From Gammaproteobacteria bacterium (GTDB taxonomy: Bacteria; Pseudomonadota; Gammaproteobacteria; GCA-002705445; GCA-002716945), in assembly GCA_029246085.1 (NCBI GenBank), contig JAQWOB010000013.1, positions 1 to 50,278 of the forward strand: 50,278 nucleotides of DNA. The letters run 5' to 3'. The notes below the pieces were generated by a model that made no database searches, was not told where the DNA came from, and saw nothing but the letters and a program-made list of their open reading frames with translations. The translations under genes were made by a program, and so were the position numbers. Position 1 is the first letter of the stretch. Each line of letters starts with the position of its first letter. Of the stretch, positions 1-50,278 are shown in pieces.

Positions 1-780
1 CCATGCGTTAGAACAGCAATGTCATGCGTAGGTGCGGGCAGATGCGAGATGTCAAACATTAATGAGCATAAGGCACATAGATTATTAGTTAATAACTTTA
101 TAGATGATATGCATAGACCTGCATTACCATATAAGTTTAAATTTAAGGTTTCTGGATGTGCAAATGATTGCATGAACTCAATAGAAAGAGCGGATATGTC
201 GATTATTGGAACATGGAGAGATGACATTAAAATCGATCAAGCTGAATTTAAAGAGTATGTTGGTTTGAAAGGAAGAAAGCATGTAATTGATAATATAGTT
301 ACGCGATGTCCTACTAATGCTATTTCTTTGAATGATGATGATTCAGTAACAATTGATAACCAAAATTGCGTGAAGTGTATGCATTGTCTTAATGTTGTAC
401 CTAAAGCATTTCAGCCTGGCGACGATAAAGGTGCGACTGTTCTTATGGGTGGCAAAAGAACTTTAAAAATTGGTGATTTAATGGGAACGGTAATAGTGCC
501 TTTCATGAAATTAGAATCACAAGAAGATTGGGATAAGCTCGTTGAAATTGCTGAAGAATCAATAGATTTTTGGGCTGATAATGCGCTTGAACATGAAAGA
601 TGCGGAGAAATGATTGAAAGAATTGGTCTCGTAAACTTTTTAGAAGGAATAGGAATTGAAGTAGACCCTAACATGGTTGGAAATCCTAGAGAATCTAGTT
701 ACTTTAGAGGTGACGGATGGGATGGAGAGGCAGTTAAATGGTATGAAAGAGCAGACGCTAAAGATAAAGATACAGCTTAA
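1..780 (+). CDS. dsrA: Reverse-type dissimilatory sulfite reductase alpha subunit DsrA (5' truncated by window edge)
   Basis: Frame is open from base 1 (PCVRTAMSCVGAGRCE...). Contains siroheme/Fe-S cysteine motifs and a ferredoxin domain CVKCMHCLNVVP. Lies immediately upstream of dsrB. Confidence 0.95.
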   Translation, partial: PCVRTAMSCVGAGRCEMSNINEHKAHRLLVNNFIDDMHRPALPYKFKFKVSGCANDCMNSIERADMSIIGTWRDDIKIDQAEFKEYVGLKGRKHVIDNIVTRCPTNAISLNDDDSVTIDNQNCVKCMHCLNVVPKAFQPGDDKGATVLMGGKRTLKIGDLMGTVIVPFMKLESQEDWDKLVEIAEESIDFWADNALEHERCGEMIERIGLVNFLEGIGIEVDPNMVGNPRESSYFRGDGWDGEAVKWYERADAKDKDTA

Positions 781-794
781 CGAGAAATAAGATT

Positions 795-1886
795 ATGGCA
801 GAAGTAAAAACAGAAAAAAAACAAATGAGAGCGCCAATTGAAACGGGTGCACCAGATGGTTTCCAATACATGCATCCAACGATGCGTAAAAATTTTGGTC
901 AGTGGAAATGGCATGATCACCCTAGACCTGGCGTATTAAGGCATGCTGCTAAAAGTGGTGATGAGATTTGGACAGTGAGAGCTGGAACTCAGAGAATTTT
1001 AGATGTATTCACTTTACGCACACTATGCGATATTGGTGATAAGTTTGCCGATGGATTTGTAAGATTTACAATTAGAAGTAATATTGAGTATATGCTCAAA
1101 GACGCTTCAAGAGTAGAGCCATTAATAGAAGCCCTTGAGAAAGAAGGCTTTGTTGTTGGAGGCACTAAAAATAGTGTTGCAATGATCTCGCATACACAAG
1201 GGTGGTTACATTGTGACATCCCTGGAACTGATGCATCTGGTGTAGTGAAAGCTATGATGGATGAACTAATAGATGAATTTAAAAATAATGATATGCCTAA
1301 TAGAGTGCATATGACTACATCTTGTTGCCAAATTAATTGTGGCGGACAAGGTGATATTGCAATTAATATACAGCACACTAAACCACCAAAAATTAACCAT
1401 GACTTAGTATCAAATGTATGCGAAAGACCATCGGTTGTAGCAAGGTGCCCTGTAGCTGCTATTAGACCAGCAATGGTAAATGGACAAGCTTCGTTGGAAG
1501 TGGATGAAAAAAAATGTATCTGTTGTGGTGCTTGTTTCCCTCCATGTCCACCAATGCAAATCAATGATCCGGAACATAGTAAGTTAGCAATTTGGGTTGG
1601 TGGTAATCACTCAAATGCTCGTAGCAAACCAACTTTCCAAAAATTAGTGGCAGCAGGAATACCTAATAATCCGCCAAGATGGCCAGAAGCTACTGCAATT
1701 GTTAAAAGAATTCTTTCAAAGTATAAAGAAGACGCAAAGGATTGGGAACGTATCAACGACTGGATTGAAAGGATAGGTTGGCCAAGATTTTTTGAATTAA
1801 CAGAACTTCCATTTACTAAGTATCATATTGATAACTGGCGTGGTGGCAGAAAAACTCTAAACTCTTCTACATACATTAGATTTTAA
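795..1886 (+). CDS. dsrB: Reverse-type dissimilatory sulfite reductase beta subunit DsrB
   Basis: HTQGWLHCDIPGTDASG, TTSCCQINCGGQGDIAI and CICCGACFPPCPP motifs; operon context. Confidence 0.97.
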   Translation: MAEVKTEKKQMRAPIETGAPDGFQYMHPTMRKNFGQWKWHDHPRPGVLRHAAKSGDEIWTVRAGTQRILDVFTLRTLCDIGDKFADGFVRFTIRSNIEYMLKDASRVEPLIEALEKEGFVVGGTKNSVAMISHTQGWLHCDIPGTDASGVVKAMMDELIDEFKNNDMPNRVHMTTSCCQINCGGQGDIAINIQHTKPPKINHDLVSNVCERPSVVARCPVAAIRPAMVNGQASLEVDEKKCICCGACFPPCPPMQINDPEHSKLAIWVGGNHSNARSKPTFQKLVAAGIPNNPPRWPEATAIVKRILSKYKEDAKDWERINDWIERIGWPRFFELTELPFTKYHIDNWRGGRKTLNSSTYIRF

Positions 1887-1899
1887 ACAAGGATTGTTT

Positions 1900-2292
1900 A
1901 TGTTATTCGGTATATTAGTTAACGAAGGCCCTTATCAACATCAAGCATCTGATAGCGCATATCTATTTGCAAAAGCTGCAATAGAAGAAGGGCATAAAAT
2001 TTTTCGTGTTTTTTTCTATCATGATGGTGTAAATAATGGGACAAGACTAGCAACACCACCTCAAGATGATAGACATATTCCCAATAGATGGTCAGAACTA
2101 GCTGCAGAGCATGAGATTGATCTTGTCCTCTGTGTAGCAGCAGCTCAAAGACGTGGAATGGTTGACCCGGATGAAATGAAAAGAAATAAAAAAGATGCAG
2201 ATAATATTGCAGAAAAATTTAGAATATCGGGATTAGGACAGCTTATAGAAGCAGGCGTTCAAACTGAACGTTTAATAACTTTTGGTGATTAA
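1900..2292 (+). CDS. dsrE: Sulfur relay protein DsrE
   Basis: DsrE-type sequence with LVLCVAAAQRRG conserved Cys. ATG at 1900 preferred over the TTG at 1894 given in the ORF track. Confidence 0.93.
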   Translation: MLFGILVNEGPYQHQASDSAYLFAKAAIEEGHKIFRVFFYHDGVNNGTRLATPPQDDRHIPNRWSELAAEHEIDLVLCVAAAQRRGMVDPDEMKRNKKDADNIAEKFRISGLGQLIEAGVQTERLITFGD

Positions 2293-2676
2293 ATGGAAGA
2301 AGAATTAGAAAGTGGGGTAGTTAAAAAGTTTCTATATATAAATAGACGAGCTCCTCATGGAACAGTTTATGCTCATGAAGCACTTGAAGTTGTTTTAATA
2401 GGGGCTGCATTTGAACAAGATGTTAGTCTAGCTTTTATAGATGATGGTGTTTTCCAATTAAAAAAAGATCAAGATACCTCAGAAATTAATACTAAAAACT
2501 TTTCTAAAATTTTTTCAGCTTTAGAAATGTATGATGTAGAAAAATTATATGTAGAAAAAGAATCACTTGAATTAAGAGGTCTGACGGAAGATGACTTATC
2601 CGTCGATGTTAAGGTTATCGATAGTGCTGAAATGAAAAAACTTATTACAGATAGCGAGGTTATATTTAATTTCTAA
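2293..2676 (+). CDS. dsrF: Sulfur relay protein DsrF
   Basis: DsrF-like; starts immediately after the dsrE stop; operon position. Confidence 0.92.
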   Translation: MEEELESGVVKKFLYINRRAPHGTVYAHEALEVVLIGAAFEQDVSLAFIDDGVFQLKKDQDTSEINTKNFSKIFSALEMYDVEKLYVEKESLELRGLTEDDLSVDVKVIDSAEMKKLITDSEVIFNF

Positions 2677-2978
2677 TGTTACACACAGTAAATAAATCAC
2701 CTTTTGAAAAAAATAGCTTAGAAACCTGTCTTAGATTAATTGATGAAAGTTCTTCAATTCTTCTGATTGAGGATGGTGTTTATGGAGCTCTTAAAAATAC
2801 TAGTGTTTCAGACAGTGTTATAAATGCACAAAAAACAACAAAAATATATGTGTTAGGCCCAGATTTAAAAGCAAGAGGACTTGATAAAAGCTCTCTAATC
2901 TCTAATATAGAGGTAATAGATTATAAAGGTTTTGTTAATCTGACCATAGAGAATGAAAAAATTCAAAACTGGTTATAA
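2676..2978 (+). CDS. dsrH: Sulfur relay protein DsrH
   Basis: MLHTVNKSPFEKNSLETCLRL; overlaps the dsrF stop. Confidence 0.92.
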   Translation: MLHTVNKSPFEKNSLETCLRLIDESSSILLIEDGVYGALKNTSVSDSVINAQKTTKIYVLGPDLKARGLDKSSLISNIEVIDYKGFVNLTIENEKIQNWL

Positions 2979-2994
2979 ATTAGAGGAGTAAATT

Positions 2995-3327
2995 ATGCCG
3001 ATAGAAGTAAATGGAAAATCTTTTGAGACAGATGAAGAAGGGTACTTAGCCGATCTAAGTCTGTGGGAAAAAGATTTGGCTACAGCAATGGCCAAAGAAG
3101 ACGATATTGATCTTACTGATGATCACTGGGATATTATTAATTTTCTACGTGAATACTATGAAGAATATCAAATTGCACCAGCTGTTAGAGTTTTAACTAA
3201 AGCAGTAGGAAAAAAACTTGGTAAAGATAAAGGCAATAGTAAATATCTTTATGAGTTATTTCCATATGGACCAGGAAAACAAGCTTGTAAGTTTGCTGGG
3301 TTACCAAAACCAACTGGTTGCGTATAA
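2995..3327 (+). CDS. dsrC: DsrC sulfur carrier protein
   Basis: C-terminal arm GPGKQACKFAGLPKPTGCV with both conserved Cys. Confidence 0.97.
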   Translation: MPIEVNGKSFETDEEGYLADLSLWEKDLATAMAKEDDIDLTDDHWDIINFLREYYEEYQIAPAVRVLTKAVGKKLGKDKGNSKYLYELFPYGPGKQACKFAGLPKPTGCV

Positions 3328-3357
3328 ACTTTATACCGAAATAAGGAGAGATAAGGT

Positions 3358-4095
3358 ATGTCATTTGTGACCATATTCTATGGAATATCATTCTATGTGG
3401 CTACTTTAATTCTCTTTATAGGTTTGGGATATAGAATTTATGAATATTCTATAATTCCATCACCTTTAAAAATTCCAACTCCCCCAGCACCTAAGACTAA
3501 AAGTGGTGTTGCTATTAGATTATTCCGTGAAGTTGTATTTTTTGAAAGTTTATTTTCAGCAACTAAATGGACATGGTTATTTGGCTGGCTTTTCCATTTT
3601 GCATTGTTATTGGCTGCTCTAAGACATCTAAGATATTTCACTGATCCGGTGTGGTTTTGGGTTTCATGGGAAATTGTTCAAGCCGCTGGTCATTATGCTG
3701 GGTACATGATGGTCTTTGGATTAATTGGATTATTAGCTAGAAGAATATTCGTAGATAGAGTGCGATATATCTCTAATCCATCAGATTATTTAATGTTAAT
3801 ACTTATAATTGCTATAGCAGTTACAGGACTATTAATGAAATGGTTCCATACAGATATTTATGCTGTAAAAATGTTTTTCATTGGGCTTATGTATTTCCAA
3901 TGGTCGGAACTACCCAGTGATTTTATATTACTATTACACCTTTCTCTTGTATTGCTTTTGATGATAATATTCCCTTATAGTAAATTATTACATGCGCCAG
4001 GACTATTTTTTAGTCCCACCAGAAATCAAACTGATAACGCGCGTGATCAAAGGCATATATCAGATTGGGCAAAAAAATTAGAGTCTAAAAAGTAG
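3358..4095 (+). CDS. dsrM: DsrM, membrane cytochrome b subunit
   Basis: Multi-TM NarI-like protein between dsrC and dsrK; RBS AAGGAGAG upstream. Confidence 0.93.
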   Translation: MSFVTIFYGISFYVATLILFIGLGYRIYEYSIIPSPLKIPTPPAPKTKSGVAIRLFREVVFFESLFSATKWTWLFGWLFHFALLLAALRHLRYFTDPVWFWVSWEIVQAAGHYAGYMMVFGLIGLLARRIFVDRVRYISNPSDYLMLILIIAIAVTGLLMKWFHTDIYAVKMFFIGLMYFQWSELPSDFILLLHLSLVLLLMIIFPYSKLLHAPGLFFSPTRNQTDNARDQRHISDWAKKLESKK

Positions 4096-4103
4096 GTTAT
4101 ATT

Positions 4104-5597
4104 ATGGCAGTAAAAGAATTCGAAAAACCTATTTTAAAAGAATATACACCAATCCCTAAATTAGTAGAAGAAGCTACATCACATTTAGCGCCTTTTAAAT
4201 CAAAAGAAGAATTCCAAAAATCGCTAGGTTATCCTGGTGAATTAGTTGAAAATTGGGAAGAAGTAGCACTTGATAAGATGGGTGATTTACTGAAAAAATA
4301 TCGGTCACTTAGAGTCTATATGGACTCATGTATTCAATGTGGTGCTTGTACTGATAAATGCCATTATTATCTAGGGACTAAAGATCCTAATAATATGCCG
4401 GTTGGCAGACAAAATTTAATGCGCGGAGTATACCGAAAACATTTTACTTTACCTGGAAAATTTTTTCCTAAACTTGTTGGTGCCGTAGATTTAACAAAAG
4501 AAGTCTTAGATGATTGGTATTCTTATTATCACCAGTGTTCACAGTGCAGAAGATGTGCTGTTTTTTGTCCAATAGGAATAGATACCGCTGAAATTTCAAT
4601 GGCTGCTAGAGAAATTATGGATTCTGTTGGAGTAGGACAAAAGTATTGTAATGAGATAATTGGTAAAGCTAATAAAATAGGTAACAATCTAGGCTTGCCT
4701 AAACCTGCTTTAGCAGACACTTTAGAGGGACTAGAGGAAGACGTAGAGGAAGAAACAGGAATAGATGTTAAATTCCCATTAGATGTTAAAGGGGCGGACG
4801 TACTACTTATTACACCTTCTGCAGATTTTTTTGCAGAACCACATGTTGATGGTTTGATTGGATATGCAAAAGTTTTTCATGAAGCTGGCATTAGCTGGAC
4901 ATTAAGTTCGTATGCAAGTGAAGCAGCAAATTTTGGTATGTTCATTGGTAGTTATGACAATATGAGAAAGCTAGCCCTGAGAATCCGTGAAGCTGCATTA
5001 GAATTAGGTGTTAAAAGAATTGTTTTTGGTGAGTGTGGTCATGCCTGGAGAGTTGCCTACAGCTTTTTGAATACATTAGCAGGCCCGTTTGACTTTTTGG
5101 ATCCAAGATATCCCGTACCACAGCATATTTGTGAGGTTACTCACGACCTTATTAATAAAAACATACTAAAATTTGATAAATCTGCGAATGATGGGAAAGT
5201 CATTACATTTCATGATTCTTGCAATGTAGCGAGAGCCTCAGGCATGGGTGATGTCATGGGTGGCCAATTCAGTCTCCCAAGGGATATTATAAAAGCTACA
5301 ACTAATAATTTTTATGATATGGATGATGACACTATTATGGAAAAAACCTTCTGTTGCGGTGGTGGTGGCGGCCTTTTAACGGATGATTTGATTGAGCTTA
5401 GGATGAAAGGCGCTCAACCCAGAATGGAAGCTTTAAAAAGGGTTGTAGAAGACCATGGAGTGACGCATATGGCTGCAATATGTGCCATTTGTAAGAGCCA
5501 GTTTTCAAAAGCATTCCAGTATTATGGTTTTGAATTAGACCAAATTATCAGTTTACATCAACTTGTTGGTGATGCCCTGATAATGACTAAAAAATAG
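4104..5597 (+). CDS. dsrK: DsrK, HdrD-like Fe-S protein
   Basis: CIQCGACTDKC, CSQCRRCAVFCP, SCN and CCGGGGG motifs. Confidence 0.95.
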   Translation: MAVKEFEKPILKEYTPIPKLVEEATSHLAPFKSKEEFQKSLGYPGELVENWEEVALDKMGDLLKKYRSLRVYMDSCIQCGACTDKCHYYLGTKDPNNMPVGRQNLMRGVYRKHFTLPGKFFPKLVGAVDLTKEVLDDWYSYYHQCSQCRRCAVFCPIGIDTAEISMAAREIMDSVGVGQKYCNEIIGKANKIGNNLGLPKPALADTLEGLEEDVEEETGIDVKFPLDVKGADVLLITPSADFFAEPHVDGLIGYAKVFHEAGISWTLSSYASEAANFGMFIGSYDNMRKLALRIREAALELGVKRIVFGECGHAWRVAYSFLNTLAGPFDFLDPRYPVPQHICEVTHDLINKNILKFDKSANDGKVITFHDSCNVARASGMGDVMGGQFSLPRDIIKATTNNFYDMDDDTIMEKTFCCGGGGGLLTDDLIELRMKGAQPRMEALKRVVEDHGVTHMAAICAICKSQFSKAFQYYGFELDQIISLHQLVGDALIMTKK

Positions 5598-5617
5598 CTT
5601 TAGAGCTAAAGCTCTTA

Positions 5618-5626
5618 TGCTATAAT
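5618..5626 (+). promoter_or_regulatory. Putative extended -10 promoter element inside the dsr cluster (TGCTATAAT)
   Basis: Perfect TGnTATAAT in the 79-nt dsrK-dsrL gap; weak -35. Confidence 0.45.
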
Positions 5627-5676
5627 TATCCAATATTAGAGAAGAAGAATAAACTTATATAAAGTGTGAGATAATC

Positions 5677-7650
5677 ATGACTAAGCTAGAACAAACAATA
5701 AATGCGATGAAAGAGGAAAGTACCTTCAGAAGATATGAAGAGGGTAATCACGAATATTCTGACTTCTCAAAACAAATCTTCAAAGAAGACACATCACATA
5801 AATGTCCAACTTATATTCATAAAACACCTCCGTGCCAAGGCAGTTGCCCATCTGGTGAAGACATACGTGGATGGTTACAAATTGTAAGAGGAATTGAAAA
5901 AGCTCCAGAAGGAATGAGCATGTCTGAATATGCGTTTAGAAGATCTACTACAGCGAATCCTTTCCCATCTCAAATGGGGAGAGTTTGTCCAGCACCTTGT
6001 CAAAGTGGATGCAATAGAAACGAAGTAGATGACTATGTTGGTATTAATGCTGTCGAACAATTCATTGGTGATAAAGCTTTTAAAGAAAATTATAAATTTG
6101 AATCTGCTCCTAAATTATTAAAGGAAAGAGTGGCAATTATTGGTGGAGGACCAGCTGGTCTATCTGCTGCATTTCAATTACGTAAAATGGGTTATGCCTC
6201 TACAATTTTTGAAGAGCGTGAGGACTTAGGTGGAATGATGCGTTATGGAATCCCTAACTATAGAACGCCACGCGATATATTGGATGCTGAAATTAAGCGT
6301 ATTCTTGATTTGGGTGATATAGAAGTTATTTTAAACAAGAGAGTCGGCAAAGATATACCGATGGAAGAAGTTGAAGATGCATATGATGCAGTACTTTGGA
6401 CTATAGGTTGCTGGAATGGCAAAGCTCTACCAATCGAAGGAAGCGATGCTGAGAATTGTTTAAGTGGAGTAGCATTTCTAGAAGCTTTTTGTCAAGGCAG
6501 ATTAAAAGTTGGGTCTAAAAAAGTTGTTTGTGTTGGTGGTGGTGATACTTCAATAGACGTAGTATCGGTTGCTAGAAGACTTGGACATATTTCAACTATG
6601 AATGACCAAGAAAGTCCAGAAGCTATTGTACATGGTTATGTTGCACAAGATGTTTCAGAATCAGCTATCAAAGAGGGCGCGGAAGTTACATTAACTTCTC
6701 TATTCCAAAAAGAAGAAATGACGGCTGCTGAACAAGAAGTTAATGATGCTATTCATGAAGGAGTAACAATAATTAATGGTGTTATACCAGTCAGAATAGA
6801 GAAAGATGAGAATAACAGAGCAGTTGCAATAATTATTGCTAAATGTGCTTTTGAAGACAATAAGCCAGTCCCTGTTGAAGGATCTGAGCAAAGAATTGAG
6901 GCTGACTTAATTGTTTCAGCTATTGGTCAATCACCAGACATAGAAGGTTTAGAAGCTCTGGGTAATGATTATGGTTTTTTTGATGTCGATGATTTTTATA
7001 GACATAAAACTAAAGAAGGACATTTTGTGGCTGGCGATATTGTTAGACCGCATTTATTAACTACGGCAATAGGTCAGGGCTCAATAGCATCGCAGTCTAT
7101 AAAAAGTTTTTTTGAAAACAAAGATTTTAAACGCAGACCTAAAGTTGATGTGCATCATTTCAGTTTATTAGATAAGTTAAGAGAAACAGATCAACAGCCG
7201 GAAGAGTATAAACCAGTTTTTGAAGATCCTGCGTCTCTAACAGGTACAGATACTAGTAAATCTGTAATTCATAATTATGAAGATCGTTCATCTCAAGAAG
7301 TTATACCTTCTACTGAATTGTTTTTAGGACACTTTGAGAAAGAAGATAGATTAAAAAGAGGCGAAGCTGTCCCTTCTGGGGATGATGTTATAGACCACTA
7401 TGAAGATAGAATTATTGGTTTTACAGAAGAAGATGCAATTAAAGAAGCGTCACGATGCATGAGTTGTGGGATGTGTTTTGAGTGTGATAATTGTGTAATT
7501 TACTGTCCTCAAGATGCAGTCTTCCGTGTTAAAAAAGATGAATCTACAATGGGTAGATATGTTGATACCGATTATGATAAATGTATCGGGTGTCATATTT
7601 GCGCCGATGTTTGTCCAACTGGATATATTAAAATGGGTCTAGGCGAGTAA
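5677..7650 (+). CDS. dsrL: DsrL, NAD(P)H-acceptor oxidoreductase
   Basis: GltD-like flavoprotein with GGGPAGLSAA and GGGDTSIDV motifs and a C-terminal ferredoxin domain; operon position. Confidence 0.94.
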   Translation: MTKLEQTINAMKEESTFRRYEEGNHEYSDFSKQIFKEDTSHKCPTYIHKTPPCQGSCPSGEDIRGWLQIVRGIEKAPEGMSMSEYAFRRSTTANPFPSQMGRVCPAPCQSGCNRNEVDDYVGINAVEQFIGDKAFKENYKFESAPKLLKERVAIIGGGPAGLSAAFQLRKMGYASTIFEEREDLGGMMRYGIPNYRTPRDILDAEIKRILDLGDIEVILNKRVGKDIPMEEVEDAYDAVLWTIGCWNGKALPIEGSDAENCLSGVAFLEAFCQGRLKVGSKKVVCVGGGDTSIDVVSVARRLGHISTMNDQESPEAIVHGYVAQDVSESAIKEGAEVTLTSLFQKEEMTAAEQEVNDAIHEGVTIINGVIPVRIEKDENNRAVAIIIAKCAFEDNKPVPVEGSEQRIEADLIVSAIGQSPDIEGLEALGNDYGFFDVDDFYRHKTKEGHFVAGDIVRPHLLTTAIGQGSIASQSIKSFFENKDFKRRPKVDVHHFSLLDKLRETDQQPEEYKPVFEDPASLTGTDTSKSVIHNYEDRSSQEVIPSTELFLGHFEKEDRLKRGEAVPSGDDVIDHYEDRIIGFTEEDAIKEASRCMSCGMCFECDNCVIYCPQDAVFRVKKDESTMGRYVDTDYDKCIGCHICADVCPTGYIKMGLGE

Positions 7651-7692
7651 TTAGTAAAGCTAATTAATTGGTAGCAACTTAGGAGAGAGATT

Positions 7693-8172
7693 GTGTCCCA
7701 ACTTACTAAAATATTAGCTATTTCAATAATGGTATTTATTCCTATTTCTTCGTATTCACATGATGATGGAAAGCATTCTTTAATAGGTGAATCTAAAGCT
7801 GATAAATTGGATCAATGCGTAGAACCTACAGAAGTTATGCAAAAAGAGCATTTTGAATTTCTTTACCATCAGCGCGAAAATACAGTTGAAAAGGGAATAA
7901 GAACTAAAAACCATAGTTTAGCAAATTGTATAGATTGTCATGTTTCTCATGATGAAAAAGGAAAGGCTATTCCTGTGAATGCTGAAGGTCAGTTTTGTCA
8001 AACTTGTCATGTAAAAACAGCAGTAAACATAGATTGCTTCTCATGTCATGCAACTGTCCCTAGAGATAATTCATCAAAAATTAAATCTACAGGTCATAAT
8101 CAAAATATACACATTGAATCTACTGCAAATAATTTAGTAGAATATTATAAAGAGACTAATTATGAGAAATAG
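7693..8172 (+). CDS. dsrJ: DsrJ, triheme cytochrome c
   Basis: Three CxxCH motifs (CIDCH, CQTCH, CFSCH), N-terminal signal/anchor, GTG start with AGGAG RBS. Confidence 0.93.
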   Translation: MSQLTKILAISIMVFIPISSYSHDDGKHSLIGESKADKLDQCVEPTEVMQKEHFEFLYHQRENTVEKGIRTKNHSLANCIDCHVSHDEKGKAIPVNAEGQFCQTCHVKTAVNIDCFSCHATVPRDNSSKIKSTGHNQNIHIESTANNLVEYYKETNYEK

Positions 8173-8902
8173 TGCGGAACTAACAAGAAGAGAGTTTATA
8201 GTAAAATCTGTTACAGCTATTTCAGCTGTATATATCATACCTGATCTTATTCCTAAAGCTGTTGCTGCCAAACCTTTAGATCTGGAAGTTAGCGCTAAAA
8301 CAAAATGGGCTATTAATGTTGATGTTAATAAATGCGTAGATGGCTGTACTGCTTGTGTAGAGGCGTGCGTAGATGAGAATGGACTCTATGGATTTGATAG
8401 GCCAGAGACTGATTCGCAATGGATTAGGAAACTTCAAATTAAAGATATTAAGACTGATAAAGTTACAACATTACCAATGATGTGTCAGCACTGTGAAAAC
8501 CCTCCATGCGTCGATGTTTGCCCTACCGGAGCATCATTTAGGAGAGAAGATGGTATTGTCATGGTTAATCAGCATACATGTATTGGTTGTAGATATTGCA
8601 TGATGGCTTGCCCATTTAAAGCTAGATCATTTGTACACGAAAATCTAACAGAACAAGTAACAAGTGCTCCACGAGGGAAAGGTTGCGTTGAAAGTTGCAA
8701 TCTTTGCGTTAACAGAATAGACCATGGCTCTGAAACAACTGCTTGTGAAGAAGCTTGTATGAAAGAAGGACACCATGCGATTACTTTTGGTGATTTAGCT
8801 GACCCAAATAGTAGAGTGAGTCTTGCAATGCAAGCCAAACCTAGTAGGCGTCTAAGAGAAGATTTAAAGCTTAAACAAAGAGTAACTTACTCAGGATTTT
8901 AA
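8162..8902 (+). CDS. dsrO: DsrO, periplasmic ferredoxin-like Fe-S protein
   Basis: Tat-like signal TRREFIVKS; multiple CxxCxxxC clusters (CQHCENPPCVDVCP, CIGCRYCMMACP). Confidence 0.94.
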   Translation: MRNSAELTRREFIVKSVTAISAVYIIPDLIPKAVAAKPLDLEVSAKTKWAINVDVNKCVDGCTACVEACVDENGLYGFDRPETDSQWIRKLQIKDIKTDKVTTLPMMCQHCENPPCVDVCPTGASFRREDGIVMVNQHTCIGCRYCMMACPFKARSFVHENLTEQVTSAPRGKGCVESCNLCVNRIDHGSETTACEEACMKEGHHAITFGDLADPNSRVSLAMQAKPSRRLREDLKLKQRVTYSGF

Positions 8903-8907
8903 TCATA

Positions 8908-10128
8908 ATGGATAAAATTACTTTTACTAAATTCATTATTGATCCAAAAATATTTTGGTCTAATTTTATCCTTTTAGGTATTTTTATACTTATTGGCTTT
9001 GGATGTTCCCACTATATGGAATTGGAAGGACATTATGTCACTGGAATGAATAATCAAATTGTTTGGGGTTTACCTCATATATTTGCTGTGCTTTTAATTG
9101 TTATTGCCTCAGGTGTTTTAAATATTGCATCTATATCATCAGTTTTTGATAAGAAACTATATAAACCTCTTGCTCCATTATCTGCTTTACTAGCTATTTC
9201 TTTTTTGATAGCAGGTCTTGCAATCTTAGTGTTAGACTTAGGGCGCCCTAATCGGCTAATTGTTGCTATGACAACTTATAATTTTGTATCAATATTTTCT
9301 TGGAATATATTTTTGTATTCTGGCTTTGCAGTTGTGCTTGCAGCTTATATCTGGACAATGTTGGATCGTGAAGTTAATAAGTATTCTAAATTTATGGGTA
9401 CATTCGCCTTTGGTTGGAGGATAATATTGACTACTGGCACAGGTTCTATTTTTGGTTTTCTTGTTGCTAGAGAAGCATATTCAACAGCAATATTAGCGCC
9501 ACTCTTCATAGTTATGTCACTACTCTATGGAACCGCGGTTTATTATCTAGTATTAAGAATAATAAGCAAATTTCATAATACTTATATTCCTAAAGATGTT
9601 TTAGATAATCTTAAAAAGTTAAGCGTTATGTTTTTATTCGCTAACTTATATTTCCTTGGCTTATATCATGTAACCAACATGTATATCGCGAAACATTGGG
9701 ATTTTGAGATATTTATATTATCTTCAGGCGGGATCTATACGTTATCATTTTGGCTTGGACAAGTTATCATTGGGATAGTATTGCCGATTATAATCCTTTC
9801 TTCGAATAAGTTTGGTACACATCTGGCTTTAACAATAGCATCATTTTTGATTTTACTAGGTAGTTTCATCGCAATGTATGTAATTATTATTGGAGGGCAA
9901 GCATATCCATTAACAATATTTCCAGATCATATCATTATAGATTCTTCATTTTATGATAATGTTGTGCACTCCTATATACCTTCAATATATGAGTTTGGAC
10001 TAGGAATTGGTGGTGTTGCATTAGCACTAATCATCACCTTAATAGGAATTGCTAATTTTAAATTTTTACCTACTATGATATCTAGCTCGCATTCTTCAGA
10101 ACCTAGTGATAAAACTACTGGTAGCTAG
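8908..10128 (+). CDS. dsrP: DsrP, NrfD-family integral membrane protein
   Basis: Polytopic NrfD-like protein following dsrO. Confidence 0.94.
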   Translation: MDKITFTKFIIDPKIFWSNFILLGIFILIGFGCSHYMELEGHYVTGMNNQIVWGLPHIFAVLLIVIASGVLNIASISSVFDKKLYKPLAPLSALLAISFLIAGLAILVLDLGRPNRLIVAMTTYNFVSIFSWNIFLYSGFAVVLAAYIWTMLDREVNKYSKFMGTFAFGWRIILTTGTGSIFGFLVAREAYSTAILAPLFIVMSLLYGTAVYYLVLRIISKFHNTYIPKDVLDNLKKLSVMFLFANLYFLGLYHVTNMYIAKHWDFEIFILSSGGIYTLSFWLGQVIIGIVLPIIILSSNKFGTHLALTIASFLILLGSFIAMYVIIIGGQAYPLTIFPDHIIIDSSFYDNVVHSYIPSIYEFGLGIGGVALALIITLIGIANFKFLPTMISSSHSSEPSDKTTGS

Positions 10129-10134
10129 AATACC

Positions 10135-11514
10135 GTGAAATCATACCTTATTTCGTCTACTAAAAAATCATCTGGAAAAACTATAATTGCCACTGGCCTA
10201 TGTTCAGTATTAAGCAACATTGATTCTTTGGCAGTTTTTAAAAAAGGCCCTGATTATATTGATCCACTATGGCTTAGCCAAGCATCAAAAGCTAAATGCT
10301 ATAATTTAGATTTTTTTACAATGACTAACTCAGAGATTAGAAAATTATATAAGAGCGCATCTCATGGAAAAAATATCTCTATTGTTGAAGGAAATAAAGG
10401 TTTATTTGATGGAGTTAGCTTGAATGGTATTGATAGCAACGCATCATTAGCGCATCTTTTAAAATTAGAGGTAATATTGGTTCTTGATTGTTCTGGCATA
10501 ACAAGAGGCATCGCACCTTTACTTCAAGGATATAAAAATTTCGACTCAAAAATAAAATATAAAGGAATTATTCTCAATAATATTGTAAGTGAGCGACATG
10601 AAAGTAAGATAATAAATGCAGTAAATGAATTTACAAAATTTAAAGTCATCGGGTCTGTTCATAAAAATAAAAACTTAAGTATTATAGAAAAAAGTCTCGG
10701 TCTAGAACCTGTCTTTCAAAACACTAGTACTAGAAAAATAATCAAAAATATATCATCGATAATAAAATCATCAATTGATATAAAATATTTCTCTCATAAA
10801 TCTGCCGATGCAAAAATTAAAACTATACCGAAAATAGTTACTAAACATAAAAAATATTCTGATTTAAAAATTGGTATTGCATTAGATCAAGCTTTTGGAT
10901 TTTATTATCCCGATGATCTTGATAAATTTAAATCTTATGGTGTAAAAATTATTTACTTTAATACTCTCAAAGATAAGTCATTACCGAAAGTTGACGGAAT
11001 TTTTATTGGGGGTGGTTTTCCTGAGAGGGTCGCCGATAAATTATATAAAAATAGTTCTATGATCAAATCTATCTCTAGTTTTATAAATTCAGGCATGCCT
11101 GTTTATGCCGAATGCGGAGGCTTAATGTATCTATGTGAGTCAATAAAAACAAGGACAAAAAAATTTAAAATGACTGGAATTATAAAAGGCAATATTGAAA
11201 TGTTTGATAAACCTATAGGCAGAGGATATGTAGAGCTTATGGTCAATGAAAAACATCCTTGGATGGATAAAGGTGATATAGTTAAATGCCATGAATTTCA
11301 TTACTCTGATATCAAGATAAAAAACAAGGTCTCTTTTTATGGTTTTAAAGTCATGCGAGGATATGGTATAAATAGCAAGCATGATGGTATATTATATAAA
11401 AATCTTGTCGCTTCTTATAGCCATTTGAGAGATACAGCTCAATCTAGATGGATTGAAAATTATTTGAACTTCATATATTGTATAAAAAATAATGAAACAA
11501 AAACAAATATTTGA
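10135..11514 (+). CDS. dsrN: DsrN, cobyrinate a,c-diamide synthase-like (siroheme amidase)
   Basis: CbiA-like N-terminal P-loop and GATase motif YAECGGLMYL; GTG start; operon position. Confidence 0.92.
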   Translation: MKSYLISSTKKSSGKTIIATGLCSVLSNIDSLAVFKKGPDYIDPLWLSQASKAKCYNLDFFTMTNSEIRKLYKSASHGKNISIVEGNKGLFDGVSLNGIDSNASLAHLLKLEVILVLDCSGITRGIAPLLQGYKNFDSKIKYKGIILNNIVSERHESKIINAVNEFTKFKVIGSVHKNKNLSIIEKSLGLEPVFQNTSTRKIIKNISSIIKSSIDIKYFSHKSADAKIKTIPKIVTKHKKYSDLKIGIALDQAFGFYYPDDLDKFKSYGVKIIYFNTLKDKSLPKVDGIFIGGGFPERVADKLYKNSSMIKSISSFINSGMPVYAECGGLMYLCESIKTRTKKFKMTGIIKGNIEMFDKPIGRGYVELMVNEKHPWMDKGDIVKCHEFHYSDIKIKNKVSFYGFKVMRGYGINSKHDGILYKNLVASYSHLRDTAQSRWIENYLNFIYCIKNNETKTNI

Positions 11515-11848
11515 AATTACTGATGCAGCAGCATCTCAGATAATTAAATCTTCTGAGTCGACTGACTCTAAGGATTGGCCATTGAGAATAGCAGTCAGTA
11601 TTGCCAGCGATGGTAAATATAACTATATGATGGGTTTTGATCAATCCAAGGAAGAAGATTTGCGTCTGAAGATTAATAAAGTTGAAATTATTATATCACC
11701 TGGATCGATGTTGAATCTTAAAAATTGTAAACTAGACTATGTAGAGTTAGAAAAAGGCAAGCATGAGTTTATTTTTCTAAACCCAAATGATCCAGCTTAT
11801 TCTCCACCAAATGATAATTTAGATGAGAATACTACTCACGACTTATAA
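11492..11848 (+). CDS. dsrR: DsrR, A-type (IscA-like) protein lacking Fe-S ligand cysteines
   Basis: IscA-like fold sequence downstream of dsrN; only one Cys, not in the IscA motif. Confidence 0.85.
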   Translation: MKQKQIFEITDAAASQIIKSSESTDSKDWPLRIAVSIASDGKYNYMMGFDQSKEEDLRLKINKVEIIISPGSMLNLKNCKLDYVELEKGKHEFIFLNPNDPAYSPPNDNLDENTTHDL

Positions 11849-12799
11849 ATCTCTAAGTTCCTTAGGAATACTAAAGGTTATGTCTTCTATAATAGTATCT
11901 TGTTTTATATTACCTAAAACTGCTCCATTCTTTACTAGGTAATCTATTACTTCATCCAACAGTATTTGGGGGGCTGAGGCACCAGCAGTAATACCAATAT
12001 TTTTATTATCCTGGAGTTCTTCTAAATTTATATCATGTTTATTATCTATAAGCTTAGAGGGAATATTATTTTTTAGTGCTAATTCTACCAATCTTTTTGA
12101 GTTAGAACTATTCACCGACCCAATAACTAGTAAGTAATCACAATATTTTAATATGGATTTAACCGCATCTTGTCTATTTTGTGTTGCATAACAAATATCA
12201 CTTTTAGCTGGTGATTGAATATGAGAATATTTTTTTATTAATTTAGCTATTATATCTTTAGTATCATCTATAGAAAGTGTTGTTTGCGTGACATAGGCTA
12301 AATTTTTATTCTCTATTCGAAGTTTATCTATATCATCTATGCTTTCTATCAGATGTATTTTTCCATTTGGTGATTTATATTGCCCTAGGGTCCCTTCTAT
12401 TTCTGGATGACCTTTATGACCAATTAATACAACATCAGTATTAGTCTGAGAATATCTATGTACTTCTAAATGAACTTTTGTAACCAATGGGCATGTAGCA
12501 TCAAATATTTTAAGATTTCTTTTTTCAGCATCTTTTTTAACTTTTATTGAAACACCATGAGCGCTATAAATAAGAATTGAGTTTTCTGGAACTAAATTAA
12601 TATCTTCAATAAATAAAACACCTCTTTTCTCAAGGTCTTCTATTACATATTTATTATGAACAACTTCATGTTTTACATATATAGGAGATCCAAAGATATC
12701 GATAGCTTTATTAACTATGTCTACCGCTCTTTCGACTCCAGCACAAAAACCACGAGGTGTAGCTAAAATAAGTCTAGTTTCTGAGAAAATATTATTCAT
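11843..12799 (-). CDS. ispH: 4-hydroxy-3-methylbut-2-enyl diphosphate reductase
   Basis: ILATPRGFCAGVERAVD, HGV and DATCPLVTKVH motifs. Confidence 0.97.
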   Translation of the reverse strand: MNNIFSETRLILATPRGFCAGVERAVDIVNKAIDIFGSPIYVKHEVVHNKYVIEDLEKRGVLFIEDINLVPENSILIYSAHGVSIKVKKDAEKRNLKIFDATCPLVTKVHLEVHRYSQTNTDVVLIGHKGHPEIEGTLGQYKSPNGKIHLIESIDDIDKLRIENKNLAYVTQTTLSIDDTKDIIAKLIKKYSHIQSPAKSDICYATQNRQDAVKSILKYCDYLLVIGSVNSSNSKRLVELALKNNIPSKLIDNKHDINLEELQDNKNIGITAGASAPQILLDEVIDYLVKNGAVLGNIKQDTIIEDITFSIPKELRDL

Positions 12800-13229
12800 C
12801 GATATTGATAATTTTTACCTTAAATATAATTTCATGTCCAGCCAATGGGTGATTTAAATCTAACAAAACATTGTCTTCATTAACTTGTTTTATCATAGCA
12901 AAGGCAGGGGAGACTTTTCCATCTTTTTCTTTAACATCAATTTCTATTATATTTCCTACTTTAACCATCTCTATGTTAGGAAATATGCTTATCTCTAGAG
13001 TTTTATTATGATTTTCATCTCTGAGCCCAAAAGCATCTTTAGGTTGTAGAGTCATTATCTGTTCATGGTCTGTTTCTAGTCCATATAAAGTCATCTCTAA
13101 TTTTATCGGTAATGTCCCATCACCAATTCTTACTAGAACAGGGTCAGAGTCAAAAGTAGATTCAAATATTATATTATTTATATTAGATATTGAATAATGT
13201 AATTTAACCAAAGAATTAAATTTAATCAT
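12792..13229 (-). CDS. fkpB: FKBP-type peptidyl-prolyl isomerase, SlpA/FkpB-like
   Basis: SlyD/SlpA-like sequence in the conserved lspA-fkpB-ispH order. Confidence 0.88.
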   Translation of the reverse strand: MIKFNSLVKLHYSISNINNIIFESTFDSDPVLVRIGDGTLPIKLEMTLYGLETDHEQIMTLQPKDAFGLRDENHNKTLEISIFPNIEMVKVGNIIEIDVKEKDGKVSPAFAMIKQVNEDNVLLDLNHPLAGHEIIFKVKIINIDE

Positions 13230-13696
13230 ATTCTCTCTTTATTTGTAAAATATGAAAGAAAAAGAAGAAGGGCGCCAATTGTAATAAACATATCAGCTAA
13301 ATTAAATATTCCCGGGAAATAGATATTGTCATAATGAATTATTATAAAATCTAAGACTGAGTTATTGAGTAACCTATCTAAAAAATTCCCCAATGCTCCT
13401 CCCAGAATTAAGATATATGAGGAATACTCGAATGTATTATAATTTTTATAATTTTTAATAAACAATGAAAATATTACTAAAATAATTACTGCTACTATAA
13501 ATGTAACTGAGTAGTTTATAAATAATGAGCTAGAGTCTAAAAAACTAAAAGCCACTCCTTTATTATAATATATTTCTAGTATTATATAGTTATTCACTAT
13601 AATAGAATTTTCCATTACAAGTTCTTTTATATAAAGCTTTGATATGTAATCTATTAGCACCAAGAAAGATATAGAAGTAATAGATAGACGATTCAT
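13226..13696 (-). CDS. lspA: Lipoprotein signal peptidase
   Basis: NKGVAFSF, GGALGNFLDR and FNLADMFI motifs. Confidence 0.95.
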   Translation of the reverse strand: MNRLSITSISFLVLIDYISKLYIKELVMENSIIVNNYIILEIYYNKGVAFSFLDSSSLFINYSVTFIVAVIILVIFSLFIKNYKNYNTFEYSSYILILGGALGNFLDRLLNNSVLDFIIIHYDNIYFPGIFNLADMFITIGALLLFLSYFTNKERI

Positions 13697-16455
13697 CAGC
13701 CTAATTTTCTTGTTTCGCCATTATTAAAAACATTTTCATAGCATCTAGAACATAATTTTTCATGTTCAGGTATGGATCCAACAGATTCATTTCTATGCCA
13801 ACATCTATCACATTTTTCATGATTATTTTTCTCAATAACTATGACAGGGTTATCTGTTAATGTTTTTTCTAAATGACATTCAGAAGAGATAAAAATAAAT
13901 TTTAATTCATCCCTTTTGTCTGCTAATTTTAAGTATATTTCTTCCTTAACTCCTAGTCTTATTGTTGCGTCGAGAGAAGAACCAATAATATCATTGTTTC
14001 TAGCCTCCTCTAATTTTTTTGAAACAGGTTGTTTTAAAGAAAATAAAATATCACCCAAGTCTTTTTCTTCATCATTCATTTCTACATCATACTTAATCCA
14101 TTCCTCTAAAAATACAGATTTAAGTTTTGCTCCTTCTATATGACGATACATTTCTTCTGCAGTAAATGATAGAATTGGAGCTATCCACAGATTAATCATT
14201 TTCAATAATTTTAAACATACGCTTTGACAAGATTTTCTTGCTAATCCTATTTTATGAGATGTATATAATCTATCTTTTACGATATCAAGATAGTAACCTC
14301 CTAATTGAATTGTGCAAAAATTTTGAATATCTTGTGCTATTTGATGAAATTTATAATTATCATAATTATTTTTAATTGATTCTTGTAAATCTAAGGCAGA
14401 TTGAATAATCCATTTATCTATAAGCATCATATCTGAGGATTTTACTTCTTCTTTTGTTTCGTCATAATCATTCACATTTGATAATAGAAATTTAATAGTG
14501 TTTCTTATTCTTCTGTAAGATTCTGTAGTACGTTTTATTATTTCTGGAGAAATATTCATCTCTTTTGTGTAATCTGTATTTGCTACCCAAAGCCTTAAGA
14601 TATCTGAACCCTTATCTTTTATGATAGCTTGTGGCGCAATCACATTACCTTGTGATTTCGACATTTTCTGACCTTCGGCATCCACAACAAAACCATGTGT
14701 CAGGACTGTCTTATATGGTGGTTTCCCAGTAGTTGCCAAGGCAGTGATTAAGGATGATTGAAACCATCCTCGATGCTGGTCTGAACCTTCTAGGTATAGA
14801 TCAGCAGTATCACCTAAGTCTCTTTGCTGCATTACAGAAAAATGTGAAATACCTGAGTCAAACCACACATCTAGTGTATCAGTAACCATATGATAATCTT
14901 CTTTGTCTTCACCTAGTAGTTCGCTTTTATCAAATTCAAACCAGGCTTCTATATTACCTTTTTCTATAATTTTTGCTGCTTTTTCAAGAATTAAGTCAGT
15001 TTTATTATGTAATTGATTTGTATCTTTATGAATAAAGAGAGGTATTGGAACGCCCCAGGATCTTTGTCTTGAAATACACCAGTCAGGCCTATTTTCAATC
15101 ATATTTTTTATTCTATCATGACCCCAGTCTGGTACCCAATTAACCCTTTCTAGGGTACTTAAAATATTTTCTCTTAATTTATTCTGATTCATACTCATAA
15201 ACCATTGCGGAGTAGCTCTGAATATTAAGGGAGTTTTAAATCTCCAGCAGTGTGGATAGCTATGTGAATATTTTTCATGATGGAGTAGTCTTGCATTTTT
15301 AGTTAATTCTTCAAGAATTAAGGGATTTACTTTCCGCACATGCATCCCTCCAAATTTTTCTAAAGAGTTTATAAATACACCTTTATCATTTACAGGGTTA
15401 AATACTTCTAGATTATTCTTTAAGCCTGCAATGTAGTCATCTTGACCATGCCCTGGTGCAATATGAACAAGTCCTGTACCATTTTCAGTTGTAACATGAT
15501 CAGCATTAATAATTGGGACTTCTTTATTATAAAAAGGATGTTGAGCCTTAAATTCTAGCAATTCTTTTCCTTGGATACTTCGTATAATCTTAATAGGTTT
15601 TAAGCTAAGTTTAGTTAACAGAGGTTCTAGTAAATCTTTAGCTACTATAATAGATTTATCACCAATATTGGCTAAAACATATTCAATTTTATTCCCGATG
15701 GCAATTGCTTGGTTAGCGGGTAGCGTCCATGGAGTAGTAGTCCAAATTATGAAAAAAATATCATTATTAGTTTTGATTTCAAATTTTTTTAGAAACATTT
15801 CTTGTTCTGATAGTTTAAATAGCACGTCAACTGCATCTGATATCACATCTTGATATTCAACCTCAGCTTCTGCCAATGCAGATTCAGATTCTATACACCA
15901 GTGAACAGGTTTAGAGCCAAAATATATATGATTATTAGCGATAATAGTAGCTAGGCTTCGGACAGCAGATGCTTCAAAAATTTTATCCATGCTTGTATAT
16001 GAATTATTCCAGTCAGCTGAAACGCCAAGCCTAATAAAATCTATTTTTTGGCGATCTACTTGTTTTGAAGCATACTCTCTACAAGCTTTTCTGAATGCAT
16101 TCTTATCATCTTGAAATTTTGACTTCCCATGTTTTTTTTCGATCATTAGCTCAATTGGGAGACCATGACAATCCCAGCCAGGGATAAAAGGGGTGTCATA
16201 TCCGGATATTGTCTTACTTTTTACAACAATATCTTTTAATATTTTATTAACAGCATGGCCTATGTGTATATCTCCATTTGCATATGGAGGACCATCATGT
16301 AAAATAAATTTTTTAGAACCTTTACTTTTTTTTCTTATTTCTTCATATAACTTAATGCTATCCCAATGCTTCAAAATCTCAGGCTCTCTATTAGGGAGAT
16401 TAGCCTTCATGGGAAAATCTGTTGATGGAAGATTTAAGGTATCCTTATAATTCAT
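13696..16455 (-). CDS. ileS: Isoleucyl-tRNA synthetase
   Basis: [24 protein letters not shown]-terminal Zn motif CDRCW...CSRC. Confidence 0.98.
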
Positions 16456-17377
16456 TTTTTGTTCTCAAAATATTTAAAGCTATATTGTGATCATTTTTCA
16501 TTTGATCTACCAATTCTTCTTTAGTATTAAATTTAATCTGATCTCTAATTTTTTCTAAAAATATTACTTTAATAATTTCACCATATATATCTAATTTAAA
16601 ATTAAACATAAATACCTCTAGAACATCATTAGTTCCAGAGAATGTAGGCTTGCTTCCTATGCTAGCCAAGCCATATAATTTGTCACTATTCCCACGTAAT
16701 ACTTCCACTAAAAATATACCATTTATTGGATAAGATTTATATATTTCAATATTAGCAGTTGGATACCCTAACTCTCTACCTAGCTTTTCGCCATGAATAA
16801 TTTCACCTTGAATTGAGAATGGCTTTCTAAGTAGATTATTTGCTTCTAATATTTTTCCTGATATTAATAATTTACGTATACTTGTGCTACTTATTTTTTT
16901 ACCTGATATTTCTACCAAATTAACTGTGGTTACCTTGATGCCTTTGACATGCCCATATGATTGTAAAAGCTTAACATTGCCTATGCGTTTATACCCAAAT
17001 CTAAAGTCATTTCCGACGATAACATGTTTCGCATTAAGTTTTTTTATAAGAACCTCATCAATAAAGCTTTTTTCATCCATCTTAGAAAATTCTTCATTAA
17101 AAGGTATTAAGATTATTTCCTCAATTCCATAATCTTCAATAGAGTCTGACTTTTCAGCATTATTCATTAATCTAAAAAAATATTCATTCTGAAAATATTC
17201 TTCAGGCATCGGACTAAAGGTTAATACTATCGGTATAGTATTATTTTTTTTTGCAAGATCAATAGTTTTTTTAAGTAATTTTATATGGCCAATATGAAGA
17301 CCATCAAAGTTACCAATTGTTATTGATGAGGGACCATGATTATTAGGTATATCATCAAGACTATTAAATATTTTCAT
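16445..17377 (-). CDS. ribF: Bifunctional riboflavin kinase/FAD synthetase
   Basis: [10 protein letters not shown] and [11 protein letters not shown] motifs. Confidence 0.96.
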
Positions 17378-18954
17378 ATATAATTCTTTTTAATTTTATA
17401 ACCTAGTATATACATCATTGAGGCGTATATGGCTGCACCAAATATTATATACATAAGTAGTAACATGCCTCTAATATAATATACATTTTGCGCCCATTCT
17501 AAAACATCTATCAGTGTATAGCTAAGAATTATAGCCATAATAATACAGCTAAGTAATGACTGATAACTTGTTTTAGTAAAAAATGCACTTTCATCTAGAT
17601 AATTACTTTTTCTTAAATTTTTATATAATAAAATAACCTGTAACCAGGCTGATAGTGATGTAGCTAAAGCTAGAAATGCATGCGCGCCACTAAAAGGATT
17701 TTGCAAGTAATAAGTTAAAACAGATAGATTCATTACTATATTAAATATCACGGCTATCACACCATATCTAACGGGTGTTTTAGTATCTTGACGAGAGAAA
17801 AAAGCAGTTAATAGGACTTTCATTAAGATAAAAGCAGGCAATCCAATCGAGTACGCTATTAAGCTCAAAGAGCTCATCAAAGTATCATTAAAAGTAAAAC
17901 TACCATAATAAAATAAACTGACAATAATGTGACTGGATAATACTATTAATCCAAACATGGCTGGCAAACTAAAGATAACGGAAATATTTAATGCATTTTT
18001 TAATGTAGATTTATATGAAGAAATATCCTTTTTTGAATATTTTGCTGATAAAGCGGGAAGAATAACTGTTGCTATTGCAATACCAAAAACACCTAAAGGC
18101 AGCTCTACAAGTCTATCTGAATAATATAGCCAACTTATACTGCCGCTAATTAAAAGTGACGCAACAATTGAATCTATCATTAAGTTTATTTGGACGACAG
18201 CAGTGCCAAGTATTGCAGGTAACATTAATTTCATTACTTTGTTCACACCTGAAAATTTAAAGCTAATTTTTGGAGCAACTAATAAATCCATTTTATAAAG
18301 AAACGGTATTTGTATCATATACTGGAGGATACCTGCGATAAGAACTCCATAAGCTAAGGCTATGATGGGAGTAGAAAAAATATTGGTTAAATACAAGGCT
18401 GAAAATATTAGCGATATATTTAAAAATACAGGAGTTATGGCAGGTAATAAAAATTTGTTGAATGTGTTAAATATTCCTGCTGACATAGCTGTTAGTGAAA
18501 TAAAGAAAAGGTATGGAAAAGTTATTTTTAGCATATCTGAAGCTAATAAATATCTCCCTCCGCCTACCTCAAACCCAGGAGCAAAAAGGTTCACAATATT
18601 TTCTGAAAAAATTATACCAAAAAAAGTGATAATAAATAGAATTAACGTCAAATTACCCTGTATGTAGCTTATAAACCTTTTCAACTCAATCGGATTATTA
18701 ACTTTGTAGTCATTTAGTACAGGGACAAAAGACTGAATGAATGCTCCTTCAGCAAATAACCGTCTAAAAAAGTTTGGAATTTTAAATGCAACAAAAAATG
18801 CATCGGTATTTGATGATGCGCCAAATATATTAGCAAAAAGTATATCTCTAATAAAACCAGATATTCTTGATATAAATGTCATCCCACCTACGGTATAAGA
18901 CGATTTAGCTAGAGAATTCTCCCTATTTTCACTATTTTGGTCGATCATGGGCAA
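17374..18954 (-). CDS. murJ: Lipid II flippase MurJ (MviN)
   Basis: SRISGFIRDILFANIFGAS...DAFFVAFKIPNFFRRLFAEGAF; polytopic. Confidence 0.96.
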   Translation of the reverse strand: MPMIDQNSENRENSLAKSSYTVGGMTFISRISGFIRDILFANIFGASSNTDAFFVAFKIPNFFRRLFAEGAFIQSFVPVLNDYKVNNPIELKRFISYIQGNLTLILFIITFFGIIFSENIVNLFAPGFEVGGGRYLLASDMLKITFPYLFFISLTAMSAGIFNTFNKFLLPAITPVFLNISLIFSALYLTNIFSTPIIALAYGVLIAGILQYMIQIPFLYKMDLLVAPKISFKFSGVNKVMKLMLPAILGTAVVQINLMIDSIVASLLISGSISWLYYSDRLVELPLGVFGIAIATVILPALSAKYSKKDISSYKSTLKNALNISVIFSLPAMFGLIVLSSHIIVSLFYYGSFTFNDTLMSSLSLIAYSIGLPAFILMKVLLTAFFSRQDTKTPVRYGVIAVIFNIVMNLSVLTYYLQNPFSGAHAFLALATSLSAWLQVILLYKNLRKSNYLDESAFFTKTSYQSLLSCIIMAIILSYTLIDVLEWAQNVYYIRGMLLLMYIIFGAAIYASMMYILGYKIKKNYI

Positions 18955-18962
18955 TCTAAATG

Positions 18963-18991
18963 TTGACAGTAATCACCTACACTGAGATAAT
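18963..18991 (+). promoter_or_regulatory. Sigma70-type promoter for rpsT (TTGACA-17-GATAAT)
   Basis: -35 TTGACA at 18963-18968, -10 GATAAT at 18986-18991, 17-bp spacer. Confidence 0.7.
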
Positions 18992-19027
18992 CTTGTTTTA
19001 TTTTACCTTTAATTGGAGAAGAATACA

Positions 19028-19291
19028 TTGGCAAATACAGCACAAGCAAGAAAAAGAGTAAGGCAAGCAATTAAGGCTAGAGATAGAAATGTAGCTCAAA
19101 AATCAAATTTCAGAACATGTATAAAAAAAGTGTTGAAGTCACTTGCAGATAAGAACAAAGAAGAGTCAAATGCAAATTTTAAAGAAGCCATGTCTGTAAT
19201 GGATAAGCTTGTAGTTAAGGGTCTGATTCACAAAAATAAAGCTGCTAGACATAAATCACGTCTAAATGCACATATCAAAGCATTGGCATAA
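19028..19291 (+). CDS. rpsT: 30S ribosomal protein S20 (TTG start)
   Basis: ANTAQARKRVRQ... S20 sequence. TTG at 19028 follows GGAGAAG. The ORF-track start at 19013 would place the SD inside the gene. Confidence 0.95.
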   Translation: MANTAQARKRVRQAIKARDRNVAQKSNFRTCIKKVLKSLADKNKEESNANFKEAMSVMDKLVVKGLIHKNKAARHKSRLNAHIKALA

Positions 19292-19296
19292 ATATT

Positions 19297-20070
19297 TTAA
19301 TTAGACTTAAAATAAGTCCCTATATCTTCTTGATTCATAATTTTAGTTAAAATATTTTTCTCAAAACCAGAAGCTACAATTGTATCTGTCCCAGAAGCAG
19401 AAGCTATTTTCACTGCCTGTAATTTTGTCTTGAATCCACCAGTTCCAACATCACTTTTCGAGTTGGAGTCATATTTATTAATATCAATATCCTCGATATT
19501 ACATTCCTTTATGAGAACTGCATCCTTATTTAGATCTGGATTTTTATCATATAAACCTTGTTGATTTGTTAAAATGATCATTAAGTCGGCATCAAGTAAA
19601 TTTGATACCATGGCGGCTAAAGCATCGTTATCCCCAAGCTTAATCTCATCAGTTGCGACAACATCATTCTCATTTATAATAGGAATTACACTCATAGATA
19701 ATATCTTCTCTATCGTTGCTTTTGCATTTGAGTGTCTTTGTATATCATTCATATCCGCATGCGTCAGTAAAACTTGGGCCGTTAATAAATTGTAATCTTG
19801 AAATGATCTCTCATACATTCCCATTAATTGTTGTTGGCCTATTGCTGCCAAAGCTTGAAGAGATTCAAGTTCAATTGGTTTTTGATTAATATTTAAAATT
19901 TTTTGTCCTTGGCTAATAGCGCCAGATGTTACTATTACAAAATTCATTCCTTTTTTAATAAAATCATTAATTTGGGCTGTAAGAGATTTAATTAATTTAT
20001 CAGAAAGATTTTCATTACTACTAATTAAAGCACTTCCAATTTTTAAAACTATCATTTTGCAATCTTTCAC
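19297..20070 (-). CDS. proB: Glutamate 5-kinase, kinase domain only (no PUA domain)
   Basis: IGQQQLMGMYE, INENDVV and VGTGGFKTKLQA motifs; 257 aa. Confidence 0.93.
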   Translation of the reverse strand: MKDCKMIVLKIGSALISSNENLSDKLIKSLTAQINDFIKKGMNFVIVTSGAISQGQKILNINQKPIELESLQALAAIGQQQLMGMYERSFQDYNLLTAQVLLTHADMNDIQRHSNAKATIEKILSMSVIPIINENDVVATDEIKLGDNDALAAMVSNLLDADLMIILTNQQGLYDKNPDLNKDAVLIKECNIEDIDINKYDSNSKSDVGTGGFKTKLQAVKIASASGTDTIVASGFEKNILTKIMNQEDIGTYFKSN

Positions 20071-21071
20071 TGTAAATCTCTCAAATATTCAATAATATTT
20101 TCACACACTTCATCTAGCCCGGCCTTTTCTTTTGCAGATACAAAAAAAACATTTTTCTTGATTTTATTATTAACTGATTTTTTTAACATTTCTAACTCTT
20201 TTTCATCTAATAGGTCAATTTTGTTAAAGATATACCATTTATCTTTTTTACCCAGATCTTCATCATAATCTTCTAACTCTTTAGTTATTACATCAACATC
20301 TTGCAGAGCTTTATCAATATTATTTGTTGAAATATCAACCACATTTAATAATAGCTTTGTTCTAGAAATATGTTTAAGGAATTGTATGCCTAAGCCAGCA
20401 CCAGTAGATGCGCCAACTATCAAACCAGGTAAATCTGCTACAACAAATTTCTCATAGTCATTGATAAGAACTACTCCTAAATTTGGATGTATAGTCGTGA
20501 ATGCATAGTTAGCAATTTTTGGTGTAGCCATGCTTATTGAAGCTAAAATTGAACTTTTCCCAACGTTTGGTAGTCCAACTAATCCTACGTCAGCCAGTAC
20601 TTTTAATATTATTTTAAGTTCTCTCTCTTCGCCAGGCTTACCATCTGTAGTCTTTCGAGGAGCTCTATTTGTTGATGTTTTAAATCGAGTATTTCCTAAG
20701 CCAAACTCTCCACCAGAAGCTATTGTAATTGATTGCCCATCTCTTTCTAAATCACATATAAGTTCTTCAGTTTCCATATCATAAATGACACTTCCAGCAG
20801 GTAATTTTATTACTAAATCATCTCCAGATCGTCCCTTTTTGTTTCTTCCTCCACCTGTTTTACCATTAGGTGCAACGAACCTACTTTTATTTCTAAAATC
20901 AGCTAATGTATCTAGACCATCTTTAGCTTGGATAATCACAGATCCTCCATGACCACCATCTCCACCATCAGGCCCGCCAAATGGAATATATTTTTCTCTT
21001 CTAAAACTCAAACAGCCATTTCCGCCATTACCAGCTTTAACCAAGATTTTGGTTTCATCTATAAATTTCAT
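20067..21071 (-). CDS. obgE: Obg family GTPase
   Basis: N-terminal glycine-rich Obg domain; GLPNVGKSS. Confidence 0.97.
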   Translation of the reverse strand: MKFIDETKILVKAGNGGNGCLSFRREKYIPFGGPDGGDGGHGGSVIIQAKDGLDTLADFRNKSRFVAPNGKTGGGRNKKGRSGDDLVIKLPAGSVIYDMETEELICDLERDGQSITIASGGEFGLGNTRFKTSTNRAPRKTTDGKPGEERELKIILKVLADVGLVGLPNVGKSSILASISMATPKIANYAFTTIHPNLGVVLINDYEKFVVADLPGLIVGASTGAGLGIQFLKHISRTKLLLNVVDISTNNIDKALQDVDVITKELEDYDEDLGKKDKWYIFNKIDLLDEKELEMLKKSVNNKIKKNVFFVSAKEKAGLDEVCENIIEYLRDLQ

Positions 21072-21087
21072 ATGATTATTTTAGAAT

Positions 21088-21354
21088 TTAGATATTCTTT
21101 GAGGGTAAGACGCTTACAAACTTATGTCTGCCAAGGCCCTTTCTTTGGAATGCAACATAACCATCTGCTGTAGCAAATAAAGTATGATCTTTACCGCAAC
21201 CAACGTTAAGGCCAGCTTTAACAGGTGTGCCGCGTTGACGGAGAATTATATTTCCCGCTTTTACAAACTCACTTCCATACTTTTTGACTCCAAGTCGCTT
21301 GGACTCCGAATCTCTTCCGTTCTTAGTACTTCCGCCTGCCTTCTTGTGAGCCAT
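21088..21354 (-). CDS. rpmA: 50S ribosomal protein L27
   Basis: [27 protein letters not shown]. Confidence 0.98.
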
Positions 21355-21367
21355 TTTATTACCTTGC

Positions 21368-21676
21368 TTACTTAATTGATTCTATTTTTACTTCAGTAAA
21401 ATCTTGCCTATGTCCTTGTGTTCTCATGTATCCTTTTCTTCTTTTAAATTTTACTACACGAATTTTCTTATATCTACCATGTTTTTTAACAGTACCGGTG
21501 ACTTTTACACTCGATAGCTTAGTGCCAGAAATAAGGGAGTTTTTCTCATCAAACGCCATTAATATATTTTCAAACGCAATAGAGCTGCCTTCTGGTGAAG
21601 CAATAAGATCTATCTTAATTGAGTCTCCTTCAGCTACTTTATATTGTTGACAGCCATTTTTAATAATTGCGTACAT
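21368..21676 (-). CDS. rplU: 50S ribosomal protein L21
   Basis: [14 protein letters not shown] start chosen; upstream part of the listed ORF is not L21-like. Confidence 0.96.
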
Positions 21677-21808
21677 CTGTTTACCTGTAAAACAAATGAT
21701 TCTAGCCTGTATTGCCCATTTAATAAATACTTTTATTAACAATATTTGTTTATTTTCATGATTTTAGTATAACTAGCAGTTTATCTAATCAGTATGTAAT
21801 ATAAGAGA

Positions 21809-22780
21809 ATGGCAATATTATCAGTAAATAAGTTATTAAAGGCTGAGCTTGAGAGTTTAGATAAACAGCTTAAAACTCGATCTCGGACAAAAGTCGAGAT
21901 GATTAATACTATGAGCGATCATATTATTTCAAGTGGAGGAAAGCGATTAAGGCCAATTACACTGCTTTTATCTGCTTATTCGGTTAATAATCGATTAGAG
22001 AACACAATTATTGATTCTTCAGTTGTAGTGGAATTTATTCATGCAGCAACTTTGCTTCATGACGATGTTGTTGATATGTCTCATATTAGACACAATATAG
22101 ATACAGCTCATACTATCTGGGGTAACAAAGGAGCAGTCTTGGTTGGTGATTTTTTATACTCAAGAGCATTTGAGATAATTGTTGAAATAAATAGTCCTCT
22201 TGTTTATGAGACTCTGGCTCAAACAACAAATATTATTGCTCAAGGTGAAGTTATGCAATTAACGAATATTGGAAATATTGATATCAGTGAAAACCTTTAT
22301 ATGGATATTATTTTTAGGAAAACCTCGATACTTTTTCAAGCTTCAATGAAAATAGGAGCAATCCTCAACAAGGGAACTGATGAAGAGATTCAGTCATTAG
22401 CTAAATTTGGTCTTCATTTTGGTAATGCTTATCAAATGAGAAATGATTATTTAGATTATTTTGGAAATTCAGAATCTACTGGTAAAAATATAATTGAAGA
22501 TTTAATTGAAGGGAAGACAACTCTTCCTATTATTCATGCTATGCAAAATGCAAGCGAAGCTGATCAAAAGATTATTAAAAGTTCGTTTAAGCAAGCTGAT
22601 CATAGTGTTGCAGATATAATTATCAATATACTCAGAAAATATAAAGCCGATATTTTTATGGACAATAAGATAGAAGAGCAAACTCAGAATGCAATTGATT
22701 CTTTGGATCAAATACGGAGCAGTGAATATAAAGACAAGCTGGTAGAGCTAGCGTCTTACTGCATGACAAGAACTAATTAG
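21809..22780 (+). CDS. ispB: Octaprenyl/polyprenyl diphosphate synthase
   Basis: GGKRLRP, LLHDDVVD and RNDYLDYFG prenyltransferase motifs; divergent from rplU. Confidence 0.95.
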   Translation: MAILSVNKLLKAELESLDKQLKTRSRTKVEMINTMSDHIISSGGKRLRPITLLLSAYSVNNRLENTIIDSSVVVEFIHAATLLHDDVVDMSHIRHNIDTAHTIWGNKGAVLVGDFLYSRAFEIIVEINSPLVYETLAQTTNIIAQGEVMQLTNIGNIDISENLYMDIIFRKTSILFQASMKIGAILNKGTDEEIQSLAKFGLHFGNAYQMRNDYLDYFGNSESTGKNIIEDLIEGKTTLPIIHAMQNASEADQKIIKSSFKQADHSVADIIINILRKYKADIFMDNKIEEQTQNAIDSLDQIRSSEYKDKLVELASYCMTRTN

Positions 22781-23876
22781 CAAAGATACTCTTTTTCCCC
22801 ATTATTTCTGACAATGTTTTGCCTTCAGAATAACCATCCATAAATTTCTTACCGAGCCCAAATCTCATCATCCAATAACTTATTCTTGGAAAACCATAGA
22901 GTATTTTTGCTCCTTTTCTATAAAGCCTCAATTCATCAGTTAGGTGCAATAAGAATTTATTATAAGTTAATTCTGCTGAAACATTATTATTATAGGAATC
23001 CACAATTGATAAGCCAGCAAATTTACCTGATAGTACAGCATTATATATACCTTCACCAAGCAGCGACTCAGCAAGTCCAGCAGCATCGCCAACTAAAAAT
23101 ATATTATTTTGCGCTCTATAATCATCACCTTCTGTACCAATAGGGAAGGCTGTAATATTTTCTAGTTTGCTTGATTTAAATCTATCTGATACAAAATTAT
23201 GTAAGTCTTTTTTTGTAAGATTTTTAGACTTAGACGAAGCAATTAGATTTCCAATTCCTACATTATAATGATCACCCTTAGGAAAAATCCAGGCATACCC
23301 ATACTTGTTAAAAATAAATTCTGTAGGATAATCTGTGCCTTTTTTTTCAACTAAACCCTCGTATGCAAATACAGGATTTTTATAATTAAAACTAGATGTC
23401 AGTTTTCTCACTACACTGTTGGCACCATCAGCACCAATAAGATAATCACATGAATATGTTTTATCATCAAAAGTTATAGAAATTCTTTTTTCTATCATCT
23501 TAATTTTATTTATTTTATTTATTTTAGTAAACGTAGCGCCTGCTTTCACTGTCTCATTGAAAAAAAATTCATCAAATTTATCTCTAATTACCATCACGCA
23601 AGAACCCTTAGTATGGTTTAACTTAATTTTTCTTTTTTTACTAAAACTAAATACCATATCCTGAGCTTTATGTTGAACCAGATGATCTATATTGACAGGA
23701 AGATGTTTTAGGGTCTTCATTGTTATGCCGCCGGCACAGGGTTTATGCCTAGGAAATTGAGCTTTATCTAGAATCAATACTTTTTTATTATTTTTTAGAA
23801 GCTCATGAGCACAGCTACAACCGGCTGGTCCTGCTCCAACAATAATAACATCATACTGATTATCTGTGTGTTCCAT
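22773..23876 (-). CDS. Geranylgeranyl reductase-family FAD-dependent oxidoreductase
   Basis: VGAGPAGCSCAHELL Rossmann motif, FPRHKPCAGG, GDAAGLAESLLGEGIYNA. Start at MEHTDNQYDV. Confidence 0.87.
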   Translation of the reverse strand: MEHTDNQYDVIIVGAGPAGCSCAHELLKNNKKVLILDKAQFPRHKPCAGGITMKTLKHLPVNIDHLVQHKAQDMVFSFSKKRKIKLNHTKGSCVMVIRDKFDEFFFNETVKAGATFTKINKINKIKMIEKRISITFDDKTYSCDYLIGADGANSVVRKLTSSFNYKNPVFAYEGLVEKKGTDYPTEFIFNKYGYAWIFPKGDHYNVGIGNLIASSKSKNLTKKDLHNFVSDRFKSSKLENITAFPIGTEGDDYRAQNNIFLVGDAAGLAESLLGEGIYNAVLSGKFAGLSIVDSYNNNVSAELTYNKFLLHLTDELRLYRKGAKILYGFPRISYWMMRFGLGKKFMDGYSEGKTLSEIMGKKSIFAN

Positions 23877-24011
23877 ATTAGTGCATACCTTGTTTATTAT
23901 TAGGGCAAAAAACATAAGATTTTATTTACAAAAAAGTCTTGCCAATCAATGATTTCATTTTTTTAGATATATATCAAAGACTTTTCCATTAATAACTTAT
24001 GTGATCTATTT

Positions 24012-24027
24012 TGGCACACTTTATGCA
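24012..24027 (+). promoter_or_regulatory. Putative sigma54 (-24/-12) promoter upstream of amt (TGGCACACTTTATGCA)
   Basis: TGGCAC and TGCA with GG and GC separated by exactly 10 bp. Predicted start lies just before the amt RBS. Confidence 0.65.
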
Positions 24028-24050
24028 TGTATATTGCTGAGGAGATAAAT

Positions 24051-25358
24051 ATGAATATAGCAATAAAAAAAACATTAACTATCATGGGAGTTATAGGTTT
24101 ATTTGGAATTCTTCCAGAGAATCTTTATGCTGCTGATGCACAGCTTTCCGGTGCAAATACCGCTTGGATTTTAACTTCAACAGCACTCGTCTTGTTTATG
24201 ACAATTCCAGGACTAGCTTTCTTTTATGGCGGTTTAGTTCGAAGTAAAAATGTCCTTTCAGTACTCATGCAGTGTTTCGCATTAACCTGTATGGTCTCTA
24301 TACTATGGGTCATTGTTTTATATGGTCTTGTCTTTGGGGACGGAGGCTCAATGAATTCAATTATTGGTGGTTTTGATAAATTCTTTATGTCAGGTGTTAC
24401 GAATCAAAGTCTTTCTGGAGATATACCGGAAACGGTTTTCTCAATGTTTCAATTAACTTTTGCTATTATTACACCTGCGCTAATTGTGGGTGGATTTGCA
24501 GAACGAATGAAATTTTCATCGATGCTTCTATTTAGCACTTTATGGATGATTTTTGTTTATGGGCCTATTGCTCATATGGTATGGGGTGGTGGTTGGCTTG
24601 GATCACTTGGGTTTATGGATTTTGCAGGTGGAACAGTCGTGCATATAAATGCCGGCATTGCAGCATTAGTTGCAGCGATTATGCTTAGAGAAAGAAAAGG
24701 TTTCCCGACAACACCTATGCCTCCTCATAATTTAGCAATGACTGTTGCCGGGGCATCTATGCTGTGGGTAGGTTGGTTTGGTTTTAATGCTGGTTCAGCA
24801 CTTGCTGCTGACCAATCAGCTGGGATGGCTATGTTAGTTACTCATATTGGAGCTGCTGCTGGATCTTTATCATGGATGGCTAGAGAATGGTATAAACAAG
24901 GCAAAGCTAGTGTCTTAGGGATTGTAACTGGTATGGTAGCAGGCTTAGGGACTATAACTCCAGCATCTGGATTTGTTGGACCCATTGGAGCTCTAGTTAT
25001 CGGTATACTAGCAGGACTTGTATGCTATGAGGCTACACAGTATATCAAGAAGGTACTTAAGATTGATGACTCTTTAGATGTGTTTCCAGTGCATGGTGTA
25101 GGTGGTATTTTAGGTACCCTGTTAACTGGTGTATTTGCATCGGCCAGTTTTGGTGGAATGGGAATGGATAACTCTATTTCCACGCAAGTAGGTATACAGA
25201 TAGTAGGTATTTTATTTACAATCATATGGTGTGGATTCTTCACATTTATAATATTAAGATTTGTGGATAATGTTTTAGGGTTAAGAATTTCAGAAGATGA
25301 AGAAGAAGTTGGTATTGATTTATCTGAGCATGGAGAGAGTAGTTATAATAACAATTAG
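24051..25358 (+). CDS. amt: Ammonium transporter
   Basis: Signal peptide; PGLAFFYGGLVRSKN, TVVHINAGIAAL, HGVGGILGTLLTGVFA motifs. RBS GAGGAG before ATG 24051. Confidence 0.96.
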   Translation: MNIAIKKTLTIMGVIGLFGILPENLYAADAQLSGANTAWILTSTALVLFMTIPGLAFFYGGLVRSKNVLSVLMQCFALTCMVSILWVIVLYGLVFGDGGSMNSIIGGFDKFFMSGVTNQSLSGDIPETVFSMFQLTFAIITPALIVGGFAERMKFSSMLLFSTLWMIFVYGPIAHMVWGGGWLGSLGFMDFAGGTVVHINAGIAALVAAIMLRERKGFPTTPMPPHNLAMTVAGASMLWVGWFGFNAGSALAADQSAGMAMLVTHIGAAAGSLSWMAREWYKQGKASVLGIVTGMVAGLGTITPASGFVGPIGALVIGILAGLVCYEATQYIKKVLKIDDSLDVFPVHGVGGILGTLLTGVFASASFGGMGMDNSISTQVGIQIVGILFTIIWCGFFTFIILRFVDNVLGLRISEDEEEVGIDLSEHGESSYNNN

Positions 25359-25414
25359 TTGTTTTAGATATAAACTAGGCATGGAAAAGAGTTAATCAGA
25401 TTATGGTGAAGTAA

Positions 25415-26191
25415 TTAAGCCTGGCTGATATCCTTGCCTTGTTTTAAGTTAACTCTAATTACTTCGGTGTCTATTACTCCACCATCTTGTAATCGAATAA
25501 CTCTATATCCTGGAGACCGGGAATGATCAATTGTAAACTTCTTTGATTTTGGCTTTGCTTGATAGCAGGTTGATGGTGTGGAAAAAAGCTGAGCCCCCTT
25601 ATAGTCAATAGAGATTTCGTTATGAATATGACCCCATCCCACTCCTTTAATTTTGTTGTTATTAATTCTATCCAGTAACTCAGTAGAGTTTTCTATTATC
25701 ATTTTGTCCATAGAATCAGACCCTATTAAAATAGGATGATGGTGAAGCATTACTAACAAGAAACTATTTTCATTATCGCTTATAACCTTATCAAAATAAT
25801 CTAGTTCATTTTGATGTAAAATCCCATTAGGTGAGTTATCTTTTTTCGTATTAAACATAAAGATGCCCCATTCTCCGATACTTTTGTAATTTTGACTTTT
25901 CAAATTTTTACCATTACACATAGATTTTATCTTTTGGGGAGAGTCATGATTTCCAGGCATAAGATATATAGGGCATTTAAAACTCTTTAATAAGTATTTG
26001 AGGTTTTCGTAAGACTCAAAAGATTCATCGTCAGATAAGTCTCCGCTTAAGATAAGCATATCAAAGGCTACCTCATTATTGTTAATAGCTTCAAATACTA
26101 GTTGTGCAGATTTGAATGTATTAATATTATTAGCTATTTGATCTCTATCAGCATATAAATGTAAATCGGTGATTTGTATAATATTTATCAT
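25415..26191 (-). CDS. cpdA: CpdA-like cyclic-nucleotide phosphodiesterase (calcineurin-like)
   Basis: ITDLHLYAD, LSGDLSDD, MPGNHDSP, HHHP and WGHIHNE metallophosphoesterase motifs; start at MINIIQITDLHL. Confidence 0.83.
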   Translation of the reverse strand: MINIIQITDLHLYADRDQIANNINTFKSAQLVFEAINNNEVAFDMLILSGDLSDDESFESYENLKYLLKSFKCPIYLMPGNHDSPQKIKSMCNGKNLKSQNYKSIGEWGIFMFNTKKDNSPNGILHQNELDYFDKVISDNENSFLLVMLHHHPILIGSDSMDKMIIENSTELLDRINNNKIKGVGWGHIHNEISIDYKGAQLFSTPSTCYQAKPKSKKFTIDHSRSPGYRVIRLQDGGVIDTEVIRVNLKQGKDISQA

Positions 26192-26307
26192 TAATTCATC
26201 TAAACCCAATAAAATGTTCGCTAATATAGTAATAATTGCATGAATATCATGAATTACCATTATAATATGTTTTTACACTTGAAAAACTATGATATATTAC
26301 CAAAAAT

Positions 26308-26556
26308 ATGAAAAAAGATACTCATCCAAATTACCAACCAATTATATTTCATGATGTAACATGTAATAAGAGCTTTCTTATATCTTCAACCTTAAAGCCT
26401 AAGGAAACCATGGAGTATGAGGACGGTAAAGAGTATCCAGTTTATAAGATTGAAACTTCATCTGAATCACATCCTTTTTATACAGGCAAAGGCCGTATTG
26501 AAACTAAAGAAGGGCGTATTGCTAAGTTCAGAAAGAAATACACTCCATCTAAGTAA
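26308..26556 (+). CDS. rpmE2: 50S ribosomal protein L31 type B (Zn-independent)
   Basis: HPNYQPIIFHDVTCNKSFLISST; lacks the CxxC Zn ligands. Confidence 0.93.
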   Translation: MKKDTHPNYQPIIFHDVTCNKSFLISSTLKPKETMEYEDGKEYPVYKIETSSESHPFYTGKGRIETKEGRIAKFRKKYTPSK

Positions 26557-26679
26557 TTATCACTTAGTCTGTTAATATTAAATCTCATACTAATAACTCT
26601 TAACTTTATTAAATTACTCATATTCAGTAATTTTCAAATAGTGTTGACATACTGCTATTTATATCTTACTGTTATAGAC

Positions 26680-26862
26680 AATAGATGGACATATTGATAA
26701 TATATTAGACAAAACTTATGTACAAATATTAGTGTCCATATAAAACTAGACATATACTGTACAAAGGAGATGAATTATCATTCTCTGTTGAAAACTAGTT
26801 AAGGACAACTTGAAATCATAAGGATTTGATTGCGGCCCCTCAGGTGAGGGGCCGTTTACTTT
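26680..26862 (+). ncRNA. Candidate non-coding RNA (unclassified)
   Basis: About 300-bp ORF-poor gap; TTGACA at 26644-26649 with a weak -10; internal inverted repeats (ATGGACA...TGTCCAT); ends in a GC-rich hairpin. Confidence 0.35.
26833..26854 (+). terminator. GC-rich hairpin, putative intrinsic terminator
   Basis: CGGCCCCTCAGGTGAGGGGCCG followed by TTTACTTT. Confidence 0.65.
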
Positions 26863-26865
26863 CTA

Positions 26866-27270
26866 CTAATAGTGTAATTGTATTTTTTTCACAATACCTT
26901 TATGAATATATGAGCACCATGCGCATTTATATTTAAGACCAATATTGCATGTAAGTTTATAAACAAGCTCATCCACATCACTATCTTTAACCTTGTTAAG
27001 ATTAAATTTAATATAGTAAGTATCAGGATTGTTTATATTTTGATGTGAACATGACAAGTTTCCCACATATCCTTTTGTAGGCGCATTGCATAAATATTCT
27101 CTAATATCATTATTTACTTTTACTGTAGGCAAGAGTGATTTATCACTATGGCTACTAAAAGTTAAAATAATACATACATAAGATGTATCAGCACAAGAGT
27201 CTTTAATGATTAAATCGTTTATAACTCTTGTGAAAATAGCATCAGATGATATATCTGATTTAATTTTCAT
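26866..27270 (-). CDS. Hypothetical Cys-rich 134-aa protein (no family recognised)
   Basis: ORF with strong SD (GGAGAAGG); 7 Cys including KCAWC; preceded by a structured leader. Confidence 0.7.
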   Translation of the reverse strand: MKIKSDISSDAIFTRVINDLIIKDSCADTSYVCIILTFSSHSDKSLLPTVKVNNDIREYLCNAPTKGYVGNLSCSHQNINNPDTYYIKFNLNKVKDSDVDELVYKLTCNIGLKYKCAWCSYIHKGIVKKIQLHY

Positions 27271-27332
27271 TTCCTTCTCCTCTTTAGTGTTTTACCAGAT
27301 CGGTATTGGCCACAAGCTGAAGATCAACTGCC

Positions 27333-27367
27333 AAAAAAAAACCACCATGCGCTAATGCATTGGTGGT
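27333..27367 (-). terminator. Intrinsic terminator/attenuator upstream of the 134-aa ORF
   Basis: Minus strand ACCACCAATGCATTAGCGCATGGTGGT hairpin followed by T9. Confidence 0.82.
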
Positions 27368-27422
27368 AACCCGATCGCTTTAGCTATTTAACGCCGGCAA
27401 GCTGAAAAATTCAAAACGGCGT
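27333..27422 (-). ncRNA. Candidate short structured RNA / riboswitch-like leader
   Basis: Predicted about 90-nt transcript from a strong promoter to a terminator; 5' hairpin ACGCCG...CGGCGT. Confidence 0.6.
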
Positions 27423-27428
27423 AATTTC

Positions 27429-27457
27429 ATTACAGCAAATATGGGAGTGAGTGTCAA
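27429..27457 (-). promoter_or_regulatory. Sigma70-type promoter (TTGACA-17-TGTAAT)
   Basis: Minus-strand TTGACA (27457-27452), 17-bp spacer, TGTAAT (27434-27429); overlaps the stop of the upstream gene. Confidence 0.75.
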
Positions 27458-28236
27458 CGGTCTTTTATGAAAGGATGTCTAATATATTGAATTAAACCGA
27501 ATTCTTTGGATCTATCATCTAGGCCTAAATATTGCCTATCTTCAATTTTTGCATCTTTATAAGTAAAAAATATTGAATCCCAGATAGTTAGTATTGAAGA
27601 ATAGTTAGCATCTCTAGAGTCCTTCATAACTGTATGATGATTTGTATGATATTTAGGGGTTACAATAAATTTGCTTAATATCTGATCTAGATTATCTGAT
27701 AATTTAATATTGGAGTGATGGAATTGATTGCAAGCTGATAGAAGTATTTCATAAAAGATGAAAACTGAAATTGGCGTACCTAGGAATAATATTAATATTG
27801 TCTTAAATAGTGATGATAGTAATAATTCTCCGAAATGAAATCTCAGTGATGTAGTTACATCTAACTGCGTATCAAGATGATGTACTGAATGAAATCTCCA
27901 TAAAAAAGAATTGGTATGATTTAATCTATGCCAAAAGTAATATGCAAGGTCTAATAAAAGAAGTCCGAATACAGCTTTAAGAGCAAAGCTAATATCAATA
28001 TTATTTAAAACTCCATATTGATTTTCTGTAATAAGCATTAATGATGGAATAATTAAGAAAATAGTCGGGAATCTTATTATTACAGTATTAATAATAGCAA
28101 TTTTTACATGAAAGAATAACCTGAAGAATCTTTTGCTTGTCCACTCCCTCTCTGAATAAAATGACTCAAAGATAAATAAAATTATAAATAACATTACAAA
28201 AAATATGAGTTTAAGATTGGTTAGTATTTCTATCAT
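27454..28236 (-). CDS. Sterol desaturase/fatty acid hydroxylase superfamily protein
   Basis: Histidine motifs HRLNH, HSVHH, HTNHH in a polytopic protein. Confidence 0.87.
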   Translation of the reverse strand: MIEILTNLKLIFFVMLFIILFIFESFYSEREWTSKRFFRLFFHVKIAIINTVIIRFPTIFLIIPSLMLITENQYGVLNNIDISFALKAVFGLLLLDLAYYFWHRLNHTNSFLWRFHSVHHLDTQLDVTTSLRFHFGELLLSSLFKTILILFLGTPISVFIFYEILLSACNQFHHSNIKLSDNLDQILSKFIVTPKYHTNHHTVMKDSRDANYSSILTIWDSIFFTYKDAKIEDRQYLGLDDRSKEFGLIQYIRHPFIKDR

Positions 28237-28336
28237 AATTTAATTAATTTTATTCCATTAATGTAATAGTATCATCTAATGGATAACAACGTCTTTATAC
28301 AATATACTGAATCTATTAAATATTTTCGGTGACACC

Positions 28337-29110
28337 ATGGCTAATAAAAGTGAAAGACATAGATTGAGCTTAATAATGGCAACTTTAGGCCCATCAACTG
28401 ATGATGAAAAAGAATTACTTACAATGATTACAGCTGGTATAGCTAGACAATGGACGGATGGAGTTGATATAGCTAGAGTTGTTTATAATGATGGTGAAGA
28501 AACTATTATTAACAGAGTGAATATATTTAGAGATCAGTGTTCTAAAAGAAATTTTGATACAAGCGTTTATTTAGATACTGATGATACTGATACAGAAAAT
28601 TTTGAGAAGTATCTTTCCTTGGCTAAAGTTATTAATCCTAAATATCTATCTATTCCCAAAACATTTGGACTAGACATGATAAGCGAGGCAAAGAAACATT
28701 TTAAAAATGAAATGCTTGTTGGAGTTAGAGTTAAAGAAAATGATGATATATCTGATATAGAAAGTTACTTTGAGATAGCAGATTTTGTAATGGTAGAATT
28801 AGATTCAAAAAAAATAGTAGATGAAAAGATAGTTGAGAGAGCTAAGCAGAAAAATTGTGAACCAATTTATTTGGCAAAAATGCCAACATTAATGAAAGGC
28901 CAGGTTCAGTCAAGAGATGAGAATTTCGAGATAGGGCACACACTGGAAGATGGTTTTGATATTGTTGCGCTTTATGAAGAAACATCTCATGGGCCATATG
29001 CAGCAAGATCAGTTAAGTGCATAGATGAAATAGCTGTCGAATCAGAAAAACTTCGTGTTAACCCATTTGGAGATTTATTAGATAGGTTTTTAGGTTTTTT
29101 TAAAAAATAA
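28337..29110 (+). CDS. Divergent, truncated pyruvate-kinase-like protein
   Basis: MATLGPSTDDEKELLTMITAG...DIARVVYNDGEE and KMPTLMKGQVQSRDENFEIGHTLEDGFDIVALYEETSHGPYAARSVKCIDEIAVESEK resemble pyruvate kinase blocks. Confidence 0.65.
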   Translation: MANKSERHRLSLIMATLGPSTDDEKELLTMITAGIARQWTDGVDIARVVYNDGEETIINRVNIFRDQCSKRNFDTSVYLDTDDTDTENFEKYLSLAKVINPKYLSIPKTFGLDMISEAKKHFKNEMLVGVRVKENDDISDIESYFEIADFVMVELDSKKIVDEKIVERAKQKNCEPIYLAKMPTLMKGQVQSRDENFEIGHTLEDGFDIVALYEETSHGPYAARSVKCIDEIAVESEKLRVNPFGDLLDRFLGFFKK

Positions 29111-29121
29111 AATTACATTTA

Positions 29122-29460
29122 TTAGCCAGGTGGCCAATTAAAACTTCTTCCCGCCAAAATATGTAAATGCAAATGAAAAACAGTTTGTCCTGCTTCTGAG
29201 CCATTGTTTATTACAACCCTATAATCTTTAATCTGATATTTATCTGTTATTTTTTTTACTACTAATAATAAATGACCGAGTAAATCCTGATCAGACAGAT
29301 CAGTTGTGCTTAATTTTTTAATTTCTTTCTTAGGTATTACGAGTATATGAGTTGGAGCCTGAGGATTTACATCATTAAATGCGATAGAAATTTTATCTTC
29401 ATATAATATATCTGCTGGAATTTCTTTATTAATAATTTTCAGGAATATATTATCAGACAT
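29122..29460 (-). CDS. hinT: HIT-family nucleotide hydrolase/transferase
   Basis: GQTVFHLHLHILAGR histidine triad. Confidence 0.93.
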   Translation of the reverse strand: MSDNIFLKIINKEIPADILYEDKISIAFNDVNPQAPTHILVIPKKEIKKLSTTDLSDQDLLGHLLLVVKKITDKYQIKDYRVVINNGSEAGQTVFHLHLHILAGRSFNWPPG

Positions 29461-29462
29461 AG

Positions 29463-29684
29463 TTATTTCATATTTTTTAAATATTCATGTTTTATTTTTT
29501 CTAGTTCTTCAGACGACATTGCATCAGATTTTTTCACATTCTTATTTTTAGCTAAAATCTTTAATAATAGCTGATTGGTTTCTTGTTGAAGCTTAATAAG
29601 CTTTTTAAAAAATATTATACCATTTAGTAAGGTTAGTATTACCATCGTAAATAATAATAACTGTATTATATTAAACTCATTCAT
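29463..29684 (-). CDS. Small single-TM hypothetical protein
   Basis: 73-aa ORF tightly packed between hinT and bcp; N-terminal hydrophobic helix. Confidence 0.6.
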   Translation of the reverse strand: MNEFNIIQLLLFTMVILTLLNGIIFFKKLIKLQQETNQLLLKILAKNKNVKKSDAMSSEELEKIKHEYLKNMK

Positions 29685-30145
29685 TTTAATTCCTTAATTT
29701 TATTTATAACTTCATCAACATGGCCCTTTACTTTGACGTTTCTCCATAAGTTTATAATTTTTAGGTCTGTACTAACAAGGAATGTACTTCTATCTATACC
29801 CATATACTTCCTTCCATATAGAGATTTCTCTTTAATTACATCGAACATGTTGCAGACCTTTTCATCTTCATCAGAAATTAATGGAAATTTAAACGAATGT
29901 TTATCGATAAACTTTAAATGTGATTTTATGGTATCTCTTGATACTCCAACTACATTCCATCCAGCTCTTTTAATTTTAGATATATTTTCATTAAACTCAA
30001 TACTTTCAGTAGTACATCCAGGCGTCATATCTCTTGGATAAAAATAAAGTATGAGATTTTTGTTCAGGTAATCTGATAGCTTATTTTTATTATCAGTAGT
30101 GGTTATCGTAATATCTTTTATTTTTTTTCCAATATTTATTTTCAT
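29681..30145 (-). CDS. bcp: Thiol peroxidase/peroxiredoxin Bcp
   Basis: FYPRDMTPGCTTESIEF. Confidence 0.93.
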   Translation of the reverse strand: MKINIGKKIKDITITTTDNKNKLSDYLNKNLILYFYPRDMTPGCTTESIEFNENISKIKRAGWNVVGVSRDTIKSHLKFIDKHSFKFPLISDEDEKVCNMFDVIKEKSLYGRKYMGIDRSTFLVSTDLKIINLWRNVKVKGHVDEVINKIKELK

Positions 30146-30149
30146 GACA

Positions 30150-30335
30150 TCACATTTTTTTTAGTTCGTCGGCAGACAAGGCTCTTGCCTCTTGGACAAG
30201 CATAACTGGGATGCCATCTTTTATAGAATAAGCTAACTTAGAAGTCTTGCAAATCAATTCGTTTGTCTCTTTTGAGTAATCTAGCTTCCCACCTGATTTA
30301 GGACACACAAGTATTTCTAGTAAGTATTCATTCAT
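30150..30335 (-). CDS. Trm112-family small protein
   Basis: LLEILVCPKSGGKLDY...LAYSIKDGIPVML; start at MNEYLL. Confidence 0.86.
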   Translation of the reverse strand: MNEYLLEILVCPKSGGKLDYSKETNELICKTSKLAYSIKDGIPVMLVQEARALSADELKKM

Positions 30336-30419
30336 AGATAAATATAATTTATCATATATTCTGATCAATCAACATTATTTATCAATTTATTTTCTTTTAA
30401 TTTCAGGTATAATATTTTT

Positions 30420-30914
30420 ATGAAAAACTTATATACATTTTTAATTATTGGAATCTTTGTAACTACTAATACTAATGCCTTCATGACAGGAGTAAAACCT
30501 GAAAAGGACGGCAGTGTAGCTATGGAAATCATTTCCGGTGTCATACACACAGCACCTCCAGGAAGTAATGTAAATGTCGGTTATGGAACTTTCAAAAATA
30601 ATACTAATAAGGATATAGTTTTAAAGAGTTTTAGATCTCCAGTTTTTGATACTACCGAAGTTCATGCCATGGAGTATTCTGATTCTGGTACAGCTAAAAT
30701 GAGACATTTAGAAGAGTTAAAGATACCTGCTAATGGGGAATTATCTTTAGGGAGTGGCGGCTTACATTTAATGTTTATGGGAATGCGTAGAGATATTATG
30801 CCGGGTGAGGAAATCATGATTATCACAAGAGATGACCATGAGGTTAGGTATATGCTTATTATGAAAGTAATAGACCCTAGATCCAGTAATCATGATAGCC
30901 ATCATATGCATTAA
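30420..30914 (+). CDS. PCu(A)C-type periplasmic copper chaperone
   Basis: Signal peptide; VHAMEYSDSGTAKMRHLEEL...GGLHLMFMGM copper motif; His-rich tail. Confidence 0.9.
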   Translation: MKNLYTFLIIGIFVTTNTNAFMTGVKPEKDGSVAMEIISGVIHTAPPGSNVNVGYGTFKNNTNKDIVLKSFRSPVFDTTEVHAMEYSDSGTAKMRHLEELKIPANGELSLGSGGLHLMFMGMRRDIMPGEEIMIITRDDHEVRYMLIMKVIDPRSSNHDSHHMH

Positions 30915-31579
30915 AGCCAACGTCTAACTGTCTTCTTATAAACCAAATACTGCGTTCCAAATTTTTTTTCTAAATATTTTTCTTCTGGCAAAATCACATA
31001 ATATTTTAATGCGATATATGTAAATATTACAAAAAAGATAATATGCATCATGCTTAAAGACATTCCTATTCCTGCCTGCAAAATCAACATTGCTAAATAC
31101 ATTGGATTTCTTGTGTATTTGTAAATACTACCAGAAATTATTTGAGTGGTTGAAGATGTTGGAATTGGGTTTTCACCTACTTTATTAAAAGTATTTATTG
31201 AAATTGTAAATATAATTAATGCAGAAATTATTAATAATAAACCAATTTCATAAGAGCGAAGTACATTTAAAAATTCTGGAACATTATATAGTTTCAAGAA
31301 GTAAAGATTGAGGGTTGATATAAAAAAACCGGAGTTTGTAAAAAATAAAAATATTATAGGGGGAAAAGATATAACGGAAGCATGATCTTTGTTTATTTTT
31401 GGATAATAAAAAATGTGGATTAAAAATATTGCAAGAAACATTGGTAATGAGGAGTGAAGAGATAAAGAGAATGCATCTTCTATAATCATCTGGCTATCAC
31501 CTAGGTACCAAGAAAAGAATTGAAAATAATTCCCCAGGGAATAGATTATAATTATATATAAAAGTATCTTTTTAAACAT
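30911..31579 (-). CDS. Isoprenylcysteine carboxyl methyltransferase/PEMT-like membrane methyltransferase
   Basis: YKYTRNPMYLAMLILQAGIGMSL...LPEEKYLEKKFGTQYLVYKKTVRRWL. Confidence 0.82.
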   Translation of the reverse strand: MFKKILLYIIIIYSLGNYFQFFSWYLGDSQMIIEDAFSLSLHSSLPMFLAIFLIHIFYYPKINKDHASVISFPPIIFLFFTNSGFFISTLNLYFLKLYNVPEFLNVLRSYEIGLLLIISALIIFTISINTFNKVGENPIPTSSTTQIISGSIYKYTRNPMYLAMLILQAGIGMSLSMMHIIFFVIFTYIALKYYVILPEEKYLEKKFGTQYLVYKKTVRRWL

Positions 31580-32333
31580 TTTTGGATATATCTATATAAT
31601 TTTGGATTGATAATGATTCTGGTCTCGAACTAGGTTCAATCGAAAGTTCCTGTAATGCTTGACTGTCTATAATCCCCTTTAGTGAAGTCTTTATCATTTT
31701 TCTTCGAGCAGAGAAAACAGTATTTACAATATCTCTGAATTTTTTCTCATGTTCAAGACTATTAAATATATAATCCTTTGGAACTAATCTTATATATGCT
31801 GAATCTACTTTAGGTCTAGGGATAAAAACATTAGGAGAAATATCAAATAATTTTTTCACAGTAAAATAGACTTGAGTCATTACGCTTAATCTTCCATAAA
31901 TTTTAGTTCCTGGGTCTGCAACTATTCTGTCTACTACTTCCTTTTGTAGCATGAAATGGAGATCTTGGATGTCTTTAGAGAATGTTAAGAGCCTAAAAAT
32001 TATTTCTGTAGATATATTGTATGGAAGATTTCCGACTATCCGTGTATTCTTTTTTATTAAATTTGATAGTTCACATTTAAGTATATCTTCATTAATAATT
32101 TTTACTTTTTTATCATTATATTTCTCTTCAAGTATTGGTATCAAATCTTTATCTTTTTCTATCAGAATAATACCTTTTACTTCTTTTAATAACGGAGTTG
32201 TTAATGCACCTTCGCCAGGACCAATTTCTATAAAAGTATCTTTGGTGCTTGTTTTAAGATTTTTAATAATTTTATTGATGATATTTTCATCATGCAAGAA
32301 ATGTTGCCCAAGCCTTTTTTTATGCTTTTGCAT
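31572..32333 (-). CDS. rsmA: 16S rRNA dimethyladenosine transferase
   Basis: KKRLGQHFLHD, IEIGPGEGALT, NLPYNIST. Confidence 0.97.
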   Translation of the reverse strand: MQKHKKRLGQHFLHDENIINKIIKNLKTSTKDTFIEIGPGEGALTTPLLKEVKGIILIEKDKDLIPILEEKYNDKKVKIINEDILKCELSNLIKKNTRIVGNLPYNISTEIIFRLLTFSKDIQDLHFMLQKEVVDRIVADPGTKIYGRLSVMTQVYFTVKKLFDISPNVFIPRPKVDSAYIRLVPKDYIFNSLEHEKKFRDIVNTVFSARRKMIKTSLKGIIDSQALQELSIEPSSRPESLSIQNYIDISKNV

Positions 32334-33297
32334 TACTTATGAATTTTGCTACTTTGATAGCTTCTAGAAAACTAGAGGTATCTATATTTCCAGTTCCCAC
32401 TAGATCTAATGCTGTTCCATGATCTACAGATACTCTTGTAATTGGTAACCCCAGAGTTACATTAACTGTCTTTTTGAAGTTATTAAATTTAATTACTGGT
32501 AAGCCTTGATCATGATACATTGTGAGTATAATATCATATTTCTCTATATTCTTTTTTAGAAATGCTGTATCAGCAGGGACTGGGCCATCTACAATAATTT
32601 TATTTTTTTGCATTTTCATTATTACAGGTTTAATAATATTATCATCTTGTGAGCCTAGTATCCCATCCTCACCAGCATGAGGATTTAATCCTGTTACTAA
32701 TATTTTTGGTTTTTTAATTTTAAATTTATTTTTTAAATCTTCATTGATGATATTGATTGTTTCAGTCAGCAAATTTTTAGTAATATATTTTTTTACATCT
32801 TCAAGAGGAACATGAGTTGTATGCAGTGCGACCCTCATATATGAATTCATTAGCATCATTACAGATTTGCTTTTACAGATGTCAGCTAAAAACTCAGTAT
32901 GTCCAGATATTTTATACCCACCTTTATTTAAAACAGACTTGCTTATCGGCCCAGTTACCATGGCGCTTATTTTATTAGATATGCATAATGTTGCAGCTGT
33001 TCTGATAGTCTCGAGTACATATGCAGAATTTTTTGGATTAAGTTTACCTGGAATATTTGTATAATTCAGTATAACGGGTAAAACATTGATTACTTTATCA
33101 CCTGATTTTGTCTTCGATGAGATATTTTCAAGAATATTAATATTAATTTTTTTCTTTAATATCTTTGCACTTTTTATTAATAAATCAGGGTCTGTAATAA
33201 ATATGATATTTTTGCTAAGATTCTTTTGAGCTAATAATACACCAAGATCTGGTCCAATTCCCGCAGGCTCACCTAAAGTTACTCCAATTAACTTCAA
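32320..33297 (-). CDS. pdxA: 4-hydroxythreonine-4-phosphate dehydrogenase (TTG start)
   Basis: KLIGVTLGEPAGIGPD; TTG start 7 nt after AAGGAG. The listed ORF extends upstream into surA. Confidence 0.93.
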   Translation of the reverse strand: MKLIGVTLGEPAGIGPDLGVLLAQKNLSKNIIFITDPDLLIKSAKILKKKININILENISSKTKSGDKVINVLPVILNYTNIPGKLNPKNSAYVLETIRTAATLCISNKISAMVTGPISKSVLNKGGYKISGHTEFLADICKSKSVMMLMNSYMRVALHTTHVPLEDVKKYITKNLLTETINIINEDLKNKFKIKKPKILVTGLNPHAGEDGILGSQDDNIIKPVIMKMQKNKIIVDGPVPADTAFLKKNIEKYDIILTMYHDQGLPVIKFNNFKKTVNVTLGLPITRVSVDHGTALDLVGTGNIDTSSFLEAIKVAKFISNAKA

Positions 33298-33298
33298 T

Positions 33299-34555
33299 TT
33301 AAAACTCCTTGATTTCAATATATGCCTGATCTTTAAGTTTGGCAACCCAGTCATCACGTTCACGTTGAGCTTTATCTACCCTGATTCTTTGTGCAACATT
33401 TTTTCTTACAATTGTATTTGTATCATCAATTGACCTCATATTTTCAATGTATAAAATATGCCAACCAAACCTACTTTGAAAGGGATCACTTATCTTTTTT
33501 ATAGGAGTAGTTTTTACTTTACTTGCAAATGCTGGAACCAATCCTTCTGTCCTGACATAACCTAGATCACCGCCCCTAAAACCAGAGGCTTTATCAGCAG
33601 AATATTTTTTAGCAAATACTTTAAAATCTTCTAAATTTTTTATTTCATTTCTCATTTTAATTAATTTTTCGCGTATAGTATCATTTGAGGTCATTACGTC
33701 TGCTTTGAGCAATATATGACTTACTTTATATTCATTGACAAATGATGACTGCTTATTCTCTGATCCCAAAATTTTTAATATATGATAGCCCTTAGAACTA
33801 CTAATAACTTCTGTGTATTCTTCATCATTTACCCCATGAATTGCTTTTACAAAGATATCAGGTAACTTATCATGTTTGACAATCCCTAAAGTCTTTACAT
33901 CAATAGGTACATTTAGATATTTATTTTGAGTATTAATAAAACCTTCTAGTTTAATATTTTTATATATATCATTTACATAATCTGGGTCTAATAATTTATC
34001 TTCATCAAGAATAACAAGTTCAATTAAATCATATTCAAAATTACCATACTCATTAATTCTTTCCCTCTCGATAAAGTTTTCAATTTCCTCTTCTGTTACA
34101 TTCGTTCTAGAATAAAATTGAGATATAAAAAGCGCTTCGACAGTCATTTGTTTTTTTATCTCTTGAATATAGTTAGTATAATTTTGACCTTGTTTAATAA
34201 TATTATTTCTTAACTCATTTATAGTCATTTTTTTTGATCTTGCAATCTCAGAGAGTTTATTTTCAAGGGCTATATCAGAAATATTTATTCCAAATCTGTC
34301 AGCAGCTTGGATTAAAAGATTAGTTTCAATTAGTTTTTTTAAAATTTTTCTGATTATTTCTTCATCACTAATATTCATATATTCTTTTTCTATTATATCT
34401 GATGGAAGATAGTTAATGGCAAGTTGAACTTCTGACTTTAGAATAACTTTATCATTCACTATAGCCATTATTTTATCATCATAACTCTCTGCCATAGTAA
34501 GATGCGATGGGTTATAAAGTAATATTATTAATATAAATTTAAGTAGTTTATTCAT
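33299..34555 (-). CDS. surA: Periplasmic chaperone SurA
   Basis: Signal peptide; SurA N-domain; two parvulin-like domains (VSHILLKAD, GGDLGYVRTEGLVPAFA). Confidence 0.94.
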   Translation of the reverse strand: MNKLLKFILIILLYNPSHLTMAESYDDKIMAIVNDKVILKSEVQLAINYLPSDIIEKEYMNISDEEIIRKILKKLIETNLLIQAADRFGINISDIALENKLSEIARSKKMTINELRNNIIKQGQNYTNYIQEIKKQMTVEALFISQFYSRTNVTEEEIENFIERERINEYGNFEYDLIELVILDEDKLLDPDYVNDIYKNIKLEGFINTQNKYLNVPIDVKTLGIVKHDKLPDIFVKAIHGVNDEEYTEVISSSKGYHILKILGSENKQSSFVNEYKVSHILLKADVMTSNDTIREKLIKMRNEIKNLEDFKVFAKKYSADKASGFRGGDLGYVRTEGLVPAFASKVKTTPIKKISDPFQSRFGWHILYIENMRSIDDTNTIVRKNVAQRIRVDKAQRERDDWVAKLKDQAYIEIKEF

Positions 34556-37286
34556 AGTTAAAATTATCTTGATATCCAAGAATTCCTTCTCTCAATAATT
34601 CTGCAGTCTTGTTAGTTGAGGTAGCTATACCTTTAGGCAAGAATTCAAAATAAAATGCATTATCTAACTTAGTTCCGTTCCAGTAATCTCTAATAACAAA
34701 TTTCACTCCATAGCAACAACTCTCATATTCAACACCAATCATTTTTTCTAAGGTGCCTTCTGTATTACTTCTTTGATTATTGAACGAATAATTAATTTTT
34801 CCCACAAGTGATAATCTATTATTGACAGGTATGACCGCAGAAAAATCCACTTCTTCTTGAGAACCTCTGGAAAATCTATAGCTAGTATTGAATATTTGAT
34901 TTTGTTTACCATAAGGCCTCTTATAGGATAGTCTTACCTGATTTTTCTCACCATAGCCCTCATGAGGGTTAAACTCTGTATAACCACTTAGTTTCCAGTA
35001 ATTAGACAATTTAGCATTAACTAAACCCATTATATTAGATGAGTCTGAATGATTTGTTGTACTATTAGTGAGATTTACTGACCTATCATCTAAATAGAAA
35101 ATTTGCCCTATTGTAGCTCTCAATATCTCATTGCCATTATTTGTATCTACCATGCTTGAGCTTAATGCCAAGGTAAGTTGTTTTGCATCATTTAATCTAT
35201 CTTCCCCATAAAATTTGTTTTCTGAAAATAGGTTATACCGTAAATCATTTTCTCCAGCATCAAATATAGGAATATCGTCTTGATTGGGTGCGGGAACATA
35301 CAAGAAGTATGCTTCGGGCTCAAGAGTTTGAAGAATATTTTTCCCAGACATTCTATCAAATATCATTTTACCTCTAAGACTTAATATTGGAGTGGTCTGA
35401 CTAATACTATTATTAGTATTTTTAGATAAACTATAGCTTCTATGCTTTAAACCTATTTTTGGTGTTAATTCCCAGCCTGGATTTTTAAAAGGATACTCGA
35501 CAGATGGATATAGACTTATTCTTGTCCCATCAGCTTTATGATCATAGGTATGACTAAAGATAGATACTTCTCCATTGAAATTATATTTTAATTCCTTGTT
35601 TTTTTCATGAGTATAAAAATTAGCTCTAATTTGAGGTAAAACACTATATTGTTCAATCAAACCTGTTTTAGCAAGCTGATAATCTGTAGTCCTAATAGAT
35701 GTATTTAAATAACCAAATGAACCATAATCTGTTCTAGTTATTTCTGCTTGTCTTTTAATATGAGTTCTTCCAACTCTAGAAACTGTGTTGCCAAAATCAT
35801 CAAAGTATGTCAAGTCTGATGTACCACCCACATCAATATTTGATGTCATAAGAGTCCCATCCCATCCTCCAGGCTCATTACTCAATTTTAAATTATTTTT
35901 TAAGACTCTATTATCTCTGAAAAAATAAGCATGTCTATTCTTTCCAGTGATATCATCTTTATTCATATTTGCTAATTCAAACTCAGTATCACTCTTTTTA
36001 GTTTTATATCTTAACTCTGCCTCCAGCATCTGACCCCTTCCAGAAAAATTTGTTGGTATGAGAGTTGCGTCTATATTCTCAGCAATATTAAAATAATAAG
36101 GCGTTGAGATAACAGTTCCACTTTCACCAGAACTTCCAATGGTTGGAAATAAAAAGCCACTATGACGTTCATTGCTCAAAGGAAAACTAAAAAATGGTGA
36201 ATAAAGAATAGGAACGTCTTTATATTTTAAAAAGATATTATAAGCATGCCCTCTATCTGTATCACGATATAAAATAGTCTTTGAAGAAGTTATTTCCCAG
36301 TCAGGATCATCTAGGCTACAGGTTGTATAGCTACTTGGAGTTAAGTATATAACGCCAGCATCATCTATAAATATATCGTCAGCCTTGCCGCTCCCTGGTC
36401 TCTTTTGGTCAGGGAAGTGATAGGTTGTATCTGAAAAATTAACAGTATCGTTTTCACTATTATAACCGCCTTTATTAGCATATAAAGTTAGATCTTCTGT
36501 AAGATATTTAACATCTCCTTCTGCAGTTAATACTCCTGTATCTGCATTAAAATTTGCTTTATTAGACTTAACTAAATCATTTGCTCTTTCAATTTCAACA
36601 TTCCCATTAGCATAAAAAATTCCTGCTTCATCTTGATTCTGATCATCTGATCTAACTTCTAAGGTTTCTTCATCAGCATTGAATAGAGTTTTTTGTGTTA
36701 AGTAGTTTTCAAATTCATTATCTATGCATACAGGTAATTTATTCTTTAAAGTTGCGGTAAGATAATCATCTCTTTTTGCTACAATTATTTCTGTATATGA
36801 ACTATTTTCCTTTAATTCCGCTTCTTTTACAGGTGCATTTTTATAAGAATTATTTACATCCTTGCCCATTTTCTTAATAATTTTATGTTGGTCATATATT
36901 TCAGCAACTTTTTCATTTTTAAATATAACTGTTACTCTTTTTGGTGCCAAAAATACGCCATTAACCCTCTCATAATATATATAATCCCAGCGCTCTGAAT
37001 GGAATACATCAATTATTGTAGGAGTTCCTAGTAAGAATTTTACTTGCTCTTTGCTTAAACCGGGAACAAGTTTCTGCAGGTTTTCATTTTCAATTAGAGT
37101 GCCTTGTTTGATAGGTGTTTTATAAGGTTTGGGAAGCCAACTAGGCCCAGTTTCTAAAAATTCTAAAATTTCTTCATCTGGAAGATAAATATTCGGGATT
37201 ATCGAAGCATTTACATTACCTGTAATAATGTATAAAACAGCTGTCAAAACTATAGTTTTTGCTTTCTTTAAAAACACTTTCTTCAT
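34548..37286 (-). CDS. lptD: LPS assembly protein LptD with an apparent N-terminal BamE/SmpA-OmlA domain
   Basis: LptD OstA domain and beta-barrel; Cys at residues 187, 323 and the C-terminal CC pair; N-terminal residues 53-131 BamE-like; lptD-surA-pdxA-rsmA synteny. Confidence 0.92.
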   Translation of the reverse strand: MKKVFLKKAKTIVLTAVLYIITGNVNASIIPNIYLPDEEILEFLETGPSWLPKPYKTPIKQGTLIENENLQKLVPGLSKEQVKFLLGTPTIIDVFHSERWDYIYYERVNGVFLAPKRVTVIFKNEKVAEIYDQHKIIKKMGKDVNNSYKNAPVKEAELKENSSYTEIIVAKRDDYLTATLKNKLPVCIDNEFENYLTQKTLFNADEETLEVRSDDQNQDEAGIFYANGNVEIERANDLVKSNKANFNADTGVLTAEGDVKYLTEDLTLYANKGGYNSENDTVNFSDTTYHFPDQKRPGSGKADDIFIDDAGVIYLTPSSYTTCSLDDPDWEITSSKTILYRDTDRGHAYNIFLKYKDVPILYSPFFSFPLSNERHSGFLFPTIGSSGESGTVISTPYYFNIAENIDATLIPTNFSGRGQMLEAELRYKTKKSDTEFELANMNKDDITGKNRHAYFFRDNRVLKNNLKLSNEPGGWDGTLMTSNIDVGGTSDLTYFDDFGNTVSRVGRTHIKRQAEITRTDYGSFGYLNTSIRTTDYQLAKTGLIEQYSVLPQIRANFYTHEKNKELKYNFNGEVSIFSHTYDHKADGTRISLYPSVEYPFKNPGWELTPKIGLKHRSYSLSKNTNNSISQTTPILSLRGKMIFDRMSGKNILQTLEPEAYFLYVPAPNQDDIPIFDAGENDLRYNLFSENKFYGEDRLNDAKQLTLALSSSMVDTNNGNEILRATIGQIFYLDDRSVNLTNSTTNHSDSSNIMGLVNAKLSNYWKLSGYTEFNPHEGYGEKNQVRLSYKRPYGKQNQIFNTSYRFSRGSQEEVDFSAVIPVNNRLSLVGKINYSFNNQRSNTEGTLEKMIGVEYESCCYGVKFVIRDYWNGTKLDNAFYFEFLPKGIATSTNKTAELLREGILGYQDNFNYE

Positions 37287-37351
37287 AATATCCGTGATTA
37301 TATCATGAAATCCATAGTAAAATAGAGAGAGTTACCAGACTCCTCTTATAG

Positions 37352-37990
37352 TTAAGACTTTATTATTTCTAATATTTTTTTAGATAAAAGAGCAGGGTCA
37401 TTGCCGCCAATCATCTTATGCAATATATTTTTATTTTGATAGAATTCTATTATCGGAGCAGTCTGTTCTTGGTATACGTTCAGTCTATTTTTTACAGTTT
37501 CTTCTTTATCATCTTCTCTTTGATATAGTTCACCGCCACCTTCACACTTATCTCCTACTTTTTCTCCTCTATCTGTATTTCCAATATATCCACTACTAGT
37601 ACACAATAATCTTCCAGTACATCTTTCAATCAAAGTCTCAAAAGGAACATCTATTAAAAAGACATATTCTAGTGAAATATTCTTAGCTATAAATAGTTCA
37701 TCTAAACTTTCTGCTTGAGAAATATTCCTTGGATAGCCATCAAGTATAAAACCTTTTTTGCATTCATCTTGGCCAAGTTTTTTAGAGACTAGGGATAGAA
37801 CTAAATCATCACTGACAAATTTACCTGTCGACATTATATCTTGAATTTCTTTCCCAAGGCTTGAACCGCCTTTTATTTCTTCTCTCAAAAGATCCCCTGT
37901 TGAAATTTGGGGAATACCAAACTCTTTTATGATAAGTTTCGACTGCGTACCCTTACCGCAACCTGGTGCTCCTAAAAATAATATATTCAT
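37352..37990 (-). CDS. adk: Adenylate kinase
   Basis: [31 protein letters not shown]. Confidence 0.97.
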
Positions 37991-38008
37991 AATTTTTTCT
38001 CCTAAAGG

Positions 38009-40039
38009 TTATAGTAATGGTGCAATTACTAAACTAACAATTGCCATAACATTAATTAATATGTTCATTGATGGACCCGATGTATCTTTAAGAGGATCTC
38101 CGACAGTATCACCAACTACAGCAGCTGTATGTACGTCAGACCCTTTCCCGCCTAAATTACCTTGCTCAACGTATTTCTTTGCATTATCCCATGCACCACC
38201 TGCATTTGACATTGTTAGAGCTAGCAAAACACAACTAAGTAGGCCGCCACCAAGTAGACCTCCTAGCATTTCAGCACCAAACCCTAGCCCTATTATCACA
38301 GGTGAGAAAACAGCAATTGCTCCAGGTAAAATCATTTTCTTTAGAGCAGCTGTTGTTGCAATTTCTATACATTTTCCATTCTCAGGCTTAGCTGTTCCCT
38401 CTAATAATCCAGGTATCTCTCTGAATTGCCGTCTTATTTCATTGATCATTTCAGATGCAGCATCTCCAACAGCAGTTATTGTTAAAGAAGCTACCAAGAA
38501 AGGAATCATTCCTCCGATAAATAAACCTATAAGCACATTTGTATCTGTTAGTAATAACTGCACTTCAGCTCTACCTTGAGATATATGAGTATGATTAACT
38601 TCTTGGACAAAAGCCGTGATGATTGCAAGGGCAGCTAGTGCAGCCGCTCCAATAGCAAAACCTTTGCCTATAGCAGCTGTAGTATTTCCAACCTCGTCTA
38701 AACTATCAGTAATTTTTCTTGTATCTTCACCAAGACCAGCCATTTCTGCTATGCCTCCAGCATTATCAGCTACAGGGCCATATGCATCAATAGCCATAGT
38801 AATTCCTACTGTTGCCAACATACCAACAGCTGCAATTCCTACACCATATAAATCAGCATACGCATTAGCGATGAAAATTATTACAGCTATAGAAATAATA
38901 GGAATAACCACAGATTCTAATCCTATAGCTAACCCAGTTGTAATAAGAGTAGCAGGACCGGTTTTACCTTGCCCAGCAATTTTTCTAACAGGTGCTCCAC
39001 CAGTATAATATTCGGTCACGAGACCTATAACAACACCACCAACAGTACCCGCTAAAACAGCAAACCAGATATCTAAGTTTAATCCTAAAGATCCTATTAC
39101 ATAATATGAAAAGATTACAAATATTACAGCGGCCGAGAATGTTCCTCCACGTAATGCCCCACTAATTTTTTCAGTTGATGTTGTTTTAGCTAAATATTTT
39201 ACAATCAATATGCCAGCTATTGAGCATAACAAACCAAGAGAAGCTAATGCTAAAGGTAAAAACATTAATGATTCTCGTGAGCCAAGACTATCAATTAGGG
39301 TCAAGCTTATTGTTGATGCTATAGCTATGGAAGCGATTATAGAACCACAATAAGATTCAAATATATCAGAACCCATTCCAGCAACATCACCAACATTATC
39401 ACCAACATTATCTGCTATTACTCCTGGATTACGTGGATCATCTTCCGGTATGCCTGCCTCTACTTTACCAACTAAGTCGGCACCGACATCAGCACATTTA
39501 GTGAAAATCCCTCCACCAACTCTTGAGAATAGAGCAACAACTGATGCTCCCATTCCAAAACCATGAATTATAGAAGTTGTTGCTGGATCACTACCATATA
39601 AAAAATATAGCACACCTAAGCCAAGTAGACCCATAGCAGCAACAGTAAGCCCCATAATAGAACCACCAAAGAATGCAATTGTTAAACTTTCAGATATACC
39701 AAATTTATTAGCGGCATTCGTTGTCCTCACATTTGCTTTGGTAGAAGTATACATTCCAATAAAACCTGTGGCAGATGAACAGAGGGCTCCAATTATAAAT
39801 GCCAATGTACTTTCTGGACCTAGACCTATATATACTCCAACTGTTAGAAATAGGGCAAAAAAGAATAATACAGAATACTCTTTTCTTATAAAAGTCATTG
39901 CTCCAAGGTGAATTTCATCAGCAATTTCAATAATTTTACCTTCGCCTGCAGGAAAGGTGAGAATGAATTTATATAGCACATATGCGGTTAATAAGCCTAG
40001 AATTCCTAGGTAAAGCGGTATTAGTTCTAAATTAAACAT
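38009..40039 (-). CDS. hppA: Membrane-bound ion-translocating pyrophosphatase
   Basis: [44 protein letters not shown]; about 16 [13 protein letters not shown]. Confidence 0.97.
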
Positions 40040-40051
40040 CTAGTCTCCTTG

Positions 40052-40089
40052 TTTCAATTAAATATCTTTCGATATATTTTGAATTGAAA
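40052..40089. repeat. Imperfect inverted repeat in the hppA leader / hppA-mrdA divergent region
   Basis: TTTCAATT-AAATATC-tttc-GATATATTTTG-AATTGAAA. Confidence 0.6.
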
Positions 40090-40136
40090 ATGTAATTTAT
40101 ATATTCTTTTAGAAGAAGTCTCCATATAATCATATA

Positions 40137-42047
40137 ATGAAAACAAAATCTCGAAGAGACTCTATCAGAAAACGTAAGAATATTGAAGAAAAATATAGCT
40201 GGGACCGACTGAGCGACTCTGGCGATGAGAGAAAATCTCATAAAACTAGGGCTTTAATTGCTACTGTTATCGTAGTTTCACTATTTTCTCTTTATATAGC
40301 CAAACTTTATAAAGTCCAAGTTTCTAACCATGGATATTATTCAGTAAAGTCAGACTCTAATAGAATTAAAATCAGACCAGTACAAGCAACACGTGGAATT
40401 ATCTATGATAGAAAAGGTAGTATTCTAGCTGATAACATCAGTACTTTTAATCTTGTCGTAAAAAAAGAGCTTATTGGTGATAAAAAAGATTTCTTGGATA
40501 AACTTGGGAAACTAGTCAATTTAGACAAAAATATGACTGAAAGCATAAACAGCCAATATAAAAATCGAAGACTAAAAGATATTACAATCATTGAAGACAT
40601 AACATTAGATGACTATTCTAAAATTGCAGTAGATCAATATATTCTCCCAGTAATAGAGTTGTTACCTAAATCTAAAAGAAGATATAAATCTCCAGAAGCC
40701 ATGGCTCATGTTATGGGTTATGTTGGGAAAGTCTCGGATGCTGATATAGAGTCATCTGTTGTAAAAATACATGAGGGAATGACAGAAATAGGGAAGCTCG
40801 GAGTAGAAAGATTTTATCAAAATATACTTTCAGGTCAACCCGGTTTTGAGAAATTAGAAACTGATGCAAAAGGAGAAGTAATAAGAGTTTTGGAAAAAAG
40901 AAAACCTATTCGGGGGAAAGATATTGTTTTAACAATTGACCTCGATCTCCAAAACTTTATTTATGAAGCAGTAAAAGACAAGGAGGGTGCAGTCATAGTA
41001 ATGAACCCCAATAATGGTGATATTTTAGCATTCGTAAGTTTTCCGGGATATGATATAAATCTTTTTACAAAGTCAATATCTAGCAAACAGTATTCAGCCT
41101 TGTTAAATGATAAAAGAAAGCCTTTAATCAACAGAGTAACCTCTGGTCAATATCCGCCCGGTTCTACATTAAAACCTTTCATTGGAATGATTGCTTTGGA
41201 GCAAGGAATTATTAATGAGAGCAAATTTGTCAATTGTGATGGTGCTTATGAGCTTGATAATCATAAGAGACCGTTTCGCTGTTGGAAGAAAGATGGTCAT
41301 GGAAATGCAGATTTATCTTATGCACTCACGCAATCTTGTGATGTTTTTTTTTACAGAGTTGCTCAATTAACAGGAATAGATTTAATAAGCGAGCACTTAT
41401 ATAAATATGGATTTGGTCAAAAGACATATGTAGATTTATATGGTGAAAAAAAAGGACTAATTCCTGATAGAGCATGGAAGTCCAAAGCTAAACAAGAACC
41501 ATGGTATCCAGGAGAAACGCTAAATGTAGGTATAGGCCAGGGGTATTTTCTTGCCACTCCTATGCAGTTAACATTAGCCACTGCTAGTTTAGCCAAAGAT
41601 GGGAATACTTATACCCCGCATTTTTTATTCGGTGATAAGAATAGCGAAACCACTGAAGTATCAATGTATGATTATGAAAATAATAAATTTTCTACAGAGA
41701 TGAAAGATATTCATTATCTTGATATTGTAAAGAAAGCAATGTGGCGTGTTGTAAATGACAGTGGAGTTGGAACTGCTTCAGGACTAAAAAAAGTAAAAAA
41801 CATAGAGTTTGCAGGGAAAACTGGTACTGCACAGGTTTATAATCTAGATAAAGGTAAGACCGGCACAAAGAGACTCCAGGATCATGCGTTATTTATAAGC
41901 TATGCCCCTTTTGAGTCACCAGAGATTGTTGTTACAGTGGTAGTAGAAAATGGAGGAGGAGGTTCATCAACTGCAGCCCCGATAGCAAGAGATATAATAG
42001 AATATTATATGGATCAGAAGCCAACTTCGGTATCAAAATATGAGTGA
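40137..42047 (+). CDS. mrdA: Penicillin-binding protein 2
   Basis: ATRGIIYDRKGSILADN, YPPGSTLKPF, SCDVFFY, GKTGTAQ. Confidence 0.96.
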   Translation: MKTKSRRDSIRKRKNIEEKYSWDRLSDSGDERKSHKTRALIATVIVVSLFSLYIAKLYKVQVSNHGYYSVKSDSNRIKIRPVQATRGIIYDRKGSILADNISTFNLVVKKELIGDKKDFLDKLGKLVNLDKNMTESINSQYKNRRLKDITIIEDITLDDYSKIAVDQYILPVIELLPKSKRRYKSPEAMAHVMGYVGKVSDADIESSVVKIHEGMTEIGKLGVERFYQNILSGQPGFEKLETDAKGEVIRVLEKRKPIRGKDIVLTIDLDLQNFIYEAVKDKEGAVIVMNPNNGDILAFVSFPGYDINLFTKSISSKQYSALLNDKRKPLINRVTSGQYPPGSTLKPFIGMIALEQGIINESKFVNCDGAYELDNHKRPFRCWKKDGHGNADLSYALTQSCDVFFYRVAQLTGIDLISEHLYKYGFGQKTYVDLYGEKKGLIPDRAWKSKAKQEPWYPGETLNVGIGQGYFLATPMQLTLATASLAKDGNTYTPHFLFGDKNSETTEVSMYDYENNKFSTEMKDIHYLDIVKKAMWRVVNDSGVGTASGLKKVKNIEFAGKTGTAQVYNLDKGKTGTKRLQDHALFISYAPFESPEIVVTVVVENGGGGSSTAAPIARDIIEYYMDQKPTSVSKYE

Positions 42048-43155
42048 TTATGTAGGCGGTACAAGAAAACCTTTTTCAGGACTTTCAGCGTTATTATATA
42101 TTGATGCCAAACTTGTTGTACCGATAATAATAATCACAATACTCGGATTAGTTACAATATTTAGTAGTTCATCTGGGGACTTAAATTTAGTTATTAAACA
42201 ATTAACTAGAATCGTCATAGGCATAATTACGATGATTTTTATTGCGCAGGTTAATCCTGATAATCTAAAATTATTTGCACCAATACTATATATATTTACA
42301 ATATTATTACTTGGACTTGTACTTATTTTTGGCGTTGGGAATAGCGCAGATAGATGGCTTGATTTATATTTTATAAGGTTTCAGCCATCAGAGTTAATGA
42401 AAATACTGGTGCCTTTAATGTTAGCTACTTTTTATGCAGACAAACCTCTCCCTCCTAAAATCTCATATATTTTTGTGGCTATACTAATAGTTTTAGTTCC
42501 GGTATTTATGATTATGAGACAACCGGACCTTGGTACCGCATTATTGATAGGTATGTCAGGAGCTATTGCTATATTACTCGCAGGTATGTCGCTTAAATTT
42601 TTTTTAGGTAGCACTATCTCAGCTATGTCACTTATCCCAATCTTATGGCTCAACATGCACCAATATCAAAAGCAAAGAGTGCTAACATTTTTTAATCCAG
42701 AAAGTGACCCTTTAGGGTCAGGCTACCACTTAATGCAATCTAAGATAGCACTTGGTTCAGGTGGTTTTTTTGGTAAAGGATTTTTTAATGGAACACAATC
42801 AAAACTTGGTTTTGTACCGGAGCATTCAACTGACTTTATATTTACTGCTTTTGGAGAAGAATTTGGATATTTGGGTGTTATTATATTAATGACATTATAT
42901 CTTTTTATTGCGCTGAGAGGATTAAGTATTTCAATAAAAGCCACAGATAATTTTGGCAGAATTTTAACTGGGACTCTTAGTTTAACTATATTTTTATATG
43001 TATTGGTGAATGTAGGCATGGTTATTGGTTTTTTACCTGTTGTGGGGGCTCCATTACCATTCATGAGTTATGGGGGCACTTCCATGGTTACATTATTTGC
43101 TACAATAGGAATGATAATGTCAATTAAATCACATCAGAGGATCTTGAGAAAATGA
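42040..43155 (+). CDS. mrdB: Rod-shape determining protein RodA
   Basis: SEDS family: FQPSELMK, RQPDLGTALL, PEHSTDFIF, LPFMSYGGTS. Confidence 0.96.
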   Translation: MSDYVGGTRKPFSGLSALLYIDAKLVVPIIIITILGLVTIFSSSSGDLNLVIKQLTRIVIGIITMIFIAQVNPDNLKLFAPILYIFTILLLGLVLIFGVGNSADRWLDLYFIRFQPSELMKILVPLMLATFYADKPLPPKISYIFVAILIVLVPVFMIMRQPDLGTALLIGMSGAIAILLAGMSLKFFLGSTISAMSLIPILWLNMHQYQKQRVLTFFNPESDPLGSGYHLMQSKIALGSGGFFGKGFFNGTQSKLGFVPEHSTDFIFTAFGEEFGYLGVIILMTLYLFIALRGLSISIKATDNFGRILTGTLSLTIFLYVLVNVGMVIGFLPVVGAPLPFMSYGGTSMVTLFATIGMIMSIKSHQRILRK

Positions 43156-44180
43156 TTAAAGGGTTGCTAATTTTTCTAGTTTTATCTAGTACTGCGATGG
43201 CAAGTTATGATCAATATAAAGTAAATAATTTTATTGATTTTATGCATTCCGAACACTCTTATAGCAAAGAAAACCTCAAGATTTTATTTAATGAAATTAA
43301 AGCAGAGCCACGCATAAAAAAATATTTTAAAAAGGCTCCAGAGAGAACCTTGATGTGGAATGGCTGTAAAGCTGAGGATAAAAAATGTACTAACTATAAG
43401 AAGTTATTTGTTACTAAAAAAAACATAGAGAAGGGAATCATTTTTTGGAATCAGAACAAAAATGCTTTACTTAGAGCAGAAAAAAAATTCGGGGTGCCTC
43501 CAGAAATTATCATTGCGATTATAGGAATAGAGAGTAAGTATGGGCTACGAACTGGAACTTTTAAAACATTTGATACTTTAGCATCTCTGTCTTTAGGGCC
43601 AAACGAGGGGAGGCGAGCAAAATTTTATAAAGATGAACTTATAAATTTTTTATTAATGTGTAGAGAGAATAAATTAGATCCAAGAAATATAAAAGGTTCC
43701 TATGCTGGAGCCTTGGGCAAACCTCAGTTTATATCTAGTAGTTATAGACATTATGCTATTGATTTTAATGGAGACAATGTGGTCGACTTATGGAACTCAA
43801 ATGAAGATGTTATTGGAAGCGTTGCTAATTATTTTAAAAAAAATGGTTGGAAAAATAATCAGCTTATAATGAGTAATACAATATATAAGAATTCTAATAT
43901 TAAGTATGTGGAGAGTGAGTCCAAGAAAACCTATAAACCTAAAACTCCTTATAAAGTATTTATGAATAATAAATTATATTCAGATGAGGCTATTGATGAT
44001 AATACCTTATTATCTGTTATCGGTAGAGAGGAGCAAGATGGTAAAATCTATAGTTTTGCACATAAAAATTTTTATGTTATCACTAGATATAATCGTAGTA
44101 GATTATATGCATTAGCAGTGTACTCTTTAAGTAATCAGATTAAGAGATATAAATCAGAGTTAGAAAATGATAATTCATGA
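43152..44180 (+). CDS. mltB: Lytic murein transglycosylase B
   Basis: GIESKYGLRTGTFKTFDTLASL, GSYAGALGKPQFISSSYRHYAIDFNGD. Confidence 0.94.
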   Translation: MIKGLLIFLVLSSTAMASYDQYKVNNFIDFMHSEHSYSKENLKILFNEIKAEPRIKKYFKKAPERTLMWNGCKAEDKKCTNYKKLFVTKKNIEKGIIFWNQNKNALLRAEKKFGVPPEIIIAIIGIESKYGLRTGTFKTFDTLASLSLGPNEGRRAKFYKDELINFLLMCRENKLDPRNIKGSYAGALGKPQFISSSYRHYAIDFNGDNVVDLWNSNEDVIGSVANYFKKNGWKNNQLIMSNTIYKNSNIKYVESESKKTYKPKTPYKVFMNNKLYSDEAIDDNTLLSVIGREEQDGKIYSFAHKNFYVITRYNRSRLYALAVYSLSNQIKRYKSELENDNS

Positions 44181-44199
44181 TATGATTATATAGTTATTT

Positions 44200-45348
44200 A
44201 TGAAAATTTTGAAAAATAGGAATACACTTTTTAATTTCTTGTTAGTGTCAATGGTCTTGTTGAGCACTCAAGTTTTTTCTGCCCCAATACCTAAAGCCCC
44301 TAATCCTGATGTGAAGTCATATATTCTAATAGATTATGATAGCGGTATGGTTATAGCTGCTAAGAACCCAGATTTGATATTACCACCTGCAAGTATTACT
44401 AAGATTATGACATCATATCTTGCTTTCACTGAGCTTGAGAATAAAACGCTAGATTTAAAAGATGAAGTATTAATTAGTGAGAATGCTTGGAAAACAGGCG
44501 GTTCTAAGATGTTTATAGAAGTTGGTAAAAAAGTTAGAGTTGATGAATTATTACATGGAATCATTACTTCTTCTGGAAATGATGCCAGTGTAGCAATAGC
44601 TGAGCATATATCTGGCAATGAAGAGACTTTTACAATTTATATGAATCAGATGGCAGAAAGCCTAGGCATGACTAATACAAACTATGCGAATTCAACAGGT
44701 CTTCCTGATGAAGAGTTATATACGACCGCTAAAGATATAGCATTGCTATCGAGGGCTTTAATAAAAGACTTCCCTAAAGAATATAAATTATATTCTCAGA
44801 AAGAATATGTTTTTAATAAAATTAAACAGTACTCCAGAAATAAGCTTTTATATTTAGATAATTCAGTTGACGGAATAAAAACAGGCTTTACGAAGAAAGC
44901 TGGATATTGTTTGGCTACTTCAGCAAAACGTGGGTCAAGGAGGCTGATATCTGTGGTTCTTGGAGCTAAGTCTCCGAATCAGAGAACAAAGGTTTCCAAG
45001 TCTTTGTTAGAGTATGGTTTTAGATTTTATGAGACGCATAAAATATTTTCGAGTAACGAGGAGTTAATTCAGACTAGAGTATTTAATGGTGATAAAAATA
45101 ATATAAGCCTTGGAGTTATTGACGATACGTATATTTCTGTACCCCGAAGACAAATTAAAAATATTAAGAAAAAATTTGTTATAGATCGAAACCTTAGTGC
45201 CCCAGTTAACCAGAATGAAGCTGTCGGTTATATGGTCATTGAGCTAGAAGGCAAGACAATTAATACCTATAAGCTATTTGCAATGGAGTCGATTAAGGAA
45301 GGTAGCCTTTATAGAAAAACTTTAGACTCTATTTATAGATACTTTTAA
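44200..45348 (+). CDS. dacA: D-alanyl-D-alanine carboxypeptidase (PBP5/6 family)
   Basis: PPASITKIMTSYL, SSGNDASVAIAE, DGIKTGFTKKAGYC. Confidence 0.96.
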   Translation: MKILKNRNTLFNFLLVSMVLLSTQVFSAPIPKAPNPDVKSYILIDYDSGMVIAAKNPDLILPPASITKIMTSYLAFTELENKTLDLKDEVLISENAWKTGGSKMFIEVGKKVRVDELLHGIITSSGNDASVAIAEHISGNEETFTIYMNQMAESLGMTNTNYANSTGLPDEELYTTAKDIALLSRALIKDFPKEYKLYSQKEYVFNKIKQYSRNKLLYLDNSVDGIKTGFTKKAGYCLATSAKRGSRRLISVVLGAKSPNQRTKVSKSLLEYGFRFYETHKIFSSNEELIQTRVFNGDKNNISLGVIDDTYISVPRRQIKNIKKKFVIDRNLSAPVNQNEAVGYMVIELEGKTINTYKLFAMESIKEGSLYRKTLDSIYRYF

Positions 45349-45350
45349 AC

Positions 45351-46187
45351 ATGGATCAAATTTATTTAAACGGTAGTTTTCTCCCAAGGTCAGAAGCTCA
45401 AATCCCAATAATGGATAGAGGGTTTTTATTTGGTGACGGAGTATATGAATTAATACCTGTTTTTAATAAAAAAGTTTTCTTATTAGAAGAGCATTTAAAA
45501 CGCTTAAAAAATAGTTTAAATCTAATTCAGATGAATGATATTAAAGGTCTTGATAAGATAATCAGTACATTGATTAAAAAAAATACAAAAAATACTTTTT
45601 TTATATATTTGCATATAACAAGAGGGGTTCAAAGCTCTAGAAATCATATATATTCAGAAAATATTGAGCCTACGATTTTGTTAATGTGTGAAGACTACCC
45701 TTCGTTTTCTAAAAATGAGATTAAGCAGGGTTTTCAGGCAACTATTCAGAATGATTTTAGGTGGATGAAATCAAATATAAAAAGTATTTCATTACTAGGC
45801 AATGTTTTATTAAAAAATTATGCCTCAAATAATGAGTGTTATGAAACTCTTTTAATGAGAGATAATAGGTTAACGGAAGGGTCTACAAGTAATGTTTTTA
45901 TAGTTAAAGATGAAATCATTTACACTCCAAAACTTAGCAATGAGTTGCTACCGGGAGTCACTAGAGGTCTATTAATTAAACTTCTCGGCCAGAATAATTT
46001 AAAAGTTATTGAGTCTGATATTTCTCAATCAGATTTAATTAATGCAGATGAGGTATGGTGTTCTAGCTCTACTAATTCAGTAGTTCCAATTATCAAGGTT
46101 GATAACAGTATTATTAATGATGGGAAAACTGGGAAAATTAGTATTAAGATTTATGAGATTGCACAAGATTTTATAAGTGACTTTTAG
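45351..46187 (+). CDS. dat: D-alanine aminotransferase (class IV aminotransferase)
   Basis: MDRGFLFGDGVYELIPV, LLMRDNRLTEGSTSNVFIV; follows dacA. Confidence 0.88.
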   Translation: MDQIYLNGSFLPRSEAQIPIMDRGFLFGDGVYELIPVFNKKVFLLEEHLKRLKNSLNLIQMNDIKGLDKIISTLIKKNTKNTFFIYLHITRGVQSSRNHIYSENIEPTILLMCEDYPSFSKNEIKQGFQATIQNDFRWMKSNIKSISLLGNVLLKNYASNNECYETLLMRDNRLTEGSTSNVFIVKDEIIYTPKLSNELLPGVTRGLLIKLLGQNNLKVIESDISQSDLINADEVWCSSSTNSVVPIIKVDNSIINDGKTGKISIKIYEIAQDFISDF

Positions 46188-46190
46188 AAA

Positions 46191-46228
46191 ATACATAAAC
46201 CGTTATGTCTAAATAACGATTTATGTAT
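46191..46228. terminator. Bidirectional hairpin between convergent genes
   Basis: ATACATAAACCGTTA / TAACGATTTATGTAT, 15-bp arms with one mismatch, 8-nt loop. Confidence 0.65.
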
Positions 46229-46237
46229 GATGTTTGT

Positions 46238-46465
46238 TTAGTTTGTCTTTGGATCACACGAATATGCAGCAGCATTCATTTCTTGTGCTTTAGCTGTACA
46301 TTCATCTCTTGATGAAAATGGTCCAACAGTTTCAAAACGATCGAAATCATTTTCTATTGGGAAAATTTTTGCTGTATATTCACTTGGAGGAGTACCTGTA
46401 CCACCACCGCAAGCTGTAAGGACAGCAGTTAACATTAAGACAGACATTATTTTGAAATTTTTCAT
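46238..46465 (-). CDS. Small predicted lipoprotein
   Basis: MKNFKIMSVLMLTAVLTACGGG lipobox; GGGGGG SD-like sequence. Confidence 0.78.
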   Translation of the reverse strand: MKNFKIMSVLMLTAVLTACGGGTGTPPSEYTAKIFPIENDFDRFETVGPFSSRDECTAKAQEMNAAAYSCDPKTN

Positions 46466-46707
46466 TAGCCCCCCGTTTGGCATTATTATCAATAACATTA
46501 ACTATTATACTGCTACTTAAGTGTAATTCATAAACATTTAATCAAAAAAACATAAATTAAAACGAGGAAATGGCATAAAAAAAATATATAATGAATAACT
46601 GTATAGAGGTTTAGTTATATTATCATTTGCTAATATATAGAGAAAAATTAGCTTTAATAATGTTTTAAAAAAACAGAAACGTAAGAAAAAATTAACAAGG
46701 GGTTAAA

Positions 46708-47502
46708 ATGAAAGAAATAAAAACAGATAAAGGAATAATGTCTAAAATTTCAGATTCTCGCAGAGGATTTATGAAAGGACTAGCTACTGTAGCTGCTGCA
46801 ACTCCAGTTGTAGGCGCATTGTTTAAAGCTAAAGATGCTGATGCAGCATTAGCTGACCATACTATGTATCTTAGAGGTTCATATTTTGAGAGTTGTACGT
46901 GTGAGACAATTTGTCCATGCCTACTTTTACTTGATCCAACAGAAGGGTTTTGTAAAGCAGTTCTTGGATGGGATATCGAGAAAGGACATGTTGGTACCGT
47001 TGATGTAAGCGGACTAAGAGTAGCAATGTGGTTAAATGCTCCAGGCAATCTATTGAAAGGGCAATTTGAAATGGCTGTCTATATAGATGAAAGAGCAAGC
47101 AGATCTCAATTTAATGCATTAAGAGAAGCTTATCACGGAATACATGGTGGACATTTAGGTGTGATTGCAAGTCTTGGTAAAGGTGCTGAAGGGCAGCCAA
47201 GAGAATATCTCCCAACTAAGTCTGCTAGAATACATATGACTCAAGAAGGACCAAATAGACATTTAAAAATTGACGGTATTTTGGAAAATAAAATGGAACA
47301 ACTGAAAGGATCAAGCGGAGCTATAACGGTTCGCGGTACACCTTTAGCTGTTGCACCTCCATTTGCTATCACAGTTAGTAGAGCTATAAAAGCTACATTT
47401 ACCGACCATGGAACTAACCATTCATGGGAAGGTGGTAATGGTTTAAGTTCACCATTCGTTTATATGGATGGCGGAGCTAAACAAACAGCTATAGAGGTTT
47501 AA
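46708..47502 (+). CDS. DUF1326 domain protein with Tat signal
   Basis: SRRGFMKGLATVAAATPVVGA; YFESCTCETICPCLLLL cysteine cluster. Confidence 0.87.
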   Translation: MKEIKTDKGIMSKISDSRRGFMKGLATVAAATPVVGALFKAKDADAALADHTMYLRGSYFESCTCETICPCLLLLDPTEGFCKAVLGWDIEKGHVGTVDVSGLRVAMWLNAPGNLLKGQFEMAVYIDERASRSQFNALREAYHGIHGGHLGVIASLGKGAEGQPREYLPTKSARIHMTQEGPNRHLKIDGILENKMEQLKGSSGAITVRGTPLAVAPPFAITVSRAIKATFTDHGTNHSWEGGNGLSSPFVYMDGGAKQTAIEV

Positions 47503-47512
47503 ACTTCAATTT

Positions 47513-47549
47513 AACGACCCGCTCTAACATTTAGATCGGGTCGTTTTTT
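47513..47549 (+). terminator. Intrinsic terminator between the DUF1326 and DUF2182 genes
   Basis: AACGACCCG...CGGGTCGTT followed by TTTT. Confidence 0.85.
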
Positions 47550-47553
47550 AGTT

Positions 47554-48456
47554 ATGGAAACACAAACAAATACACAATTTAAACAAGCACCATTAAAAGA
47601 CCGTATGGTCGTCTATGTTGGTGTTGCAATCGTATTACTTATATCTTGGTTTTATATTCTAGGCATGGGCTGGCATATGAATACTCTTCCATTTATTGAA
47701 AATACTTCTATGAATATGAACATGGATATGGATAAACCCATGAACATGGATAAACCTATGAACATGGATAAACCCATGAACATGGATATGGAATCTGGAA
47801 TCATTGGAAGTGTTTTAAAATGGATGCCGCCATCTGATGGATTATGGTCAATGAGTGATTTCACTTTATTGTTTTTGATGTGGGCAGTAATGATGGTTGC
47901 AATGATGACCCCTTCTATACTCCCGATGCTATTTTTATTTACTACCTTGAATGCTAGAAATAGGAATAATGGGAAAGAAACATCCTCTGTGATGATTCTA
48001 CTTTTTGGTTATTTATTAAGCTGGGTTTTGTTTAGTTTAGTGATAACTTTTCCTCAGTATGCGATGCATCAAGCTGGTCTTTTAAACCCAATGATGGAGC
48101 CTACTCATGCTTATATTGGTTCTATAGTTTTATGCTTAGCTGGAATTTATCAATTCACTCCATTTAAGGAAGCTTGTTTAACAGTTTGTCAGTCTCCATT
48201 GAGTTTTTTAATGAATAATTGGAGAGATGGAAATTTAGGAACTTTTTTGATCGGATATAAGCATGGATTTTATTGCATAGGTTGCTGCTGGGCTTTAATG
48301 CTCACTTTATTTGCACTTGGAGTTATGAATATCATGTGGGTCATGGTTTTAACGGTATTTATATTATTTGAAAAACTATCATATAAAAGACCTTTGCTTT
48401 ACAGGCGAGTTACAGGCCTCGTATTTATATCATGGGGTATTTTTCTCTCACTATAA
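47554..48456 (+). CDS. DUF2182 integral membrane (predicted metal-binding) protein
   Basis: MMTPSILPM, CLTVCQSPLSFL, HGFYCIGCCWALM; Met-rich repeat after TM1. Confidence 0.87.
   Translation: METQTNTQFKQAPLKDRMVVYVGVAIVLLISWFYILGMGWHMNTLPFIENTSMNMNMDMDKPMNMDKPMNMDKPMNMDMESGIIGSVLKWMPPSDGLWSMSDFTLLFLMWAVMMVAMMTPSILPMLFLFTTLNARNRNNGKETSSVMILLFGYLLSWVLFSLVITFPQYAMHQAGLLNPMMEPTHAYIGSIVLCLAGIYQFTPFKEACLTVCQSPLSFLMNNWRDGNLGTFLIGYKHGFYCIGCCWALMLTLFALGVMNIMWVMVLTVFILFEKLSYKRPLLYRRVTGLVFISWGIFLSL
47731..47784 (+). repeat. Three tandem 18-bp repeats (GATAAACCYATGAACATG) encoding DKPMNM
   Basis: Copies at 47731-47748, 47749-47766, 47767-47784; single C/T difference. Confidence 0.95.
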
Positions 48457-48462
48457 TTTGTT

Positions 48463-48750
48463 TTGAATAATAAGATCAAGAAGCATATTAAAATACTTGG
48501 AAAAGTTCAAGGCGTGGGATACAGATTTTGGTTGCAAGCATTTGCAATTCGATATGGAGTTTTTGGGTGGGTTCGAAATAATTCCAATGGAGAAGTAGAG
48601 GCTTTCATGACTGGCGATGAAGAAATAATTACTAATCTAATAGAACAATGTTATATGGGGCCACCAGAGTCTGCAGTGGAGAAAATATTAATTTCCGATA
48701 CTGACGAAGATTATGATGCAAAATCTTTTGAGATTATGACAGATAATTAA
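48463..48750 (+). CDS. acyP: Acylphosphatase (TTG start)
   Basis: GKVQGVGYRFWLQAFA...GVFGWVRNNSNGEVEA. Confidence 0.93.
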   Translation: MNNKIKKHIKILGKVQGVGYRFWLQAFAIRYGVFGWVRNNSNGEVEAFMTGDEEIITNLIEQCYMGPPESAVEKILISDTDEDYDAKSFEIMTDN

Positions 48751-48752
48751 CC

Positions 48753-49406
48753 CTATAAAGCTATTCTTTCTCTTATCATGTTAAGTCTATCTGGTGTTCC
48801 AACATCATCCCATAATCCTTTATATAGTTCTACACCAATATTATTTTCTTTATGTAAAATGCTTCCTAATTCTATGTCTGGATAACTTAAAAATAATTCA
48901 GGCTTATAGATTCCTATACCTGTATAAATAAAATCATTCCCTTCGCTTATTTTATTATTATTAATATTGAAGTCACCTTTAAGGTATTCTGGTTTTTTGG
49001 CTAGTACGATATGCGCAAGAGCTTCCTTCATAAGACTCATGTTAATTAGGTCTATAAATAAATAATTTGTCCATATGTCAGCATTAACAACAAGAAATGG
49101 TTTATCATTAAATTCTTTTATTATTTTTCTAATCCCATTAGCTGTCCCTATTGGCATAGAGCCTTCATCGCTTATAACTATATTAATTCCATACTTAGAT
49201 CCATCACCTACATGTTCTTGAATATAGTCACCAAGATACCCCGTATTAATAACAATCTTTTTAATACCAGCCTCGGTTAGTTTAATTATTTTATCTTCTA
49301 TCAAGGTTACATTTCCTACACGCAACATTGCCTTAGGAATGTCTCTGGTTAATGGCATCATTCTCTTCCCTCTACCAGCTGCTAGAATTATTGCCTGGCT
49401 AATCAT
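48753..49406 (-). CDS. murU: Nucleotidyltransferase, MurNAc-1-phosphate uridylyltransferase-like (MurU)
   Basis: AIILAAGRGKRMMPLTRDIPKAMLRVG; adjacent to amgK. Confidence 0.88.
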   Translation of the reverse strand: MISQAIILAAGRGKRMMPLTRDIPKAMLRVGNVTLIEDKIIKLTEAGIKKIVINTGYLGDYIQEHVGDGSKYGINIVISDEGSMPIGTANGIRKIIKEFNDKPFLVVNADIWTNYLFIDLINMSLMKEALAHIVLAKKPEYLKGDFNINNNKISEGNDFIYTGIGIYKPELFLSYPDIELGSILHKENNIGVELYKGLWDDVGTPDRLNMIRERIAL

Positions 49407-50278
49407 AATTTCCCCTGATTTTTAATTTGTTTCACTAATATTTGAAACTCATGTAATTCTGGATATTTAGTACATAACTCAACTATATAGTTAAGTGTTT
49501 TTGGAATGTCTTTAAGATACAATGATTTTTGATCTCTATAATACAATCGTGAAAATATTCCTATAGCTTTTAAATGTCTTTGTAGACCTGTCATATCAAA
49601 CCAATACTCAAATTCATCATAAGTTATAGACTGCTCTAATCTTTGAAAATAAGTTTTCACCATCTTATAAATTAATTCATCATCCCATTTAATATAACAA
49701 TCTTTTAGTAGAGAAACTAAATCATATGTCATTGGACCTATCATGGCATCCTGATAATCTAAAACTCCAGGATTATTTTTATCAGTGACCATTAAATTTC
49801 TAGAATGAAAATCTCTATGAATAAATGTTGTTGGTATTTTTGATATACGTCTTGCTAAAATTTCATTAAAATCTTTTAAATATATAGACTGATCTTGGTT
49901 AAGATTCATTTTCAAATGTTTTTCTAAAAACCAGTCTTTAAATAAATCCATCTCTTTGATTTGTATATTCATATCAAATACTTCAAGTCCTTTGCTACTA
50001 GCCTCGTTTTGTATTCTACATATAACATCTATTGCATCTGTATATAGACAATAAACAGTTTCTTTATTAAGCGCATCAAGATAATTATTTTTACCTAAAT
50101 CTGACATTAAAATGTAACCTTTTGATTCATCAACCTCATATATAATTGGCACATTAATTTTAGCCAATGCTAATCTTTTTGTTACATCAAGAAATGAAGT
50201 TAAAGGCTCATGTTGTGGTGGAGCGTCCATTATAATTTTAGTATCTCCTTGAGACATAACTCGATAGTATGATCTAAA
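49403..50278 (-). CDS. amgK: N-acetylmuramate/N-acetylglucosamine kinase-like (AmgK), 5' truncated by window edge
   Basis: APH family IHRDFHSRNLMV and LDYQDA; frame open to the window end (FRSYYRVMSQGDTKIIMDAPPQ). Confidence 0.87.
   Translation of the reverse strand, partial: FRSYYRVMSQGDTKIIMDAPPQHEPLTSFLDVTKRLALAKINVPIIYEVDESKGYILMSDLGKNNYLDALNKETVYCLYTDAIDVICRIQNEASSKGLEVFDMNIQIKEMDLFKDWFLEKHLKMNLNQDQSIYLKDFNEILARRISKIPTTFIHRDFHSRNLMVTDKNNPGVLDYQDAMIGPMTYDLVSLLKDCYIKWDDELIYKMVKTYFQRLEQSITYDEFEYWFDMTGLQRHLKAIGIFSRLYYRDQKSLYLKDIPKTLNYIVELCTKYPELHEFQILVKQIKNQGKL

Follow-up and report, generated by a model that had tools for sequence, protein, structure and literature searches.

A probable tandem SAM-II/SAM-V double switch upstream of an orphan gene in an uncultured marine gammaproteobacterium

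The window, which is the whole 50,278-nucleotide stretch of DNA analysed here, stems from an uncultured marine gammaproteobacterium and carries a double RNA element on the minus strand, upstream of an open reading frame of 134 amino acids. Along the minus strand, the SAM-II-like half is followed by a terminator, the SAM-V-like half, the Shine–Dalgarno (SD) sequence and the start codon. Transcription is predicted to start at about 27422, the first base of the 5′ hairpin. The −35 box of the promoter extends into the stop codon of the preceding gene, a member of the fatty-acid-hydroxylase family. The following features are discussed below.

27429..27457, minus strand: predicted sigma-70-type promoter TTGACA-17-TGTAAT (−35 TTGACA 27457-27452, 17-nt spacer, TGTAAT 27434-27429), read from the sequence, arrangement kept in relatives
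27377..27422, minus strand: probable SAM-II (SAM_alpha) aptamer, from the Rfam SAM_alpha match and conservation in relatives
27422-27417/27396-27391, minus strand: SAM-II P1, hairpin ACGCCG/CGGCGU, with L1 UUUUGA at 27416-27411
27402-27397 and 27384-27377, minus strand: SAM-II P2, 5′ strand GCUUGC and 3′ strand GCUAAAGC
27333..27367, minus strand: predicted intrinsic terminator ACCACCAAUGC...GCAUGGUGGU with U9 tract, from folding and a compensatory C-G to U-A change in 7/18 relatives
27351..27384, minus strand: putative antiterminator, GCUAAAGC (27384-27377) with GCAUUAGC (27358-27351) in the terminator loop, from complementarity and nascent-RNA folding
27298..27376, minus strand: possible long-range helix, GAUCGG (27376-27371) with CCGAUC (27303-27298), from pairing, covariation and pair probability
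27277..27334, minus strand: probable SAM-V aptamer, from the Rfam SAM_V match in the window and the scores of relatives
27334-27330/27310-27306, minus strand: SAM-V P1, hairpin UUGGC/GCCAA, with third strand GUUGA at 27328-27324
27316-27311 and 27289-27282, minus strand: SAM-V P2, 5′ strand CUUGUG and 3′ strand CACUAAAG
27305-27293, minus strand: SAM-V P3 hairpin (UACC-GAUCU-GGUA), then AAA linker
27281-27277, minus strand: SD AGGAG, directly 3′ of SAM-V P2
26866..27270, minus strand: orphan protein gene, 134 aa, predicted ferredoxin-like alpha/beta fold, from linkage in relatives, dN/dS and models

An earlier sequence-only reading had described the promoter, both hairpins, the terminator, the SD sequence and the ORF, and direct reading of the minus strand finds all of them with the letters it gave. 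The promoter, hairpins and terminator in its interval (27290-27457) are real, but the interval misses 27289-27277, CACUAAAGAGGAG, which comprises the 3′ strand of the second (SAM-V) pseudoknot and the SD sequence and closes the pseudoknot around the SD. The nine shared nucleotides UUCAGCUUG are indeed present in both loops; they correspond to the 5′ strand of P2 with its flank, which SAM-II and SAM-V have in common because the two aptamers are structural siblings. The two CGAUC segments, which had been described as related, do not represent repeated aptamer parts and are complementary to each other.

At gathering thresholds, Rfam returns no match in the whole 50-kb window. The element looks unknown because both matches are sub-threshold, so that an ordinary scan misses them. 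With permissive thresholds and at full model length, the search yields SAM_alpha at 27430-27359 with 20.5 bits (gathering score of 36 bits not reached) and SAM_V at 27342-27274 with 20.3 bits (gathering score of 41 bits not reached), each the best match of its class in the whole 0.96-Mb genome. Alone, these matches are weak, with E values of 0.05 and 1.6, respectively, for a search in 1 kb. Both best genome-wide matches fall into one leader on the same strand, with SAM-V directly 3′ of SAM-II; a simple length estimate puts the chance of this co-location at about 5e-5. The leader had not been matched to any known riboswitch class, and we now regard both halves as sub-threshold members of known SAM classes.

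All hallmarks of SAM-II are present in the 5′ half, namely P1, L1 with UUUGA and the P2 pseudoknot (CUUGC/GCUAAAG). It shares with Rfam RF00521 (SAM_alpha) the H-type pseudoknot core ...GCUUGC...UAAA..GCUAAAG, P1 and the terminator. It differs in its shorter loops, in its score and in the GC-rich P2a helix typical of SAM-II, of which no clear counterpart is found in the 5′ half. The SAM_alpha cut-off is strict for this lineage, because loci of the class located before methionine genes also score 23-35 bits.

The 3′ half has the same anatomy as the metY SAM-V crystal structure (PMC6061858). Shared with Rfam RF01826 (SAM-V) are P1, the third strand UUGA, P2 (UUGUG/CACUAAA), the P3 stem-loop, the AAA linker and an SD sequence 3′ of P2; CACUAAAG-AGGAG stands 6 nt before the AUG, the SD placement expected for translational control. 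The window differs from this family in its score and at two residues. At U8, a residue contacting SAM, the window and some of its relatives have G, the other relatives U; at A18 the window has C, which is also the letter of the SAM-II consensus. The counterparts of the contact residues U9, U10, U19, U20, U47, A48 and A50 of the crystal structure (PMC6061858) are invariant in 18/18 genomes in the alignment to the Rfam consensus. In relatives, the SAM_V score ranges from 29.1 to 40.1 bits and reaches 37.8-40.1 bits in L019, L021 and L022, against the cut-off of 41 bits.

A covariance model of the 154-nt region was searched in 25 genomes of the order, representing six genera. The element is found in 19 of these genomes and in four of the six genera, with E values from 1e-50 to 1e-21. 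These relatives are uncultured marine Gammaproteobacteria with genomes of about 1 Mb, among them the single cells AG-349-E17 and AG-390-N19 as well as Tara and other metagenome-assembled genomes. We aligned 18 complete copies, from the window and 17 further genomes, and left out the copy in L041, which is cut by the contig end. Throughout these 18 copies, the tandem order of SAM-II, terminator and SAM-V before one gene is maintained, and the orphan gene family follows the element wherever the contig continues, with a broken frame in L031. The mean column identity of the element is 85%, and the promoter is kept too.

Standard pairs account for 96.5% in the 18 copies; shuffles give 93.9 ± 0.4, and slid partners no more than 49%. 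Twenty alignment cells are changed on both sides, versus 7.4 ± 2.1 in shuffles and 0-2 with partners slid. Compensatory changes are observed in four helices (SAM-II P1, one row; terminator stem, 7; SAM-V P1, 7; long-range helix, 5), where the counts are sequences rather than independent events, and the changes track genera, so that the events are few. The pairs of the SAM-II pseudoknot are kept to 100%, and P1 is kept with compensatory change; the pseudoknot strands are nearly invariant and thus show no covariation either way. The homologous loci, to which the sequence-only reading had pointed for a covariation check, retain the stems and loops. When the whole leader is folded with RNAfold, P1 and the pseudoknots are disrupted, and the z-score of the fold is only −1.7; minimum-free-energy folding cannot represent pseudoknots and is not counted as evidence for aptamer structure. 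A simple promoter/terminator scan listed neither the promoter nor the terminator, the former because the scan rules require the −10 hexamer to have A as its second base. We consider conservation the better evidence.

The P2 3′ strand GCUAAAGC can form 7 of 8 pairs with GCAUUAGC in the window, and 5-8 contiguous Watson–Crick pairs are possible in 18/18 lineage members. At class level, 15/16 loci show this complementarity with 4-8 pairs, while the remaining locus is without a U tract. In nascent-chain folding, GCUAAAGC:GCAUUAGC pairs at transcript lengths of 72-80 nt and reaches −18.4 kcal/mol at 76-80 nt. Once its 3′ arm is made, the terminator is more stable, with −23.5 kcal/mol. The computed expression platform is terminator-based and mutually exclusive with SAM-II P2. 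The complementarity in the lineage and in the class loci supports a putative terminator/antiterminator OFF switch. The earlier suggestion of a tandem leader with regulated read-through is supported.

From the riboswitch families to which the two halves belong, we infer SAM as the ligand and the following direction of switching. At low SAM, GCUAAAGC would pair with GCAUUAGC as antiterminator and RNA polymerase would read through, with the SAM-V P2a/SD segment open to ribosomes. At high SAM, the SAM-II P2 pseudoknot would hold GCUAAAGC, so that the antiterminator would be lost and the terminator could form, releasing an RNA of about 90 nt. In transcripts that escape termination at high SAM, the SAM-V pseudoknot P2/P2a would close over the SD and silence translation. 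Release of an RNA upon termination is also described for the S. meliloti metZ SAM-II switch, which yields the sRNA RZ (PMC9373788). An sRNA with a decoy copy, as proposed earlier, is not needed here, though termination would free the short RNA.

The match in sequence and structure, the conservation, the covariation, the gene linkage and the complementarity form the basis on which we read the leader as a tandem SAM-II/SAM-V double switch, transcriptional and then translational, before an orphan gene. We assign this reading a probability of about 0.88. What counts against it are the two sub-threshold scores, each weak alone, the exchanges at U8 and A18, the missing P2a helix of SAM-II and the target, which is no recognisable methionine gene. 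Two aptamers that fold as SAM-II and SAM-V but sense another ligand, e.g. SAH, MTA or another sulfonium, would fit a target that is no known SAM or methionine gene as well as the U8 to G exchange in the window, and ligand-swapped (spermidine-sensing) variants of SAM-I have been published (PMC10853860). We nevertheless judge a different ligand to be improbable, as the residues of the U:A.U triple that select SAM over SAH (U9, U20, A48) are invariant together with U47 and A50 in 18/18 genomes, and this core recurs in the SAM-II-like elements by which metZ, metE and metN are controlled in the class.

It is less credible still that the 5′ half mainly produces a stable sRNA of about 90 nt acting elsewhere, with read-through being incidental. 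The strict maintenance of the SAM-II pseudoknot and antiterminator strands argues against such a function, and so does the second aptamer, which together with its SD has stayed in register with a protein-coding gene throughout the lineage, even though promoter and strong terminator delimit about 90 nt and RZ provides a SAM-II-derived precedent (PMC9373788). Sub-threshold matches in the window and the modest fold z-score are what could be expected of chance hairpins and a terminator with accidental weak Rfam matches. We give this explanation practically no weight: conservation down to E 1e-50 in 19/25 genomes and covariation far above the shuffled and slid controls mean that the homologous loci have already refuted it.

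The tandem double switch as an architecture is already known. A bi-mechanism SAM-II/SAM-V tandem is established for bhmT of Ca. P. ubique (PMC2704228, PMC5069961, PMC9481103). In 2016, Ca. Pelagibacter was described as the only sequenced organism to have the double SAM switch (PMC5069961), and a 2022 survey counts 149 SAM-II/SAM-V tandems (PMC9481103). The bhmT leader shares with the present one a SAM-II aptamer with intrinsic terminator, followed by SAM-V overlapping the SD, and the same logic (PMC2704228, PMC9481103, PMC11508383). Likened by published description, it differs in its host, which is SAR11 rather than a marine gammaproteobacterial order, and in its target, which is bhmT rather than an orphan family; the SAM-II half here is of the kind that also precedes metZ, metE and metN in Gammaproteobacteria. 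New are the lineage, the target family, the possible long-range helix and sequences below the Rfam thresholds. The double SAM switch is kept across an unrelated marine lineage with genomes of about 1 Mb.

GAUCGG is located just 3′ of the SAM-II core, and CCGAUC lies in the loop of SAM-V P3. Six pairs between them are possible in 18/18 copies, with one pair being G-C in 12, A-U in 5 and G-U in 1, and the pair probability is 0.97-0.99 in the folded read-through RNA. This evidence for a possible long-range helix between the 3′ flank of SAM-II and the P3 loop of SAM-V is suggestive only, because P3 itself constrains the same letters. We infer a role in linking the two halves. What makes the helix interesting is a finding on the Pelagibacter tandem, whose linker and SAM-V portion abolish the SAM response of SAM-II in the full-length RNA, a loss whose cause its authors find unclear (PMC11508383). 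Communication between the aptamers of the Pelagibacter RNA is an open question (PMC11508383), and the element described here provides a natural alignment for examining it.

The orphan family, with members of 120-134 aa, evolves fast, down to about 20% identity, while the leader is 85% identical. For estimable pairs, dN/dS is 0.03-0.13, which indicates purifying selection. The ORF had been called Cys-rich, which does not hold for the family: 7 Cys are found here and 3-7 in relatives. Searches of Pfam, NCBIfam and PDB sequences with the ORF gave nothing useful and no family, and PHROGs returned only weak matches (best E 0.0029), to families without a known function. No relatives were found in viral contigs or phages, and a class-wide search found the ORF in this lineage only, apart from one chance-level match. 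Modelled with AlphaFold (pLDDT 76 and 63), two members show a two-helix, mostly antiparallel alpha/beta fold. The best PDB fold match of both is the phage SAM lyase 6zm9 (E 0.039 and 3.7e-4). Phage SAM lyase is a PII-like trimer. We rejected a SAM lyase function: the sequence profile of eight phage SAM lyases does not match that of the family (hhalign probability 0.1), and the invariant residues of T3 SAMase, E59, E68 and the QDC motif, are absent, which leaves the fold match alone. Moreover, making a SAM-destroying enzyme at low SAM would be illogical. Because sequence profiles disagree and catalytic residues are missing, only a predicted ferredoxin/PII-like fold can be claimed.

Pfam searches of the 25 genomes of the lineage find PF01053 enzymes (MetY-like) in 25/25, PF01717 (MetE) in 0/25 and PF02574 (MetH/BHMT/MmuM) in 3/25, one of these a partial match at a contig end. 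With MetY-like enzymes in all genomes, MetE absent and PF02574 nearly so, the step from homocysteine to methionine is unaccounted for. One may reasonably suspect the orphan gene of acting in some step of methionine/SAM supply; by linking this family of unknown function to SAM supply, the probable double switch makes its function directly testable. Going further, the orphan could be a new protein of SAM/methionine homeostasis and, at the same time, GAUCGG:CCGAUC could let the SAM-V half switch off or reset SAM-II in read-through RNAs. We regard this combined proposal as speculative and rather unlikely; if true, it would explain the SAM-unresponsive SAM-II domain in the full-length Pelagibacter tandem.

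Elsewhere in the window, on the plus strand (28337-29110), a 257-aa protein matches the pyruvate kinase barrel below threshold (PF00224, 24.6/30 bits) and is possibly a truncated pyruvate-kinase-like paralogue.

SAM-II-like elements occur in 97/369 sampled genomes of the class. Elsewhere in the Gammaproteobacteria, single elements with a terminator carrying GCUUUAGC precede metZ (O-succinylhomoserine sulfhydrylase type), metE and metN, the genes being named by inspection of the translated proteins. Annotation pipelines likely miss these elements (L045-L060), since most of them score in the 23-35-bit range mentioned above, under the SAM_alpha cut-off. By description, they may be of the same SAM-II type as the beta-proteobacterial metXZ element of Leyn et al. 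2014 (PMC4239095), a pseudoknot with terminator-antiterminator upstream of metX/metZ for which no SAM-V half is described. None of the viral contigs searched contains the exact SAM-II core pattern.

SAM-V is rare in the class, with matches to the Rfam model in 3/369 sampled genomes, one of them from this lineage; this strict search missed the window itself. A phylum-wide SAM-V search gave zero matches and missed the controls too, and is uninformative on SAR11. A literature search yielded no paper on SAM-V in marine phages. A lone SAM-V with 38.8 bits is located in the same genus (L044, G013:C7, reverse strand 1507-1575), immediately upstream of a 429-aa protein that has no Pfam match. Another, with 34.3 bits, comes from a different gammaproteobacterial family (L072 1501-1570, G161:C7) and precedes a 193-aa protein that apparently carries a Tat-type signal peptide. 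Two IMG/VR contigs classed as viral carry SAM-V-like elements before small genes, L093 at 912-983 (minus strand, 28.8 bits) and L094 at 3577-3646 (plus strand, 37.1 bits), and the latter contig also contains a terminase-like ORF.
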